Below are positions 1-64,000 of a DNA stretch of 64,000 nucleotides, one piece after another. Made by a program: the position numbers and the translations under genes. The notes beneath the pieces are model-generated. The model searched no databases, was not told the DNA's origin, and saw only the letters and a list, made by a program, of their open reading frames with translations. Origin of the DNA: Gemmatimonas groenlandica (GTDB lineage: Bacteria; Gemmatimonadota; Gemmatimonadetes; Gemmatimonadales; Gemmatimonadaceae); contig NZ_CP053085.1 in the NCBI RefSeq assembly GCF_013004105.1, forward strand, positions 1,922,001 through 1,986,000, in the 5' to 3' direction. How positions within the stretch are numbered: the first letter of the stretch is position 1; every line of letters starts with the position of its first letter.

Positions 1-185
1 GCGCGAATCAGATTCGGCAAGCTGGACGGATTGGCGTACCAATCTCCACCGCCTTCGTACTGCACGCGGGCAATCGCCAGGCGACCCGGGCCGCGCCGCG
101 CCGCGAATGGCGTGAACGCCAGCGACGCGCCGACCACAGCGGCGAGCAGAGCGAAGCGGAGGGAACGACGGGCCGGAAGCCGCAT
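1..185 (-). CDS. DUF4159-like secreted protein, N-terminal fragment
   Basis: Only the first 61 residues lie in the window; the gene continues past its left edge. Reading the minus strand from the ATG at 185, the protein opens with a basic stretch and a hydrophobic segment (about residues 11-25) that looks like a signal peptide. It is followed by RGPGRLAIARVQYEGGGDWY, which resembles the start of DUF4159 proteins as I remember them. The start overlaps the rsmI stop as TGATG, so it should be translated with rsmI and trxA. No function can be read from this piece. Confidence 0.6.
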   Translation of the reverse strand, partial: MRLPARRSLRFALLAAVVGASLAFTPFAARRGPGRLAIARVQYEGGGDWYANPSSLPNLIR

Positions 186-1093
186 CAGGTGTCGTGGGCG
201 AGTCGGTAGGCGAGATTGCGGCTGGCACCATGCTCGTCCATGAGCCGCTGGACGATTTCACGAGGACGGAACCCTTCCTCGCGCAGGGCCACTGCCACCG
301 CCTGGAGGCCGTCTTCACTCGGGGCGACGACCGACGCGCCACCCAGAATGATCACGATTTCCCCGCGCGGTGGCGTGCCTTCGTAATACGCGGCCACCTC
401 CTCGAGCGTTCCGCGTTTAACCTCTTCAAAATGCTTCGTCAGCTCGCGGGCCACAGCCACCGGGCGGGTTGTGCCGGCAATGGCGGCCAGATCACGCAGC
501 GTGTCGACCAGACGGTTTGGTGATTCGTACAACACGACGGCGTGCTGCAAGCGGGCCGCGAGGGCCAACTGTTCCTCGCGCTCCTTCCCCTTCCGTGCAG
601 GAAATCCCAGCATGGTGAACGGGTGCGGCACCATGCCCGACGCTACGAGGGCGGCCAGCACGGCCGACGCACCGGGGATCGGGACCACGCGCACACCGGC
701 GGTTGCAGCGGCCTCAGCCAGACGGGCGCCGGGATCGGACACCAGCGGCGTGCCGGCGTCGCTGATGAGGGCGATGGCTTCGCCTTCCTTCAGCCGCGCG
801 ACCAGACGTGGAATGACGCTGGCTTCGTTGTGCTCGTGCACGGCAATCGTCGGCGTACCGATGCCGTAGCGGCTGAGCAGCGTGCGCGCGTGCCGGGTGT
901 CCTCACAGCAGATCACCGCGCATTCCTTGAGCACCGCGAGGGCGCGCAAGGAGATGTCTCCCAGATTTCCGATCGGCGTACTGACGATGTGTAACGCCCC
1001 GGGGATGGCCGCGTGCGGCCAGAGCGTCGCCGCCCGGTCGGCGAGATCGGAGGCGATAACCTCCGATTCGGCCGAACCGGGCGCGTCGCCCAC
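185..1093 (-). CDS. rsmI: 16S rRNA (cytidine(1402)-2'-O)-methyltransferase
   Basis: RsmI uses S-adenosylmethionine to 2'-O-methylate C1402 in the 16S rRNA decoding centre. The family signature LHIVSTPIGNLGDIS is followed by CCEDTRHARTLLSRYG, the SDAGTPLVSDPG motif and the PGASAVLAAL segment, all typical of this tetrapyrrole-methylase-fold family. The reading frame stays open far upstream into trxA, but that part reads as nonsense; I chose the GTG at 1093, five bases after the trxA stop, giving 302 residues, near the usual family length of about 285. Family assignment is firm; the exact start is inference. Confidence 0.9.
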   Translation of the reverse strand: MGDAPGSAESEVIASDLADRAATLWPHAAIPGALHIVSTPIGNLGDISLRALAVLKECAVICCEDTRHARTLLSRYGIGTPTIAVHEHNEASVIPRLVARLKEGEAIALISDAGTPLVSDPGARLAEAAATAGVRVVPIPGASAVLAALVASGMVPHPFTMLGFPARKGKEREEQLALAARLQHAVVLYESPNRLVDTLRDLAAIAGTTRPVAVARELTKHFEEVKRGTLEEVAAYYEGTPPRGEIVIILGGASVVAPSEDGLQAVAVALREEGFRPREIVQRLMDEHGASRNLAYRLAHDT

Positions 1094-1098
1094 GTCGG

Positions 1099-1425
1099 TC
1101 AGGCGTGCTCCTTGAACTTCGCTTCGAGCGCGGGGCGCGGCACCGCGCCGACCACCTGATCCACCAGCTTGCCGTCCTTGAAAAACAGGATCGTCGGAAT
1201 CGAGCGCACGTTGAAGCGCGCGGCAGTCCGCTGATTGTTGTCGACATCGAGCTTGGCCACCTTCGCCTTGCCCGCGTACTCGGTGGCCAGCGCTTCCACG
1301 ATTGGTGCAATCATGCGGCACGGCGCGCACCATGTCGCCCAGAAATCCACGACCGCGAGCCCTTCGTACTGCTCGATCTCGGCCGCAAACGTATCGTCCT
1401 TCACTTCAACTGCGTTCGCCATCAT
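1099..1425 (-). CDS. trxA: Thioredoxin
   Basis: This 108-residue protein is a standard cytoplasmic thioredoxin that reduces protein disulfides. The redox motif WCAPC is at residues 32-36, and the cis-proline loop (VRSIPTILFF) and FKDGK segment follow as expected. It leads the minus-strand group trxA-rsmI-DUF4159. Two ATG codons are adjacent at the start, so the N-terminus may be one residue shorter. The 100-bp gap to the divergent mce gene should hold both promoters; I could not name them with confidence. Confidence 0.97.
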   Translation of the reverse strand: MMANAVEVKDDTFAAEIEQYEGLAVVDFWATWCAPCRMIAPIVEALATEYAGKAKVAKLDVDNNQRTAARFNVRSIPTILFFKDGKLVDQVVGAVPRPALEAKFKEHA

Positions 1426-1527
1426 GTGCTCCGTTGGCGCGGCTTCCGGCCTTTACCGGTTGCTCTCGCGCCCGTCTGCAGGATTAGAATTCGGAATTCG
1501 TTCACGCCGCCAAAAACATCGCCGACC

Positions 1528-1938
1528 ATGACCGACTCCGTACGCCGCGGCACGCGCATCGCCCACATCGGGATCGCTGTGCGTGCCCTCGACGAGCTGC
1601 TTCCCTTCTACCGTGATGTCCTCGGCATGCCCGAGGTCCCACTGGACGATGCCGACGGTGCCACCATTGCTGGGCTGGCGGCCGGCGAATCGCTGGTGGA
1701 GCTCCTCGAAGCGAAGTCCGACGACTCCCCCATCGGCAGGTATGTCACCAAGCGGGGTCCCGGTATTCACCACGTCTGTTTCGCGGTGGACGACCTCGAC
1801 GGCACCTTACAGCGCTGCCGTGACGCCGGCCTCCGACTTATCGATGAAACACCACGCCTGGGAGCGGAGGGGAAGCGGATTGCGTTTCTCCATCCAAGTG
1901 CCACGGGCGGGGTGCTCGTCGAACTATCCGAATACTAG
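1528..1938 (+). CDS. mce: Methylmalonyl-CoA epimerase
   Basis: This 136-residue vicinal-oxygen-chelate protein interconverts the 2R and 2S forms of methylmalonyl-CoA in propionate/odd-chain metabolism. Signs are the opening metal-ligand segment IAHIGIAVRAL, a second ligand in GPGIHHVCFAVDD, and the C-terminal AFLHPSATGGVLVELSEY, which is very close to known epimerases. The frame is open upstream to 1105 but that part lies over trxA and is not credible; the ATG at 1528 gives the family's normal length. No mutase gene is nearby. Confidence 0.93.
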   Translation: MTDSVRRGTRIAHIGIAVRALDELLPFYRDVLGMPEVPLDDADGATIAGLAAGESLVELLEAKSDDSPIGRYVTKRGPGIHHVCFAVDDLDGTLQRCRDAGLRLIDETPRLGAEGKRIAFLHPSATGGVLVELSEY

Positions 1939-1976
1939 TCTGGGTGTCCAGCGTCACCAGTCCAGCTCGCTGCGGT

Positions 1977-2489
1977 TCAGCGGCAAAAGTCTTTCAGAGG
2001 GAGGAGGTTGATGTCCTCCACGAACCAGCGGCCTCCCGGCCCGTTCACCGTCAGAATCGACGTCTTGGCACTGCGCGGCCCCTGAAAGAACTCCAGCTGG
2101 AATTCCTGACGACCGCCGGTCTGCAAGCGTGGACGGTCTTCCAAGAGCGCCCAGCGGTCGTGCGTGAGCGTGCATTGCATGATGATGAGGCGCTTCTCAA
2201 GATCCTCGCGCTTCATTTGATCGCGGGCGGCCCCTTTGGTGGTGCCCCAGATCGCGCTCATGGTCTGGAGATCCTGCGCCTTGACGGCCTTCAGGAAGCC
2301 TTCCACCGCGGCCTTACCCGTCACCGCCCCAACGGCATCCGGCGCATCACCCCGAACCGACGGTGCGGTCTCGCCAGGGATCGACGTCTCGGTGCTCTGG
2401 ATCGTACGGGTGCACGCACTCACGCCCGTCGCCGTGGCGGTCAGGAGAGAGTACATCAGCACACGGTTCCGCATCATCTTAGGCTGCAC
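1977..2489 (-). CDS. Hypothetical lipoprotein
   Basis: The 170-residue product starts with a lipoprotein signal: basic N-terminus, hydrophobic run, then the lipobox GVSAC with Cys26 as the likely lipidation site. The mature part has a Thr/Ser-rich linker and an alpha/beta region ([22 protein letters not shown]... [12 protein letters not shown]) that recalls small NTF2-like or DUF4878-type lipoproteins, but I cannot assign it. It converges on mce. Start could be one of the Met codons four or five residues inside. Confidence 0.75.
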
Positions 2490-2626
2490 GCAGGCCTCCT
2501 ACCCACGGTGTTGACCATCTTCACGGATCGGCATCGGTCTGGCCTGTCTCTCACAGGCACCAAATACGGTCCCGTCCGTTCGTCGGGGAGAAAGGTACCC
2601 CACACGTTCTTCTACCGGATACCCCA

Positions 2627-3370
2627 GTGACGTCGCTTCGCTACCAGCGCCTTTATGTGAACATCGACCACGTTGCCACGGTCCGGCAGGCGCGACGCAG
2701 CGCCGAGCCGGACCCGGTGGCCGCTGCCGTGCTCTGCGAGCAGGCCGGCGCCGACGGCATTACGGCCCACCTCCGGGAAGACCGGCGGCACATTCAAGAC
2801 GCCGACATCCACCGCCTGGCGACGACGGTCACGACCGCCCTCAATCTGGAGTGCGCGGCAACCGACGAGATGCTGGCTCTGGCCGAAGCGCTCCGCCCCG
2901 TGGCGGTCACGCTGGTGCCCGAGCGCCGGGAGGAGGTCACGACCGAAGGAGGGCTCGATGTGTTCCGGGCGGCCCCCCAGCTCAGAGAGTCCATTGCGCG
3001 TCTGAAACGCGCTGGGGTGCGTACCAGTCTGTTCATCGACCCGGATGCGGCGGCGGTTCGCGCGGCTCACGACTTGGGCACCGATGCGGTCGAGTTGCAC
3101 ACGGGTCAGTACGCGCACGCCCCGGCGGATCCGCGCACGTTGCGGGCGCTGGCCGATGCGGCTGCGCTGGCGTCGTCGTTGGGGCTGGCGGTGCACGCCG
3201 GGCACGGTCTGTCGGTGCAAAACGTCGGACCGGTGGCCGCCATTCCGGAAATCGAGGAACTGAATATCGGGCACGCCATCGTCGGGCGCGCCATCTTTGT
3301 AGGACTGTCCGAAGCCGTGCGTGAAATTCGTCAGGCCATGGACGATGCGCGTGAGGCCGACCGCTTCTAG
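2627..3370 (+). CDS. pdxJ: Pyridoxine 5'-phosphate synthase
   Basis: PdxJ condenses 3-amino-2-oxopropyl phosphate with 1-deoxyxylulose 5-phosphate to make pyridoxine 5'-phosphate. The 247-residue TIM barrel shows the family motifs [64 protein letters not shown] and [11 protein letters not shown]. It begins with GTG, which fits the conserved N-terminus exactly. In many bacteria acpS follows pdxJ; here a signalling-like gene follows instead. Confidence 0.97.
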
Positions 3371-3419
3371 TGCCGAACGTGTCTCACCCGATCCACCTTC
3401 TTCGTCCGAGCAGCCGAGC

Positions 3420-4445
3420 ATGAGTGCACCGCACGCCCTCATCGAATTCTTCCAGAAGGAAGCGATGGAGTATCTCGGCCGTCTCGACCAGATGATGGCC
3501 GACGCGGAAGAACAGACGCCAGACGCCGCGGCGTTTCTCACGAACGCGCGCGCGCTCCGTGGCAGCGCGACGATGACGCGCCTCGAAGGACTGCCCGACC
3601 TCGCCTCTACCATCGAGCGGATCGCAACCGGACTGCGCGACAACGAACTGCGCTGGGATCAGCGTCTGCATTTCGCCGTGCGCGGCGCGCTCGTGGAGTT
3701 GCGCTCACTCGTGGAGCGAGCGGGCGTGTGGACCGAGGCCGAGCAGCGGCGCAGTCGTACGCAGTCGGTGGCGCTGGCGGCGGTCGCAGCCGGCTATCTC
3801 GCCACCGATACGCCAGCGGCATCTCCGGCCACACAAGTCGTGCCGATTTCGCGTTTCTTCCCAGACGACGGCATGCCGGCGATTCTGCAGCGCAACGCGG
3901 CACCACCGATCACGCTGGCGCAGCGGTTCCGCACCGACATCGCCGCCGCCGCCGACGGCGTGGCACGCGAGTCGGCGGCGCTGGCCACCAGCAACGCCGG
4001 TCCGTCGCAGCTCGCGCTCGCCGACGGCGTTCGTCGGTCACTGCTGGGATTGGCCGATGTCGCCGAGAGCTATGGCGCGGCCAGCATCGCCAACATGGCC
4101 ACACGCATGGCGCGGGCGCCGTTGGCCACGGCCCATGAGCGCCAGGGCGTGCAGAGCGTAGCGCGCCTGCTGATGGACCGGGAAATCACCGACCAGCAGC
4201 TCGCACAGCAGGTAAAGCAGTCCAGCATGACGTGGGCGGGCGCACCGGACGCGCCGCCGGCCGTGGCGCCCGCGGTGATTCCGATCGAGTCCCTGCTCTA
4301 TCGCGGCCACTCGGCCATCACGCGTGCGCGCGCGGTACGCGACGAACTCAAGACGCATTGGCAGCGTGGCACGCTGGCCGAACCGGCCGCGCACTCGTTG
4401 TTCGAAGAGTTGTCGGACTTGCTCGATCTCGCGGTGACGACGTGA
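3420..4445 (+). CDS. Protein with two HPt-like helical domains lacking the phospho-histidine
   Basis: This 341-residue, mostly helical, Ala-rich protein has no signal peptide or membrane segment. Residues 43-50 (ARALRGSA) line up with the histidine phosphotransfer motif AHTLKGSA, with Arg44 at the histidine position. A second HPt-like stretch at 204-230 (VRRSLLGLADVAESYGAAS) again has Arg206 where His is expected. A short helical module near 288-340 ends the protein. It sits between pdxJ and a membrane protein with no kinase adjacent. By analogy it may be a docking or inhibitory pseudo-HPt scaffold; this is inference. The ATG at 3420 was chosen because the upstream extension overlaps pdxJ. 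Confidence 0.6.
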   Translation: MSAPHALIEFFQKEAMEYLGRLDQMMADAEEQTPDAAAFLTNARALRGSATMTRLEGLPDLASTIERIATGLRDNELRWDQRLHFAVRGALVELRSLVERAGVWTEAEQRRSRTQSVALAAVAAGYLATDTPAASPATQVVPISRFFPDDGMPAILQRNAAPPITLAQRFRTDIAAAADGVARESAALATSNAGPSQLALADGVRRSLLGLADVAESYGAASIANMATRMARAPLATAHERQGVQSVARLLMDREITDQQLAQQVKQSSMTWAGAPDAPPAVAPAVIPIESLLYRGHSAITRARAVRDELKTHWQRGTLAEPAAHSLFEELSDLLDLAVTT

Positions 4446-4458
4446 GCGCAGTCCGGAG

Positions 4459-5472
4459 ATGCACGCAGTGAAGTTGGATTGGAAGAGTGGCTTGGGGATC
4501 GCATTCAGCGCGGTCCTGCTCTGGTGGACGTTGAAGGGTGTGAACTTCAGCGAAGTCTGGTCGGTGCTGCGCACGTCGAATGTGCTGTTGTTCGCCCTCA
4601 GTCCGATCGTGGGCACCTGCATCTTCCCGCTGCGTGCGCGCCGCTGGCGCACGATTCTCGAGCCGGTGTCCGGCCGCATTGCGTTCGGACCGCTGTGGCG
4701 CAGCACGGCTATCGGGATGATGATGAACAACGTCTTCCCGTTTCGCGCCGGTGAATTCGCCCGCGCCTTTTCGATCACGCGTGAGGTACCTCGCGTCGCC
4801 ATCACGACGGCGCTCGGCTCGCTGGCCGTCGATCGTATTTTCGATGCGATCGTCATCTTCGCGATGATGTTCGCGGCGATGCTCGACCCGCGATTTCCGA
4901 GTGGCGTGACGCTGGCCGGGCGCACCGTACCGGAGTTGGCACAGTTCGGCGTCGCAGGCATGATCGCGCTGTTGATCCTGTGCTACGCCATGGTCATGCA
5001 GGCCCCGCGCGTGTTGTCGCTGGTGCGCTGGGTGGCGCACCGCGTGCTGCCGCGCTTCGAGGATGTCGTCGTGGGCTTCGTCGAAAAGGCGATGGGCGGT
5101 CTCGCCGTACTCCGAGACGGACGCCGCTTTCTGGCGGTGCTGGCGTGGGCAGTTGCACACTGGGTAGTCAATGCACTCGCGATGCACATCGGGTTCATGG
5201 CGGTGGGTATGGATGTGCCGATCAGCGCGGCGTTCTTTCTGCAGGGCATTGTCGCGCTGGCGGTGGCAGTGCCGAGCTCCCCCGGATTCTTCGGCGTGTT
5301 CGAGTTGTCGTCGGTGCTGGGGCTGGCGGTGTACGGCGTCAGTGACAAACTCGCCGTAAGCTGGGCGCTCGCGTATCACCTGCTCAGCTTCATTCCGATC
5401 ACGATCATCGGCGCCGTGTACTTCGCCCGGCTCGGGCTGAGCGTGGGCACGCTGAGCGGCAAGAGCACCTGA
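4459..5472 (+). CDS. YbhN/LPG-synthase-type integral membrane protein (UPF0104)
   Basis: The 337-residue product has about eight hydrophobic segments spread over its whole length and matches the flippase-like membrane half of lysylphosphatidylglycerol synthetase (YbhN/AglD group). Typical pieces are LRARRWRTILEP near the N-terminus, the NNVFPFRAGEFARAF loop and PSSPGFFGVFE near the C-terminus. The catalytic aminoacyl-transfer domain of MprF is absent, so a lipid or glycan transport role is more likely than lysyl transfer. It lies 13 bp after the pseudo-HPt gene and 20 bp before ispE. Confidence 0.85.
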   Translation: MHAVKLDWKSGLGIAFSAVLLWWTLKGVNFSEVWSVLRTSNVLLFALSPIVGTCIFPLRARRWRTILEPVSGRIAFGPLWRSTAIGMMMNNVFPFRAGEFARAFSITREVPRVAITTALGSLAVDRIFDAIVIFAMMFAAMLDPRFPSGVTLAGRTVPELAQFGVAGMIALLILCYAMVMQAPRVLSLVRWVAHRVLPRFEDVVVGFVEKAMGGLAVLRDGRRFLAVLAWAVAHWVVNALAMHIGFMAVGMDVPISAAFFLQGIVALAVAVPSSPGFFGVFELSSVLGLAVYGVSDKLAVSWALAYHLLSFIPITIIGAVYFARLGLSVGTLSGKST

Positions 5473-5492
5473 CTCGCGCCGATCGAGCATCC

Positions 5493-6377
5493 ATGACCTG
5501 CGAATCCCGCACCGAGCGCGCGCACGCCAAGATCAACCTGGTGCTGCGCATTCTGGCCCGTGAAGCGAGTGGCTACCACGGCATCGAGACGCTGTTCCAA
5601 TTGCTCGAGCTGCACGACCTGGTGCACGTGCGCGTGGGCATGATGCCCCCGGCGCTCACCTGTGCCGGACCCACCATGCCGGCCGGCGGACTGGGTCCCG
5701 TCGAGCAGAACCTGGCGTGGCGCGCCGCCGTGGCCTACACGGCGGCGAGCGGATGGAACACGGGCTGGGAGATCGAGATCGACAAGCAGATCCCGGTGGG
5801 CGGCGGTCTCGGTGGTGGCAGTGCCGACGCGGCGGCGGTGTTGCGCGCGCTGGAGGCGTTGAGTCCCGCACCGCTGGGCATGGAGCGGTTGCTGCAGATC
5901 GCCGGGACCCTCGGCGCCGACGTGCCCTTTCTCGTGAGCGGCGAATCCCTGGCGTGGGCGTGGGGACGCGGTGATCGACTAATGCCGCTGCCGACGCTGC
6001 CGACGGCCGCTGTGCTACTGGCGGTGTTCCCCGATGGTGTGAACACCGGCGCGGCCTATGGCGCGTTTGCACGGGCGCGCGAGGCCCGCGGCGACACGGT
6101 GCAGGCGTGTGCCTATCCGGCGTCGGCATTTGCGTCGTGGGAATCGATCGCCGCCGTGGCCGCCAACGATTTCGAACCGGTCGTGAGCGAGATGCACGCG
6201 GGCGTCGCGCTGGTGCTGCCGTGGTTCCGCGAGATGGCGGCCACGGCTCGGCGCAACGGCTCCGCCGCCATCGGCATGATGAGCGGCAGTGGCGCCACCT
6301 GCTTCGTGCTGCACACCGGTGGCGTCGGCATGCAGGTGAACCTCCCGGTCACCTTCCTGCAGACGTTGACCCGCTGA
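5493..6377 (+). CDS. ispE: 4-diphosphocytidyl-2-C-methyl-D-erythritol kinase
   Basis: IspE phosphorylates CDP-methylerythritol in the non-mevalonate isoprenoid pathway. The 294-residue protein has the GHMP-kinase layout: AKINLVLRIL at the N-terminus, the ATP loop PVGGGLGGGSADAAA at residues 101-115, the GADVPF segment, and the C-terminal MSGSGATCF motif. The length is normal. It is the last plus-strand gene of this group; the next gene converges within one base of its stop, so transcription must end inside or past that gene. Confidence 0.96.
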   Translation: MTCESRTERAHAKINLVLRILAREASGYHGIETLFQLLELHDLVHVRVGMMPPALTCAGPTMPAGGLGPVEQNLAWRAAVAYTAASGWNTGWEIEIDKQIPVGGGLGGGSADAAAVLRALEALSPAPLGMERLLQIAGTLGADVPFLVSGESLAWAWGRGDRLMPLPTLPTAAVLLAVFPDGVNTGAAYGAFARAREARGDTVQACAYPASAFASWESIAAVAANDFEPVVSEMHAGVALVLPWFREMAATARRNGSAAIGMMSGSGATCFVLHTGGVGMQVNLPVTFLQTLTR

Positions 6378-6920
6378 TCAGAACAGCGCGACGCGCTTCT
6401 GAATCATCTCGGCCAACTGCGCTTCGAACACGCCGGTTGATCCGCACGCCACCGGATCTTTCGACACACCTTCCACATCCTGTGCGCCGGCAAGCATGCC
6501 AATCCGGATGCGCGTTTCCGTGGCGGTCACTGGCTCCAGCCAGACAAAGACCGCCATCGTCACGCGCCAACCGTCGGCGTGCGAGCCGCTCATGCCCTGC
6601 CCGCAATTCAGATATGTCGACAGACGTTCGCGCCCGAGCTTGCGAATCATGCGCGCGCTACCGCTGCCGAGTACGCGCATGGCGGGATCCTGCGTCGTCA
6701 CGGGGATTTTGAGTTCCATGAGGACGGCGTTGGCGGCCTTGTAGGTCACCTCACGCGACGCATGCACGACCACCGGCGCCGTGGCGACCGAGTCGACGGA
6801 CATCGGCGTGAAGTAGCCGAGCAATCGCAGGCGGATTGGCGGAGACTGCGCCCGTGAGACAGCCGGCGTCGCCACGCACATGACGGCGAGCATCGTGAAC
6901 AGCACTCGGGACAGCGGCAT
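6378..6920 (-). CDS. Secreted protein of unknown function, tandem paralogue 1
   Basis: The 180-residue product begins with a clear signal peptide ending near SRAQ. The mature part shares a common pattern with its upstream neighbour: VDSVATAP, TYKAANAVLMELKIP, LGRERLSTYLNCGQGMSGSHAD, a VTMAVFVW strand, and a closing GVSKDPVACGSTGVFE. Two conserved cysteines in mature parts suggest a disulfide. I chose the ATG at 6920, not 6968, because it aligns with the start of the paralogue. Likely an outer-membrane or periplasmic protein; the family is not one I recognise. Confidence 0.75.
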   Translation of the reverse strand: MPLSRVLFTMLAVMCVATPAVSRAQSPPIRLRLLGYFTPMSVDSVATAPVVVHASREVTYKAANAVLMELKIPVTTQDPAMRVLGSGSARMIRKLGRERLSTYLNCGQGMSGSHADGWRVTMAVFVWLEPVTATETRIRIGMLAGAQDVEGVSKDPVACGSTGVFEAQLAEMIQKRVALF

Positions 6921-6980
6921 GCGCAGACTCGGCGTGAAATCGTGAGACCAATTGGCGAACGAATGCATCGGAGGTATGAC

Positions 6981-7532
6981 CTACGGCATCACCGCGCGTT
7001 TGCGAATCTCGTCGGTCAGAAACGTTTCGAGAGCTCCCGTAGATCCGCACGACAGGGCATTCTTGGACACGCCTTCGTTGTCGTTCGAGCCAGCCACCAC
7101 CGCGACGCTCACGCGCGACAGGGCCGGGCCAGCCGAATCAACCCAGACGAACAATGCCATCGTGATGCGCCGCACGTCCGCGTGCGCACCGAGGGTGCCC
7201 ATGCCGCATTCGAGGTATCTCGACAGCCGCTCGCGGCCGAGCATCCGGACCGCGATGAAGCCTCCATTACCCAACAAACCATTGTGCGGCTCATCGACGC
7301 CGAGCGGAACTTTAAGCTCGGTGAGCACGGCCGCGGCGGCCTTGTAGGTGAGCGCCGGTGATGCCGGCACCGACGCCGGAGCGCTGGCGACAGAGTCGAC
7401 CCAGATCCACCGCGCGTTGCCCGGCATGCGCACCCGGATGGGCTGTCGCTGCGCCGACAGTTCGCTGGCCGTGCCGGCAGCAAGTACGGCATACACGACC
7501 ATCGCGACAAGCACTCGGAGAGCAAACGACAT
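6981..7532 (-). CDS. Secreted protein of unknown function, tandem paralogue 2
   Basis: This 183-residue protein is a diverged copy of its downstream neighbour, with the same order of blocks: signal peptide ending ELSAQ, VDSVASAP, TYKAAAAVLTELKVP, LGRERLSRYLECGMGTLGAHAD, MALFVWVDSAG, GVSKNALSCGSTGALE. The frame is open upstream into the kinase gene, but the signal peptide and the paralogue alignment fix the start at 7532. A stretch of about 25 bp just before both start codons is also similar, so the duplication included the translation start region. Function unknown. Confidence 0.75.
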   Translation of the reverse strand: MSFALRVLVAMVVYAVLAAGTASELSAQRQPIRVRMPGNARWIWVDSVASAPASVPASPALTYKAAAAVLTELKVPLGVDEPHNGLLGNGGFIAVRMLGRERLSRYLECGMGTLGAHADVRRITMALFVWVDSAGPALSRVSVAVVAGSNDNEGVSKNALSCGSTGALETFLTDEIRKRAVMP

Positions 7533-7584
7533 TGGCAAAAGACTCGGATGGGCGTCGTGGGAGAAGAATCGCTGCGGGAATTTA

Positions 7585-9099
7585 TCACGCGGCGGGGAGA
7601 TACACCTCGAACGTCGTACCGCTCCCGACCGTCGACTCCAACACGACGTCGCCGGCGACCTGCTTCGCGATGCCGTGAACGGTTGCCAAGCCGAGTCCGG
7701 TACCCTGCCCCAGTGACTTCGTCGTGAAGAATGGTTCGAAAATGGAATCGCGAATAGCGGCCGGAATGCCCGTGCCCGTATCGGCCACGACGAGTCGGAC
7801 GTAGTCGCCCGGCGCGAGCGAACCACGCGGGCGCCCAGCTTGCGGCAACGATACCAGATCGAGCGACACGGCGATCCGACCGCCGGCATCGATCGCGTCG
7901 CGCGCGTTCGCCACGAGATTGATGACGATCTGCTCGAACTGCGCGGGATCCATCAGTAACGACACGCCCGTGGCAGAGGCGGAGAGTTGCAGCTCGATCG
8001 ACGCGCCGGTCATGACGCGCAGCAGCGCGTCGAGCGAGTGCAGTCGAGAAACCGGATCGAAGCGCTCTGGCGCGGTTGGACGGGCCCGCGCGAACGTCAG
8101 CAACTGCGCCATCAACGAACGCCCGTGCTGCATTGCCGCACCGACCTCGCGATGGGCATCGCCGCGCACCTCACCGCCCGCATCACGCGGCAGACGCTCG
8201 CGCAGCGACTCCAACGACAGTCCCAACACTTGCAGGACGTTGTTCATGTCATGTGCAACCGCAGCAGCCATCCGTCCGAGGCTCTCCATGCGCTCGCCTT
8301 GCGCGATTCGCCGTTGCGCGTGCGCCAGCTCCGACGCCTGCCGTTCGACCAACACGACTTCCTCGGCCGTGCTGGCGAGCAACGCGAACACACCGGCCGC
8401 CGAGAGGCACAGCAAGTCCAGCGTGACAATCACGATCACGCCCGACAGCGGTAGGTCGGGCATACCGACGCGGAGTCCAACGAGCACAGCGAAGAACTGC
8501 CGCACCGCGAGCGCCGTCAGGCCGACAGACATGAGTTGCAGAGCGGTGCGATGTTGGCGCGCTCGCTGCCACGCGCGCCAGGACAATACGGCCGGGATCG
8601 ACAGCACGAGGAGCTGCGTCACTCGGCTCCAGCTCACCGTGACCACGCGCCAATCGGGAAACAGCGCGGCCGATCCGAACACGCCAGCGGCATGAAACAG
8701 CAGCACCGCGGCGCCCCAACGCGTTGCCTGAGGTATCACCGAGGGGAGCGCCACTCCCGGCTGCAACAACGACGCAATGGCTCGTTGCACGAAAGGGATA
8801 CCGGCAGCCATCACGGCAACCAGCGACGTCGTGATCAGCCGCGACAGGGTCCGATCGTTCCAGACCGCGCCGCTCCACGACGAGAAGATGTTCAGGAACG
8901 CGGCGAGCGCGAGCAGTCCCCAGTAGCCGGCAATGGCCCGCATGGCCGGCCGGTCGAAATGCCGCGCCACGCCGTGCTGCGCGGCGGCGAACCCGATGAT
9001 CACGGCGCTCTGCAGCAGCGTCGAACCCAGGTTGATCTGATCGAACGACGGCAGCGAATCGAACCCGCTCAACGACGCCAATGAGACTCCGGACCACAC
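7585..9099 (-). CDS. Membrane-bound NtrB-type sensor histidine kinase
   Basis: The 504-residue protein has about seven hydrophobic segments in residues 25-265 as sensor, then a short coiled linker ([18 protein letters not shown]) and the kinase core. The H box is [13 protein letters not shown], the N box [11 protein letters not shown]1 DTGTGIP, the F box FEPFFTTK and G2 [12 protein letters not shown]. No PAS or receiver domain is attached and no response regulator is adjacent. It starts with GTG and lacks an obvious Shine-Dalgarno sequence, so the N-terminus is uncertain. It lies about 90 bp after ppk1 and 50 bp before the paralogue pair. Confidence 0.88.
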
Positions 9100-9192
9100 G
9101 GTGATGAGCGAGCGCAGCGTCGCGACGTCTTGGCTAAGGTAACCCTGAATGGGCGATGTCGCTTCCCCTACCGTGTCGCCGAGGATCGATGC

Positions 9193-11217
9193 TCACGCCA
9201 GCGCCAGCTGCGCGGCGGGTGCGCGGCGATCATCCGCCTGTCGGTACTCTCCGTGGTCCTGTAACTCCCACGCGGTGCCGTCCCGCAAATAGGCGTCGAG
9301 AATCGCATCGAGCCGTGACTGAAATGTCGCTCCGGGCACCGGAACGAGCACCTCGACGCGCCGACGGAGATTGCGTGAGCGCAGGTCCGATGACCCAATG
9401 AGATACTCCGGACTCCCTCCATTCTCGAACCGGTAGATGCGCGAATGCTCGAGCAGGCGCCCCACGATCGACGTCACCCTGATGCGGTCCGACACGCCGG
9501 GAACGCCGGGCCGCAGAATACAGATGCCGCGAACGATCAGATCAACCTGCACGCCGGCCTGTGATGCCCGCTCGAAGGCCTGCACCATTTCGCGATCCCC
9601 GAGACCGTTGATCTTGATCGTGATGCGCGCGGGCTTCCCCGTTCTGGCATGCTGGATCTCACGTTCGATGTGTTCCAACAAGCCTTTCAGCAATTGATGT
9701 GGGGCCACCAGAGCACCATGCGGAAGGGCAGCCGGCGGCGCATGCCGCTCGGTCAGACCGGCGAACAGCACGTCCATGGCATCGGCGAGCTCGGCGCGCG
9801 CCGAGAACAGACTGAGGTCGGTATACTGCCGTCCCGATCGCGGATTGTAGTTGCCGGTGCCGACGTGGACGTACCGCACCGTCGCGCCGTGCTCGACCCG
9901 CGTGACCATCGCGACTTTGGCGTGCACTTTGAGACCCGCGATGCCGTAGGTCACGTCCACGCCAGCCGCCTCGAGCGCGCGCGACCATTGCACGTTGTGC
10001 TCTTCGTCGAAGCGTGCTTTCAGTTCCACCACCACCGCCACGCGCTTCCCCGCTTTCGCGGCCTTCACCAGCGCGTCCACGATCGGCGATGGATTCCCTA
10101 CGCGATACAACGTGGCTTTGATCGCCGTCACATCGGCGTCGTCGGCCGCCTGTTGAAAAAATCGCACGACGCTGTCGTCGAAGGATTCGAAGGGATGGTG
10201 CAACAACAGGTCGTCTTCGCGCAGCAGGGCGAACATGGAGCGGTCGCCAACCACCTGCTTCGTCGGCATCGGGGGAAATTCGAGCGATGGATCATCCGGC
10301 AACGGCAGCGACTGCAAACAGCGCAGATCGAGCAGCCCGTCCACCGGCTGCACCGAGTCCACGGTGAGCTCCATGTCGCGCCCGATCGCCTCACGGCGCA
10401 GCGTCTCGAGGATCAGCGCACCGACCGAGTCGGGCATGCTGCGCTCGACTTCTACGCGTACGGCCGGGTTGTGCACGCGTCGCTCGGTCGCCAACGCGAC
10501 GGCGCCGAGCAGGCTGCCGGTCTCATCGTCCATGATCGGGAGATCGCCGCCGCGCGTCACGCGGAAGAGATACGCGCTCTCGACCATCGTGCCCGGATGC
10601 AGCAGGTGCGCATTGGCGCGCAGCACTTCCTCGATGGCGATTACCGCGCCCGCCCGATCCGGCACTGCCAGCAGCCGCGGCATGTCACTCGGCAAGTCGT
10701 GTTCGGCCAATCGCAGGCGCTCACCCGGGGCCATGCGAAACAGCACGGCGAGAAACAGCCCGAGGTGCGGTAGGTGCGGCAGCGGATGCCCGGGACTGAG
10801 CGTGATCGCCAGCGGCCGCAGGTCGGGCTGGATTTCTTCGAGATACTGCACGCGCAATACATGCTGCTCGTCGATGGTCAGCTCCTGCCAGGACAGCAGT
10901 CGCACGCCTACCCACTCCGCCGCGCGCAGACAGTCCGTCGCGCAACGCGACTGACGCGCGATGAGCTCCTCGAGGCCCCGCTCTACTGTGAGCAGCCGCT
11001 CCGTGGCCGGCCCCGGCTCGTCGATCGCCGCACGGCGCAGTTCCGCCATACGCACCATGTACAGCTCATCAATGTTGCCGGTGACGATGCCCAGAAAGCG
11101 AAGCCGCTCGAGTAGCGGCACGGCGGGATCTTCGGCCAACGCGAGAACCCGGCTCTGAAAGGCCAGGAGACTCAGTTCGAGGTCGATCTCCACGTCGTCG
11201 GATGAAATGGTGGGCAA
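9193..11217 (-). CDS. ppk1: Polyphosphate kinase 1
   Basis: PPK1 reversibly makes long-chain polyphosphate from ATP. The 674-residue protein has the N-terminal helical domain (LSLLAFQSRVLALA, FLGIVTGNIDELYMVRMAEL), the middle head domain and the two phospholipase-D-like C-terminal domains. The autophosphorylated histidine lies in GLKVHAKVAMV, and LLEHSRIYRFENGG and VGTGNYNPRSGRQYTDLS are also diagnostic. Length matches the family. A divergent small membrane protein gene starts 60 bp upstream. Polyphosphate accumulation is described for Gemmatimonas, which fits the proposed origin. Confidence 0.96.
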   Translation of the reverse strand: MPTISSDDVEIDLELSLLAFQSRVLALAEDPAVPLLERLRFLGIVTGNIDELYMVRMAELRRAAIDEPGPATERLLTVERGLEELIARQSRCATDCLRAAEWVGVRLLSWQELTIDEQHVLRVQYLEEIQPDLRPLAITLSPGHPLPHLPHLGLFLAVLFRMAPGERLRLAEHDLPSDMPRLLAVPDRAGAVIAIEEVLRANAHLLHPGTMVESAYLFRVTRGGDLPIMDDETGSLLGAVALATERRVHNPAVRVEVERSMPDSVGALILETLRREAIGRDMELTVDSVQPVDGLLDLRCLQSLPLPDDPSLEFPPMPTKQVVGDRSMFALLREDDLLLHHPFESFDDSVVRFFQQAADDADVTAIKATLYRVGNPSPIVDALVKAAKAGKRVAVVVELKARFDEEHNVQWSRALEAAGVDVTYGIAGLKVHAKVAMVTRVEHGATVRYVHVGTGNYNPRSGRQYTDLSLFSARAELADAMDVLFAGLTERHAPPAALPHGALVAPHQLLKGLLEHIEREIQHARTGKPARITIKINGLGDREMVQAFERASQAGVQVDLIVRGICILRPGVPGVSDRIRVTSIVGRLLEHSRIYRFENGGSPEYLIGSSDLRSRNLRRRVEVLVPVPGATFQSRLDAILDAYLRDGTAWELQDHGEYRQADDRRAPAAQLALA

Positions 11218-11276
11218 TGAAGCCGTGCACGGCGGTGATCTGAGCGAAGCTACAGTCTACGCAGCCATATTGCAGC

Positions 11277-11618
11277 ATGCCCGACCAATCCGATCTTCCC
11301 ATGCACTTCGAGCCGCGCCCCGGGGACCCGACGCCGCGGCGCATCCGGCGGATCGGACGGCTCGTGGCGGTGTTCGCGCTGGCGGTGATGTTCATCGCCA
11401 TGCTGTGGGTGTTCACCGGTATTCCCACACCGGTGGCCACGGCGATGGACGACGCGCTATGGGCGCCCTGCCCGGCGCAGTATCTGGCCGCCCGCACCGC
11501 GGTCGATTCCGGCTTGGCGGATGGCTACGTGCTGCGACCACGCACGCGATTCGAGCGGGCGATCACCTGTGGCAGCGAGCGCCGTCGGCGTGCGGCCAAG
11601 CGCGCGCTGGTCTTCTAG
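11277..11618 (+). CDS. Small single-pass membrane protein, unknown
   Basis: The 113-residue product has a basic segment (RRIRRIGR), one hydrophobic helix at about residues 28-47, and a C-terminal tail of about 65 residues likely outside the cytoplasm. The tail carries two cysteines (WAPCP and ITCGS) that could pair, and ends in a basic stretch. It is divergent from ppk1 and 60 bp before the dehydratase gene. I do not recognise a family. The base composition and codon pattern look like neighbouring genes, so it is probably real. Confidence 0.55.
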   Translation: MPDQSDLPMHFEPRPGDPTPRRIRRIGRLVAVFALAVMFIAMLWVFTGIPTPVATAMDDALWAPCPAQYLAARTAVDSGLADGYVLRPRTRFERAITCGSERRRRAAKRALVF

Positions 11619-11677
11619 CGACGGCGCGGGCCGGCCACGCGTCTTTCGGTCGTGCGTGCCGCGGTGGATTATTCAGG

Positions 11678-12670
11678 ATGCCCACGACGCTCCCCGCAGT
11701 CCCGACGATCGACGAAATCCGCGCCGCCGCCACGCGCATCGCTCCGCACGCGCAGATCACGCCGCTCCTGACCTCGCCGGCCCTCAATGCGCGCGCGGGT
11801 GGTCGCGTGCTGCTCAAGGCCGAAGTGCTGCAACATACCGGGTCGTTCAAACTGCGCGGCGCGCTGAATCGCCTGCTGCAACTCACCGACGACGAACGCT
11901 CGCGTGGTGTGGTGGCCTATTCGTCTGGGAATCACGCGCAGGCGGTCGCGTACAGTGCCACCCTGCTCGGCATGCGCTCCGTGATCATCATGCCGCAGGA
12001 TGCGCCGGCGCTAAAAATCGAACGCACGCGCGCCTTCGGTGGTGAGGTGGTGCTGTACGACCGCTATACCGAAGACCGCGTTGCCATTGGCGGTGCGATC
12101 GCGCAGGAACATGGCCTGACGATCGTGCCGCCCTTCGAAGATCCGCACATCGTGGCCGGACAGGGCACGTTGGCGCTCGAGGCGCTTACTCAGGCCGCAG
12201 CGATGGGTTACACACCCGAGACGCTACTGGTGTGCTGCGGCGGCGGCGGCCTCACCGCTGGCTCGGCGCTCGCCGCTGCCGCAGTGTCGCCAAACACCGT
12301 GGTGCATCCGTGCGAGCCGGCGGAGTTCGACGACACCGCACGTTCGTTGCGGCTGGGCCATCGCGTGGCGAACGAGCCCGGCAAGCGCTCCATCTGCGAC
12401 GCGATCGTGACCGAGATGCCCGGTGAATTCACGTTCTCGATCAATCAGCCCCGTGTCGGCGCTGGTCTCACGGTGACCGACGACGAGGTGCTCGCGGCCA
12501 TCGCCTTCGCCGTGCGCGAACTCAAGTTGGTGGTGGAGCCGGGCGGCGCCGCCGCGCTGGCCGCGCTGCTGTCGGGCAAGCTCGAGACGAAAGGGCGCAC
12601 GACGATGGTGGTGGTCACCGGCGGCAACATCGATCCGGCGATGCTGGCGCGAGCGATCGGTGTCGTCTGA
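11678..12670 (+). CDS. Threonine/serine dehydratase-like PLP enzyme
   Basis: This 330-residue fold-type II PLP enzyme has the cofactor lysine in HTGSFKLRGA, the SSGNHAQAVAYSA substrate loop, and the glycine-rich phosphate cup CCGGGGLTAGSALA. It matches the short catabolic threonine dehydratase/serine racemase/hydroxyaspartate ammonia-lyase group and lacks the C-terminal ACT regulatory domain of biosynthetic IlvA. The upstream extension of the frame overlaps the small membrane gene, so the ATG at 11678 was chosen. Its last 11 bases overlap the next gene. Which amino acid it acts on cannot be read from sequence. Confidence 0.85.
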   Translation: MPTTLPAVPTIDEIRAAATRIAPHAQITPLLTSPALNARAGGRVLLKAEVLQHTGSFKLRGALNRLLQLTDDERSRGVVAYSSGNHAQAVAYSATLLGMRSVIIMPQDAPALKIERTRAFGGEVVLYDRYTEDRVAIGGAIAQEHGLTIVPPFEDPHIVAGQGTLALEALTQAAAMGYTPETLLVCCGGGGLTAGSALAAAAVSPNTVVHPCEPAEFDDTARSLRLGHRVANEPGKRSICDAIVTEMPGEFTFSINQPRVGAGLTVTDDEVLAAIAFAVRELKLVVEPGGAAALAALLSGKLETKGRTTMVVVTGGNIDPAMLARAIGVV

Positions 12671-13751
12671 CGCCGCACCCGTGATCCTGCTGCTCCCCGG
12701 GCTGTACGACTCGGGGCCGGCGCATTGGCAATCGCTGTGGCAAGCCCACGCCACTGCCCTTCCCGTTGAACGCGTGGTGCAACAGGAGTGGGCGGCGCCG
12801 CGCTGCGTCGACTGGGTCGCACGACTCACGCAGGTGATGCAGGAGACCGCACACGATGTCGTGCTGGTCGCCCACAGCAGCGCCTGCGCCATGCTCGCGC
12901 ACTGGGCGCGCGAGGCGCCGCTGACGCTCATCATGCGGGTGCGTGGCGCGCTGCTGGTCGCGCCCAGCGACCCCCTCGCGCCGGCGTATCCGAGTGGGCC
13001 CACCGGATTCGCCCCCGTGCCTCTGCACGCGCTGCCCTTCCCCAGCACCGTCGTGGCCAGCCGCAACGACGAGTACGTGACGTTCGCCCAGGCCGAGCAG
13101 TACGCCGCGGCGTGGGGCAGCAAGCTGTGGGATCTCGGCGAGGCCGGGCACATCAACGCCGACGCCGGCTTCGGCCCGTGGCCCGAGGGCTGGCGCGCCG
13201 TAGAGGAGATGGCCGCGGCGCCGCAGTGTCGGGTCGCCCGCTACAGCGACGTCGCGGCACTGACCGCGTTGATCGACGCGTCGGTACGCCGGTTGGCGGC
13301 GGGGTACTACACCGACGCGCAGATCGCGTCGTCGCTGGCGTACGTGTTCGGCGTCGACTCGAGTCTCATTCACGATCGCAGCTACTTCGTACTCGAGCAG
13401 CACGGCGAGATCGTGGCCGGCGGTGGCTGGAGCGATCACCAGACCCTGTTCGGCGGCGACCAGTTCCATAACCGCGGCGAGGGACGCCTGAACCCCACCA
13501 CGTCACCGGCGCGGATCCGTGCGTTCTACGTACACCCCGACCACGCCCGGCGCGGCTACGCCAAGCGCCTCTTGCGCGTCTGCAGTGCCGCCGCGCGACG
13601 CGCGGGATTTACCTCGCTGTCGCTGATGTCGACGCTGCCAGGTGAGCCACTCTATCGGGCGCTGGGGTTCGTGCCTGACGTGGGAGTGGACTATCCCATG
13701 CCCGACGGGACGACACTGCCGCTGATTCCGATGACGAAAGGGATCGCGTAG
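12660..13751 (+). CDS. RBBP9/YdeN-type serine hydrolase fused to a GNAT acetyltransferase
   Basis: Residues 6-185 form an RBBP9-like alpha/beta hydrolase: LLPGLYDSGPAHWQSLW, the nucleophile motif VAHSSAC (Ser73), the acid region SRNDEYV and the catalytic-His segment GHINADAGFGPWPEG. Residues about 195-363 form a GNAT N-acyltransferase, with the acetyl-CoA loop FYVHPDHARRGYAKRLL and YRALGF. The two are in one frame with no stop between them. It starts with GTG and overlaps the dehydratase stop by 11 bp. Each domain is common alone; the pairing is unusual. Substrates unknown. Confidence 0.85.
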   Translation: MSSDAAPVILLLPGLYDSGPAHWQSLWQAHATALPVERVVQQEWAAPRCVDWVARLTQVMQETAHDVVLVAHSSACAMLAHWAREAPLTLIMRVRGALLVAPSDPLAPAYPSGPTGFAPVPLHALPFPSTVVASRNDEYVTFAQAEQYAAAWGSKLWDLGEAGHINADAGFGPWPEGWRAVEEMAAAPQCRVARYSDVAALTALIDASVRRLAAGYYTDAQIASSLAYVFGVDSSLIHDRSYFVLEQHGEIVAGGGWSDHQTLFGGDQFHNRGEGRLNPTTSPARIRAFYVHPDHARRGYAKRLLRVCSAAARRAGFTSLSLMSTLPGEPLYRALGFVPDVGVDYPMPDGTTLPLIPMTKGIA

Positions 13752-14041
13752 GGCTCGACAGCAACGGCAACGGCAATGGCAACGGCAACAGCCAGAACAC
13801 GGAGGCCACCGATCGCACCGAAGCTGCCACAGATAAGCAAACAGCGCCTTTTGTTTATCTGTGATCGTTCGGTGCGATCGGTGGCCTCCGTGTTCCGGTT
13901 GTTACGGAGCTTTCGAAGGCACCGCGAACCGTTCGAATTACAATCGGCCCAGCCGGAAACCGGAGAGCTCAAAGCAGTGTTTCATTACTGAGGCATGTTC
14001 TGCCCAAGCAATCCGTTCCTTTCCGACACCAAACCCAATCC
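13752..14041. other. 290-bp gap holding an iterated-word hairpin element
   Basis: No coding frame here looks real. The first part (13760-13790) is five near-copies of a GGCAAC/GGCAAT hexamer. It leads into a 100-bp hairpin described separately, then about 145 bp of unremarkable sequence before the dienelactone-hydrolase gene, which should contain that gene's promoter and ribosome binding site. The flanking genes are co-directional. Confidence 0.7.
13796..13894. repeat. Long palindromic element A
   Basis: The outer arms, 13796-13821 and 13869-13894, are perfect 26-bp inverted copies. Inside them a second stem pairs 13828-13841 with 13850-13863 (starting CACAGATAA) with one G-T pair, leaving an 8-base loop. 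Words such as CACAGATAA and GGAGGCCACCGATC look like pieces of iterated text and not coding sequence. The RNA would form a very stable hairpin but has no U-run, so it is not a classic intrinsic terminator. Confidence 0.85.
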
Positions 14042-14899
14042 ATGAACGCTTCCGCACACACCGCCCGCCTCGCCGCCGGCGTTGCCCTGCTCTTCTCTGT
14101 CACCGCCGCCGGCGCGCAGACCACGCAGCCCGACTACGCCGCGGCCATGCACCGCGAGCACATGAACGAGACCCCGACCGCATCCGCCGGCGCCCGCATC
14201 GCGCCGCGCCTCGATGTCGTGGGCGAGACGGTGACCTACGCCACCATCAACGGGAAGGCCATCAAGGGCTTCCTCGCCAAGCCGGCCGCCGGCGCCAAGA
14301 CGGGCAAGGCGATCATCATGGTGCACGAGTGGTGGGGCCTGAACGAAGGCATCCAAGCCATGGCCAAGCGTTACGCCGGTGAAGGCTACACCGTGCTCGC
14401 CGTCGATCTGTTCGGATCGGTTGCCACCACGCCCGATGCCGCAATGAAGCTGTACCAGGCGGGTATGGCGGATATTGCTGGTGGTGAGAAGAACCTCGGT
14501 GAGGCCATCACGTACCTCAAGAAGGCCGGCGCGACGTCGGTCGGCTCGGTGGGCTACTGCTACGGCGGTCACTGGTCGCTCCGCACCGGCCTCGTGGGCG
14601 GCGCCAACCTCGACGCGGTCGTGATGTACTACGGTGCACCGATCACCGATCCGGCGCAGCTCGCGCGTCTCAAGGCGCCGGTGCTGGGCCTGTTCGGTGG
14701 CAAGGACACCGGCATCCCGCTCGATAGCGTGCGCGCGATGGAAGCAGCCATGAAGAGGGGCGGCCGCAAGGTCACCATCAACGTGTACGAGAACGCCAAT
14801 CACGCGTTCGCCAACCCGACCGGCCAAGCGTACGACAAGGCGGCGGCCGAAGATGCGTTCGCCAAGACCGTGGGCTTCTTCAAGGCCAACCTGAAGTAG
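14042..14899 (+). CDS. Exported dienelactone hydrolase family protein
   Basis: The 285-residue protein has a signal peptide (about residues 1-25, ending AAGAQ) and a dienelactone-hydrolase domain. The region HEWWGLNEGI is the family hallmark, the nucleophile is the cysteine in GYCYGG, the acid lies in GKDTGIP and the histidine in NANHAFANP. It should hydrolyse an ester or lactone in the periplasm; the true substrate is unknown. It follows the palindromic element and precedes the TldD-like gene by 51 bp, on the same strand. Confidence 0.9.
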   Translation: MNASAHTARLAAGVALLFSVTAAGAQTTQPDYAAAMHREHMNETPTASAGARIAPRLDVVGETVTYATINGKAIKGFLAKPAAGAKTGKAIIMVHEWWGLNEGIQAMAKRYAGEGYTVLAVDLFGSVATTPDAAMKLYQAGMADIAGGEKNLGEAITYLKKAGATSVGSVGYCYGGHWSLRTGLVGGANLDAVVMYYGAPITDPAQLARLKAPVLGLFGGKDTGIPLDSVRAMEAAMKRGGRKVTINVYENANHAFANPTGQAYDKAAAEDAFAKTVGFFKANLK

Positions 14900-14950
14900 C
14901 TCGCACGGCCCACGCGTGACCTGATCCGTCGGTGGCGATACATTCGTGAC

Positions 14951-16567
14951 ATGACTACTCGTCGCGATTTTCTCGTCACCGGCGGCGCCGCACTCGGCGC
15001 GCTGGCGATCGGTCCCAGCGCTCTGCGGGCACTGCCCGGATTCAAGCCGCTCCCCGCGCTCTACACCGACGCGGCCACACGCGAACTCATGATGGAGGCG
15101 CTCGACGCCGCCAAACGCTACGGCGCCTCATGGGCCGACGTGCGCATCTCGCGCAATCGCAACAACAGCATCCAAACGCGCGAACGCCAAGTCACCGACG
15201 TCGTCGACACCGACACGATGGGTTGTGGTGTGCGCGTGCTGGTTGATGGCTGCTGGGGATTCTGCGCGACGCAGGAGCTCACCAAGGAAGGCGTCGGTAC
15301 GGCCGCGCAGGAAGCGGTGGCCATTGCCAAGGCCAATCGCATTGCGCGCGACCGTCGCGTCGAACTCGCACCCTCGCCGGCGCATCCGAACGCCACGTGG
15401 CGCAGCGCCTATCAGATCGACCCCTTCACCGTGCCGGTGGAAACCAAGGCTGATCTGCTTCTGCGCGCCAACGCCGAGGCACTGAAAGTGCCCAACGTGC
15501 GCTTCGTGAACTCCGGTCTCTCGTTCGTGAAGGAAGAGCGCAACTACGCGAACACCGACGGCTCGGTGATCACGCAGGACTACGTGCGCAGCTGGGTCAC
15601 CATGAGCTGCACCGCCGTCGCGCCTGATCGCTCCGGCACGGCCGTGCGGGGCCCCGAAGTGGTGCAGCCGGCCGGTCGCGGCTGGGAATACGTGCTCGAA
15701 GCCGACATCGTGAAGAACGCCACCAAGTGGGGTGAGGAAGCCGCCGAGAAGCTCACGGCCAAGCCGGTGGAACCGGGCCGCTACGATCTCATTCTGCATC
15801 CGTCGCAGCTGTTCCTCACGATTCACGAATCGCTCGCGCACCCCACCGAACTCGATCGCGCCATGGGCTACGAAGCCAACTACGCCGGCACCAGCTTCAT
15901 GGCACCGCCGGAGAAAGTGCTCGGCTCGCTCAAGCTCGGACCGCCCATGATGAACCTCGTGGGCAATCGCAACGAAGTCGGCGCGCTCGCCACGATCGGC
16001 TACGACGATGACGGCGTGCAACCCGACACCTTCCACATCGTGAAAGACGGTATTCTCAACGACTACCAGACCACGCGCGAACAGGCGCCGTGGCTGTCGT
16101 CGTGGTACGCCAAGAACGGCAAGCCGGTGCGCTCGCACGGCTGCTCGTACGCGCAGAGCTGGGCCGACGTGCAGTTCCAGCGCATGCCGAATGTGTCGCT
16201 GCAGCCTGGGGCCAAGGACCTCAGCTGGGATGATCTCATCGCCGCCACCGACAAGGGCATCGCCATGATCGGGCGTGCGTCGTACTCGATCGATCAGCAG
16301 CGTTACAACGCGCAGTTCGGCGCGCAGCTCTGCTACGAAGTGCGCAAGGGCAAGATCGTGGGCCAGGTGAAGGACGCCGCATACCAGATGCGCACGCCCG
16401 ACTTCTGGAACACGCTCGACATGCTCGGCGGCAAGAGCAGCTACGAGTTCGGCGGCACCTTCAACGACGGCAAGGGCCAGCCCGGACAGGCGAATGCCGT
16501 GAGCCACGGCTGCCCGCCGACGCGCTTCAAGAACGCGAACATCATCAACACGGGACGCACGGTATGA
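14951..16567 (+). CDS. TldD-family metalloprotease with Tat signal
   Basis: This 538-residue protein is a TldD homologue: the zinc motif HESLAH (HExxxH) sits in the middle of the chain, with the beta-strand-rich flanks of the family and the C-terminal cysteine-bearing segment SHGCPPTRF. It opens with TTRRDFLVTGG and a hydrophobic run, a good twin-arginine signal, so the enzyme is probably exported folded. TldD acts as a dimer with TldE to cleave unfolded peptides. The TldE gene overlaps its stop as ATGA. Export of a TldD is unusual compared with the cytoplasmic E. coli protein. Confidence 0.9.
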   Translation: MTTRRDFLVTGGAALGALAIGPSALRALPGFKPLPALYTDAATRELMMEALDAAKRYGASWADVRISRNRNNSIQTRERQVTDVVDTDTMGCGVRVLVDGCWGFCATQELTKEGVGTAAQEAVAIAKANRIARDRRVELAPSPAHPNATWRSAYQIDPFTVPVETKADLLLRANAEALKVPNVRFVNSGLSFVKEERNYANTDGSVITQDYVRSWVTMSCTAVAPDRSGTAVRGPEVVQPAGRGWEYVLEADIVKNATKWGEEAAEKLTAKPVEPGRYDLILHPSQLFLTIHESLAHPTELDRAMGYEANYAGTSFMAPPEKVLGSLKLGPPMMNLVGNRNEVGALATIGYDDDGVQPDTFHIVKDGILNDYQTTREQAPWLSSWYAKNGKPVRSHGCSYAQSWADVQFQRMPNVSLQPGAKDLSWDDLIAATDKGIAMIGRASYSIDQQRYNAQFGAQLCYEVRKGKIVGQVKDAAYQMRTPDFWNTLDMLGGKSSYEFGGTFNDGKGQPGQANAVSHGCPPTRFKNANIINTGRTV

Positions 16568-17964
16568 GCGAGTCCTCGAGCGACACCATGCGCGATAGCA
16601 TAAGCGACACGAAAGCCATGGCTGCGATCGGCGTGCTTTCGCGCGAACAGGCGCAGGCGATCGTCGAGCGCGCCGTGAAGTTGTCCAAGGCGGACGCCGT
16701 GCGCGTCTCGGTGAACAGCTCGCGCGAAACGAATCTACGCTTCGCCGACAATCAGATGTCGACGTCGGGCGTGACGACCAACAGCACGATCCGGATTCAG
16801 AGCGTGTTCGGCAAGCGCAAGGCGAGTGTGGTCACCAACGATCGCAGCGACGAAGGACTCCGTCGTGCGGTCGAACAGTCGGAAGCATTGGCCCGATTAG
16901 CCCCGGAAGACCCCGAGTATCTCGGTGAGCTGCCGCCGCAAACGTACGCACCCGTGAACGCGTGGTTCGATCGCACCGCCGATCTGTCGGCGGAAGACCG
17001 GGCCAAGGCCGCGATGACAGCCCTCGCACCGGCGCGCGCGGCGAAAGATCTCACTGTGGCGGGCTTCATCATCTGCAACGCCAGCGCGAGCGCGATCGGC
17101 AACAGCGCCGGTCTGTTTGCGTATCATCGCGGCACGAGTGCCAACTACACGCTCACCGCGCGCACCACGGACGGTACGGGCTCGGGCTGGGTGGGCAGTG
17201 AGAGCACCGACTGGAGCGCCATCGACTTCCAGTCGGTGGCCGACCGTGCCATCGACAAGGCGCGTCGCTCGCGCAATCCAGTGGGCATCGAGCCCGGTCG
17301 CTATACCGTGATCTTCGAGCCCGAGGCCACGGCCAATCTCGTCAGTCTGATGGGCGGCGCCTTTCAGGCCCGTTCCGCCGACGAAGGACGCTCGGCATTC
17401 TCGAAGGCCGGTGGCGGCACGCGCCTCGGTGAAAAGATCGTGGATGAACGCGTCACGCTCATCAGCGACCCGGGCGACGCACTCATTCTTGGCTCGCCGT
17501 TCGATGGCGAAGGCATGCCCACGGGCAAGCAGACGTGGGTGCAGAACGGCGTGCTCAATCAGCTGGCGTACAATCGGTTCTGGGCCAACAAGCAGGGCAA
17601 GACGGCCACCGGCGGTGCGCAGTCGCTGCGCATGGCCAGTGGCAAGGACTCCATCGAGTCGATGATTGCCAGCACCACGCGCGGTGTACTGGTCACGCGG
17701 CTGTGGTATCTGCGTCCGCTCGACGCGCGCACGCTCATGTACACGGGACTCACGCGCGATGGCACCTTCCTGATCGAGAACGGCAAGATCGCGCGTTCGA
17801 TCAAGAACTTCCGCTTCAACGACTCCCCGCTGTTTATGCTGAATAACCTCGAAGGCGTGGGAGCCGCGGTGCGTACGGCCGGCGGTGAAGGTGGGCCGGG
17901 CGTCGCGATGCCGCCCATCAAGGTGCGCGATTTCAACTTTTCCAGCTCGTCGGACGCGGTATGA
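16564..17964 (+). CDS. TldE/PmbA-family partner subunit
   Basis: The 466-residue protein matches TldE/PmbA: an N-terminal domain with SKADAVRVSVNSSRETNLRF-type sequence, and a C-terminal domain ending in the LEGVGAAVRTAGGEGGPGVAMPP region. It lacks the HExxxH zinc site, as expected for the non-catalytic partner. It has no signal peptide although its TldD partner has a Tat signal, so if the pair is exported it would have to travel bound to TldD. Starts and stops overlap both neighbours by ATGA, indicating strict translational coupling. Confidence 0.9.
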   Translation: MSESSSDTMRDSISDTKAMAAIGVLSREQAQAIVERAVKLSKADAVRVSVNSSRETNLRFADNQMSTSGVTTNSTIRIQSVFGKRKASVVTNDRSDEGLRRAVEQSEALARLAPEDPEYLGELPPQTYAPVNAWFDRTADLSAEDRAKAAMTALAPARAAKDLTVAGFIICNASASAIGNSAGLFAYHRGTSANYTLTARTTDGTGSGWVGSESTDWSAIDFQSVADRAIDKARRSRNPVGIEPGRYTVIFEPEATANLVSLMGGAFQARSADEGRSAFSKAGGGTRLGEKIVDERVTLISDPGDALILGSPFDGEGMPTGKQTWVQNGVLNQLAYNRFWANKQGKTATGGAQSLRMASGKDSIESMIASTTRGVLVTRLWYLRPLDARTLMYTGLTRDGTFLIENGKIARSIKNFRFNDSPLFMLNNLEGVGAAVRTAGGEGGPGVAMPPIKVRDFNFSSSSDAV

Positions 17965-18992
17965 TCGACCCGCGCGCGGCGCGCCGCACAAAACGGGCGG
18001 TGCGCTTCGCCGTGGGGCTGTTCTTGCTGGGCACGATCTTCCTTTCGGGTCCGCGCCCCAGCGTGGAATGGACGGACACGAGTCCGTACGCGGCCACGAT
18101 GCACGTGGTCGCGTCAGCGCTTCCCGACAGCATCGCTGAGTTCCCGCAGTGGTTTGCAACGCAGGAGCGCGCGGCGGGCGTCACCGATCCCGACGTCGCG
18201 AAGCGCGTGATGTTCGCCGACAGCGTGCACCCGTCGAAGACCGCGTGGAGTGTGGTCTATCTTCACGGCTTCTCCGCCACACGACAGGAAACGTCTCCGC
18301 TCAGCGAAGAAGTGGCGCGCGCGCTCGGAGCCAACCTGTACGAAACGCGACTCCGCGGCCACGGGCTGCCTGGCGATTCCTTGGGTCACGTCCAGGCACG
18401 CGACTGGATGGGCGATGCCGCCTTCTCGCTCGACGTGGCGCGTCGGCTTGGCGACTCGGTACTCGTGATCGGCACCAGCACCGGCGGCACGCTCGGCGTG
18501 TGGCTGGCCACGCTGCCCAAGCCCGTGCGTGAGGGACTGCACGCGCTCGTGCTCATCTCACCAAACTTCGGTCCGAAAGATCCCGACGCCGGCTTGCTCA
18601 CGCTGCCCTGGGCCGAGGTCGTGCTGCCGCGTTTCATTCCGCAGCGCGAATGGACCGCGAAGAATGACGAACAGAAGCGCTTCTGGACGATGCGCTATCC
18701 GTCGGCGGCGCTCTTCCCGATGCAGGCGCTCGTCGAGCATGTGCGCGACGCGGCACTGAGCGGCTATGACGTGCCCACGCTCGCGTTCTACAACGAAGGC
18801 GACAACGTCGTCGACGCGAAGCGCACCACGACATGGCTCGATGCCCTCGACGCCGAAGGGACGGTGAAAGCGCAGCGTGTGGTGGTCATTCCGACCACTG
18901 GCGAAGATGGGCACGTGATCGCCGGCCGCATCGTGTCGCCCAGCCAGACGGCCACGTTCCGCGATCGCATCGTGGCGTTCGTGCGCCCGTAG
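17961..18992 (+). CDS. Membrane-anchored alpha/beta hydrolase
   Basis: After a short basic N-terminus there is one hydrophobic anchor (about residues 15-31), then an extracytoplasmic alpha/beta hydrolase of about 300 residues. Signs are YLHGFSATRQE (oxyanion region), the nucleophile GTSTGG and a C-terminal GEDGHVI histidine, reminiscent of monoacylglycerol-lipase/carboxylesterase types. It overlaps the TldE stop by ATGA and closes the three-gene unit. Its location outside the membrane agrees with export of the TldD subunit. Substrate unknown. Confidence 0.85.
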   Translation: MIDPRAARRTKRAVRFAVGLFLLGTIFLSGPRPSVEWTDTSPYAATMHVVASALPDSIAEFPQWFATQERAAGVTDPDVAKRVMFADSVHPSKTAWSVVYLHGFSATRQETSPLSEEVARALGANLYETRLRGHGLPGDSLGHVQARDWMGDAAFSLDVARRLGDSVLVIGTSTGGTLGVWLATLPKPVREGLHALVLISPNFGPKDPDAGLLTLPWAEVVLPRFIPQREWTAKNDEQKRFWTMRYPSAALFPMQALVEHVRDAALSGYDVPTLAFYNEGDNVVDAKRTTTWLDALDAEGTVKAQRVVVIPTTGEDGHVIAGRIVSPSQTATFRDRIVAFVRP

Positions 18993-19006
18993 TTGCCGCC
19001 GCGGGA

Positions 19007-19609
19007 CTACGCGCCGTATTTCCAGTTCCGCGCTTTGCCCTCGGCCAGCATCTCGATCGCCTGCTCCACGCGCTTGGCTTTCGTTTCGTCGCGTTTCGCT
19101 TCGGCGATCCACTCGCAGTACTCGCGGCGGTGCGAGGGGCTGAACGCGTCGAAAGCCGCCTTGGCCGCTTTATCACGAGCCAGTGCCTTCGCCAGCTCTG
19201 GCGGCACGACCACCGGCTTGGGCGCAGCGCCCTTCTTCGCGGCGGGTCGCGCGAGCTTCACGCCGGCGTCATTGAGCGCCATCGCCTTTTTGATGTACTT
19301 CTTGAGCGTCGTCTTGTTCGGCAGATCCTTGATGCTCGTGATTCGCCCGAACTGCCCCATCGCCTCGTCGGTCATCTCCTCGCCCAGCACCTGACGACCG
19401 AGCCAGAAGTTGAGTGCACAGTGCGCCTTGAACGACGCCGTGCTGCACATCATGCCATGGTAATCGAAGTGCGGGAAACTCCACTTCATCGTTTCCTCCA
19501 CCTCGGGACACGCCTCGTGTACGATCTCGCGAATGTGTTCGAGAATCGGCTGGGCAAAAGGCGCCGACTTCGCGATGTATGCATCGATGCGGGGATCGCG
19601 TGAACTCAT
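19007..19609 (-). CDS. YdeI/OmpD-associated family protein with DUF1801 domain
   Basis: The 200-residue protein has an N-terminal DUF1801 region (ILEHIREIVHEACPEVEETMKWSFPHFDYHG) and a C-terminal YdeI region (LAKALARDKAAKAAFDAFSPSHRREYCEWIAEAKRDETKAKRVEQ, shown here only as a landmark: residues about 143-185). No export signal is present. Related Bacillus YdeI is linked to resistance against polyene-like lipids, but the biochemical role of this family is not settled. It lies 9 bp downstream of tesB on the same strand. Confidence 0.88.
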   Translation of the reverse strand: MSSRDPRIDAYIAKSAPFAQPILEHIREIVHEACPEVEETMKWSFPHFDYHGMMCSTASFKAHCALNFWLGRQVLGEEMTDEAMGQFGRITSIKDLPNKTTLKKYIKKAMALNDAGVKLARPAAKKGAAPKPVVVPPELAKALARDKAAKAAFDAFSPSHRREYCEWIAEAKRDETKAKRVEQAIEMLAEGKARNWKYGA

Positions 19610-19618
19610 GGGGAATCC

Positions 19619-20479
19619 TCAGTGATCGCGGAGCCTGATCAGCCCTTCCTGTGCCACCGACGCCACCAGCGTACCATCCTGCGTGAAAATCTCGCCGCGC
19701 ACGAAGCCGCGCGCGCCAGCGGCCGCTGTGCTGTCCATGCTGTACAGCAACCACTCGTCGGCCCGGAACGGGCGGTGCATCCAGATCGTATGGTCCAGCG
19801 AGGCGAGCTGGAGCCGCGGGTCGCGATACGACACCTGATGCGGCAACAGCGCCGTTGGCAGAAAGCCGTAGTCCGACGCGTACGCGAGAATCGCCTGATG
19901 CGTGATCGCGTCGTCGGGGAGCGTATCGATCACTCGGAACCACACGAAGCGCTTCGCTCCGCGCGATTCGTCGGTGCCCGGTACATGTGACGTGAACGAG
20001 CGGAAGTCGATCGGACGATCCTGCGTGAGCACCGTGCGCAGCTCTGGCGGCAGCACCTCGGCGCGCTCGCGAATCTGGTCGAGTTCCGGCATCAGATCTT
20101 CGGGCGGCGGTACCTCGGGCATTTCGCTCTGATGCTCGAGCCCGTCGATGTGCACGTGGAACGAGGCCGACAAATGAAAGATGGCCTCGCCATGCTGAAT
20201 CGCCGTGACCCGACGGCTGGTAAAGCTGCCACCGTCCCGAGGGCGATCTACAAAGAACACGATGGGGGCCTTGAGATCGCCGGCGCGCAGAAAGTAGCCA
20301 TGCACCGAGTGCGCCTCGCGCGGCTCATCCACGGTGCGTCGTGCGGCCACCAGCGCCTGCGCGAAGACCTGTCCGCCAAACACACGGCCAGTGCCGAGAT
20401 CGCGGTTCTGGCCGCGATAGATGTTGACCTCGAGTTTCTCGAGCTCGAGTAACGACAGCAGTTCTTTGACGACGCTCAT
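19619..20479 (-). CDS. tesB: Acyl-CoA thioesterase II
   Basis: TesB hydrolyses medium- and long-chain acyl-CoA. The 286-residue double-hotdog protein shows EVNIYRGQNRD, GRVFGGQVFAQAL, HSVHGYFLRAGD and GGSFTSRRVTAIQHG in the first half, and LASLDHTIWMHRPFRADEWLLY in the second. The catalytic Asp sits in SLDHTIW. The frame continues 46 codons upstream, but the ATG at 20479 gives the standard start MSVVKELLSLLELEKLE. The yhgI-like downstream neighbour is YdeI, 9 bp away. Confidence 0.95.
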   Translation of the reverse strand: MSVVKELLSLLELEKLEVNIYRGQNRDLGTGRVFGGQVFAQALVAARRTVDEPREAHSVHGYFLRAGDLKAPIVFFVDRPRDGGSFTSRRVTAIQHGEAIFHLSASFHVHIDGLEHQSEMPEVPPPEDLMPELDQIRERAEVLPPELRTVLTQDRPIDFRSFTSHVPGTDESRGAKRFVWFRVIDTLPDDAITHQAILAYASDYGFLPTALLPHQVSYRDPRLQLASLDHTIWMHRPFRADEWLLYSMDSTAAAGARGFVRGEIFTQDGTLVASVAQEGLIRLRDH

Positions 20480-20535
20480 GCGGTGGAATATGGGCGCGAG
20501 TTGTGGCCGACGCGACGCGGCGGTAGCATGGGCGC

Positions 20536-21015
20536 ATGAATCGCGCGCTCCGCTCATTCCTGTTGGCATTGGTCTGTGCCGTCGCTGCCTGGTCGCTGGC
20601 CCGCACCAAGGGGGCATCGCCGCCGACCCTGCCTACGCCGGCTTCGGCGCCGGCGTCCGTTCCCGCAACGGCACCGATCAACCAGCAATCGTCCGAGACC
20701 AACCCCGTCGGCTTCCGCCCGATCGGCTTCCGCTCGTCGGCGCGCCTGGTGGAGCACTACGAAAAGCACGGGCGAGAGTTCGGAAGCGTCTCGCAGGCCC
20801 AGTACCTGCAGCTGGCGCAGCAGTTGCGCGACGCGCCCGTGGGCGGCGACATCCTCGAGGTCGTGCGGCAGTCCGACGGGGTAGTCTCCCGCTTTGACAA
20901 AGGCAGCGGTGCGTTTCTGGCCGCCGACCCGGACGGCACCATCCGCACCTTCTTCAAGCCCAACGACGGGGAGGCCTACTTCCGTCGGCAGGCCCGGCGC
21001 TCCCCCCGCTCGTGA
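20536..21015 (+). CDS. Exported BECR-fold ribonuclease-like toxin candidate
   Basis: The 159-residue product has an N-terminal export signal or anchor (residues 1-24), a Pro/Ala/Thr-rich linker (28-47), and a compact domain at 60-155. The domain pattern, SARLVEHYEKHGREFG, a QAQYLQLAQQL helix, and a closing TIRTFFKPNDGEAYFRRQ, strongly recalls the C-terminal RNase domains of polymorphic toxins of the barnase/EndoU/colicin-D-like (BECR) group. His74, His78, Arg119, Arg137, Thr138 and Lys141 are candidate active-site residues. A small acidic protein follows 19 bp downstream. Recognition is by memory of the family pattern, so the activity is inference. Confidence 0.65.
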   Translation: MNRALRSFLLALVCAVAAWSLARTKGASPPTLPTPASAPASVPATAPINQQSSETNPVGFRPIGFRSSARLVEHYEKHGREFGSVSQAQYLQLAQQLRDAPVGGDILEVVRQSDGVVSRFDKGSGAFLAADPDGTIRTFFKPNDGEAYFRRQARRSPRS

Positions 21016-21034
21016 ACCCGGTTCAGACGACATC

Positions 21035-21346
21035 ATGATCAGCGCCGAGCAGCTGCTGGAGCAGTGGGCCCGTACGGTGGATGACGTGGAGCACGGCTAC
21101 GCGCTCACGTACGAGGACTACCTCAACGACCTGGACGTCCGGCGGGCCCTCGACGACGCCCCTCTGCCCTACGACGCCCGGGAACGCTTGGCGGCCCTCG
21201 ACGCCCGCTTCCAGGAGGTCACGTTCCCCTCTGGAGAGTGCGTCTGGGGGGTGGAAAACGAGGAGGCGGAAGGGTGGGACCGGATCGCTCATTGGTACTA
21301 CTGGCGGCTGCCAACTCACCCCGGACCCGCCTTTCACGACGAATGA
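21035..21346 (+). CDS. Small acidic protein, candidate immunity partner
   Basis: This 103-residue protein is cytoplasmic by appearance and strongly acidic (dense Asp/Glu, for example VDDVEHGYALTYEDYLNDLD), with a Trp/Tyr-rich C-terminus (WDRIAHWYYWRLP). It lies 19 bp after the RNase-like gene on the same strand, the usual place for an immunity protein that would neutralise a basic RNase in the cytoplasm. I do not recognise a named immunity family. The ATG at 21035 was chosen because upstream codons in this frame overlap the preceding gene. Confidence 0.6.
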   Translation: MISAEQLLEQWARTVDDVEHGYALTYEDYLNDLDVRRALDDAPLPYDARERLAALDARFQEVTFPSGECVWGVENEEAEGWDRIAHWYYWRLPTHPGPAFHDE

Positions 21347-21365
21347 CCGATTAGCTTTCAGGGCT

Positions 21366-22955
21366 ATGTCCCAAAGTCCTGACTCCGTGGAAGCCAGTCT
21401 CAGCCTGTCCGAGCGTGTTCGTGCCGCGACCGAGCTGCTCGAACAGTTCGCCGTGAACCGGGCCGATCTGCTCCATATCTCCGACGACGATCGCAATCGC
21501 CTGCTCAAGGCCGCCGGCGAAGTGTCGCGCCCTGATGCCATCCTGCGTCGCCAGATGGTCAAGGCCACCAAGCGGAAGAAGCGCGTCGAGAGGACGATCC
21601 GGACGCAAGAGGCGGAGTCGCAGCTACAGGAAACCGGCATCCGCCGCCTGCGCCGTCAGACGGTGTTCACCACGCCGAACTATCTGCTGCCGGCCTCCGA
21701 CGAGCAAACCACGGTCGAGTCCGATCCCGACTTCCGCGAAGCGCTCGAAGAGCAGCATTGCTACGTGTGCAAGCGCGACTTCACCGTGCTGCACCACTTT
21801 TACGATCAGCTCTGCCCCACGTGCGCCGAGTTCAACTACCGTAAGCGCGGTGAGTTGGCCGACCTCTCGGGGCGTACCGCCCTGCTCACGGGTGGCCGCG
21901 TGAAGATCGGCTATCAGGCCGGCATCAAGCTGCTCCGGTCGGGCGCGCATCTCATCGTGACCACGCGCTTCCCGCGTGACTCCGCCGCACGATACGCCGC
22001 CGAGCCCGATTTCGAGCAGTGGTCGCATCGGCTCGAGATCTTCGGGCTCGACTTGCGCCACACGCCCAGCGTCGAAGCGTTCTGTCATCACCTTATGGAA
22101 ACGCACGATCGTCTCGACTTCATCGTGAATAATGCCTGTCAGACGGTGCGTCGTCCGCCCGACTTCTACAAGCACATGATGGAGGGCGAGACGGCCGCCC
22201 TCAGCAGCATGCCCGATCAGGTGCGCAAGCTGCTCGGCGCCTACGAAGGCGTGCGTGGGTATCACATGCTGCCGGGCTCCACCGACGCCGAAGACGGCGA
22301 GATGCTGACGCCGAAGAATCTGCCGCGCGCGTTGGCCGAGGTGGCGGGCATTACGCACGCCGCCGAGCTGTCGCAGGTGGCGCTGTTGCCGGAGGAGCAT
22401 ACCGATCGTGGCCACCTCTTCCCCGAGGGCAAGCTCGATCAGGACATGCAGCAGGTCGACCTGCGCGACCGCAATTCGTGGCGGTTGCTGATGCATGAAG
22501 TCCCGAGCGTGGAGTTGCTCGAGGTGCAGCTGGTGAACGCGATCGCGCCGTTCCTGCTCAACGCGCGGCTCAAGCCGCTCATGCTGCGCACGCCGGATCG
22601 GGACAAGCACATCGTGAACGTGTCGGCGGTAGAAGGCCAGTTCTATCGGAAGTTCAAAACGACACGTCACCCACACACGAACATGGCCAAGGCCGCGCTC
22701 AACATGATGACGCGCACCTCGGCGGCGGACTACGAGTCCGACGGCATCCACATGAACGCTGTGGACACCGGTTGGGTGACCGACGAAGATCCCGTCCACA
22801 TTGCGGAAAAGAAGGTGGCCGAACATCGCTTCCATCCGCCGCTCGACATCGTGGACGGCGCTGCCCGCATCGTCGATCCGATCATCGACGGCATCAACAC
22901 CGGCGAGCATGTGTGGGGCAAGTTCCTCAAAGACTACACGCCCACGGACTGGTAG
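21366..22955 (+). CDS. Zinc-ribbon plus divergent SDR-fold protein
   Basis: The 529-residue protein has a helical N-terminal part (1-100), a likely zinc site C132-x2-C135 ... C150-x2-C153, and an SDR-like Rossmann domain (170-510). The SDR fold is clear from TALLTGGRVKIG, the IVNNA strand and the IVNVSAVEG serine motif. However the cofactor motif has Lys180 for the middle glycine, and the catalytic YxxxK is TNMAK, keeping Lys442 but with Thr438 for Tyr. A 90-residue insertion lies after the IVNNA strand. It may be a redox-inactive or altered-chemistry SDR. It starts 19 bp after the candidate immunity gene. Confidence 0.8.
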   Translation: MSQSPDSVEASLSLSERVRAATELLEQFAVNRADLLHISDDDRNRLLKAAGEVSRPDAILRRQMVKATKRKKRVERTIRTQEAESQLQETGIRRLRRQTVFTTPNYLLPASDEQTTVESDPDFREALEEQHCYVCKRDFTVLHHFYDQLCPTCAEFNYRKRGELADLSGRTALLTGGRVKIGYQAGIKLLRSGAHLIVTTRFPRDSAARYAAEPDFEQWSHRLEIFGLDLRHTPSVEAFCHHLMETHDRLDFIVNNACQTVRRPPDFYKHMMEGETAALSSMPDQVRKLLGAYEGVRGYHMLPGSTDAEDGEMLTPKNLPRALAEVAGITHAAELSQVALLPEEHTDRGHLFPEGKLDQDMQQVDLRDRNSWRLLMHEVPSVELLEVQLVNAIAPFLLNARLKPLMLRTPDRDKHIVNVSAVEGQFYRKFKTTRHPHTNMAKAALNMMTRTSAADYESDGIHMNAVDTGWVTDEDPVHIAEKKVAEHRFHPPLDIVDGAARIVDPIIDGINTGEHVWGKFLKDYTPTDW

Positions 22956-23002
22956 GCCTCGGGAGCATCCAACGCCATCGGCCATTCGGCTAGATTTCCC
23001 GA

Positions 23003-24295
23003 ATGGCCGAACCCACCCAGTCGTTTCCGATCGATCGTCCCGCCATTCCGGGATTCCGCCCCGTGCCGCACACGGGCGTCATTTACGTGATGGATCGTGC
23101 GCGCCAACTGGGCTTTCGCCCCGGCAGCACGGATTGGTGCAATCTGGGTCAGGGCCAACCGGAAACGGGCCCGCTACCGCATTCACCGCCGCGTCCGGCC
23201 GACGTGCACATCTCATCGGACGATTACGAATACGCGCCCGTGGGGGGCATGGAAGCGTTGCGACGCGCGGTCGCGAACCTGTACAACGCGCGCTATCGCG
23301 TAGGGAAAGCCTCGCAGTACGGCCCCGAGAACGTGTGCATCTGCGGTGGTGGCCGCTCGTCGCTCACGCGTGTGGTGGCGTCACTCGGCAACGTGAATCT
23401 GGGCCACGTGCTGCCCGACTACACGGCCTATGAAGAGCTGCTCGAGATCTTCGGCTCGTTCAGCGCCATTCCGCTGCTGCTTGAGCCAGAGACCGGCTAC
23501 TCGCTCTCCACGCGCGATCTGCGCCGCGAGATCACGGGCCGCGGACTCGGCGCGCTGCTCATGTCGAATCCGAGTAACCCCACCGGCCGTGTGTTGCGCG
23601 GCAGTGCGTTGGCGTCGGCCGTGCACGAGGCGCGTGACCTCAAGTGCACGCTGATTCTCGACGAGTTCTACTCGCACTACCTGTGGGATGAAGCGCTCGT
23701 CTCAGGCACAACGGTGAGCGCGGCCGAGTATGTGGACGATGTGAATGTGGATCCCGTCGTGATCCTCGACGGGCTTACGAAGGGCTGGCGTTGCCCCGGC
23801 TGGCGTCTGAGCTGGATCGTCGGTCCCGCCAGTGTGATCGACGCGGCCACCAGCGCCGGCAGCTTCCTCGACGGCGGCGGCAATCGTCCGCTGCAGGATG
23901 CCGCCTGCGAACTCCTGGAGCCGGCGCGCGCGCGTCTGGAAGTGATCGCCATTCACGAAGCATTCGCGAAGAAGCGTCGCTTGCTGGTGGACGGCCTGCG
24001 CTCCGCCGGCCTCACGGTGGAGCACGAGCCCGAAGGCGGCTTCTACGTGTGGGCCAGCGTCGCCGCACTGCCGGCGCCGCTGAACGAGGGTGACGCGTTC
24101 TTCGAGGCCGCGTTGAACGAGCACGTGATCACCGTGCCGGGCAGCTTCTTCGACATCAACCCCGGTAAGCGTCGCGCCGACCACACGTCACGGTTCCGTC
24201 AGTATCTGCGCTTCTCCTTCGGTCCCGACGAAGCGAGCGTCACGACCGCCGTGGAGCGGATCAAGTCGATGGTCGCGCGCGCCGGCGACGCGTAG
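23003..24295 (+). CDS. Class I/II PLP-dependent aminotransferase
   Basis: The 430-residue fold-type I enzyme carries the markers LGQGQPETG, YEYAPVGGMEALRRAVANLYNARY (residues about 74-97), LMSNPSNPTGRV, LDEFYSHYLW, and the Schiff-base Lys260 in LDGLTKGWR. The arginine that binds the substrate carboxylate sits in the C-terminal FRQYLRFSFG. Which amino acid it uses cannot be told. It follows the SDR-like gene by 47 bp on the same strand, and element B lies just after its stop. Confidence 0.92.
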   Translation: MAEPTQSFPIDRPAIPGFRPVPHTGVIYVMDRARQLGFRPGSTDWCNLGQGQPETGPLPHSPPRPADVHISSDDYEYAPVGGMEALRRAVANLYNARYRVGKASQYGPENVCICGGGRSSLTRVVASLGNVNLGHVLPDYTAYEELLEIFGSFSAIPLLLEPETGYSLSTRDLRREITGRGLGALLMSNPSNPTGRVLRGSALASAVHEARDLKCTLILDEFYSHYLWDEALVSGTTVSAAEYVDDVNVDPVVILDGLTKGWRCPGWRLSWIVGPASVIDAATSAGSFLDGGGNRPLQDAACELLEPARARLEVIAIHEAFAKKRRLLVDGLRSAGLTVEHEPEGGFYVWASVAALPAPLNEGDAFFEAALNEHVITVPGSFFDINPGKRRADHTSRFRQYLRFSFGPDEASVTTAVERIKSMVARAGDA

Positions 24296-24318
24296 GCGGC
24301 AACGAACAAACAGCAAAA

Positions 24319-24420
24319 GGTTCACGCGAAGCACGCGAAGGGCCGCGAAGAGACGCGAAGAACAGCATTTTTGTTTTTCTTCGCGTGCCTTCGCGGCCCT
24401 TCGCGCCCTTCGCGTGAACC
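24319..24420. repeat. Long palindromic element B (CGCGAAG words)
   Basis: Arms 24319-24360 and 24379-24420, 42 bp each, are inverted copies with 38 matches, joined by an 18-base A/T-rich loop containing T-runs. Each arm is itself four tandem near-copies of a 9-13-bp word ending CGCGAAG. The element fills the gap between two convergent genes, so it could end transcription from both sides. Confidence 0.88.
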
Positions 24421-24437
24421 AGTTGTTGCGAATGCTG

Positions 24438-25298
24438 TTAAAAGCTCAACCCGCGCAGATACTCGAAGTTCGTCTTCGCACTCGCCAATTCATCGGCCGC
24501 CCCTTCCTGCTCGACGAAACACGGCTTCTTGGCCAGCTCCGGCACGGCGGCCAGGAACGCGCGCAGATCAAACGTGCCCGCGCCGAGCTCCGTGTCTTTG
24601 GAGCGGTCCGCCACCACGTTCTTCAGGTGGAACGACCCGATGCGGTCCTTGTAGCGGTTCAAGTAGTCCATCGGATCGCCGCCGCCCATCAGCATGTTGC
24701 CGACGTCGAGTTGGAAGCGCACGAACTTGAGCTCCGTGCGCGCCAAGAACACGTCGAGCGGAATCTCTCCCTCGACCTTTCGCAGGTGATCCGGCTCGTT
24801 GTGGAACGCCAGCCAGATGCCGGCGCGGCGGGCCTCTTCTCCTGCCGCGTTGAAACGGTCGGCCCAAATCTTCCAGGCGTTGATCGACCGCTTCGTTTCA
24901 CTGGGCAGGCTCGGCACCACCAAGTACTGATGCCCGAGCGTCTTCGCCGTGCGCAGACTCTCGGACCACTCGCTGAGGAGCGTTTCCGGGGCCATGTGGG
25001 CCGAGGTGGCAGTGAGGCCTTCGGCTTTGAGCGCCGCCTTCACCTGGGCCGTCGAGCGATCGAAGTTCTTGAAGCTCCAGAGCAGCTCGACGTCGGTGTA
25101 GCCGATGGCGCGAATCGCGGCGAGCGTCTTCTCCGGGTTCTCCTTCATCGCCTTCCGTACCGCGTACAGCTCGAGGCCAATGCGGTCCAACCGAGCGGCG
25201 GGAGCCGCGGAGGCGTTACGGGCGAGGAGAGCACCAGTGCCGAGGGCACCCGCCCCAAGGGCGGCGAGGAAGGATCGACGGGGCATCGGATTCGTCAT
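24438..25298 (-). CDS. Tat-exported sugar-phosphate isomerase/epimerase-like TIM-barrel protein
   Basis: The 286-residue protein begins with PRRSFLAALGAGALG, a twin-arginine signal, then an AP-endonuclease-2-type TIM barrel: RIGLELYAVRKAM, AIRAIGYTDVELL, a metal-ligand FHNEPDHL, FQLDVGNML and IGSFHLKNV with acidic and His ligands of a divalent metal site, and PCFVEQEG at the end. Proteins of this kind are often called sugar phosphate isomerase/epimerase, but the substrate here is unknown and export argues for a polyol or sugar outside the cytoplasm. Confidence 0.87.
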   Translation of the reverse strand: MTNPMPRRSFLAALGAGALGTGALLARNASAAPAARLDRIGLELYAVRKAMKENPEKTLAAIRAIGYTDVELLWSFKNFDRSTAQVKAALKAEGLTATSAHMAPETLLSEWSESLRTAKTLGHQYLVVPSLPSETKRSINAWKIWADRFNAAGEEARRAGIWLAFHNEPDHLRKVEGEIPLDVFLARTELKFVRFQLDVGNMLMGGGDPMDYLNRYKDRIGSFHLKNVVADRSKDTELGAGTFDLRAFLAAVPELAKKPCFVEQEGAADELASAKTNFEYLRGLSF

Positions 25299-25385
25299 GC
25301 CTTGAGGTTACCGGCGAAAAGCTGAACGCGCGACCGTGCGGGCGCGTAAACTTTGCGAGAGTCTCTCCCACCTCCGGAGTCGAGC

Positions 25386-27971
25386 ATGTTTGTGATGTCC
25401 CCCCGACGGGTCGCGTCCCGTCTGGCCACCGCCGCTATTTTCGCGGCACCCGCGATCCTGAACGCGCAGAATTCCAACGCCGGTTGGGATGCGCAGCAGA
25501 TCCTGCGCACCGAATCGTTCGTGAAGCCGCCCGAGAATCTCGTGCGGATGATCACGACGCCGCGCGTCGATATCTCCTTCACGAATGCGAGTCCCGATCG
25601 TCGCTGGTTCCTGCGCGCGACGGGCAGCGACCGCGGCGACATCAAGGCATACGGCGCACCGCACATCTGGCTTGGTGGCGTGCAGGTCGATACGCGCGCC
25701 AATCGCGCGCGGTCGCTGACCACCAGCAATCGCAACGGCCTCACCCTCGTCGATCCGAAAACGGGCATCACGCGCGCCATCAGCGTGCCCGCCGGTGCAT
25801 CGATCTCGTCACCGGTGTGGTCACCACGCGGTACGCAGGTGGCGTACATCGCGAACTTCCCGACCGGCTCGTACGTGTACGTGGCCGATGTGGCGAGCGG
25901 CAAGTCGGCGCAGCTGTCGCGTCGTGCGCTGCTGGCCACACTCGTCACCACCATCGAGTTCACCGCCGACGGTCGCTACATCGCGGCGGTGCTGGTGCCC
26001 GAGAATCGTGGCGCGGCCCCGGAGCATGGCGACGGCGGCATCGAAGACGGCCCGCAGGTGCGGCTCACCGACGCCCGCGCCGTGCCGCAGCCCGTGCATT
26101 TCAGCTTGCTGCAGGATCCGCATGACAAGGCCCAGCTCACCTATTACACCAAAGGGCAGCTCGCCCTCATCGACGTGAACAGCAAGTCGGTGCGCGCGAT
26201 TGGTGCGCCGGCCACGATTCGCGATATCGACGCGTCCTCTGATGGAGCCTTCGTGCGCGTGACGCGCATGACGGAGCCGTACTCGTATCTGGTGCCGGTC
26301 TCGGCCTTCGGCTCAGTGGAAGAGCTGTGGGACGCCAGCGGAAAAGTGATCACGACGCTCGCCACGACGGCGCTGCGGGAAGGGGCACCGGCCGACAACG
26401 GCGACCCCACGGCCGCTCCCGGTGCGCCCGGTGCCGCCCGCCGCGGACTCGGCGCCGACAGCGCCAAGCGACACATCCAGTGGAATCCGATCGGCACCGG
26501 CCTGCTGTACGTGCAGACCGGCAAGATCGTGCAGTGGCGCGCGCCGTTCGGCGCCAACGACACCACGGTGCTCTATCGGGGCAGCGCGCAGTTGGGCACG
26601 GTGATGTACAGCAGTGACAGCAGCACGATGTTCGTCACCGACAGCGGAGCGACGATCGCCGTGCGCGTGAAGGACACCTCCAAGCGCTACAACCTCGGTC
26701 GCACCGTCACGCTGCCCGCCGCGATTGCTGGCTTCGGTGGCGGCGGTGGTGCCGCGCGCGGCGCCGCCGACTCCACGCAGGGCGCCGTGCTGCTGCGCAC
26801 CTCCGCCGGTGGACGTCGCTACGTGATCATGTCGAAGGACGGCAAGTCGATCGCACTTTCCGGCACCCGGGCGTATGGCGCCAAGTGGGCCACGCAGGCG
26901 CCGCGTCCGTGGGTGGACAAGCTCGATATCGAGTCGAAGACCCGTACGCGCGTCATGGACAGCCCGGCGAACATGTACGAAGAGTTCGTTGCGCCGCTCG
27001 ATGATGACGTCTCGCAGTTCATCGTGACGCGCGAGTCGAACACCACGATTACCGACGCCTGGCTGCGTGCGGCCGGCAGCACCGACGCCAAGAAGCTCAC
27101 GACCAATCTCGACGTGGCTCCCGAAGTGACCGGTGCGCAGTTCAAGCGCCTCGAAGTCACGCGTCCGCGCGACGGCACCAAGTTCTGGGTGGAAGTGACG
27201 GTGCCGCGCGACTGGAAGCCGGGCACGAAGCTCCCCGGCGTGATCTGGTTCTATCCGCGCGAGTTCAGCAGCGCGCAGGACTACGAGCGCTCGCGCTACG
27301 TCACGAACATCAACAAGTTCCCCGAAGTGCCCTCGGCGCGTCCCGCCACCGCCACCAAGCTGTGGGTGAGTCAGGGCTACGCGTTCATCGAACCCGATAT
27401 CCCGATCTTCGGCGACGCCGGCAAGATGAACGACAACTACACGCGCGACCTCAAGGAAAACCTCGACGCCGTGCTCGATGCGGTGGTCGACGCCGGCTTC
27501 GTCGATCGCGACAAGATGGGCATCGGCGGACACAGCTACGGCGCCTTCAGCACAGTCAATGCGCTCACGCTCATGCCGAACTTCAAGGCGGGCATTGCCG
27601 GCGACGGCATGTACAACCGCACGCTCACGCCGTTCGGCTTCCAGAGCGAGCGTCGCAATTTCTATCAGGCGCAGGACACGTACCTCGACATGTCGCCGTT
27701 CCTGCGGGCCGACAAGATCTCGGGCGCGCTGCTCATGTACCACGCGATCGAAGATCAGAATCAGGGCACCGATCCGATCAGCTCGCGTCGCATGTTCCTC
27801 GCCCTCCAAGGACTCGGCAAGCAGGCCGCGCTGTACATGTATCCGTACGAAGATCACAGCGTGGCTACCTATGCCAGCGACCTCGATCTGTGGGCGCGTT
27901 GGGTGGCGTGGATGGACACGTACGTGAAGAACCCGAAGCCGGCGCAAGCCAAGGCGGCGCTCGTTCCGTAA
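25386..27971 (+). CDS. Secreted S9 (prolyl oligopeptidase) family peptidase
   Basis: The roughly 861-residue protein has a signal peptide ending ILNAQ, a beta-propeller region (about 40-600, with repeated WSPRGTQVAYI-type blades), and an alpha/beta hydrolase domain. The catalytic serine is Ser717 in GGHSYGAF; the acid lies near EDQNQGTDP and the histidine is in YPYEDHSV. It should clip short peptides outside the cytoplasm. Two low-complexity Gly/Ala/Pro stretches interrupt the propeller. ATG 25386 was chosen since the upstream 11 codons do not look coding. Confidence 0.93.
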   Translation: MFVMSPRRVASRLATAAIFAAPAILNAQNSNAGWDAQQILRTESFVKPPENLVRMITTPRVDISFTNASPDRRWFLRATGSDRGDIKAYGAPHIWLGGVQVDTRANRARSLTTSNRNGLTLVDPKTGITRAISVPAGASISSPVWSPRGTQVAYIANFPTGSYVYVADVASGKSAQLSRRALLATLVTTIEFTADGRYIAAVLVPENRGAAPEHGDGGIEDGPQVRLTDARAVPQPVHFSLLQDPHDKAQLTYYTKGQLALIDVNSKSVRAIGAPATIRDIDASSDGAFVRVTRMTEPYSYLVPVSAFGSVEELWDASGKVITTLATTALREGAPADNGDPTAAPGAPGAARRGLGADSAKRHIQWNPIGTGLLYVQTGKIVQWRAPFGANDTTVLYRGSAQLGTVMYSSDSSTMFVTDSGATIAVRVKDTSKRYNLGRTVTLPAAIAGFGGGGGAARGAADSTQGAVLLRTSAGGRRYVIMSKDGKSIALSGTRAYGAKWATQAPRPWVDKLDIESKTRTRVMDSPANMYEEFVAPLDDDVSQFIVTRESNTTITDAWLRAAGSTDAKKLTTNLDVAPEVTGAQFKRLEVTRPRDGTKFWVEVTVPRDWKPGTKLPGVIWFYPREFSSAQDYERSRYVTNINKFPEVPSARPATATKLWVSQGYAFIEPDIPIFGDAGKMNDNYTRDLKENLDAVLDAVVDAGFVDRDKMGIGGHSYGAFSTVNALTLMPNFKAGIAGDGMYNRTLTPFGFQSERRNFYQAQDTYLDMSPFLRADKISGALLMYHAIEDQNQGTDPISSRRMFLALQGLGKQAALYMYPYEDHSVATYASDLDLWARWVAWMDTYVKNPKPAQAKAALVP

Positions 27972-27977
27972 GTTTCG

Positions 27978-28562
27978 GTGGTGACCACGCCACCGACTCC
28001 GCACTACTTCGCCAGCGCCGCCGACTTTCGGCGCTGGCTCGAAACCCACCACGACTCGCACCGCGAGCTTGTGGTGGGTTTTCACAAGGTAGGCACCGCT
28101 ACGCCGTCGATGACATGGACGGAATCGGTGCGCGAGGCCCTGTGCTTCGGCTGGATCGACGGGGTGCGACGGCGCGTCGATGACGCGCGCTATTCCATCC
28201 GTTTCACGCCACGCAAAACCGGCAGCATCTGGAGCGCCGTCAACCTGCGGCACGTCGACTCGCTGATCGCCGAGGACCGCATGCATGCCGCCGGATTGGC
28301 GGCCTATCAAGCGCGCACCGATGCAAAATCGAAGGTGTACGCGTTCGAACAATCCGAGGTCGCGTTCGCGGACGCCGATCTCGCCCAGTTCGCCGCCACG
28401 CCGCACGCGCGTGCGTTCTTCCAGGAACAGCCCGCCGGCTATCGGAAGCAGGCGACGTGGTGGGTAATCAACGCGAAGCAACCCGCCACGAGGGCCAGAC
28501 GTCTGGCCCAGCTGATCGCCTGCTCAGGCAATCGAGAGCGGTTGCCGCAATACCGCCGTTAA
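27978..28562 (+). CDS. YdeI/OmpD-associated family protein
   Basis: This 194-residue protein has the family's LWLETHHDS-like opening (RRWLETHHDSHRELVVGFHK), the SVREALCFGWIDG core, FTPRKTGSIWSAVNLRHV, and a C-terminal ATWWVINAKQPATRARRLAQL helix. It is a different subfamily from the YdeI gene at 19 kb, lacking the DUF1801 domain. It starts with GTG six bases after the S9 peptidase stop, so the two are likely cotranscribed. Molecular role unknown. Confidence 0.88.
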   Translation: MVTTPPTPHYFASAADFRRWLETHHDSHRELVVGFHKVGTATPSMTWTESVREALCFGWIDGVRRRVDDARYSIRFTPRKTGSIWSAVNLRHVDSLIAEDRMHAAGLAAYQARTDAKSKVYAFEQSEVAFADADLAQFAATPHARAFFQEQPAGYRKQATWWVINAKQPATRARRLAQLIACSGNRERLPQYRR

Positions 28563-28586
28563 GGACGGGTTCGCTACGATCGCTGC

Positions 28587-28615
28587 TTGCGCAGAAGTTT
28601 AGTCTTACCTAATTA
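28587..28615 (+). promoter_or_regulatory. Candidate sigma-70-like promoter of the TonB receptor
   Basis: An AT-rich patch in otherwise GC-rich DNA contains TTGCGC, a 17-bp gap and TAATTA, placed so that transcription would begin at or a few bases from the annotated ATG. That would give a leaderless or very short-leader mRNA, or mean that the downstream ATG at 28628 is used. Weak evidence. Confidence 0.3.
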
Positions 28616-28621
28616 TTTGTT

Positions 28622-30643
28622 ATGCCAATGCGATACCGGATTATTCGCTTACTCTCGATCTGCGCCGTGCCGGCGCTTGCCCTATCGGCGACGAACCTCT
28701 CGGCCCAGCGCCCGCCGGCCGACAGCACGAAGCGCGATACCACCGCCCGCGCCCTCCCCACGCTGCAGGTCACCGCCACCGCGGTGGCCACCGAAGCGCG
28801 TCGCATCGCCCAACCCACGGCCGTGCTCAGCGGCGCCGAACTCCGTCGCGCCAACTCCGCCTCGCTCGGTGAAACGCTGCAGCAGATCCCCGGCATCCGC
28901 TCGCTCTCCATGACCACGGGCATCGGGAAACCCGTGATCCGCGGGCTCACCAATAATCGCGTCGTCACGCTGGCTAACGGCCAGCGCACGGAGACCCAGC
29001 AATGGGGGCACGACCACTCTCCCAACGTGGAATCCGCCGACGCCGAGCGGCTCGAGGTCGTAAAGGGACCGGCCAGTGTACTCTACGGCTCCGACGCCCT
29101 GGGCGGCGTGGTGAACGTGGTGCGGCGCCCGCTCCCGATCGCGGAGAACGCCGAACGCGTGACGCGCGGCCGCATCGCCACGGCATGGAACAGCGCTGCG
29201 CATTCGCCATCGCTCACCCTCGTGGGCGAAGGCGCGAGCCCGCTGGGCGCGGGGTCGCTCGGGTGGCGCCTCAGCGGCACCGGACGCCGCGCCGTTGATC
29301 TGCGCACACCCGGCGGCATCGTCCCCAACACCGGCAACATGACCGGCTACACCGAAGGGGCGTTGGGTTGGCAGGGGGCACGCGCTGACGTGACCGGCAC
29401 CGGCTCGCTGCGCGACGAACGCATTCAAGTAGCCGATGACCCGATCACGGCCCCGAACTACACCGGGCGCCAGCAGATCCGCACGCTGCGCGGCACCGTC
29501 GACGCCAACCTCCGAAGCGGCGGACAGCGCTTACAACTGCAGGCCGGCGTCGAACAGAATCGACGCGCCGAATTCGGCGACGACCGCACGCGGACCGTGG
29601 CGCTCGGCTTGCTGTCACGCACCGCGTCAGGCTTCGCCCATTGGCACCATACGCCGATCGCCGGTGCCACCGGCGTGGTCGGCGTCGCCGTGCAACACAC
29701 ACGCTTCAGCACCTTCGGCTCGCAGACGCTGATTCCCGACAACACCGCCCGCTCGTTGGGTGTCTATGTACTCGAGCAGCGCAACGTGGGCGACTTTGCG
29801 CTCTCCGCCGGCGCGCGCCACGACTGGCGCACGTTGTCCACGCCGGGCAATCGCGTGCTCGGCCTGCCGCCAACGGAACGCGCCTTCACCGCGAGCACGG
29901 GTACGCTTGGCGCGGTGTATCGCCCCACCTCGCCGCTCTCCGTTGCCGTCAACGTGGCGCGCGGATTCCGCTCGCCCAGCGCGTCGGACCTGTTCGCCAA
30001 CGGCTTTCACGAAGGCACCCGAGCGTTTGAAATCGGTCGCGCCGATTTGCGGGTGGAGTCGAGCGTGAATGTCGACGCCGCCCTACGCCTGCGCACGTCT
30101 CGCGTGACGGGTGAACTCACCGGCTACGTGAATCGCATTCGCGATTACATCTACTTGACACCGGTCGGCATGCCGGGGCGCGCGCTCGACTCGCTACAGA
30201 TCGAGCAGGGCAATGCGCGACTCGTTGGCGCTGAACTCGGCGCAACCATCGCACTCACACGAACGCTGTCGCTGCAGACCACCGCCGATGTCGTGCACGC
30301 GACCAACACGAGCGACCGCACCGCCCTGCCCTTCGTGCCGCCCCCGCGCGCCGTGCTCACGATGCGTTGGGACGAGCGCGCACCCGGCCGTCATGCGTCG
30401 CTCTCGAGCGAGTGGAACGCCAAACAGACGCGCACCTTCCGCAGCGACTTTGCACCGCAGGCGTGGAACGTGGTGTCCGCGTCGGCGGGGTTGAGTCGTC
30501 TCACGCCGCGCGGACTCGTGCACCTCGATGTGAGCGTACGCAACCTGTTCGACACACGCTACCGCGACTTCATGTCACGCTTCAAGGAATTCGCCGATGC
30601 GGCAGGACGTGCCTTCGTGCTCCGCGTATCGGCTGACTTGTAA
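28622..30643 (+). CDS. TonB-dependent outer-membrane receptor (ZnuD-like)
   Basis: The 673-residue protein has a signal peptide ending NLSAQ, a plug domain (about 45-165: LGETLQQIPGIRSL, KPVIRGLTNNRVVTLANG, AERLEVVKGPASVLYGSDALGGVVNV) and a C-terminal 22-strand-type barrel ending in the aromatic-poor but typical FVLRVSADL. The histidine-bearing plug loop QQWGHDHSPNVE resembles receptors of the ZnuD group, suggesting metal (zinc) uptake; this is inference. It needs TonB-ExbBD, none of which is in the window. A lipoprotein gene converges on it. Confidence 0.9.
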   Translation: MPMRYRIIRLLSICAVPALALSATNLSAQRPPADSTKRDTTARALPTLQVTATAVATEARRIAQPTAVLSGAELRRANSASLGETLQQIPGIRSLSMTTGIGKPVIRGLTNNRVVTLANGQRTETQQWGHDHSPNVESADAERLEVVKGPASVLYGSDALGGVVNVVRRPLPIAENAERVTRGRIATAWNSAAHSPSLTLVGEGASPLGAGSLGWRLSGTGRRAVDLRTPGGIVPNTGNMTGYTEGALGWQGARADVTGTGSLRDERIQVADDPITAPNYTGRQQIRTLRGTVDANLRSGGQRLQLQAGVEQNRRAEFGDDRTRTVALGLLSRTASGFAHWHHTPIAGATGVVGVAVQHTRFSTFGSQTLIPDNTARSLGVYVLEQRNVGDFALSAGARHDWRTLSTPGNRVLGLPPTERAFTASTGTLGAVYRPTSPLSVAVNVARGFRSPSASDLFANGFHEGTRAFEIGRADLRVESSVNVDAALRLRTSRVTGELTGYVNRIRDYIYLTPVGMPGRALDSLQIEQGNARLVGAELGATIALTRTLSLQTTADVVHATNTSDRTALPFVPPPRAVLTMRWDERAPGRHASLSSEWNAKQTRTFRSDFAPQAWNVVSASAGLSRLTPRGLVHLDVSVRNLFDTRYRDFMSRFKEFADAAGRAFVLRVSADL

Positions 30644-30653
30644 ACGCGCGCCG

Positions 30654-31043
30654 TCAACTGCGCGCTTTCAACAACAGCGCGGGAACAACCACCGCGTTCA
30701 CATGGCAGGTACCGGCCGTGACGCGAACGTTGGACGTGTTGAAGTTCTGGTAGCCCGTCAGGCGCACCTCGACGCTGTACGTTCCCGGACGCTCGAACGC
30801 CGCCGCACGCGTGTCGGAGGCGACGAGGATAAGCGAGTCGACGTACGCGCCGTCGCGCACCACACCACGCGCCGTCGCGGCCAACGGCGCCATCGTTTCG
30901 GCATCCTTGATCGTGACCGTGATGCCGGCGCGCGCCGACGCATCACACACGATGGGATCCGACGGCGAGCTCGAGCAGGCGCCGAGGGTGCACAGTGCCG
31001 TGAGGAACAGCAGCCCCGACAACATCGAAATGGGTCTCGTCAT
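30654..31043 (-). CDS. Lipoprotein with carboxypeptidase-regulatory-like (Ig-type) domain
   Basis: The 129-residue protein has a lipoprotein signal with lipobox TLGAC, then a Ser-rich linker and a beta-sandwich of about 90 residues. The core ITVTIKDAETMAPLAATARG ... YSVEVRLTGYQNFNTSNVRV is the usual pattern of carboxypeptidase-regulatory/transthyretin-like domains, and two mature cysteines may pair. It converges on the TonB receptor with 10 bp between the stops. A surface-accessory role for the receptor is possible but not shown. Confidence 0.8.
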   Translation of the reverse strand: MTRPISMLSGLLFLTALCTLGACSSSPSDPIVCDASARAGITVTIKDAETMAPLAATARGVVRDGAYVDSLILVASDTRAAAFERPGTYSVEVRLTGYQNFNTSNVRVTAGTCHVNAVVVPALLLKARS

Positions 31044-31092
31044 GGCTCAATCATATCGCGCGAACCGCTATTCGGTTCCGCCGGCGCGCCGA

Positions 31093-31134
31093 GGCTACTT
31101 GCCAGCGGCTACTTGCCAGCGGCTACTTGCCAGC
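31093..31134 (+). repeat. Three tandem copies of a 14-bp unit
   Basis: The unit GGCTACTTGCCAGC occurs three times head-to-tail without a mismatch, 27 bp before the ATG of the serine-hydrolase gene and inside the divergent promoter region shared with the lipoprotein gene. Copy number could vary by slippage and alter promoter spacing. Confidence 0.9.
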
Positions 31135-31160
31135 GGCCGTCCGCCCGGCAGCTTCTAGGG

Positions 31161-32570
31161 ATGCTGACTTCCCGCTCCCGCTCCCGCGTCCTCGTCGCCA
31201 CCGCCCTGCTGGCGACCACTGTTCGCCTCGGCCACGCGCAATCGACGCCGAGCACACCGCCCTCCTGGGCCGCGCGCCTCGACAGCGTGGCCCGTGCCGC
31301 CCTCGCGACCTCAAAAGCGCCCGGAGCAACCGTGGCCGTGGTCGTCGATGGCAAGCTCGCGTATGCACAAGGGTACGGTCTCGCGAACGTGGAGACACAG
31401 CAACGGATGACAGCGGACATGCTGCTGCGCGTCGGCTCGGTGACCAAGATGTTCACCGGCACCATGCTCGCGACACTCGCCGAGCAGCAGCGTATCGACA
31501 TGTCGGTGCCGATCGGCGACATCGTGCCGTCGCTCAAGGGAAAGAAGGTCGGCGCCGTCACGACGCAGCAACTCATGACGCACAGCGCCGGCTGGCTCGA
31601 CAACGCCGTGGCGTATGGCCGTATGGGTGAAGGCGCGCTCGGCGAAGTGATGCGCGAGGTCGGCGACACGCTGTTCTACACCGAGCCCGGACACACTTTC
31701 TCGTATTCCAATCCCAGCATCTCGATGGCGGGCTACGTAGGCGAAGTGGCGGGCAAGCAGCGCTTCGCCGCGCTGGTGGAATCGCTCGTGCTTCGACCGG
31801 CCGGGATGAAACTCAGCACGTTCAAGCCGCTCGAAGCGCTGACCTACCCGATCGCGATGGGACATCAGGCCGGGACCGGCGGCATGCAGATCGTGCGACC
31901 GATGACGGAGAACACCGCGCAGTGGGCGGCGGGATTCCTGTTCGCCACGGCGCCTGAGCTGGCGCGATACACCATCGCGTTGATGAACGGCGGCACAATC
32001 GACGGCGCGGAGGCCTTCTCGGCCGGCGCCGTCCGTCGGGTCACCACCGGCTACGTGGCACACCCGGGCGGCTCCGGACTCGATTCGGCGATGTACGGCT
32101 ACGGCCTCGTGGTCGGGCGCTCGGGCAAGGATCGCGTCTGGACGCACGGAGGGGCGATCAACGGTTACAACGCGAGCCTCACCATGCTCCCCGACCGCAA
32201 GGCTGCGGTGATCGTGCTCGTCAACGGCCCCGGCTCGGGGATCGATGCGATCGAATCGGCCGCGTTGCAGCTGGCGGTGGGCTACTCCCAGCCGAAAGTC
32301 GCAGCACCGGTGGCGCGAGACGCCAACGCCGCCGAGCGCGCCGCGTTGGTGGGGCGCTATGCGCAGGGGCGCAACGTGCTCGAGGTCCTCGAGCAGGACG
32401 GCGCACTCAAGGTCAAGCAGGGCCTCTCGGTGATGAGCGCCAAACTGGTCGGCGCGAACGAGCTACTGGTCACGCCACCCCAGGGCGCGGCGCTCCACCT
32501 CTATGTCCGCTCCGAGAACGGAAAGGCCGCGTATCTCTACGCCGGATCGCGGGCCTTCGCCAGGCAGTAG
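31161..32570 (+). CDS. Exported class-C beta-lactamase-like serine hydrolase
   Basis: The 469-residue protein has a signal peptide ending GHAQ and a penicillin-binding-fold domain with the three site motifs: Ser93-x-x-Lys in SVTK, Tyr-x-Asn in YSN, and HGG near WTHGGAING. A C-terminal extension of about 100 residues (ERAALVGRYAQG...) is the beta-barrel often added to such esterases/D-aminopeptidases. Real substrate could be a peptide, ester or beta-lactam; sequence does not tell. The open frame upstream covers the tandem repeats and is not credible, so ATG 31161 is used. Confidence 0.9.
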   Translation: MLTSRSRSRVLVATALLATTVRLGHAQSTPSTPPSWAARLDSVARAALATSKAPGATVAVVVDGKLAYAQGYGLANVETQQRMTADMLLRVGSVTKMFTGTMLATLAEQQRIDMSVPIGDIVPSLKGKKVGAVTTQQLMTHSAGWLDNAVAYGRMGEGALGEVMREVGDTLFYTEPGHTFSYSNPSISMAGYVGEVAGKQRFAALVESLVLRPAGMKLSTFKPLEALTYPIAMGHQAGTGGMQIVRPMTENTAQWAAGFLFATAPELARYTIALMNGGTIDGAEAFSAGAVRRVTTGYVAHPGGSGLDSAMYGYGLVVGRSGKDRVWTHGGAINGYNASLTMLPDRKAAVIVLVNGPGSGIDAIESAALQLAVGYSQPKVAAPVARDANAAERAALVGRYAQGRNVLEVLEQDGALKVKQGLSVMSAKLVGANELLVTPPQGAALHLYVRSENGKAAYLYAGSRAFARQ

Positions 32571-32593
32571 CGCTCCATGCCGCCCGCGGCGGC

Positions 32594-33022
32594 TCACGCT
32601 GGATGCATGTACGCCGAGAAGAGCGTGACCATGTCAGGCGGGATGCGTGTAATTCGCCCCGTATCGCGCGCAATCAGCGTCCACAGCGACCGTCCGCGGG
32701 CCAGCACGTGATCATCGGCGGTCCGCACGATTTCCGTGTGGCGCTCGAATCGCCGTGAGTCCACGGCGCCGATCCAGGTGCGCGCCACGATGGCGTCGCC
32801 GAACACCGCCTCCCGGCGATAGTCGATTTCGTGGCGCGTGGCGACCCAGCCATACACCTGTTTCATCGCGTCCGAAGCGCTGGCGTTCCAGTGGGCCAGC
32901 GCCACGTCGAAGATCCAGCGGAGGTAGACCACGTTGTTCACGTGGTCATTGTCGTCGATGTCCGACGGCAGCACCGTGATCGGGATATCGAAGACCTGCA
33001 GGCCGTGCTTGGCGAACGACAT
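32594..33022 (-). CDS. Hotdog-fold acyl-CoA thioesterase (FadM/YbgC type)
   Basis: The 142-residue single-hotdog protein shows DIPITVLPSDIDDNDHVNNVVYLRWIFD (residues about 11-38), where Asp and the HVNN segment form the active site of 4-hydroxybenzoyl-CoA-thioesterase-like enzymes, then EIDYRREAVFGDAI and RFERHTEIVR. It should hydrolyse acyl-CoA in the cytoplasm. It is divergent from the P-loop gene with 48 bp between start codons and converges on the serine-hydrolase gene. Confidence 0.88.
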   Translation of the reverse strand: MSFAKHGLQVFDIPITVLPSDIDDNDHVNNVVYLRWIFDVALAHWNASASDAMKQVYGWVATRHEIDYRREAVFGDAIVARTWIGAVDSRRFERHTEIVRTADDHVLARGRSLWTLIARDTGRITRIPPDMVTLFSAYMHPA

Positions 33023-33070
33023 TCGGGGGGAGGGGTTGAGGTCCTTGAAGCCGGAGCGGAAGTTAGCACG

Positions 33071-33940
33071 ATGCGATTCTCATCGGGACGAGCCCTCCGC
33101 GACCAGCGCGCCCATGCCGTGACCTTTTTCGGCATGTCCGGCGTCGGCAAGACGTCCCTCGCCGGGTTGCTGCAGAAGCACGACTGGTTCCAGTATTCCG
33201 TCGACTATCGCATCGGCACGCGATACATGGACGAGCACATCGTCGACAACTTCAAGCGGGAGGCGATGCGCAATCCCTTTCTGCGCCAGTTGCTGCGCTC
33301 CGACTCGATTTACATCCGCTCCAATATCTCGTTCGAGAATCTGAGCCCGCTGTCCACGTATCTGGGCAAACCGGGCGATCCCGAGCGGGGCGGTCTGTCG
33401 TTCGACGAATACCGTCGTCGACAGGCGCAGCACCGGGTGGCCGAAATCCGCGCACTGCTCGATGTGCCCGAATTCATCGAGCGCGCTAAGGACATCTACG
33501 GGTACTCGCATTTCGTCTGCGACTCGGGCGGAAGTCTCTGCGAAGTCGTCGACCCGTACGACGAGCACGATCCTGTGTTGCGATGTCTCGCGGATCACAC
33601 GGCGCTCGTGTACATCCGCGGCACGCCGGCGCATACGCGCATGTTGGTGGATCGCTTCCGCGCACATCCGAAACCCATGTACTACAACCCGGCCTTCCTC
33701 GATGCGAAGTGGACCGAGTACAAATCGCTGCGCGGCATCGTGCACGATGAGCAGGTCGATCCCGACGACTTCGCGGTGTGGGGATTCGAGCAATTGCTCG
33801 CGCACCGCATTCCGCTCTACGAGGCGATCGCGTCACGCTATGGCTACGTGATCGACATGAACGATGTCCCCGGGGTCTACACCGAGTCCGACCTGCTCGA
33901 CCTGGTGGCCCGCACCATCGACGCGCAGGTGACCGCGTGA
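33071..33940 (+). CDS. P-loop ATPase/kinase-like protein, unknown
   Basis: The 289-residue protein has a Walker A motif GMSGVGKTS at residues 21-29 immediately after a hydrophobic strand, as in small nucleotide/metabolite kinases. Conserved-looking blocks follow (FQYSVDYRIGTRYMDEHI, FVCDSGGSLCEVVDPYDEHD), but there is no clear Walker B or lid motif I can name. I recall conserved hypothetical ATPases of this type in Proteobacteria. Its stop overlaps the transporter start as GTGA, so the two are made together. Candidate roles are phosphorylating the imported substrate or regulating transport. Confidence 0.75.
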   Translation: MRFSSGRALRDQRAHAVTFFGMSGVGKTSLAGLLQKHDWFQYSVDYRIGTRYMDEHIVDNFKREAMRNPFLRQLLRSDSIYIRSNISFENLSPLSTYLGKPGDPERGGLSFDEYRRRQAQHRVAEIRALLDVPEFIERAKDIYGYSHFVCDSGGSLCEVVDPYDEHDPVLRCLADHTALVYIRGTPAHTRMLVDRFRAHPKPMYYNPAFLDAKWTEYKSLRGIVHDEQVDPDDFAVWGFEQLLAHRIPLYEAIASRYGYVIDMNDVPGVYTESDLLDLVARTIDAQVTA

Positions 33941-35250
33941 GCGCGCCGGTCGCGGCCGCGGTCGGCGCGCCCAAGTCGGCCAGCAGTCGCCTGCGCTCTA
34001 TCGTGGGCGGGTCCGTGGGTAATCTGGTGGAGTGGTACGACTGGTACGTGTACTCCGCGTTCTCGCTCTACTTCGCGAAGAGTTTCTTCCCGCCCGCCAA
34101 TCAAACGGTTCAGCTGCTGAATGCGGCGGCGGTGTTCGCCGTGGGCTTCCTCATGCGTCCCGCCGGCGGCTGGCTGATGGGGCGCTATGCCGACAAGCAC
34201 GGACGGCGCGCCGCCCTCACGATGTCGGTACTGCTGATGTGCGGTGGCTCGCTGTTGATTGCGATCACGCCCAGCTACGCCAAGATCGGCGTGATCGCGC
34301 CGGCTATGCTGGTCCTGGCGCGTCTGCTGCAGGGGTTGAGCGTGGGCGGCGAGTACGGAGCCAGTGCCACGTATCTCAGCGAGATGGCCGGCAAGACGCA
34401 TCGCGGCTTCTGGTCGAGCTTCCAGTACGTCACGCTCATCATGGGTCAACTGCTGGCGCTGGCGGTGCTGCTGCTGCTGCAGCGCACGCTCACACCGGCC
34501 GAGCTCGAGTCGTGGGGCTGGCGTATTCCGTTCATCGTCGGCGCGGCCTGCGCGGTCGTGGCCGTGGCCATGCGGCGTGGCCTCGAAGAGACGTCGGCCT
34601 TCGAGAAGGATCGCGCGTCGCGGCCACCGCAGAGCGCAGCCGCCACGGTGCGCGGCCTCATGGCTCATCCGCGCGCCGTCCTCACCGTGGTCGGGCTCAC
34701 CGCCGGTGGCACCGTCGCGTTCTACACCTTCACGACGTACGCGCAGAAGTTTCTCGTGAACACCGCCGGCTTCAGCAAGAGCGACGCGACGTACATCAAC
34801 GCGATCTCCCTGCTGATCTACATGATGCTGCAGCCCGCGGTCGGCGCCCTCTCCGACCGCATCGGTCGCCGGCCGGTGCTCACCGCCTTCGGCGTGCTCG
34901 GCACCCTCGGCACGGTGCCCTTGCTCACCGCGCTCGAAGGGGCCCGTACGATTCCGCAGGCGCTGTCGCTGCTCATCCTCGCCCTCGTCGCCGTCAGCGG
35001 CTACACCGCCATCAACGCCGTCGTGAAGGCCGAGCTCTTCCCAACCAGCATTCGCGCCCTCGGCGTCGGCTTCCCGTATGCCGTTGCCGTCTCCGTGTTC
35101 GGCGGCACCGCGGAGTACTTCGCGCTGTGGTTCAAGAACATGGGCCACGAACGGTGGTTCTACTGGTACGTCACCGGCTGCATTCTCGCGTCACTGGTCG
35201 TGTATGCGACCATGCCCGAAACGCGCGACAACACCCACATGGACGAGTAA
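33937..35250 (+). CDS. MHS-family MFS transporter (KgtP-like)
   Basis: The 437-residue protein has 12 predicted membrane segments and the metabolite:H+ symporter signatures GNLVEWYDWYVYSAFSLYFA, RPAGGWLMGRYADKHGRR, LLQGLSVGGEYGASATYLSE and RGFWSSFQ, close to alpha-ketoglutarate permease KgtP. A dicarboxylate or related organic acid is the likely substrate. It starts with GTG inside the stop of the P-loop gene. The pairing is unusual for KgtP. Confidence 0.9.
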   Translation: MSAPVAAAVGAPKSASSRLRSIVGGSVGNLVEWYDWYVYSAFSLYFAKSFFPPANQTVQLLNAAAVFAVGFLMRPAGGWLMGRYADKHGRRAALTMSVLLMCGGSLLIAITPSYAKIGVIAPAMLVLARLLQGLSVGGEYGASATYLSEMAGKTHRGFWSSFQYVTLIMGQLLALAVLLLLQRTLTPAELESWGWRIPFIVGAACAVVAVAMRRGLEETSAFEKDRASRPPQSAAATVRGLMAHPRAVLTVVGLTAGGTVAFYTFTTYAQKFLVNTAGFSKSDATYINAISLLIYMMLQPAVGALSDRIGRRPVLTAFGVLGTLGTVPLLTALEGARTIPQALSLLILALVAVSGYTAINAVVKAELFPTSIRALGVGFPYAVAVSVFGGTAEYFALWFKNMGHERWFYWYVTGCILASLVVYATMPETRDNTHMDE

Positions 35251-35283
35251 TGCCGGCCAGCGCCGCGACTATGGGCGCGGCGA

Positions 35284-36828
35284 CTAGGGGCGCCACACCA
35301 CATCGCTACTCGCATTACCGACCTTGTCGATCGCGTTGACCACGACGCCGTCCGTTCCGGCCGATGGTACGTCGACAATGAGCGCCGTGACTCGCTGAAC
35401 ACGCTGCGACCATGTGCCGTTCGTACGCCAGCGGATCAGGTACCATGACAGCGGTTCACTCGTGACCGGCGTGATCGACACGCGGAGCACGGCACCGAGC
35501 GACGTCACGCCGATGGTCGGCGCCGGGGGTGACACGGCGTCGAGCCAGTCCGTAGCGGGCGGCAACGCGCGCGCAGCAAACACGCCGCTCGTGAGCAACG
35601 ATCGCAGTCCACCGCGGTCGTTCAGCACCACCGTCGTGTTGTAGAGCAATGATCCGGTCGAACCACCCGCTGCGGCGTTCTGCCCGCGCGTGAGTTGCAC
35701 CTGCGCCGGAATCTCGGCCGCCGTGTACGGAGTCGTGCTGCCGTCACTCACGCGATAGGCTGCGAGGCCGGGCCACAGGTGACGGCGCATCGTGTTCTGC
35801 TGCCCCCACCACGTCAGCAGGGCACCGAAGTTCTGACCAGTGGACGCGATCGACCAGTAGAGCTGCGGCGCGAAGTAGTCCACCCAGCCGCGCTGCAACC
35901 ACGTGCGCGAATCAGCGTAGATCGAGGCGTACGAATCGAGCCCCACGATGCCCGCCGGGCTGCCCGGACGCCAGATGCCGAACGGGCTGATGCCGACGCG
36001 CGCTGTCGGTGACGCGATGTGCGCCTCCCGATACAGCCGCTCCACGAACCGGTTCACATTGTCGCGGCGCCAATCGGCGCGAACCATCAGTCCCCCGCCC
36101 CGTTGATACGCGGCGTATGTGGCACTGTCAGGGAAGTCGAGCCCCGCGCACTTCGAGTCGGGATACGGATAGAAGAAGTCGTCGAGATGCACCGCGTCCA
36201 CGTCGTAGCGACGCAACACGTCGGTGATCACGGCGATCGCCTGATCCTGCACGGCCGCTTCACCGGGATCGAACCACAGTTGCGTGCAGTACTTTCGCGT
36301 GAGATCAGGACGACGCACGGCAAGGTGCGAACTCGCCAGGCGCAGCGTGTCACTCAGATTCGCGGCGCGGAACGGATTGAACCACGCGTGGACTTCGAGG
36401 CCGCGCAGTCGCGCCTGCGTGATTGCGTACGCCAGTGGATCATAGCCGGGGTCGACGCCCTGCGTACCGGTCAGCGAGCGCGACCACGGCTCGAGCGTCG
36501 ACGGAAACAGGGCGTCGCCGGCCGCCCGCACCTGCAGGACGACGGCATTCAACCCGGCTTGCTCTGCCGCGTCCAGGATCAGCGAGAACTCGGTCTGCTG
36601 CTGCGCGACCGACAGGCCGCTGCGCGACGGCCAGTCGATGTTGGCGACGGTCGCGATCCACATCCCGCGAAATTCGCGGGTCACGGCTGGCACCGTGAAG
36701 GCAACCGGCGGCGGCGGTGGTGGCGGAGCCACCGGCTCGGTCGGGGACTCGCCGGAGGCGCACGCACCGAGCATCGCGGCGGCCATGACCGCCGTCAGCA
36801 CACGTGGAGTAGCCTTGGTCCATTGCAT
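35284..36828 (-). CDS. GHL10-like glycoside-hydrolase-fold lipoprotein
   Basis: The 514-residue protein has a lipoprotein signal (lipobox MLGAC), a poly-proline linker, and a TIM-barrel domain of the GHL10/DUF187 type: EFRGMWIATVANIDWPS, LNAVVLQVRAAGDALFPS, GLEVHAWFNPFR, DVDAVHLDDFFYPYP and WVDYFAPQLYWSI. A C-terminal fibronectin-III-like domain (about 425-514) ends the chain. Relatives act on peptidoglycan-like or other glycans at the cell surface. ATG 36828 was chosen; an ATG 18 bp upstream is also possible. It is divergent from the next serine hydrolase. Confidence 0.88.
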   Translation of the reverse strand: MQWTKATPRVLTAVMAAAMLGACASGESPTEPVAPPPPPPPVAFTVPAVTREFRGMWIATVANIDWPSRSGLSVAQQQTEFSLILDAAEQAGLNAVVLQVRAAGDALFPSTLEPWSRSLTGTQGVDPGYDPLAYAITQARLRGLEVHAWFNPFRAANLSDTLRLASSHLAVRRPDLTRKYCTQLWFDPGEAAVQDQAIAVITDVLRRYDVDAVHLDDFFYPYPDSKCAGLDFPDSATYAAYQRGGGLMVRADWRRDNVNRFVERLYREAHIASPTARVGISPFGIWRPGSPAGIVGLDSYASIYADSRTWLQRGWVDYFAPQLYWSIASTGQNFGALLTWWGQQNTMRRHLWPGLAAYRVSDGSTTPYTAAEIPAQVQLTRGQNAAAGGSTGSLLYNTTVVLNDRGGLRSLLTSGVFAARALPPATDWLDAVSPPAPTIGVTSLGAVLRVSITPVTSEPLSWYLIRWRTNGTWSQRVQRVTALIVDVPSAGTDGVVVNAIDKVGNASSDVVWRP

Positions 36829-36911
36829 AGCGTAGCTTCGCGCCATCGTCACCAGTGCGGAAGCAGTGGCGGATCGTTTTCCCTTTCCGACTGTCCCCGA
36901 CACGCCTCGCC

Positions 36912-38246
36912 ATGTCTCGTGCCTCGAGTTCTTTGCAGCGATGCGCGATCGCGCTCGCGACGATGGCCCTCGCCAGCGTCCCGCCGACGACGTTCCTCGG
37001 AGCGCAGGCCGCACCCAAGCCGGCGCCGAAGACCGCGCCTGGCGCCGCGCAAGCCGTGCGCTTTGGATTCGCCGTGGATCGGCTGGCGCGTATCGACTCG
37101 ATGCTCGACGCCGCCGTCGCGCAAGACGAGATCGCCGGTGCGGTGGCCCTCGTGTTGCGCGACGATCACGTGGTGTACGAACGTGCCGTCGGCTGGAGCG
37201 ATCGCGAGGCGCAGCGACGCATGACACCAGACGCCGTGTTCCGCATCGCCTCGCAGAGCAAGGCGCTCACGAGCACCGCCATCCTCATGCTGCTCGAGGA
37301 AGGTCGGCTCACGCTCGCGACGCCGGTGAGCCGTTTTCTGCCGTCATTTGCCCGGACCACCGTCGCCACGCGCACCGACACCGGGGTGTCGACCGTAGCG
37401 GCCCGACGCGCCATCACCATCCGCGATCTCCTCACACACACCGCCGGCATTTCCTACGGCACGGACGCGTCGGTACGCGCGCGCTACGAACCGATGGGAC
37501 TCGGACCCGCCGCCGGCTTCGGCTGGTACACCGCCGACAAGACAGAGCCGGTGTGCGCCACCATGGACAAGCTCGGCACGTTGCCCTTCGTGGCCCAGCC
37601 CGGCGAGGCGTGGGTGTACGGATACAACACCGACATTCTCGGATGCGTCGTGGAGCGCGCCTCGGGTATGTCACTCGACGCCTTTCTGCGCACGCGCATC
37701 ACGCAGCCGCTCGGCATGCGCGACACCTACTTCTTCCTGCCGGTCGCCCAGCGAGATCGCCTCGTCACGGTCTACGCCAACGACTCAGGTCGCGTACGCC
37801 GTGCGCCGGATGGTGCCCGCGGTCAGGGCCACTACGTCGACGGGCCACGCGTGAGCTTTGCCGGCGGAGCCGGGCTCGTCTCCACCGCCCGCGACTATGC
37901 GCGCTTTTTGCAGATGATCGCACACGGTGGCCGATGGAACGGCCAGCAGTATTTGGCGCCGCATACCGTGGCGCTGATGACGACTAATCAGGTGGGGACG
38001 CTGCACGGCACGACCACCGGATTTGGTCTCGGCTTCGAGACCACCGAACGCTACGGCGCGACCGGCTCGTCGTCGGTCGGCACCTACGGCTGGGGTGGGG
38101 CCTACGGATCGAACTACAAAGTCGATCCTGCTGAAGGACTCGTCATCGTGTTCATGATCAACCAGCTCCCCAGCGGCACCGACGTGGTCGGCCGATTCCA
38201 GACCATGCTGTACAGCGCGCTCGTCGATGCGCGGGCGATGCGGTAA
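36912..38246 (+). CDS. Exported class-C beta-lactamase-like serine hydrolase 2
   Basis: The 444-residue product has a signal peptide ending FLGAQ, a Pro/Ala linker, and a serine-hydrolase domain with Ser114-x-x-Lys in SQSK, the EstB-like segment YGYNTDILGCVVERASG, and a final GWGGAYGSN block in place of the classical KTG/HGG. It belongs to the esterase/beta-lactamase superfamily but to a different branch from the gene at 31 kb. An ATG 19 codons upstream exists; ATG 36912 places the signal peptide correctly. Confidence 0.9.
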   Translation: MSRASSSLQRCAIALATMALASVPPTTFLGAQAAPKPAPKTAPGAAQAVRFGFAVDRLARIDSMLDAAVAQDEIAGAVALVLRDDHVVYERAVGWSDREAQRRMTPDAVFRIASQSKALTSTAILMLLEEGRLTLATPVSRFLPSFARTTVATRTDTGVSTVAARRAITIRDLLTHTAGISYGTDASVRARYEPMGLGPAAGFGWYTADKTEPVCATMDKLGTLPFVAQPGEAWVYGYNTDILGCVVERASGMSLDAFLRTRITQPLGMRDTYFFLPVAQRDRLVTVYANDSGRVRRAPDGARGQGHYVDGPRVSFAGGAGLVSTARDYARFLQMIAHGGRWNGQQYLAPHTVALMTTNQVGTLHGTTTGFGLGFETTERYGATGSSSVGTYGWGGAYGSNYKVDPAEGLVIVFMINQLPSGTDVVGRFQTMLYSALVDARAMR

Positions 38247-38247
38247 C

Positions 38248-38280
38248 GCGCCGCGTTCGTGCGCCGCGTTCGTGCGCCGC
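38248..38280 (+). repeat. 13-bp tandem repeat, about 2.5 copies
   Basis: The unit GCGCCGCGTTCGT is repeated twice in full and a third time in part, right after the stop of the serine-hydrolase gene and before the convergent kinase gene. It fills nearly the whole 48-bp gap. Confidence 0.85.
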
Positions 38281-38294
38281 GGCAGGTGATCGAC

Positions 38295-40748
38295 TCAGTC
38301 ACCAACCGGTTGATCGAGCAACGTGCGAACCCGACGTGACAGCTCCTGAATGTCGAACGGTTTGGTCAGGAGTTCGACGCCGTCGGGTACGATGCCATGC
38401 TGCGTGACGGTGCCCTCGGGATAGCCCGACAGATAGAGCACGCGCGTCGTCAGGGCTTCGGCCAGATACTCGCGCGCCAGCGTGACACCGGTCATGCCGG
38501 GCATCACGACATCGGTCACCAGCAGGTCCACGGGCCGGCCGAGCGACCGACCGAGGCGCAACGCCTCGAGACCGCCCGGTGCCTCGAGCACGTGGTAGCC
38601 GCGACGCCGCAACGTCGCCGCCGTGACGCGTCGCACCGGCTCGTCATCGTCGACCACCATCAGCGTTTCAGTCCCGTCGGCAGCGGGCTTTTCCGGCACC
38701 ACCGCGACGTCGGCGACGCCGTCGGCGGCGGGGAGCACGATTTTCACGACGGTGCCTTGCCCCGGCACCGAACTGATCGACATGGTGCCGCCAGCCTGCG
38801 TGACGATGCCGTAGCTCGTCGCGAGCCCGAGCCCCGACCCCTTGCCAGCCTCCTTCGTGGTGAAGAACGGCTCGAGCGCGCGAAGACGCGTCTCTTCCGT
38901 CATACCGGCGCCGGTGTCGCTGACTTCGAACACGACCACTGGCCCGAGCGGGGCATTCGGCAGCGCCAGCGACTCGGCGTCACCGACCCCCAACGTGCAC
39001 CGGATCGACAGCTCGCCGCCGTCGGGCATCGCGTCGCTCGCATTCACCGCAAGATTCATCAGCACCTGATCGAATAGCGCCGGATCGACGCGCACGCGAC
39101 CGGCGTCGCCGGCGATGTCGAGCTGGAGACTGATCCGCTCGCGCAGCAGTCGACGAATCAGCGGAATCGCGCGGTCGATGATCGCCGTCACCTCCACCGT
39201 TCGCGGCGCCATCACATGCCGACGCGCGAAGCCCAGCAGCTGACGACTGAGCGCCGCACCAGATTCGGCCGCCGCGCGGATCTGTCCTGCACTGATCGCC
39301 ACGTCGCCTCCCGGTTCCGCGTCGAACTCCAGCAGACTCGCTTCACCGATGATCGTGGTGAGCACGTTGTTGAAGTCGTGCGCGATGCCGCCGGCAAGTT
39401 GTCCGACGCTCTCGATGCGCTGCACCTGACGCAATTCGTCTTCCAACCGGCGACGATCGGTCACGTCGATGAAGACACCGTTCCAGATGGTCGAACCGTC
39501 TGTACCGCGCTGCGGCAGCGCCTGCCCGCTGAGCCATCGCCACTGCCCGTCGTTCTTGCGGTCGATCACGCGGAAATCGTAGGCCCACGGGGTCAGGTCG
39601 CGCTGCGAGCGGAAGGTCGAATCCATCACGCCCGGCAGGTCGTCGGGGTGCACACGATTCCAGGCTATCGTGGGCGAGCGCATGATCGACTCCACATCCG
39701 CGCCGATCGCGCGCTCCGCGAGTTGGCTGATGTAGGGAAACGATTCGTGTCCCTCGGCCGTGCGCAGGTACTGGTACACGATACCCGGCATCACGGAGGT
39801 AATCTGGTCGAGACGCTGATCGCGCGCCCGAAGCTCACGTTCCGCCACGATGACGTCGGTGATGTCGGTGACGCCGAAGACGACCGCCTCGATGCCGCCG
39901 TTCTGCTCGAACAGCGGTGCCCCGTTGATCGACAGCACCTTGCGTCGCCCGTCGGGCCACTCGATACCGTGACGCACGTCGAACACCGGCTCCCCGGTGC
40001 GCAATACCTGCGCGAACGGCTGGCGGTCGTCCGGAAAGGGCAAGCCGTCGAGATCGGTGTGGCGCCACTCGGGCGCATCGAATCGGCGGCCCTGCAGGTC
40101 GCTTGCCTGCAAACCGAGCACTTCTTCGGCGCGTGCGTTCGCGAAGATGATCGCGCCGGCGATGTCCACCACGATCACGCCCGCGATGCTGGTGGCCAAA
40201 ATGCCCTCCAGCAGATCTCGCTCAGCGCGCTGCTGGGCATGAAATTCCTGCGTGGTCGCGTACAACTCCTGCACCCGGGACAGCGCGTTGGCGAGGCGGG
40301 CTTCCCGCTCGAGGGTATGCAGCTTGCTGCTGCGCAGCCGTCCCCCGAAGAACGCGCTGGTCAATGTCAGCACGTAGTACACCGCCAGGCGGTAGCCGTC
40401 CGGGCCCAGCACGATCGCCTGCGCGTAGTCGGTATCCAGCAACGTGAGCGTGGCCGCACCCCATCCAGCCAGCAGCAGCGGGCCCACGCCGCCGGGCACC
40501 ATCAGCACCATGGTGAAGCCGGCGAGGAAAGGGAACAGCACGCCGAACTTGTGATAGGCGATCAGCACCAACGCGGCGCCACCTACCGCAGCGAACACCG
40601 CCAGCGTGTACCAACGCGCCCGGGCCCTGGTGCTGGTCATCGACTCGCGGAGCGCGGCCGCAGCGGCCAGATGCTCCCCCGTCGACCCCAAGGTTTCACC
40701 GATCGGAGCGCTGTCGGGATCGATCGCCTTTGGAGAGGGTGACGGCAT
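38295..40748 (-). CDS. Hybrid sensor histidine kinase with PAS domains and receiver
   Basis: The 817-residue protein has, in order: a four-helix membrane sensor (about 48-140), a coiled region, a PAS domain (about 180-305), a second PAS/PAC (about 310-435), a HisKA domain with GGIAHDFNNVLTTI, an HATPase domain (LMNLAVNASDAMP, SDTGAGM, LEPFFTTKEAGKGSGLGLA) and a C-terminal receiver. In the receiver the acidic pocket is MVVDDDEP, the phospho-Asp is in LLVTDVVMPGM, and the Lys is in LLTKPF. All key residues are present. No output regulator is adjacent. Confidence 0.93.
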   Translation of the reverse strand: MPSPSPKAIDPDSAPIGETLGSTGEHLAAAAALRESMTSTRARARWYTLAVFAAVGGAALVLIAYHKFGVLFPFLAGFTMVLMVPGGVGPLLLAGWGAATLTLLDTDYAQAIVLGPDGYRLAVYYVLTLTSAFFGGRLRSSKLHTLEREARLANALSRVQELYATTQEFHAQQRAERDLLEGILATSIAGVIVVDIAGAIIFANARAEEVLGLQASDLQGRRFDAPEWRHTDLDGLPFPDDRQPFAQVLRTGEPVFDVRHGIEWPDGRRKVLSINGAPLFEQNGGIEAVVFGVTDITDVIVAERELRARDQRLDQITSVMPGIVYQYLRTAEGHESFPYISQLAERAIGADVESIMRSPTIAWNRVHPDDLPGVMDSTFRSQRDLTPWAYDFRVIDRKNDGQWRWLSGQALPQRGTDGSTIWNGVFIDVTDRRRLEDELRQVQRIESVGQLAGGIAHDFNNVLTTIIGEASLLEFDAEPGGDVAISAGQIRAAAESGAALSRQLLGFARRHVMAPRTVEVTAIIDRAIPLIRRLLRERISLQLDIAGDAGRVRVDPALFDQVLMNLAVNASDAMPDGGELSIRCTLGVGDAESLALPNAPLGPVVVFEVSDTGAGMTEETRLRALEPFFTTKEAGKGSGLGLATSYGIVTQAGGTMSISSVPGQGTVVKIVLPAADGVADVAVVPEKPAADGTETLMVVDDDEPVRRVTAATLRRRGYHVLEAPGGLEALRLGRSLGRPVDLLVTDVVMPGMTGVTLAREYLAEALTTRVLYLSGYPEGTVTQHGIVPDGVELLTKPFDIQELSRRVRTLLDQPVGD

Positions 40749-40853
40749 CCGTGGAGCTTACGCGCCACGACTCGCGACAGCCAGTGTGCCGGGATCGAGA
40801 TATTTGCGGGTGCCCGCTAGTGCGCGCGCCGTTTGCAGACGACAATTTCCGCC

Positions 40854-41750
40854 ATGCAGATCGGGATTGACCTGGGTGGAACCAAGATCGAAGGCATCGC
40901 GCTCGACGCGACGGGCCAGGAACTCGGGCGACGGCGCGTCGCCACGCCGCCCGACTATGGCGACACGGTCGAAGCGATCCGCTCGCTGGTCACGGCCCTT
41001 GAATCCGCCACGGGACGACGTGGGACGGTCGGCGTCGGCATTCCTGGCGCCGTTGTCCCGGATACCGGCCTGGTCAAGAATGCGAATTCCGTCTGGTTGA
41101 TCGGTCAGCCGCTGGGCGCCGACCTCGCGCTCGCGCTGCAGCGCGAGGTGCGGATCGACAACGATGCGAACTGCTTCGCCCTTTCGGAGGCGAGCGATGG
41201 TGCCGCGGCGGGTGCCGAGGTGGTCTTCGGGGTCATCATGGGCACAGGCGTCGGCGGCGGCATTATCGTGCGCGGACACGGCCTTACGGGACCCAACCTC
41301 ATTGCCGGCGAGTGGGGCCATAATCCGCTGCCGTGGCCGCAACCCGACGAGCTGCCGGGCCCGCCCTGCTACTGCGGCAAACAGGGCTGCATCGAGAGTT
41401 GGATCGCTGGACCGAGCGTCGCCGCGGATCATCGGCGCGTCACTGGTGAATCGCTGACCACGCCCGACATCGTCGCGGCGGCCGAAGCCGGACAGGCAGC
41501 CGCGCTGGCCACCCGCGCGCGCTTCATCAACCGCGCGGCGCGCGGACTCGCGACCGTGATCAACCTGCTCGATCCCGATGTGATCGTGCTCGGCGGAGGG
41601 ATGTCGAACGTACCTCGCCTGGCCGATGACATCACGGCACAACTCCCGGCGTTCGTCTTTTCCGACCACGTGCGCACTGCGGTCGTGCGCAATCGGCACG
41701 GCGACTCGAGCGGCGTGCGCGGCGCGGCGTGGCTATGGCCCGCGTCATAG
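40854..41750 (+). CDS. ROK-family sugar kinase (fructokinase-like)
   Basis: The 298-residue protein starts with the ATP phosphate motif IGIDLGGTKIEGIALD, has NDANCFALSEA with the catalytic Asp, GVIMGTGVGGGIIV, AGEWGHNPL and the ROK zinc site CYCGKQGCIE (CxCGxxGCxE). This is the Mak/NagK-like group; the preferred sugar cannot be fixed from sequence. The ATG at 40854 was preferred to an upstream TTG. The next gene begins inside its last codons. Confidence 0.93.
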   Translation: MQIGIDLGGTKIEGIALDATGQELGRRRVATPPDYGDTVEAIRSLVTALESATGRRGTVGVGIPGAVVPDTGLVKNANSVWLIGQPLGADLALALQREVRIDNDANCFALSEASDGAAAGAEVVFGVIMGTGVGGGIIVRGHGLTGPNLIAGEWGHNPLPWPQPDELPGPPCYCGKQGCIESWIAGPSVAADHRRVTGESLTTPDIVAAAEAGQAAALATRARFINRAARGLATVINLLDPDVIVLGGGMSNVPRLADDITAQLPAFVFSDHVRTAVVRNRHGDSSGVRGAAWLWPAS

Positions 41751-43216
41751 CGGCACTGCTCGCGCTGCTGCTTCTGGCGGTCGCCATCTGGGCGACACGC
41801 GAGTACGTGCGGGGCTACGCACGGCGCGCCGGTCGTCGCACGGTGATGCGCGCACGGGTGCGAATCGATCGCTACAAACTCACGCGGAAGGCGTATGTGA
41901 TCGACGCGCTGCTCGCCGACGACGCCATCGCCGCCGCGGTGCGGGCGCATGTGGCGGACACCAACGACAGCGAAGCAGACACCTGGCGTCGCGTGCGGCG
42001 CTATCTCGACGAGATCGTCCCGTTCTTCAACATTCTCGCCTACTACCGACTCGGCTACTGGGTGAGTCGCGCCGCGCTCGGGTTGTTCTACAAGGTGTCG
42101 GTCGAGTACGAGCGTCCCGACCCATTCCGCGGTGTGCCGCGGAACTCGGTCGTGATTTATCTCATGAACCATCGTTCGAACGCCGACTACGTGCTGGTGG
42201 CATACGTCATGATGGGCGCGGTGTCGATCTCCTACGCGGTCGGCGAATGGGCGCGCGCGTTTCCACTGGAAGTGCTGTTCAAGAGCTTCGGGTCGTACTT
42301 CATCCGTCGCCGCTATCGCGAGCCGTTGTATCACGCCGTGTTGCAGTCGTACGTGCAGTTGATCACGCGCAACAGCGTGACGCAGGGCATCTTTCCCGAA
42401 GGCGGACTCACGCGCGATGGGGCGCTGCGCCCCGCGAAGATCGGCCTGCTCGACTATGCGCTGGGCGTGGCGCGTGATCCCGACGTGCGACCGCGCATGT
42501 ACGTGGTGCCGGTGGGCATCAATTACGACCGCGTGATCGAGGACCGCACATTGCTGCGAGAGCTCGAGACCAAGCGGCAGGTGCCCGCCCGCGACCGGGT
42601 CGCGCAAGCCGCCGACGTGGGGCGCTTCGTCCTCTGGAATCTGGGCCGCCTGCTCACCCGCCGCTGGCGACGTTATGGGCGGGCGGCCGTGACCATCGGC
42701 ACCCCGGTGTCGGTCGATGCCTGGCTGACCAGCCTCGAGACAGAGGGCGTGTCGCTCTTCGACGCACCGCGGGCCGATCGCTTGCCCAAGGTGCAGCAGT
42801 TTTGTGATGACGTGCTGCAGCGGATCGGCGCCATCATCCCCGTGACGCCGGTTCCGCTGGCCTGTGCCGCCCTGGCCAGCTTCGACGCCGATTACGTGAC
42901 GCGGGCGGCGCTGCTGGAGCGCATGTCAGCCATGCGCGACGTGCTCAGGGAGTTCAACTCCCGGGTGCTGCAGGCCGACCGGGACATCGAGGAGACCTTC
43001 GACCGAGCGTATCGGATGCTCCGGATGCGGCGCGTGATCGCCCGGACGGGCGCCGGATTTCTGATTCTGCCCAAGGGGCGGCCGTTGATCAGCTACTACG
43101 CCAACAGCATCGTCCATCTGTTGGGCCCCTTTGGCGAGGGAATGCGGGCCCGGGAAGCGCTCCCGCTGCACGACTGGGAGCGGGACGCGCTTGTCCGCGG
43201 TCCGGTGGCGGGATAG
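41735..43216 (+). CDS. PlsB-like glycerol-3-phosphate acyltransferase
   Basis: The 493-residue protein has an N-terminal membrane helix (residues 1-20) and the four acyltransferase blocks in order: HRSNAD (HX4D) in block I, the FIRRRYREPLYHAVLQSY block II, FPEGGLTRDG block III and VPVGINYDRVIED block IV. The sequence around them is PlsB-like, not PlsC-like. It would acylate glycerol 3-phosphate at position 1 at the membrane. A GTG six bases upstream is an alternative start. It overlaps the ROK gene by 16 bp and ends 42 bp before tRNA-Gln. Confidence 0.88.
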   Translation: MARVIAALLALLLLAVAIWATREYVRGYARRAGRRTVMRARVRIDRYKLTRKAYVIDALLADDAIAAAVRAHVADTNDSEADTWRRVRRYLDEIVPFFNILAYYRLGYWVSRAALGLFYKVSVEYERPDPFRGVPRNSVVIYLMNHRSNADYVLVAYVMMGAVSISYAVGEWARAFPLEVLFKSFGSYFIRRRYREPLYHAVLQSYVQLITRNSVTQGIFPEGGLTRDGALRPAKIGLLDYALGVARDPDVRPRMYVVPVGINYDRVIEDRTLLRELETKRQVPARDRVAQAADVGRFVLWNLGRLLTRRWRRYGRAAVTIGTPVSVDAWLTSLETEGVSLFDAPRADRLPKVQQFCDDVLQRIGAIIPVTPVPLACAALASFDADYVTRAALLERMSAMRDVLREFNSRVLQADRDIEETFDRAYRMLRMRRVIARTGAGFLILPKGRPLISYYANSIVHLLGPFGEGMRAREALPLHDWERDALVRGPVAG

Positions 43217-43258
43217 CATACGAGCGTTGGTAGCAATGCCTGCACCCCTGTTCGCAGA

Positions 43259-43330
43259 TGGCCTATCGTATAACGGTTATTACCCCGGCCTTTGAAGCCG
43301 GTGATCTCGGTTCGATCCCGAGTGGGCCTA
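43259..43330 (+). tRNA. tRNA-Gln (anticodon TTG)
   Basis: A 72-base cloverleaf can be drawn by hand. The anticodon arm is CCGGC-CTTTGAA-GCCGG with anticodon TTG (Gln), and the T arm is CTCGG-TTCGATC-CCGAG. The D stem has three pairs (GTA/TAC), as in other tRNA-Gln genes. Acceptor pairs 2-71 to 7-66 are good, including one T-G, but bases 1 and 72 are T and T, so the terminal pair is open. The discriminator is A. The genome continues TCCA, so CCA is probably added after transcription. Confidence 0.93.
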
Positions 43331-43337
43331 TCCAAAC

Positions 43338-43382
43338 GCAAAACGACGGGGGAGCGGATGCACCGCTCCCCCGTCGTTTTGC
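43338..43382. terminator. Strong bidirectional hairpin terminator
   Basis: Arms 43338-43357 and 43363-43382 are a perfect 20-bp inverted repeat with a 5-base loop. The stem ends in AAAA/TTTT so either strand gives a GC-rich stem with a T-run. It sits just after tRNA-Gln and between it and the convergent TonB receptor, so it can serve both. Confidence 0.92.
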
Positions 43383-43435
43383 CTTTCCCGCGCTCATTTC
43401 ACCGCGACGGGAAGTCGCCGGGCTCGGCGCGACCC

Positions 43436-46400
43436 TTAGAACGAGTAGCGTACTCCCAGCTGCATCTGGTACCGATTCCCGGACTTGATCGTGCGCCCGA
43501 AATTCGGATTCACGCGATACCGGTACTCGCGGGACGCCTGATCGAAGGCGATCACATTGAGCAGCGTCTGGTTGGCGCCCGGCACGGCGCGAACCGCGCC
43601 CCAATCGTGATTCAGCAGCGCGGCGGCATTGAATACATCGAGCGTGAGCTCCGCCCGCTGCCCACGAATCGTCGGCAGCTTCTGTGTGAAGCGAACGTCG
43701 ACTTGCGTCACAAAGGGATTCCGAATCGCGTTACGCTCGGCGATCTGGCCAAGCGTCGACCCCAGGTAGCTCGACGCGATGTTCTGCGGGCTCGCGTATA
43801 CCAAGCGCAGCGAGTCAGCAAAGCCGGCGCGTAGGCCCGGCGCGGCGGGGTCGAACACGAAGGCGAGATCGTTCTGGTTGGCGAACGAGCTGCCGGCTCC
43901 GACGTCGTCGCCGTTGATGTCCTGCGCCACCGTGGCCGACCACGGTGAGCCCGACTGTCCGATAACGCGAGCGCTGAACTGGAAGCCTTTGATCTCGGGG
44001 GTCGCGCCGTACAGCACCAGCTTGTGGCGGAAGTCGGTGGCGCTGGCGCCCCACGTGGGCGACCGTGGATCACCCGGCACCGGCGTGAACACCGACGTGA
44101 TCGCAATGCAGCAATTGAAGGAGCTGTTGTCGCGGGTCTCATTGATCGTGAACGACCCGCTGATCGATCCGTTGCGCGGCAGACGCAGCGCCGCGTCGAC
44201 GAAGAACGCTTTCTGGTGCTGTCCGGCGTCGCTGCGAAGCTCGAGCACGCGCTGGAACTGCGAGAACGGACGCGCCAACACGGGATTGCGACCGCCGGCG
44301 GCGGTGATGCTCGTGGCGGGCACGAACACCGGTCGCCCGCCTTCGTTGGCCAGTGTGAAATCGGCGGTCGGGCGCAGGTTCAAATCGACGTAGCGATACA
44401 GTTCGCTGGTGTGCGCGTACTGCGCGGCGGCGCCGAGCGTGAGGTTGCCGTTGAAGAGGCGACGCTGATAGGCGACGTCACTCTTCCAGGTGCGCGGCAC
44501 TTTGAAGTCGGGGCCGAAAAAGTTGATGTACGACGGCCGCGGACCGCTACCGGCCGGCACTCCCGGTACGTTCGAAAACGACTGGCGGTAGCTGACAAAA
44601 TCCGGCGTCGGCACCGCGGCGCCGGTGAGGAGCACATCGGCCAGCTGCGAGCCATCATTCAGCAGGTTGTTTATGTGCGCCATATAGTGCGGTTGCGATG
44701 TGAAGTACCCGCTTCCCACGCGCACCAGATTCTTGCCGGCGCTGCCCGGCGTCCAGGTCATCTGCGCCCTCGGCTGAATGGCGAAGTCGGCCGGCGACAG
44801 GTCGGTCCGCTTGCCGAAGGCGCCTTCCACTGCGGCATTCGGGTTCGCGCCAGTGAGGAACGCCGACACATCGGCACGCAACCCGGCCGTCACGTTGAGA
44901 TCGTCACGTACGCGGAACTCGCCTTGTGCGAAGACACCGCCGTCGTACACCCACTGCCGCATTCGTGGCTCGAGATTCTGTAACGGTACCAAGCGCGCAT
45001 ACGACGAAGGCCGCCGTGCCTCGAGCGCTGCCAGGTTGGGGAACTGGAAGAGACCATCGGTCTCGATCGACACGAACATCGAGAGGTTGTTCAGCGAGTG
45101 GTCGGTGCCGACCGTGAACGCGCTGCGATCACCGTCGAAGCGCAGCACGTCGACCAGCTGATACGACTCCTCCGTCTGGAGCTCCGGGCTTGTCCGCTGT
45201 CCGCCGAACTGCAGGATCTGATTCCCACCCGTGGCTCCGCTCGGGAGCGTCGAGGACACGTTGACCAATCCGCGCGGCAGTCGCGTGTTCGGCTCGTTCT
45301 CGAGGATGCGGTTGGTGTACGCCAGCCGGACATCGTTAGTGAGGCGACTGCCGAGATTCGACTTCACCGAGCCCATGGTCTGCACTTCGCGCGACTTCTG
45401 ATTGCCGCGACTCTCGAGCACGGAAAGCTCGCGGTCGGGAATCGAGTTGCTGTACAGGAAATCGGAATACGTGGTGCGCAACGTCGCACGATGCGAGTCG
45501 CTGATCTGGTAGTCGAGACGTCCGAACACGGTGTTCAGTGTGTTGGCGCGATCGAACGTGCCCGTTTGGCGATCGCTACCGAGCCCGTACGAGCGGCGAA
45601 GAATATCGAGGAAGCGCGTCACGCTATCCGGTGCCACCTGCAAACGCGTCCAGTCCGCGTTGTTCTCCACCTGCAGCGTGGAGAATGGCTCGGCCACCTG
45701 CTGCCGATCATACGCCACGAAGTAGTGAAGCTTGTCCTTCACGATCGCACCGCCAACCGACCCACCAAACTGCAGATTGTCGAAGCTGGTGACGTTCTGC
45801 CCGAGGAAGTTCGTGTTCGTGGTGAGCGCCTGATTCCGATTGTATACGAAGAGCGAGCCGTTAGTCGTATTGGTGCCGGCGCGCGTCGCGACGTTCACCG
45901 CGCCGGCTCCCTGCCGACCCTGGGTGACGTCGTACACGTTGGTCACCACTTCAAACTCACGGACGGCTTCCACCGAAATGGAATACGGACCGCGCCCGAA
46001 GCCGGCCCCCCAAATCGTATTCTTTGCCTGGACGCCATCCACGCGGATGTCGGTGCCGGTCACTCGGCCACCGGCAATCGACGAGGACGACGTAATGATG
46101 CCGCCGGTGCCGGCGCGCGACGTCGTCGGCGCCAGGATCGCGAGATCGGCGAACGAGCGGTCCTGAATCGGAAGCTGCCGGATTTCCCTCTCGGTTACCA
46201 CGGTGCTGCCCCCGACGCGCTCCACACGCTTGCTCTCGCGGTCGGCCCGAACATCGACCGCCGTCAGCTCTGTCGCGGACGGGTCCAAAGCCAGATCGAG
46301 GATGACGCGATCGCCGAGATTCAGCATCAACCCACTGCGCAAGGCGGGGCGGAAGCCGAGTTGACGAATGGTCAGCGTGTACGGGCCACCGATCGGAAGC

Positions 46401-46630
46401 TGCGCGAAAACGTAGCGCCCGCGGACGTCGGTCTGGCGCGACTGTTGGGTGCCGGTCGACATATTGCGCACCGTGACGGTGGCACCGACGATCGGCGAGC
46501 CGGCGGCCGAACGCACCTGGCCGGATACAAAGCCTTCCGTGCCCTGACTATGGGCCCGATTCGCAGAAACACCGGTCATGACGACCGCGAGCAGCATCAT
46601 CACGATGCGGCGGACAGAAAAGAGGCGCAT
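43436..46630 (-). CDS. Oar-like TonB-dependent receptor with carboxypeptidase-regulatory domain
   Basis: The 1064-residue protein has a signal peptide ending AHSQ, a carboxypeptidase-regulatory domain (about 33-115: GQVRSAAGSPIVGATVTVRN, GRYVFAQLPIGGPYTL), a plug domain (about 120-240) with VTGTDIRVDGVQAKN, and a large beta-barrel ending in the outer-membrane signature QLGVRYSF. This is the architecture of Oar-type receptors that bind polymers or proteins. No SusD partner is adjacent. It stands alone between a terminator and a long upstream gap. Confidence 0.94.
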   Translation of the reverse strand: MRLFSVRRIVMMLLAVVMTGVSANRAHSQGTEGFVSGQVRSAAGSPIVGATVTVRNMSTGTQQSRQTDVRGRYVFAQLPIGGPYTLTIRQLGFRPALRSGLMLNLGDRVILDLALDPSATELTAVDVRADRESKRVERVGGSTVVTEREIRQLPIQDRSFADLAILAPTTSRAGTGGIITSSSSIAGGRVTGTDIRVDGVQAKNTIWGAGFGRGPYSISVEAVREFEVVTNVYDVTQGRQGAGAVNVATRAGTNTTNGSLFVYNRNQALTTNTNFLGQNVTSFDNLQFGGSVGGAIVKDKLHYFVAYDRQQVAEPFSTLQVENNADWTRLQVAPDSVTRFLDILRRSYGLGSDRQTGTFDRANTLNTVFGRLDYQISDSHRATLRTTYSDFLYSNSIPDRELSVLESRGNQKSREVQTMGSVKSNLGSRLTNDVRLAYTNRILENEPNTRLPRGLVNVSSTLPSGATGGNQILQFGGQRTSPELQTEESYQLVDVLRFDGDRSAFTVGTDHSLNNLSMFVSIETDGLFQFPNLAALEARRPSSYARLVPLQNLEPRMRQWVYDGGVFAQGEFRVRDDLNVTAGLRADVSAFLTGANPNAAVEGAFGKRTDLSPADFAIQPRAQMTWTPGSAGKNLVRVGSGYFTSQPHYMAHINNLLNDGSQLADVLLTGAAVPTPDFVSYRQSFSNVPGVPAGSGPRPSYINFFGPDFKVPRTWKSDVAYQRRLFNGNLTLGAAAQYAHTSELYRYVDLNLRPTADFTLANEGGRPVFVPATSITAAGGRNPVLARPFSQFQRVLELRSDAGQHQKAFFVDAALRLPRNGSISGSFTINETRDNSSFNCCIAITSVFTPVPGDPRSPTWGASATDFRHKLVLYGATPEIKGFQFSARVIGQSGSPWSATVAQDINGDDVGAGSSFANQNDLAFVFDPAAPGLRAGFADSLRLVYASPQNIASSYLGSTLGQIAERNAIRNPFVTQVDVRFTQKLPTIRGQRAELTLDVFNAAALLNHDWGAVRAVPGANQTLLNVIAFDQASREYRYRVNPNFGRTIKSGNRYQMQLGVRYSF

Positions 46631-46915
46631 AGCACGTCAAGAGGTGAGAGACACTGCGCCGCCGACTGGCGGCACGGCGTACAGTTCGACTCCTGTGTGA
46701 TCGTTTGACCACCGTGCGAGCACAGTTTCGTCACGGGGAGATGACGGTTTCCAGACGAGCTGATCCTTAAGCACTCCCCAAAGGGCGCTGGTATGGCTAC
46801 GTTGTGAGGCTGGTCAGGGACGGAGCCGCCGCGCCTTTCACGAGGTACCGGCGACACTCCGCCCCATTTGTTCTGCTTCCGCACCAACACCCTTCACGCT
46901 GGTCGAGACCTCCGG
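46631..46915. other. 285-bp divergent intergenic region, no gene seen
   Basis: This gap separates the divergent TonB receptor and prs start codons. No reading frame in it looks coding, and I could not fold a known RNA (6S, SRP, tmRNA) by eye. It should contain promoters for both genes. A small hairpin-capable patch (GCCGCCGACTGGCGGC) lies near the receptor start. Confidence 0.5.
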
Positions 46916-47881
46916 ATGACTCCGTCTTTGGACGCACCGTCCCCGTCGCCGCGCGGCTTCAAAATCCTTTCGGGAACGGCCAATCAGCCGCTTGCCGAAG
47001 AGGTCGCGAAGATGCTGGGCACCGAGCTGTGCAAGGTGACCTGTACGCGTTTCGCCGACGGTGAGGTGTTCGTGCGCATCGACGAAAACATCCGTGGTGC
47101 GGACGTCTTCGTGGTGCAACCCACGAATCCGCCCGGCGAAAATGTGCTCGAACTCCTGCTGCTCATCGATGCGGCGCGCCGTGCCTCGGCCGCCCGCGTC
47201 ACGGCGGTGCTCCCCTACACGGGATACGCCCGGCAGGACCGCAAAGATCAGCCGCGCGTCGCCATCGGCGCCAAACTCATGGCCAACCTCATCGAGACCG
47301 CGGGCGCTGATCGCGTCCTCGGTCTCGATTTTCATGCGCACCAGCTGCAGGGCTTCTTCGACGTGCCCGTCGATCACCTGTACGCCGCACCGGTGTTCAC
47401 GAACTATTTCCGCAAGAAGGGGCTCAAGGACCTCTGCGTCGTCGCCCCCGACGTCGGTTCGGCGAAGATGGCGCGTGGCTTCGCCAAGCGGCTCGACGCC
47501 ACCTTCGCCATCATCGATAAGCGTCGCCCCAAGGCCAATGTGGCCGAAGTGATGAACGTCGTCGGTGAAGTCGAAGGCCGCGATTGCCTGATTCCCGACG
47601 ACATGATCGACACGGCCGGCACCGTATCCGAAGCCGCCCGTGCCCTGAAGAATCTCGGTGCGAACGACATCTACGTGTGCGCCACGCACGCGCTGTTCAG
47701 CGGCCCCGCCGTGGAACGACTCACGAACGCACCGATCAAGGAAGTCGTGGTGACCGACTCCATCAATCTCCCGCCCGAGCGACGGTTTCCGTCGCTGCAC
47801 GTGCTCTCGGTGGGCGAGTTGCTGGCCAAGGCCATCCGATTTACGCACGCCGACCAGTCGGTGAGCGTGCTGTTTGAATAA
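46916..47881 (+). CDS. prs: Ribose-phosphate pyrophosphokinase
   Basis: Prs makes PRPP from ribose 5-phosphate and ATP for nucleotide, His and Trp synthesis. The 321-residue protein has FADGEVFVRIDENIRGADVF, the ATP-binding YTGYARQDRKDQPR, the catalytic FHAHQLQGFFD, the flexible-loop KRRPKANVAEVMNVVGEVEG region (residues about 200-220) and the PRPP motif DDMIDTAGT. It opens the conserved prs-rplY-pth neighbourhood. ATG 46916 was preferred to one 16 codons upstream. An iterated-word element lies directly after its stop. Confidence 0.97.
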   Translation: MTPSLDAPSPSPRGFKILSGTANQPLAEEVAKMLGTELCKVTCTRFADGEVFVRIDENIRGADVFVVQPTNPPGENVLELLLLIDAARRASAARVTAVLPYTGYARQDRKDQPRVAIGAKLMANLIETAGADRVLGLDFHAHQLQGFFDVPVDHLYAAPVFTNYFRKKGLKDLCVVAPDVGSAKMARGFAKRLDATFAIIDKRRPKANVAEVMNVVGEVEGRDCLIPDDMIDTAGTVSEAARALKNLGANDIYVCATHALFSGPAVERLTNAPIKEVVVTDSINLPPERRFPSLHVLSVGELLAKAIRFTHADQSVSVLFE

Positions 47882-47950
47882 CTGCAGAGTACGGAGTGAG
47901 GAGTAGGGAGTACCCCGTACCCCTTACGCCTTACCCCTTACTTCGCAGTT
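47880..47950. repeat. Imperfect palindromic element D (AGTAGGGAGTAC words)
   Basis: Arms 47880-47911 and 47919-47950 are inverted copies matching at 24 of 32 positions, most mismatches being transitions that still allow G-U pairs in RNA. The left arm is built from near-copies of a 7-9-bp word of the GAGTA(C/G)GGAGT kind. It starts in the prs stop codon and lies between prs and rplY. Words of 10-12 bp are shared with element E at 56465-56498. Confidence 0.8.
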
Positions 47951-48013
47951 ATCTGGCCGGGCCGACCATTTCCGGTTACTCCCGAACCACTTTTTTCTCA
48001 GAGGTTAGTTCCA

Positions 48014-48646
48014 ATGTCCAGCGCTTCTCTCTCCGCGTCCGTTCGTGCCGAAACCGGCAAGGGCGCCGCTCGCAAGATCCGTCAGGCCGGCAGCATCCCC
48101 GCCGTGATCTATGGCCACGGCCGCGAGCCGCAGTCGCTCACGATCAACGCGCGCGATACCGATAAGCTCCTCAAGAGCATCGCGATCAGCAGCACCGTGA
48201 TCGATCTCAGCATCGACGGCAAGAGCGCCCGCACGCTCATCCGCGAGGTGCAGCGTCACCCGTTCAAGCGCACGATCACGCACATCGACTTCCAGGAGCT
48301 CGTGGCTGGTGAGACGGTGTCGGTGCAGATCCCGATCGTCTATGTCGGCGTGCCGGAAGGCGTGCGTCTCGAAGGCGGCCTGCTCGACCAGATCATGCAC
48401 CAGCTGCACATCGAAGTCGATCCGTCGTCGATCCCGAACCACATCGACGTCGACGTGTCGGCGCTCAAGATCGGCAACACGCTGCACGTGTCCGACCTGA
48501 CGCTACCCGCCGGCATCAAGGTGCTCGACGAGCCGGGCAACACCGTCTGCATCGTGCAGGTGCCGAAGGTTGCAGTGGAGCCCATCGTCGAAGGTGCCGC
48601 CGAGCCGGAAGTGATCCGCGCGAAGCCCAAGGCCGACGAGAAGTAA
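48014..48646 (+). CDS. rplY: 50S ribosomal protein L25 (CTC type)
   Basis: The 210-residue protein is the long general-stress (Ctc) form of L25, which binds 5S rRNA. The N-terminal 5S-binding domain shows GKGAARKIRQAGSIPAVIYG and HPFKRTITHIDFQEL; the C-terminal beta domain shows VPIVYVGVPEGVRLEGGLLDQ-like sequence (residues 105-125) and LPAGIKVLDEPG. A purine-rich AGAGG lies about 10 bp before the ATG. It is followed by pth 81 bp downstream, the usual order. Confidence 0.97.
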   Translation: MSSASLSASVRAETGKGAARKIRQAGSIPAVIYGHGREPQSLTINARDTDKLLKSIAISSTVIDLSIDGKSARTLIREVQRHPFKRTITHIDFQELVAGETVSVQIPIVYVGVPEGVRLEGGLLDQIMHQLHIEVDPSSIPNHIDVDVSALKIGNTLHVSDLTLPAGIKVLDEPGNTVCIVQVPKVAVEPIVEGAAEPEVIRAKPKADEK

Positions 48647-48727
48647 GTCGCGTACGGGGCGCGGAATTCGTTCAGCATGGTCACCCCACGCTGGCGCATT
48701 CCGCGCCCCGCCCGTTTACCCCTGCGT

Positions 48728-49300
48728 ATGAAAGTCATCGTCGGACTCGGCAATCCCGGCCGGGAATACGAACAGACACGACACAACGTGGGCTGGTGGC
48801 TCGTTGACCACCTCGCCCGTCATTGGCATTTCGATCCGTGGCGCAAAGACGGCGATGCCGTCACCACGCAAGGCTCGGTCGGCGGCAAGAAGGTGAAGCT
48901 CGTGAAGCCGCAGACGTTCATGAACCTCAGCGGCGCCGCACTCCGCCCGTATCTCAAGCGCGAAGGCTGGAAGGCCGCCGACGATCTCATGGTCATCGTC
49001 GACGAAGTGGCAGTACCCGCCGGCGAGTACCGACTGCGCGCGGCCGGCAGTCCGGGCGGACACAATGGGCTCAAGAGCGTCGAGGCTCATCTCAAGTCGC
49101 CCGCCTACCCTCGCCTACGCATCGGCATCAAGCCGGTCGATGAACGCCGCCAGATCGGAGATCTTGCCGACTTCGTGCTGCACACGATGCCGCGCGACGA
49201 GCGGGAATTGGTCGAAGCGCTCTACCCGCGAATGATCACCGCGCTCGAGCTCTGGATCGCCGACGGCACCGAGAAGGCCGTGAGCACCCTGGGACGCTGA
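48728..49300 (+). CDS. pth: Peptidyl-tRNA hydrolase
   Basis: Pth frees peptides from stalled peptidyl-tRNA. The 190-residue protein has the family motif VGLGNPGREYEQTRHNVGW with the active-site Asn and catalytic His, the KPQTFMNLSG segment, the catalytic Asp in VIVDEVAVP, and GSPGGHNGLKS. The frame is open 17 codons upstream, but ATG 48728 is the canonical start. In most bacteria ychF comes next; here a 7-kb block intervenes. Confidence 0.97.
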   Translation: MKVIVGLGNPGREYEQTRHNVGWWLVDHLARHWHFDPWRKDGDAVTTQGSVGGKKVKLVKPQTFMNLSGAALRPYLKREGWKAADDLMVIVDEVAVPAGEYRLRAAGSPGGHNGLKSVEAHLKSPAYPRLRIGIKPVDERRQIGDLADFVLHTMPRDERELVEALYPRMITALELWIADGTEKAVSTLGR

Positions 49301-49306
49301 GCGAGG

Positions 49307-50689
49307 TTATCGTTTCGCGTTGATGTGCTGCTTGGTCCAGAGTACCACCACCGCGCACTGATTGCCCGCCGTCTGAAAGCGCGCCGGCGCCTGCATCTCG
49401 TTGTTGAAAATTTCGAGCGCCGCAATCTCATCCTTCGGCAATCGCGCGATCATGTTGTCGGGGGTGTTCGGCTCACGCACGGCGTTCACCCACAGCGACG
49501 CCAGGCAGTCGCCGCGTCCACGAATGATGAAATCACCAGGCGAACGTCCCACCTGCGTGCGAATGCCCGGTAGCAAGTCGAGCGCCTGACGCGTGCGGTC
49601 GTACTTGGCGAAGTGGGTGGAATCCACGAATCGGCCCAGCCCCGACGATTTACGTTCGTCGAGTTCCGTCGCGTCGCGTGACTTGATGCGCGTGGAGCGC
49701 ACGTTGACCTGCTCCACCAGCGTGCCCTTCTCCAGCAATACCTCGAGACTCGTCACGCCCTTGTCGAGCACATCGAGCTGCTTGGCCACGGTCACGTAGC
49801 CGATCTTCCGCGCCGACACCATGCGGCTGCCGGTCGGCACGTTGTTGATCGTGAAACGTCCGTTGGGACCGGACAGAATCTCGGTGGCGAAACCGCCGAA
49901 CGTCACCGTGGCAGCCGGTACCGACGCCCCCTTCTCATCGACCACCCGGCCCTGCACCGTCGCCGTGGCCGTCGGTCCGCCCGTGGCGCCGAGGATCAGA
50001 TCCACTCGGCGCAGCGACGCCGCGTCGGCATCGACCAGCACGTTGTCGGTACGATACTGCGACGACGACGCCACCAGCGCGGCCGGCCCGAACTCCTGCA
50101 CACCGCAGAAGAGGTAGTTGCCGAGCGAGTCGCTGCGCACCGTCATCGACTCGAACTTCGGCGTGCTGTCGAGCAAGCTCTTCACCGCTTGCCACTGCAG
50201 CACGAGGCCGACCCCGGCCACGCGGGTGGTGCCATCGGCCGCCGTCGTAGAACCGAAGAGAATGCCGCCCATGCCGTTGGCCGGCCGACGCTGGCCTACA
50301 CACAACCGCGCCCAGGCGGTGTTCATGCCGGGGGTCGCGATGATCGGGCGATCCCACGGACCGTCGGCGGCCGGACGCGTGGCCGTGAGCTCACCAAGTC
50401 CGAGACGGTCGGCCCGCTCGTGGAATGCGACCAGGCGCATCACCCGCATGCGGCTGTAAATCGTGAAGCGCCCCAGTGAATCACTGGCGGCCGACTCACC
50501 GCCCGGCTCCGCCGTGATCAGCGCGCCCGCCATCGGTCGAAACGCCAAGCTGTCGTAGGCCAGACCGCGAATGGTGTCCGGACGCTGCGACACCGGCGCG
50601 ACCTGCGCCTGTACGCCGGGCACGACCAGCAATCCCGTCACCATCAACGACGCTCCCCACATCGCCAGCCTGAATCCACGACGCATCAC
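49307..50689 (-). CDS. TonB plug-domain protein without barrel, with carboxypeptidase-regulatory domains
   Basis: The 460-residue protein has a signal peptide (ending GVQAQ), an Ig-like regulatory repeat (about 40-90), a second typical carboxypeptidase-regulatory domain (about 243-320: ATVQGRVVDEKGASVPAATV, GRFTINNVPTG), and then a plug-like domain (about 370-455: LDLLPGIRTQ, FIIRGRGDCLASLWVNAV, DEIAALEIFNN). The chain stops where a beta-barrel should begin. It could be a plug-only accessory or decoy, or the remnant of a truncated receptor; the stop codon is clean with no frame-shifted barrel downstream. Confidence 0.82.
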   Translation of the reverse strand: MMRRGFRLAMWGASLMVTGLLVVPGVQAQVAPVSQRPDTIRGLAYDSLAFRPMAGALITAEPGGESAASDSLGRFTIYSRMRVMRLVAFHERADRLGLGELTATRPAADGPWDRPIIATPGMNTAWARLCVGQRRPANGMGGILFGSTTAADGTTRVAGVGLVLQWQAVKSLLDSTPKFESMTVRSDSLGNYLFCGVQEFGPAALVASSSQYRTDNVLVDADAASLRRVDLILGATGGPTATATVQGRVVDEKGASVPAATVTFGGFATEILSGPNGRFTINNVPTGSRMVSARKIGYVTVAKQLDVLDKGVTSLEVLLEKGTLVEQVNVRSTRIKSRDATELDERKSSGLGRFVDSTHFAKYDRTRQALDLLPGIRTQVGRSPGDFIIRGRGDCLASLWVNAVREPNTPDNMIARLPKDEIAALEIFNNEMQAPARFQTAGNQCAVVVLWTKQHINAKR

Positions 50690-50802
50690 GCGCTATCCCC
50701 GAAGAAAGTTCCTGGTCCATCGCCTGCCGGCCGAGTCCCGGATTCGGTCCTAATCGATGCCGAATGGTTGATCGGGAAGCGCCCGCGGCGCAACGTATAC
50801 GC

Positions 50803-52056
50803 ATGCTACCCCAATCTCCCGCTCGCAGCCTGCTCCTCGCCAGCATCGTGATCGCCGCTACGGCGTGCGGTACCGACGACGGCCAGTTGACGACCTCCTC
50901 CTCCACGGCCATCCTCGGCGCCGTCGATGAGATCACCAGCCCGGCCCCGCCCGGCAGCAAGACGCCGTTCGTCATCACCGACAGCAGCGGTGCGGCCTAC
51001 GTGTCGTGGACCGAGCAGCGGGCCGACTCGTCGTTCGCGATCCGCCTGGCGAAGTGGAATGGCGCCAGCTGGGACTCGTCGCGCACGATTGCCGCCGATC
51101 GACCGTTCTTCGTGAATTGGGCCGACTTCCCCGCGATCACGAAGCTCGGAAACGGCGATCTCGCCGCGCACTGGCTCGAACGCGAAGGCACCAGCACCTA
51201 TGCCTACGGCATTCGCACGGTGCGATCGCGGGACGATGGGCGTACCTGGAGCGCACCCGTGACACCGCACACCGACGGCCTGGCCGCCGAGCATGGCTTC
51301 GTGTCGCTCTGGGCCGACGGCGGCCGTAACGTCGGTTTGGTGTGGCTCGATGGTCGAAAGAGCGCCATGAAGGATTCGACGCGCGAGATGACCGTTCGCA
51401 CCGCTGTCGTGCGCGAAGACGGCACGCTTGCCAAGGAAGCGGTGCTCGACGCCCGTACGTGCGATTGCTGCCAGACGGCAACCGCCAAGGGCACCCTGGG
51501 CCGCGTGATCGTGTACCGCGACCGCTCCGAGAAGGACATCCGCGATATCGCCATCGTGCGCGAACTCGTAGGTGGCTGGAGTCCGCCGGTGCTGGTGCAC
51601 GCGGACGACTGGTACTACCCTGGCTGCCCCGTGAATGGCCCACAGGTGGCCGCCAGCGGCAAAACGATCGTGGTGGCCTGGTACACGGCCGCCCACGACA
51701 CCGCGCGCGTGCTGGCGGCCACGTCGACCGACGGCGGCGCGACCTTCGGGGCACCGGTGCGGATCGACGAAGGGGATCCGATCGGCCGCGTGTCGGTCGT
51801 ACTCGACAGTCGGGCCGAACCGATCGTGGCCTGGCTCGAACGGCGCAGCACCGACGAAGCCGAGGTGCTGGTACGTCGCGTGACCGGCACCACGGTCAGC
51901 GAAACCCGCAGTCTGTCCCGCACGTCGGGAGCACGGCAAAGCGGCTTCCCGCGTCTCGCCGTGCTGCGTGACACCCTGTTGGCCACGTGGACGACCACGA
52001 AGCCCGCACCGCAAGTGCACGTGGCGCGCCTTCCTCTTTCTGCGAGTGCTCGATGA
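50803..52056 (+). CDS. BNR/sialidase-like beta-propeller lipoprotein
   Basis: The 417-residue protein has a lipoprotein signal with lipobox AATAC and a beta-propeller with Asp-box-like repeats (SRDDGRTWSAP, STDGGATFGAP). A cysteine cluster ARTCDCCQTAT is followed by YYPGCPVNGPQV; I recall this pair as conserved in a family annotated exo-alpha-sialidase. The catalytic arginine triad of real sialidases is not evident, so enzyme activity is doubtful. Its stop overlaps the start of the M28 peptidase (ATGA), so the two are coupled. Confidence 0.82.
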   Translation: MLPQSPARSLLLASIVIAATACGTDDGQLTTSSSTAILGAVDEITSPAPPGSKTPFVITDSSGAAYVSWTEQRADSSFAIRLAKWNGASWDSSRTIAADRPFFVNWADFPAITKLGNGDLAAHWLEREGTSTYAYGIRTVRSRDDGRTWSAPVTPHTDGLAAEHGFVSLWADGGRNVGLVWLDGRKSAMKDSTREMTVRTAVVREDGTLAKEAVLDARTCDCCQTATAKGTLGRVIVYRDRSEKDIRDIAIVRELVGGWSPPVLVHADDWYYPGCPVNGPQVAASGKTIVVAWYTAAHDTARVLAATSTDGGATFGAPVRIDEGDPIGRVSVVLDSRAEPIVAWLERRSTDEAEVLVRRVTGTTVSETRSLSRTSGARQSGFPRLAVLRDTLLATWTTTKPAPQVHVARLPLSASAR

Positions 52057-53819
52057 GTTCTGTGGTATTTCGTGCGGTGCAGCGCGCCGCGTCGATCGGC
52101 ACGCTGGTCGCGGTAGGCACGCTCACCTTCAGCGCCCTGTCCTCATTCGTGAGTGCTCAGGATGCGCCCAAGTCGCAGCCGGTCGCCTCCGCGCCGGCCC
52201 CGCGCACGCCCTTGCCCCTCAAGCTCGCGCCGCGTCCGACCAAGAGTGCCATTACCGCCGACGATCTGATGACGCGGCTGTACATCTTCGCCGACGATTC
52301 GCTCATGGGACGCGATGCCGGTACCGAAGGCAGCTTCAAAGCCACGGCGTTGCTCGCGCGTGAAGCGCAGCGACTCGGGCTTCAGCCGGCCGGCGATAGC
52401 GGCACGTTCTTTCAGACGCTGCCACTCAAGCGCAAGAAGGTCGATCCGATGTCGTCGTTCATCGCTGGCGGCGCGTCGCTCGAACTCAGTAAGGAGTGGG
52501 GCTTTAAGAGCGGCAGCACGATGACGTTCAACGATACGCCGGTGGTGTTCGGCGGGGTCATGGGTGAGCAGTCGTTGTTGCCGGCCGAGCAGGTGGCGGG
52601 CAAGCTCGTGGTGCTGACGGTGCCGACGTCGCAGGACGCCGTGTTGCAGTCACTCGACGGTGAGGTTGACGTGCCGGCGGGCGCCGCCGGTATCATCCTC
52701 GTCGAGCCAGCGCAGGCGGCGGGCGTATTCGGCTATGTGCTGAGCGCCGGCGCGTTCGTCGATGATCCCGCGTTCGGTGGTCCACGCCTGTTCGTCGGCG
52801 CCAATGTCATGTCGAAGCTGTTCGCGTTGCCGGCGAGCGCACTCAAGGTCGGCACGGTCGGCACGAGCGTGAACGTAAAAGCGATGCTCGATGTGACGCC
52901 CTCGCCGTTCGCGGCGCGCAACGTCGTCGCTATTCTGCCCGGTAGCGACCCCAAGCTCAGGAACCAGTACGTCGCGGTCGGCGCGCACAGCGATCACGTG
53001 GGCATGTCACGTCGCGCCGTCGACCACGACTCGGTGCTGATCTTCAATCGTATCGTGCGTCCCGGTGGCGCCGAGAACGACGACAAGATGGGCAACACCG
53101 CACAGTTCGTGCAGATCAACGCCGAGTTGGCTGAGATGCGGAAGTCGAGCCCCACGCGCCGCGACTCGATCTTCAACGGCGCCGACGACGATGGCTCGGG
53201 GTCGGTGGCCGTGCAGGAGATCGCCGAGATGCTGTCCACGATGAAGGTCAAGCCGAAGCGCTCGACGCTGTTCGTGTGGCACGTCGGTGAGGAGAAGGGC
53301 TTGTGGGGCTCGAAGTTTTTCACCGCGCACCCCACCGTTTCACGTGACTCCATCGTCGCGCAGCTCAACATCGACATGGTGGGTCGTGGGTCGGCCACCG
53401 ACCTCACCGGCACCTCCAAAGACGGCCAGGATTTGCGCGGAGGCCCCGACTACTTGCAGCTGGTCGGTTCGCGACGCCTGTCCACGGAGCTCGGCGATCT
53501 GGTGGAGAGCGTGAACACGACGAAGAAGCACAACTTGGTGTTCGACTATGGCATGGACGCGAGCGCGCATCCGATGAACATCTACTGCCGCAGCGATCAC
53601 TACGAGTACGCCAAGTGGGGCGTCCCGGTCACCTTCTTCACCACCGGCGGCCATTCGGCCTATCACCAGCTGACCGACGAGCCGCAGTACATCGACTATC
53701 CGCACATGGAGCGGGTAGCGAAGCTGATCGCTGACGTGGCGCTCGAGCTTGGAAATCGGTTGGGACGGCCCGTCGTGAATCAGCCCAAGCTCGACCCGCG
53801 CGGGACGTGCAAGCAGTAG
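52053..53819 (+). CDS. Secreted M28-family metallopeptidase
   Basis: The 588-residue protein has a signal peptide ending FVSAQ, an N-terminal region with a protease-associated (PA) insert (about 130-300), and an M28 aminopeptidase domain with two-zinc ligands: AHSDH, DDDGSG, the general-base GEEKG, NIDMVG and GHSAYHQ. All expected ligands are present. It likely removes N-terminal residues from peptides outside the cytoplasm. It overlaps the BNR lipoprotein gene by ATGA and is followed by hppA 36 bp later. Confidence 0.92.
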   Translation: MSSVVFRAVQRAASIGTLVAVGTLTFSALSSFVSAQDAPKSQPVASAPAPRTPLPLKLAPRPTKSAITADDLMTRLYIFADDSLMGRDAGTEGSFKATALLAREAQRLGLQPAGDSGTFFQTLPLKRKKVDPMSSFIAGGASLELSKEWGFKSGSTMTFNDTPVVFGGVMGEQSLLPAEQVAGKLVVLTVPTSQDAVLQSLDGEVDVPAGAAGIILVEPAQAAGVFGYVLSAGAFVDDPAFGGPRLFVGANVMSKLFALPASALKVGTVGTSVNVKAMLDVTPSPFAARNVVAILPGSDPKLRNQYVAVGAHSDHVGMSRRAVDHDSVLIFNRIVRPGGAENDDKMGNTAQFVQINAELAEMRKSSPTRRDSIFNGADDDGSGSVAVQEIAEMLSTMKVKPKRSTLFVWHVGEEKGLWGSKFFTAHPTVSRDSIVAQLNIDMVGRGSATDLTGTSKDGQDLRGGPDYLQLVGSRRLSTELGDLVESVNTTKKHNLVFDYGMDASAHPMNIYCRSDHYEYAKWGVPVTFFTTGGHSAYHQLTDEPQYIDYPHMERVAKLIADVALELGNRLGRPVVNQPKLDPRGTCKQ

Positions 53820-53855
53820 CTTTCCGCGAGCATTCCGCCCCTCCAACTCCTCCCT

Positions 53856-55904
53856 ATGTTTGATCAACTCCCGCTGCTATCTCTGGGCGCGGGCGTCGTC
53901 GGCCTCATCGCGACGTTCCTGACCTTTGGCGGTATTCGCCGCCTCTCTCCGGGTACGCAGGCCATGCAGGACCTGGCCGACGAAATCCACGTCGGTGCGA
54001 TGGCGTTTCTTCGCGCCGAGTACGTGGTCCTTCTGCCGTTCCTGCTCATCGTGGCCGGTCTCCTCGGCTGGGCGATCGGCGTGAAGACGGCCATTGCCTA
54101 CGTCATCGGTGGCCTGCTGTCGGTGGCCAGCGGCTGGATCGGCATGCAGGGCGCGACGGCGGCCAACGTGCGCACGGCCGAAGCGGCGCGCTCGAGCGGA
54201 CAGGCGGCAGCGCTCCGCGTGGCGTTCGGCGGTGGATCGATCATGGGCCTCGCGGTGGCGTCGCTCGGTCTCGCCGGGATCGCGATCGTGTTCGCCTTCC
54301 TCGCCAAGAACGAAGTCACGGCCGATGCGAAGACGTTCGCAGAGATCATCTCCGGCTTCGCGATGGGCGCGTCTTCGATCGCGCTCTTTGCGCGCGTGGG
54401 CGGCGGTATCTACACGAAGGCGGCCGACGTCGGCGCCGATCTGGTGGGCAAGGTCGAAGCCGGCATTCCGGAGGATGACCCGCGCAATCCCGCGACGATT
54501 GCCGACAACGTCGGTGACAACGTGGGTGACGTGGCCGGACTCGGCGCCGACATCTTCGAGAGCTACGTGGGTGGTATCGTGGCCACCATCGCGCTCGCGG
54601 CGACCAGTGTACTGATCCCCGAAGCGACGCGCGTGAATGCGATGTTGCTGCCGGTGGCGTACACGGCGGCCGGACTCGTGGCCTCATTGATCGGCATCTT
54701 CATGATGCGGATTCTGGCCAAGGGTGATCCGGCCAACGCCTTGCGCTTGGTCACGTTCATCGCCGCGGGACTGTTCCTCGTGTTCGCGTATTTCATCACG
54801 AACATGGTGCCGCTGAACATGATGACCGAAGCGGGCGCGGCCCTTCCCGCGCTCGGGCCGTTCTACGCGGTCATCGCCGGTACGGTGTCGGGCATCTCCA
54901 TCGGTCTCGTGACCGAGTACTACACCGCCGCCGGCCCGGTGCGCCGCATCGCCGAAGCGTCACAAACGGGCCCGGCCACGAATATCATCGCCGGTCTCGC
55001 CGTCGGCATGGAAAGCTGCATCGTGCCGGTGCTGCTCATCTGCGCGGCGATCTGGGTGTCGTTCACGTCCGCCGGCTTGTATGGCATCGCGATTGCCTCG
55101 GTGGGTATGCTCGCCACGGTCGGTGTCACGATGTCGGTCGACGCCTACGGTCCGATCTCGGACAACGCCGGTGGCATCGCCGAGATGAGCCACCTCGGAC
55201 CGGAAGTCCGCAAGATCACCGACGGTCTCGACGCCCTCGGCAATACCACCGCCGCCATCGGCAAAGGCTTCGCAATCGGATCGGCGGCGCTCACGGCGCT
55301 GGCGCTCTTCTCGGCCTACGCCTCGGCCGTGAATCTCACGACGCTCAACCTGATCGACCCGATGGTGGTCATCGGCATGTTCGTGGGCGGCGTGGTGCCG
55401 TTCTACGTCGGTGCCTCCACGATGACCGCCGTGGGTCGTGCGGCGCAGGGCATGGTGGAAGAAGTCCGCCGCCAGTTCCGCGAAATCCCCGGGCTGCTCG
55501 AAGGCAAGCCGGGCGTGAAGCCCGACTCGGCCCGCTGCGTCGAGATCTCCACCAAGGCCGCGATCCGCGAGATGATCGCCCCGGGTCTGGTGGCAATCCT
55601 GCTCCCCGTGCTCGTCGGCAAGTTCCTCGGCGTCACGGCGCTCGGCGGCCTGCTGGCCGGTGCCACGGTGACGGGTGTGATGATGGCCCTGTTCATGGCC
55701 AACGCCGGCGGCGCGTGGGACAACGCCAAGAAGATGATCGAAGGCGGCATTCTGGGCGGCAAAGGCTCCGACCCGCACAAAGCCGCCGTGGTCGGTGACA
55801 CGGTGGGCGATCCGTTCAAGGACACCAGCGGCCCGGCGATGAATATTCTCATCAAGTTGATGAGCGTGGTGAGTTTGGTACTTGCTCCCTGGTTCTTGCG
55901 GTAA
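53856..55904 (+). CDS. hppA: Membrane-bound ion-translocating pyrophosphatase, K+-dependent type
   Basis: This 682-residue, about 16-helix protein couples pyrophosphate hydrolysis to H+ or Na+ pumping. The substrate motif [34 protein letters not shown] (residues about 209-231), and the C-terminal [20 protein letters not shown] are intact. The site that sets K+ dependence reads [10 protein letters not shown]; an Ala there instead of Lys marks K+-dependent enzymes. Whether it moves Na+ or H+ is not certain from this alone. Element C lies 8 bp after its stop. Confidence 0.96.
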
Positions 55905-55912
55905 AACTTTCG

Positions 55913-55978
55913 ACTCCAAACTTGGACTCAAAACTCAAGACTCACGTGAGTCTCGAGTTTTGAGTCCAAGTTTGGAGT
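55913..55978. repeat. Perfectly abutting palindrome, element C
   Basis: Arms 55913-55945 and 55946-55978 are 33-bp inverted copies with one mismatch and no spacer; the centre is CACGTG. The arms are made of near-copies of a 10-12-bp word of the kind ACTCCAAACTTGG/ACTCAAAACTC. Such a spacer-free palindrome would extrude a cruciform in DNA. It lies between hppA and the convergent four-helix-bundle gene. Confidence 0.9.
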
Positions 55979-55992
55979 TACGAGTCACTTCC

Positions 55993-56027
55993 AACGGCCG
56001 CCCGTGCACAGCGCACCGGCGGCCGTT
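55993..56027. terminator. Hairpin after the four-helix-bundle gene
   Basis: A 15-bp stem with one mismatch (55993-56007 with 56013-56027, AACGGCCGCC type) and a 5-base loop, followed on the plus strand by a weak T-rich tail. It lies six bases from the stop of the minus-strand gene and after hppA, so it may serve as the conventional terminator for hppA. Confidence 0.6.
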
Positions 56028-56032
56028 TCGTT

Positions 56033-56419
56033 CTACCCGGCAAGCACGCGTCGCCTCAGCACAATCAGCATTCTGCGAATCTCGACCACCTCGTCGATCA
56101 GCGGCATCGCCACCGCGTCGTCGACGACGCTGGTTCGCCGGGCGAGGTCCAGATGACTCTCGGTCTCCGATGCCGACCCGATCGAGATCTGGAGGTACCG
56201 GGCGAAATCGCGGGCGCCGGCGGCATTGGCGCCCTCGGCGATGTTTGCCGCGATCGATTGAGACGCCCTTCGTAGCTGACTGCGCAACGAGACAACGTCG
56301 CGACCTCGCATAGTCGTGGTGGCGCCGTAGACCGCAGCGGCAAAGCTCTGCGCGCGCTGCCACACCAGGAGCTTCCTGAAGGCCAATCTGCCCCCGCCCC
56401 CAACCGTCGCCGTCACCAA
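56033..56419 (-). CDS. Four-helix-bundle (23S rRNA IVS / S23-type) protein
   Basis: The 128-residue product matches the small four-helix-bundle family first described inside 23S rRNA intervening sequences: LAFRKLLVWQRAQSFAAAVY, then the hallmark SQLRRASQSIAANIAEG, a FARYLQISIGSASETESHL helix, and a C-terminal helix RRMLIVLRRRV. The start is uncertain (TTG at 56419 or GTG at 56416; the homologous part starts about 12 residues in). It stands alone, not in an rRNA gene, bracketed by element C and element E. Family role unknown; relatives bind nucleic acids, for example Avd of diversity-generating retroelements. Confidence 0.82.
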   Translation of the reverse strand: MVTATVGGGGRLAFRKLLVWQRAQSFAAAVYGATTTMRGRDVVSLRSQLRRASQSIAANIAEGANAAGARDFARYLQISIGSASETESHLDLARRTSVVDDAVAMPLIDEVVEIRRMLIVLRRRVLAG

Positions 56420-56464
56420 TTCCCCGCCCCCCGCTACATTTCACTGCGGGCGGAGCGCGTCGCG

Positions 56465-56498
56465 ACTCCCTACCCCGTACTCCGTACTCCCTACTTCG
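56465..56498. repeat. Iterated-word element E
   Basis: Four near-copies of an ACTCCCTACCCCGT-like word run just before the ychF start. It shares TACCCCGTAC directly, and GTACTCCCTACT and ACTCCGTACTC as reverse complements, with element D at 47.9 kb. There is no opposing arm here, so it looks like half of such an element. It also lies directly upstream of the minus-strand four-helix-bundle gene. Confidence 0.78.
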
Positions 56499-56507
56499 TT
56501 TTTAATC

Positions 56508-57608
56508 GTGCTTCAACTCGGCATCGTCGGACTCCCCAACGTCGGCAAATCCACGCTCTTCAACGCCCTGACCTCGGCCAAGGCAGAAGCGGCGAACTAT
56601 CCCTTCTGCACCGTCGATCCGAATGTCGGCATGGTGGAAGTGCCCGACGCGCGGCTGGCGAAACTCGCCGAGATTGTGCAGCCCAAGCGCACGCTGCCGG
56701 CGGCGGTGCAGTTCGTCGACATCGCCGGGCTCGTGAAGGGCGCGTCGCAGGGCGAAGGCCTGGGCAACAAGTTCCTGCAGAACATCCGCGAGACCGACGC
56801 GATCGTGCACGTTATCCGCTGCTTCGCGGATGACGACGTGACGCACGTCATGGGCTCGCCTGATCCGGCGCGGGACAAGGAAACGATCGAGCTCGAACTC
56901 GCGCTCGCCGACTTGGCCGTTGTGGAGAAGCGCCTCGACAAAGTGAAGCGCGCGGCCAAGGCGAACGACAAGGACGCGTTGGCGGAGTTACCGGCGCTGG
57001 AAGCCGCCTTCGCGACGCTGTCTGAAGGCATGCCGTTGCTTCGTGGCGGACTCTCGTCGGAGCACATGCTCTCGTTGGCCGGGCTGCAGCTCATCACGGC
57101 GAAGCCGGTGCTGTATGCGGCGAATGTGACCGACGCCGAGCTGGCGGGTGATGAAGGGCCGTATCTGAAGGCGCTCCGCGCGGCCGTGGCGGCCACCGGC
57201 GAACATGCCGAAATCGTGGCATTCTCGGCCAAGATCGAGGCCGAACTCTCAGAGCTCCCCGTCGAAGAGCGGAGCGAGTTCCTCGCCTCGCTGGGCATCG
57301 AAACGGCTGGACTCGACCGGTTGATCCAGGGAGGCTACCACCTGCTCGGTCTGCAGACGTATTTCACGGCCGGGGAGCAAGAAGTGCGCGCCTGGACGAT
57401 TCATCGGGGGGACACCGCCCCGAAGGCGGCGGCCGTCATCCATACCGATTTTGAGAAAGGCTTCATCCGGGCCGAAACCGTCTCGTACCAGGACTTCATC
57501 ACGCACGGCGGCTGGAAGACCTCGCGTGAAAAGGGCGCGGTGCGCTCGGAAGGCAAGGAATACGTGGTGCACGACGGCGACGTGCTGCTTTTCCGCTTCA
57601 ACGTTTAA
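56508..57608 (+). CDS. ychF: Redox-regulated P-loop NTPase YchF
   Basis: The 366-residue Obg-family protein starts with GTG and has G1 GLPNVGKSTLFNAL, G3 DIAGLV, the variant G4 region NVTDAEL and a C-terminal TGS domain (LQTYFTAGEQEVRAWTIHRG). YchF prefers ATP to GTP and associates with ribosomes. The start GTG lies ten bases past an iterated-word repeat, so that repeat is in or next to its promoter and leader. Next comes DUF3108 instead of the usual ribosomal genes. Confidence 0.96.
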   Translation: MLQLGIVGLPNVGKSTLFNALTSAKAEAANYPFCTVDPNVGMVEVPDARLAKLAEIVQPKRTLPAAVQFVDIAGLVKGASQGEGLGNKFLQNIRETDAIVHVIRCFADDDVTHVMGSPDPARDKETIELELALADLAVVEKRLDKVKRAAKANDKDALAELPALEAAFATLSEGMPLLRGGLSSEHMLSLAGLQLITAKPVLYAANVTDAELAGDEGPYLKALRAAVAATGEHAEIVAFSAKIEAELSELPVEERSEFLASLGIETAGLDRLIQGGYHLLGLQTYFTAGEQEVRAWTIHRGDTAPKAAAVIHTDFEKGFIRAETVSYQDFITHGGWKTSREKGAVRSEGKEYVVHDGDVLLFRFNV

Positions 57609-57644
57609 ACGACCTTTTTTGCCTGACATGGGTAGCACGTCGCC

Positions 57645-58433
57645 ATGAGGATCGTATCGAAACGCATGGCGCTCGGCGCCGCGATGCTGTTCGCAATCCG
57701 CGCACTCCCGCTTGCGGGACAGACGCCGGATTCGGCGGAGAATCGCGGCGTGCAGCGACTCCCGGCCGACGCCCTGTCGGTGCCGTTCAAGGTTGGCGAG
57801 CGCCTCGACTACGAGGTGCGTTTTGGCTCGCTCAAGGTGGGCAATGGCAGCATGGAGGTGCGCGACATCACCGAAGTGCGCGGACGCGCCGTGTGGCACA
57901 CGGTGTTCAAAATCAATGGCGGTTTCGCGCTGTATCGGGTGAACGACTTGTATGAGTCGTGGTTCGACGTGGCCACGCTCAACTCCTTGCGCTACCATCA
58001 GGATGTCGACGAGGGCAGCTACGAGCGAACGCGTCGCTACGAGATCTTCCCTGAGCGCGGCATGTTCAAGGAAAACGATCGTCCCGAGGAGCCCACGGTG
58101 GCGAGTCCGCTCGACGACGGCTCGTTCCTGTATTTCGTGCGCACCTTGCCGCTCGAAGTGGGCAAGTCGTACGAATACGCACGCTACTTCAAGGCGGCGG
58201 GCAATCCCGTGCGCATCCGCGTTGTGCGCCGGGAGACGATCACGGTGCCCGGTGGCACGTTCAAGACCGTCGTGCTGCAGCCCACGTTTCAGACGAAGGG
58301 TATCTTCAGCAAGAACGGCAAAGCGGAAGTGTGGATCACCGACGACGATCGCCGGATGATGGTGCAGATGAAGTCGAAGCTCAGCTTCGGCTCACTCAAC
58401 CTGTACCTGCGCGGCTCCAGCGGCACCAAGTAG
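57645..58433 (+). CDS. DUF3108 secreted protein
   Basis: The 262-residue protein has a signal peptide ending PLAGQ and a beta-rich DUF3108 domain: PFKVGERLDYEVRFGSLKVGNGSMEV opening (residues 47-72), YRVNDLYESWFD, a YERTRRYEIFPE strand and GKAEVWITDDDRRMMVQMKSKL near the end. Such proteins are thought to be periplasmic or outer-membrane lipid-related, but no activity is known. It lies 36 bp after ychF and converges on the SRAP gene. Confidence 0.88.
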   Translation: MRIVSKRMALGAAMLFAIRALPLAGQTPDSAENRGVQRLPADALSVPFKVGERLDYEVRFGSLKVGNGSMEVRDITEVRGRAVWHTVFKINGGFALYRVNDLYESWFDVATLNSLRYHQDVDEGSYERTRRYEIFPERGMFKENDRPEEPTVASPLDDGSFLYFVRTLPLEVGKSYEYARYFKAAGNPVRIRVVRRETITVPGGTFKTVVLQPTFQTKGIFSKNGKAEVWITDDDRRMMVQMKSKLSFGSLNLYLRGSSGTK

Positions 58434-58457
58434 TCGATTGCGCCATCGGGCGCGTCG

Positions 58458-59168
58458 TCAGTCGTCGAAGAACTGTTCGCTGCGATGCGCGTCCGCGCGT
58501 ACGAGCGGAGTCGCGCACTGCGGGTCGTCGTTCCGCGTGGCGTTCACCCACGTCTTCACCTGATAGGCGTGCAGTGGCCCCTCGTACGGCCGGAGGAGCC
58601 GCGCCGCGTCGGCCGGTGCCGTGGCCGGATCGAGCCAGGCATCGACATCACTGAGCGGCAGAATCACCGGCATGCGATGGTGAATCGGCTCCATCGTCGC
58701 GTTCGCGTCGGTGGTGATGACGCAGCACGTGAGCACCGGGTCCGCGATGGGATCATGCTTGGGCTGCCACAGGTCCCAGAGGGCGGCCATCAGGAAGGGC
58801 TCGTCGTCGGGCAGCCGGATGCACCACGGCTGCTTGCCCTGATGGCCGGGCACCACTTGCCACTCGTAGAACAGATCGGCCGGCATGAGGCCACGCTGCT
58901 TTTTGAAGGCGGCGCGGAAGGCCGGCTTCGAGGCGATGCCGTCTGCGCGGGCGTTGGCGAGCTTGTGGCCGATGCCGGGATCGTCGGCCCAGAACGGGAT
59001 CAGCCCCCACTTCGCCATACGGAGTTCGCGCGTCTGCGCCTCCTGCAGCACCAGCGGCACCGCCTGCGACGGCGCCACGTTGTAGCGGGGAGCGAGCGCG
59101 GGAAAGGTGACGCCCAGAGGGAGCGTCCCGAGCCGAGCGGGGTTACCGAAACCGTATCTGCCACACAT
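58458..59168 (-). CDS. SOS-response-associated peptidase (SRAP/YedK, HMCES-like)
   Basis: YedK/HMCES crosslinks to abasic sites in single-stranded DNA through its N-terminal cysteine. The 236-residue protein starts MCGRYG, giving Cys2 at the new N-terminus after Met removal, then PRYNVAPSQ, the Asn site in KLANARADGIASKPAFR, FYEW with the catalytic Glu, and the HHRMPVIL histidine. All catalytic residues are present. It is divergent from rpsF with a 151-bp gap. I saw no clear LexA box upstream. Confidence 0.95.
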   Translation of the reverse strand: MCGRYGFGNPARLGTLPLGVTFPALAPRYNVAPSQAVPLVLQEAQTRELRMAKWGLIPFWADDPGIGHKLANARADGIASKPAFRAAFKKQRGLMPADLFYEWQVVPGHQGKQPWCIRLPDDEPFLMAALWDLWQPKHDPIADPVLTCCVITTDANATMEPIHHRMPVILPLSDVDAWLDPATAPADAARLLRPYEGPLHAYQVKTWVNATRNDDPQCATPLVRADAHRSEQFFDD

Positions 59169-59305
59169 ATAGCCGCAATGTACGGCAAGCCTCCCTTCCC
59201 TTCCATCCCCGGTCGGGCTAGGCTTAAAGGCTCATCTGGAACTGATCACCGTTCCTCTGACCCTCCTCCCGCGGATCGGCACTTCGGGGGGCACCTTAGA
59301 CCACA

Positions 59306-59312
59306 GGGAGGA
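59306..59312 (+). promoter_or_regulatory. Ribosome binding site of rpsF
   Basis: GGGAGGA sits seven bases before the GTG at 59320 and supports that unusual start for S6. The 151-bp leader upstream may also hold the S6-S18 autoregulatory structure known in many bacteria, but I could not draw it with confidence. Confidence 0.7.
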
Positions 59313-59319
59313 TTGCCGA

Positions 59320-59712
59320 GTGGCAAAGCTCAAAATCCGCCGCAACCCTACGCGGCGTTACGAAGCCGTGTACATCGTCGATAGTGCTATCGAAGATGCG
59401 GCCATTCTGGAAAAGTTGGACAAGTTGCAGAGCCTTCTGAATCTCGCCGCGCCGGCTGAGATCGAGCATTGGGGCCGTCGCCAGCTCGCGTACAAGATTG
59501 GCCGCCACGACACCGGCTACTACGCGATCGCCCGCTTTGAAACGACCCCCGCCGTGCTTCCCGAGTTCGAGCGTGCGCTCAAGCTCGACGAAGGGATCAT
59601 CCGCTATCTCATCTCGCTGGCCGAGCATGAGTTGGGTGCCCCGAAGCTCAGCGATGAAGAGCTCGCTTCGCGCCGTCGCGCGGGCGATGACGACGACGAC
59701 GACGAGGATTAA
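59320..59712 (+). CDS. rpsF: 30S ribosomal protein S6
   Basis: The 130-residue protein starts with GTG and has an N-terminal extension (MAKLKIRRNPT) before the S6 fold: RRYEAVYIVDSAIED, IEHWGRRQLAYKIGRHDTGYYAI and LDEGIIRYLISL. It ends in a long Asp/Glu tail, a feature that is modified by glutamylation in E. coli S6. S6 pairs with S18 on the 30S platform; rpsR follows after three bases. Confidence 0.97.
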   Translation: MAKLKIRRNPTRRYEAVYIVDSAIEDAAILEKLDKLQSLLNLAAPAEIEHWGRRQLAYKIGRHDTGYYAIARFETTPAVLPEFERALKLDEGIIRYLISLAEHELGAPKLSDEELASRRRAGDDDDDDED

Positions 59713-59715
59713 ATC

Positions 59716-59937
59716 ATGCGCCGCCAGAAGAAGCCCTGCCCTATCACGGAAGCGGGCATCCGCTACGTCGATTACAAGGATGACCGTCTCCTCGCCCGCT
59801 TCATCACGGATTACGGCAAGATTCTGCCGAGCCGCCTGAGCGGTGTCGACGCGCGTCACCAGCGTCAGCTCTCGAAGGCCGTCAAGAAGGCGCGCTTCCT
59901 CGCGCTCCTTCCGTACGTGAAGGGACAGACGGGCTGA
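59716..59937 (+). CDS. rpsR: 30S ribosomal protein S18
   Basis: The 73-residue protein is a full-length S18: [13 protein letters not shown], then [29 protein letters not shown] (residues 15-43) and [20 protein letters not shown]. It keeps one N-terminal cysteine but not a four-Cys zinc site. It lies between rpsF and the DUF2232 gene, three and two bases apart, in one transcription unit that runs to rplI. Confidence 0.97.
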
Positions 59938-59939
59938 GT

Positions 59940-61091
59940 ATGACCGGAGCGGTCGCGTCGGAGCTCGCCGCGACCGCTCCACAGGAGCGCGGGTGGCGGT
60001 GGTTCGTGTTGGCGCTGGTGCTGATGGTGCTGGTCACCGCAGCCCCGGCCTGGCCCGCTTCACTGTCGCTCCTCGCTGGAGCGATCCGGCTGTTGCTCCC
60101 CGTTGAACAGTTCGCCCTGCTGGTGCTCGTCGCGATCGCGTCCTGCGCGATCATCGGCTGGTGGTCGGGTGGCCGGCTCGTGGTGGCGCTTCTCTGGGCC
60201 GCGGGAGCCGGATACGTGATCTGGAAAGTACCGCTTCCCTTCTCGGGCTACGGTGCATTCGGACGCGGATGGGCGCTCACGTTGGGCGCCTCGTTCGGAC
60301 TCGTCTGTCTGGTGTCGCCACGACGGGCGCTCCTGATGAGAGCCCTCGGTGCGATTGGCGTGGCCGCCATGATCACGGCGGCCGGGTTTACCACCCGCAC
60401 CAATGGTGGCAACACGTTGTTCGACGGACCGGCGCAGATGCTCTCCCGGGAGTATCAGCGTCGACTCGGTGAGTCGTTGCAAAGCTGGCGCAGTCGGTCG
60501 GACACGGAGTCGTGGCGCGCGTTCGCGCAGCGCTTCCCCGAGGCCGCCGATCGCGCCAACCGGATGGAAAACCTGCTGGTCATCTTGGCTGAACCACTCT
60601 CCGGAGCCGGCTCGGCACGAGGACTGATCCCGGGTCCGCTGGTATCGATCGCGCCGGCCCTGTTGGCGCTCGAGTCGCTGTTGGCGTTGGCGTTGGGGTG
60701 GGCGGCGTATCATCGCTTGTCGAGGGTACGTATCGGTCCGCCGCTTGGTGCGCTGCGCGATGTGCGATTCAACGATCAGCTGGTTTGGGGGTTGGTCGTC
60801 GGTGTGACCGTGCTGCTGTTGCCGACGCTCGCCGAGTGGCGGACGGTAGGTGCCAATCTGGTCTGTTTTTTCGGGTCGCTGTACGCCTTTCGGGGCGCTG
60901 GCGTACTCACTTGGTGGATCCCCGACCGGCTCGCCGTTCCGGCGTTGCTCGCGTTGGTGGTGTTGGTCCCGATCCTGGGTCCAGTCTGGGTCGTGATTGC
61001 CGTGTTGGCAGTCACGTTCAGTTTGGGGCTAGGTGACACCTGGCGTGACTTCCGAGCCGGTGCGCAACCGCGCCGACCGTCGCCGCGCTGA
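59940..61091 (+). CDS. DUF2232/YybS-like integral membrane protein
   Basis: The 383-residue protein has about eight hydrophobic segments, with a soluble region in the middle (about 155-215). Position between rpsR and rplI, and the C-terminal half with VRFNDQLVWGLVVGV and CFFGSLYAFRGAGVLTWW, match the DUF2232 family (YybS of Bacillus lies in the same gene order). Its function is unknown. It is two bases after rpsR and 35 bp before rplI, so it is surely part of this ribosomal operon. Confidence 0.85.
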   Translation: MTGAVASELAATAPQERGWRWFVLALVLMVLVTAAPAWPASLSLLAGAIRLLLPVEQFALLVLVAIASCAIIGWWSGGRLVVALLWAAGAGYVIWKVPLPFSGYGAFGRGWALTLGASFGLVCLVSPRRALLMRALGAIGVAAMITAAGFTTRTNGGNTLFDGPAQMLSREYQRRLGESLQSWRSRSDTESWRAFAQRFPEAADRANRMENLLVILAEPLSGAGSARGLIPGPLVSIAPALLALESLLALALGWAAYHRLSRVRIGPPLGALRDVRFNDQLVWGLVVGVTVLLLPTLAEWRTVGANLVCFFGSLYAFRGAGVLTWWIPDRLAVPALLALVVLVPILGPVWVVIAVLAVTFSLGLGDTWRDFRAGAQPRRPSPR

Positions 61092-61126
61092 TTTCACACA
61101 CCTTTATCGCAGGACCCGGAGCTCCC

Positions 61127-61570
61127 ATGGAAGTCATCCTTCGTAACGCCGTCGACAAGCTCGGACATCCTGGTGACATCGTCTCCGTGTCCGCCGGCTT
61201 CGCCCGCAACTTCCTGATTCCCCGCGGCTTCGCGTTTGAAGCCACGACGGGCAATCGCAAGCGCATCGCGCTGGAAAAGGGTCGTCTCGAGGCGCTCGAA
61301 TCGGAGCGCGTCGCCGCCGCCCAGACCGTCGCCGACAAGCTGGCCGAGGTCTCGGTGACCTTCGCGGCGCGCGTCGGAGAAGAGGGCAAGCTGTTCGGTT
61401 CCGTCACCACGGCCGACATCGCTCATCAGCTGGAAGCGCAGGGCTTCCACATCGAGAAGCGCCAGATCGAACTCAACGAGCCGATCAAGACCCTCGGCGT
61501 CTACCGTGTCGGCATCCGCCTGCACGCCGACGTGAAGCCCGAAATCAAGGTCTGGATCATCAAGCAGTAA
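61127..61570 (+). CDS. rplI: 50S ribosomal protein L9
   Basis: The 147-residue protein has the N-terminal rRNA-binding domain MEVILRNAVDKLGHPGDIVSV, GFARNFLIPRGFA with the usual PxG loop, the long connecting helix (NRKRIALEKGRLEALESERVAAA is residues about 43-65) and the C-terminal domain GSVTTADIAHQLEAQGF...IDL-like region. It ends the rpsF-rpsR-DUF2232-rplI unit, and a clear terminator follows 24 bp later. Confidence 0.97.
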   Translation: MEVILRNAVDKLGHPGDIVSVSAGFARNFLIPRGFAFEATTGNRKRIALEKGRLEALESERVAAAQTVADKLAEVSVTFAARVGEEGKLFGSVTTADIAHQLEAQGFHIEKRQIELNEPIKTLGVYRVGIRLHADVKPEIKVWIIKQ

Positions 61571-61593
61571 TCGGCATCACACTGCCGCATTGG

Positions 61594-61624
61594 GGGGAGT
61601 CCGGACTCGGACTCCCCTTTTTTT
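61594..61624 (+). terminator. Rho-independent terminator of the rpsF-rplI operon
   Basis: A perfect 10-bp stem GGGGAGTCCG / CGGACTCCCC with loop GACT is followed by seven T. Classic intrinsic terminator 24 bp after the rplI stop. Confidence 0.95.
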
Positions 61625-61727
61625 GCCCCTGTCCGAGTCGCTGTCCGTCGCGCAACCTTCATCCACGCGATGGGGTACCGCTTTCAGACGGTGGCTTTTC
61701 ATCACTCGAATTCTCCCGACTCCATAC

Positions 61728-62111
61728 ATGGCAGAACGTCCGCCAAGCCCCGGCGAATCCATCGCGCGCCGCGCCGCCGCCCTCGCCAGTGACATGAAGG
61801 CCAACGATATCCTCGTCCTCGATTTGCGTGGAGTGACGGATATGACCGACTTCTTTGTTATTGCCAGTGGTACATCCGACACACACGTCCGCGCCGTAGC
61901 GGAACACATCCAGGCAGGGTTGAAGGACGGTGGCGTGTCTACCACTATGACCGAAGGCCTCACGCAGGGACGCTGGGCGCTGCTCGACTATGCGCACACT
62001 GTCATTCATGTATTTCATCCGACGCTGCGTCAGTACTATCAGCTGGAAAGGCTGTGGGGCGACGCAACGCCGGTACCTCTGAACACCGAAGCCACGCAGG
62101 GAGCCCGGTAA
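61728..62111 (+). CDS. rsfS: Ribosomal silencing factor RsfS
   Basis: RsfS binds L14 on the 50S subunit and blocks subunit joining when nutrients are short. The 127-residue protein shows LDLRGVTDMTDFFVIASGTSDTHVRAVAEHI (residues about 30-60) and the diagnostic GRWALLDYAHTVIHVFHPTLRQYYQLERLWGDA region (residues 83-115). The ATG at 61728 gives the standard N-terminus; upstream codons overlap the terminator. No nadD gene is beside it. The next gene starts at the base after its stop. Confidence 0.95.
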   Translation: MAERPPSPGESIARRAAALASDMKANDILVLDLRGVTDMTDFFVIASGTSDTHVRAVAEHIQAGLKDGGVSTTMTEGLTQGRWALLDYAHTVIHVFHPTLRQYYQLERLWGDATPVPLNTEATQGAR

Positions 62112-64000
62112 ATGCCGCAGGCGCAGCGCTGGACACGATGGGGAGCGGCTCTGGTACTCGCGATGATGTCGATCGCCTCGCCGCTCCATGCCCAGTACTT
62201 TGGGCAGAATCAGGTCCAGTACGATCGGCTGCGCTGGCGCGTCATTGAAACCGAGCACTTCCAGATTCACTACTATCCGCAGATCGCGGATGTGGCGCCC
62301 GATGCCGCCCGCATGGCCGAACGGTCGTACGCGCGGCTTTCGCGCCTGATGGCCCACCAGTTCCGCGAGAAGAAGCCGGTCCTCATTTTCGGCTCGTCGG
62401 GCGACTTTGCGCAAAGCAACGTCTTCGGCGACCTCGGCGAAGGCACCGGCGGTGTCACCGACCCGCTGCGTCAGCGCATGGCGCAGTTCTTCAGCGGCGA
62501 TTGGGCCAGCTTCGAACACGTGCTGCAGCACGAAATGGTGCACGTGTTCCAGTTCGACATTTTTTCGCGCGGTCGCGCCGGCGCCGGCTTGCAGAACCTG
62601 GCGATGGTCAATCCACCGCTCTGGTTCATGGAAGGCCTCGCCGAGTACTTCTCGATCGGGCCCAACCACCCGTGGACCGATGCCTGGGTGCGTGACGCCG
62701 TCACCAACAACGCGCTTCCCACCATCTCGCAGATGACGGAGCGCCCCGACAAGTACTTCCCGTATCGCTACGGGTTGTCGGTGTGGCAGTACGTGGGCGC
62801 GCGGTGGGGCGATGAAGTGATCGGCGAGATCATGAACGCCGTGCCCAGCATCGGCATCGATCGCGCCTTCCGCCGCGAGATCGGACTGTCGCTCGACGAG
62901 CTCAGCGCCGAGTGGAAGCAGGCGATGCAGAACAAATACCTGCCCACGGTCGCTGAACTCCAGCGTCCGCGCAGCTTTGCCGAACCGCTGCTCTCACAGA
63001 AGCGTTCCGGCAGCATCGCCAGCCTGTTCGTGGCCCCGGCGCTCTCCGACGACGGCAAGTACATCACGTACATCGCCTACGGCAGTTTCCTCCGCGGGGA
63101 AGTGTTCCCCGACATGTATCTCGCCAACGCGGAGACGGGTAAGCGCATCGCGCGCCTCGTCAAGACGACCACCAATCCCGACTTCGAGCAGCTGCGCTTC
63201 ATCTATTCTCAGCCCTCGTTCTCTCCCGACGCGAAGATGCTCGCGTTCACGGGTCAGAGCGGCGGACGCGACGTGCTGTACGTGATGGACGTGAAGTCGC
63301 GCAAGATTCTGAACAAGTTCGATTTCGAACTCGATCAGGTGCTGAGCCCGAGCTTCTCGCCCGACGGTCGTCGCATTGTGTTCAGCGGCATGCGGCACGG
63401 CATGAGCGATCTCTACATCGCGTCGCTCGACGCCGGGGGCTACACGCAAGTCACCAAGGATCCGTACGGAGACCTGCAGCCGCAGTGGTCGCCGGATGGA
63501 CGCACGATCGCCTTCACCAGCGATCGCGGTGACGACACGGATCTCGACATCATGAAGATCGGCAAGTGGAAGCTGTCGCTGCTCGATCTGGAGACGCAGA
63601 AGGTCACGATCATCGATGGCCAGGGCGGACGCAGTCTCAATCCGCAGTGGGCGCCCGACGGCAAGTCGCTGGCCTACATCACCGATCGCACGGGTATCGC
63701 CAACATCTTTCTGTACGATCTCGAGGCGAAGCAGCACTACCAGCTGACGAACGTGCTGGGGGCTGTGACAGCCGTGGCCGAACAGTCGCCGGCGATCACG
63801 TGGGCGCGCGGCGCCGACGTGCTGGCGTTCGTGTACTACGAAAAGACCGACCACGCGATCTGGAAGATCAAGAATCCGCGGTCGCTCAAGAAGGAGCCGT
63901 ACCGCGATCCTGTGGTCGTGGCGCAGGGCGGTATGCAGGGTGGTATGCCCACCAAGCCGACCGCCGCCGGGCCCGTCACGCCGGTCAAGGTCGATCCGAC
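62112..64000 (+). CDS. Secreted zincin (peptidase MA-like) with TolB-type beta-propeller, C-terminus cut off
   Basis: The gene starts at the ATG at 62112, directly after the rsfS stop, and runs past the right edge, so only about 629 residues are seen. It has a signal peptide ending PLHAQ, then a gluzincin-like domain with HEMVH (HExxH) in LQHEMVHVFQ and a downstream Glu in WFMEGLAEYFS. From about residue 300 it has WD40/TolB-like blades (FSPDAKMLAFTG, FSPDGRRIVFSG, WSPDGRTIAFTSD, WAPDGKSLAYITD). Likely an extracytoplasmic metallopeptidase or peptide-binding protein. Confidence 0.92.
   Translation, partial: MPQAQRWTRWGAALVLAMMSIASPLHAQYFGQNQVQYDRLRWRVIETEHFQIHYYPQIADVAPDAARMAERSYARLSRLMAHQFREKKPVLIFGSSGDFAQSNVFGDLGEGTGGVTDPLRQRMAQFFSGDWASFEHVLQHEMVHVFQFDIFSRGRAGAGLQNLAMVNPPLWFMEGLAEYFSIGPNHPWTDAWVRDAVTNNALPTISQMTERPDKYFPYRYGLSVWQYVGARWGDEVIGEIMNAVPSIGIDRAFRREIGLSLDELSAEWKQAMQNKYLPTVAELQRPRSFAEPLLSQKRSGSIASLFVAPALSDDGKYITYIAYGSFLRGEVFPDMYLANAETGKRIARLVKTTTNPDFEQLRFIYSQPSFSPDAKMLAFTGQSGGRDVLYVMDVKSRKILNKFDFELDQVLSPSFSPDGRRIVFSGMRHGMSDLYIASLDAGGYTQVTKDPYGDLQPQWSPDGRTIAFTSDRGDDTDLDIMKIGKWKLSLLDLETQKVTIIDGQGGRSLNPQWAPDGKSLAYITDRTGIANIFLYDLEAKQHYQLTNVLGAVTAVAEQSPAITWARGADVLAFVYYEKTDHAIWKIKNPRSLKKEPYRDPVVVAQGGMQGGMPTKPTAAGPVTPVKVDP

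Follow-up and report, generated by a model that had tools for sequence, protein, structure and literature searches.

The TldD/TldE peptidase is usually placed inside the cell. According to PMC5810440, it is very common in prokaryotes and its general role is not settled. In the 64,000-nucleotide stretch of DNA analysed here (the window), TldD begins with a predicted twin-arginine (Tat) signal and TldE does not. This raises the question of whether the pair works outside the cell, as an earlier note on the same stretch had proposed, and how a subunit without a signal would get there. The features of the locus are listed in Table 1.

Table 1. Features of the tldD-tldE locus in window coordinates.
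Feature	Position	Strand	Evidence
tldD, Tat-tagged catalytic subunit, 538 aa	14951..16567	+	Pfam PF01523, PF19290, PF19289; model vs E. coli TldD
Tat signal region, residues 1-34 of TldD	14951..15052	+	TIGR01409 above cut-off; structure alignment
Twin-arginine codons R4-R5 of TldD	14960..14965	+	Alignment A3; phylum census
HExxxH motif of TldD, H292-E293-S-L-A-H297	15824..15841	+	A3; E. coli TldD alignment
Asp506 of TldD, probable third metal ligand replacing E. coli Cys454	16466..16468	+	Alignment
tldE, signal-less non-catalytic subunit, 466 aa	16564..17964	+	Pfam; model; start test
ATGA shared by the tldD stop and the tldE start	16564..16567	+	Sequence
Alpha/beta hydrolase ORF with N-terminal anchor, probably outside the system	17961..18992	+	Hydrolase_4; homologue search

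The source genome was a single contig of 5.18 Mb. In the window, tldE overlapped tldD and the third open reading frame overlapped tldE by four bases each (ATGA). The N-terminus of TldD read MTTRRDFLVTGGAALGALAIGPSALRALPGF. The nearest named relatives were Gemmatimonadota (L040 to L044), with TldD identities of 99-100%. All three PmbA/TldD domains of Pfam scored above cut-off in both TldD and TldE. The AlphaFold model of TldD (pLDDT 84) aligned with E. coli TldD (5nj5_C) over 454 residues, with a Z of 31.9 and an rmsd of 3.1. The model of TldE (pLDDT 91, residues 1-20 below 50) matched the TldE structures 6j6a_A and 5nj9_B with Z values of 37.9 and 33.6, respectively. Both folds were thus like those of E. 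coli TldD and TldE (PmbA; PDB 5NJ5 and related). As in the E. coli enzyme, HExxxH was found on TldD only, with the pairing partner adjacent, and was absent from the window TldE translation. Unlike in E. coli, tldD and tldE shared one overlapping operon.

The H, E and H of the HExxxH motif were invariant in A3 and aligned with H262, E263 and H267 of E. coli TldD, whose Lys456, Glu270 and Asp272 were kept as K508, E300 and D302. Identity to E. coli TldD was 20%, and window TldD differed from it by the Tat signal and by an Asp in place of Cys454, which PMC5810440 gives as a ligand of the E. coli protein. This Asp506 was invariant in A3 and is, judging from the alignment, the probable third metal ligand. 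The equivalog cut-offs were missed, with 37.5 of 513 bits for NF008006 (E. coli-type) and 118.3 of 635 bits for NF040952 (archaeal-type). Membership of the TldD/PmbA family stands despite Asp506; where the 2017 structure paper PMC5810440 treats the ligand position, it already allows Asp and names it for Gemmatimonas.

The N-terminus of window TldD matched the TIGR01409 model (TAT_signal_seq) with 17.7 bits, and the curated NCBI cut-off is 16.7. Canonical TldD starts at about residue 35, and model residues 35-535 aligned with the TldD structure, so that the signal forms an extra piece before an ordinary TldD. One match each was found in the source genome for TatC (PF00902) and the TatA/B-type protein (PF02416). 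A twin-arginine signal and the Tat machinery were therefore present together, as is looked for in a Tat substrate. The twin arginines were invariant in the 31 rows of A3, which had been picked for having RR. Of 198 unique TldD-type sequences, a set that includes untagged ones, 161 had the motif [STDNKAH]RRxF[LIVM] in their N-terminal region; when the same regions were shuffled, it arose by chance in 15 of 9,900 shuffles. In a chosen diverse set, TIGR01409 matched 24 of 31 TldDs and missed seven. The Tat signal that had been read from the first residues of TldD was borne out by the profile score and by the rarity of the motif in shuffles, and the absence of a signal from its partner was confirmed as well: window TldE showed no TIGR01409 match and no Tat- or Sec-like start.

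The same held for TldE in general. The TldE set comprised 179 unique sequences, partners of tagged and untagged TldDs, and the start was readable in 178. Neither a Tat-like start nor a Sec-like start (mean hydropathy of at least 1.6 across 12 uncharged residues) was found in any of these 178. A mean hydropathy of 1.2 was reached by four of them, in linkers such as GAVPAGIL. Among the 31 TldEs of the chosen diverse set, none matched TIGR01409 and one matched TIGR03808, another Tat-related model, with an E of 0.049, probably by chance. Loci with tldE upstream (E-D) showed the same asymmetry, with TldD tagged and TldE not. Cysteine depletion was considered as a possible mark of TldE export: TldE domains averaged 1.25 Cys beside tagged TldDs (n=151), 2.56 beside untagged TldDs (few sequences, n=9) and 3.5 beside tagged pseudo-TldDs (few sequences, n=8).

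The source genome held six PF01523 members, forming three pairs. All three TldDs had twin arginines and a hydrophobic stretch at their start, none of the three TldEs did, and a TldD lacking the tag was not found there. Across the phylum sample, matches occurred in 81 of 150 genomes and 46 of 75 genera, with one to four per genome. The phylum survey drew on 80 stretches and on a further 78 loci from named genomes. The first queries (A1) included the signal and may slightly favour tagged sequences; the census profile was built without the signal region. The census gave 223 TldD-like frames, 202 of them unique by exact sequence, with near relatives recurring. HExxxH together with Asp at the third-ligand position was present in 170 of the 202 unique TldDs. 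In the Tat test, 146 of these 170 passed for motif and core, and 13 had the motif with a weaker core. The remaining 11 were flagged edge (10) or none (one); four of them showed Tat-type starts on reading (L136, L157, L177 and L178), and seven were interrupted, either where a contig ended or where the frame was split.

In the Gemmatimonadota survey, every Asp-type catalytic-motif TldD with a readable N-terminus carried twin arginines (163 of 163), versus a signal in 0 of 178 TldEs, a distribution that would be expected if TldE were a Tat hitchhiker. A Tat-tagged TldD with a signal-less TldE appears to be the rule for the Asp-type TldD subfamily in Gemmatimonadota. The earlier note had proposed counting how often Tat-signal TldDs pair with signal-less TldEs, and had treated the asymmetry as a departure of this locus; the count makes it a phylum rule, common to the subfamily and not peculiar to the window. 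The predicted export of TldD is strongly supported by sequence together with the phylum survey.

The untagged control TldDs numbered 17 and came from inside and outside Gemmatimonadota. Eleven untagged HExxxH TldDs of the census, from plasmids (L118, L119, L120, L121 and L122) and from Gemmatimonadota (L164, L165, L167, L169, L170 and L172), had a Cys ligand, which was taken from context for the seven whose ligand column was misaligned. A loose motif search flagged the untagged L119, L120 and L170, in which the hydrophobic core behind the twin arginines was missing. Six further plasmid TldDs (L204 to L209) were untagged, with a Cys ligand. Untagged actinobacterial TldDs were 43-44% identical to window TldD and had a Cys exactly opposite Asp506, in the same context. 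The closest untagged relatives found, the TldD/TldE pairs of Nonomuraea (L118) and M. ulcerans (L119), within the same identity range, shared the gene order and the ATGA overlap with the window, but their TldDs had a Cys ligand and no signal.

The Tat-like N-terminus might instead be a membrane anchor or unused, with the pair working at the inner membrane face or in the cytoplasm. By eye, no clear signal-peptidase cleavage site was evident in window TldD, which would suit an anchor. We consider this improbable, since the twin arginines are kept in all 163 N-termini, which otherwise vary, and since untagged relatives simply lack the signal segment altogether.

Beyond Gemmatimonadota, records of plasmid and phage collections were covered. 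No relatives were found in viral contigs; the phage collection gave weak matches, a short fragment in Streptomyces phage Success and a faecal contig filed under phages (L210). A TldD on a plasmid record of Parabacteroides distasonis (L203) started with MNINRRDFIKTGGMVMLGTLAAPSLLGSC, which is Tat-type and ends in a lipobox-like Cys; the Tat reading was made by eye, TIGR01409 giving no match to this protein at E 0.1. The TldD of L210 was 72% identical to it and started with MDRRNFLRTGSLAMLGSLAVPSLA. As in the window, a signal-less TldE lay directly downstream of each Tat-type TldD. Unlike the window protein, both TldDs were of Bacteroidota type, belonged to another subfamily with a separate place in the tree, kept the Cys ligand and, in L203, had the lipobox-like Cys.

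For the trees, 'no Tat' labels were set by hand, and 'Tat' labels came from motif tests and reading by eye. The Gemmatimonadota tree kept 48 of the 202 sequences after removal of partial domains and near-duplicates. In the Gemmatimonadota sample, Tat and Asp coincided wherever a TldD had the catalytic motif and its start could be read, and in the tree Tat and ligand each changed once, on the same branch. In a 52-row tree, from which four long-branch rows had been removed and to which eight had been added, the Tat label changed twice, on starred branches, and the ligand once, too few changes for significance. The asymmetry of L203 and L210 appears to have arisen separately from the Gemmatimonadota case. 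A rule tying export to an Asp zinc ligand was rejected: the Tat/Asp link amounts to one branch, and L203 and L210 are tagged yet have Cys, so that the Asp ligand is not required for the tag. The association in Gemmatimonadota is regarded as coincidence. We lean slightly towards a history in which an extracytoplasmic TldD/TldE branch arose at least twice, in Gemmatimonadota and Bacteroidota, each time through a Tat signal on the catalytic subunit only, giving a non-redox hitchhiking Tat passenger. In Gemmatimonadota, the thiol ligand would have changed to Asp concurrently, and tagged TldD-like proteins without an active site would have followed.

The genes beside the pair were called with a custom GC3 gene caller, checked on the window region. 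The commonest arrangements were D-E (127), D-E-D-E (11) and E-D (8). The tldE start lay at -4 or -1 from the tldD stop for 35 of 45 listed tldEs, with a start choice that preferred positions nearest this stop. The third protein of the window had an N-terminal hydrophobic segment after several Arg/Lys, and its domain was that of a serine hydrolase (Hydrolase_4, with 35.6 bits against a cut-off of 27). The ATGA overlaps suggest a single transcript for tldD, tldE and the hydrolase gene, and an anchored hydrolase could be the third part of one exported system. However, a homologue was found in only seven searched loci, of the same genus or near-identical species, and no neighbour family recurred widely beside tldDE pairs, in both cases with many loci too short. 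A three-gene system is therefore highly improbable, and neither the hydrolase nor other neighbours were retained as parts. The earlier description of the third gene as an outward-facing hydrolase was a fair guess in view of the domain and the hydrophobic segment, and its place in the set fell away, the gene being a genus-level neighbour.

We consider it likely that the product of the locus is an extracytoplasmic TldD/TldE metallopeptidase, with TldE hitchhiking via Tat on the signal of TldD. tldD and tldE would be translated from one translationally coupled message. Folding, pairing and metal loading would all take place in the cytoplasm, as they do for the E. coli enzyme. The Tat translocase would then export the folded heterodimer, in which TldD bears the only signal and TldE hitchhikes. 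Once across the membrane, the hollow complex would trim unfolded peptides, probably for scavenging or clearance. Since matches number one to four per genome and no partner gene recurs, general peptide clearance or scavenging fits better than maturation of a single peptide. We infer the export of TldD and, one step further, the co-export of TldE. According to PMC5810440, the E. coli enzyme is active only when both subunits are present, the two assembling into a stable heterodimer. Joint exit is the simplest reading because TldE lacks an export route and because, in E. coli, TldD depends on TldE. Tat export of hitchhikers is established for other complexes (PMC4273604 and PMC10924467). E. coli PaoABC (PMC4273604) has one signal-bearing subunit and partners without a signal, like the window pair; it is a redox enzyme, whereas the window pair is a zinc-type peptidase and its co-export is putative.

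Hitchhiking is less certain in view of three tagged TldDs without a neighbouring tldE (L132, L189 with the frame at 13422, and L196), of D-D-E tandem loci and of the self-association of TldD. PMC5810440, where it discusses oligomers, allows TldD homodimers and cites an active homodimer of the archaeon Sulfolobus. TldD might accordingly be exported alone as a homodimer, and a cytoplasmic TldE might serve, much as a dedicated chaperone would, to keep it inactive or to proofread it before it leaves. This appears unlikely, as a tldE gene adjoins almost every tagged tldD and as, by the same source, E. coli TldD requires TldE for activity and forms a less stable homodimer. For the exported TldDE proposed at the outset, the signal asymmetry held across two phyla and whichever of the two genes came first, and hitchhiking of TldE is the best reading that these sequences offer.

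In the open-licence papers that the searches covered, no description of an exported TldD was found. A known enzyme is combined here with a known export trick, and the exported form is the new part. The studied substrates of TldD/E are intracellular; if a whole phylum exports TldD/E, models built on them would cover part of the biology of this peptidase. If the proposed co-export is true, Tat research would gain a passenger of two subunits whose activity is that of a peptidase, not of a redox enzyme.

In the window, a serine hydrolase domain (PF06821) and a GNAT acetyltransferase domain were joined in a single open reading frame. The two other tldDE pairs of the same genome, on stretches L007 and L008, were each adjoined by a gene that, from reading the translations, gave the impression of encoding a secreted peptidase with a Sec-type start. 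The tldE of the third pair was interrupted by a frameshift within a G/C-rich repeat, after which the remaining family sequence resumed in the next frame. This frameshift was either genuine or an assembly error.

Coordinates of features at tldDE and related loci
Locus	Position	Strand	Feature
Window	12660-13751	+	Hydrolase-acetyltransferase fusion
L007	5318-6625	+	Putative secreted peptidase
L008	9540-11000	+	Putative secreted peptidase
L008	6393-7664	-	Frameshifted tldE
L203, Parabacteroides distasonis plasmid	2536-5389		tldD and adjoining tldE
L122, Novosphingobium plasmid	672-7445		tld neighbourhood
NC_073472.1, Streptomyces phage Success	6519-6764		C-terminal TldD fragment

The Parabacteroides TldD combined a Tat-type start with a lipobox-like cysteine, and the adjoining TldE was signal-less. 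On the Novosphingobium plasmid, two tld genes were followed by a thioredoxin gene, a gene for a hypothetical protein and then the genes for thioredoxin reductase and a peptidase of family M3. The phage gene was annotated as 'metalloprotease' and showed 55% identity to TldD, with the match confined to TldD residues 453-534.

Tat-tagged TldD-like proteins that have lost both HExxxH and the Asp ligand were encoded at the Gemmatimonadota survey loci L173, L175, L182 and L183, and also at L174, L180 and L181. The ligand position was occupied by Thr, Val, Ser or Tyr. In many cases the genes were arranged in tandem, with tldE still adjoining. Judged by their sequences, the proteins of the L173, L175, L182 and L183 group are putative exported pseudo-peptidases.
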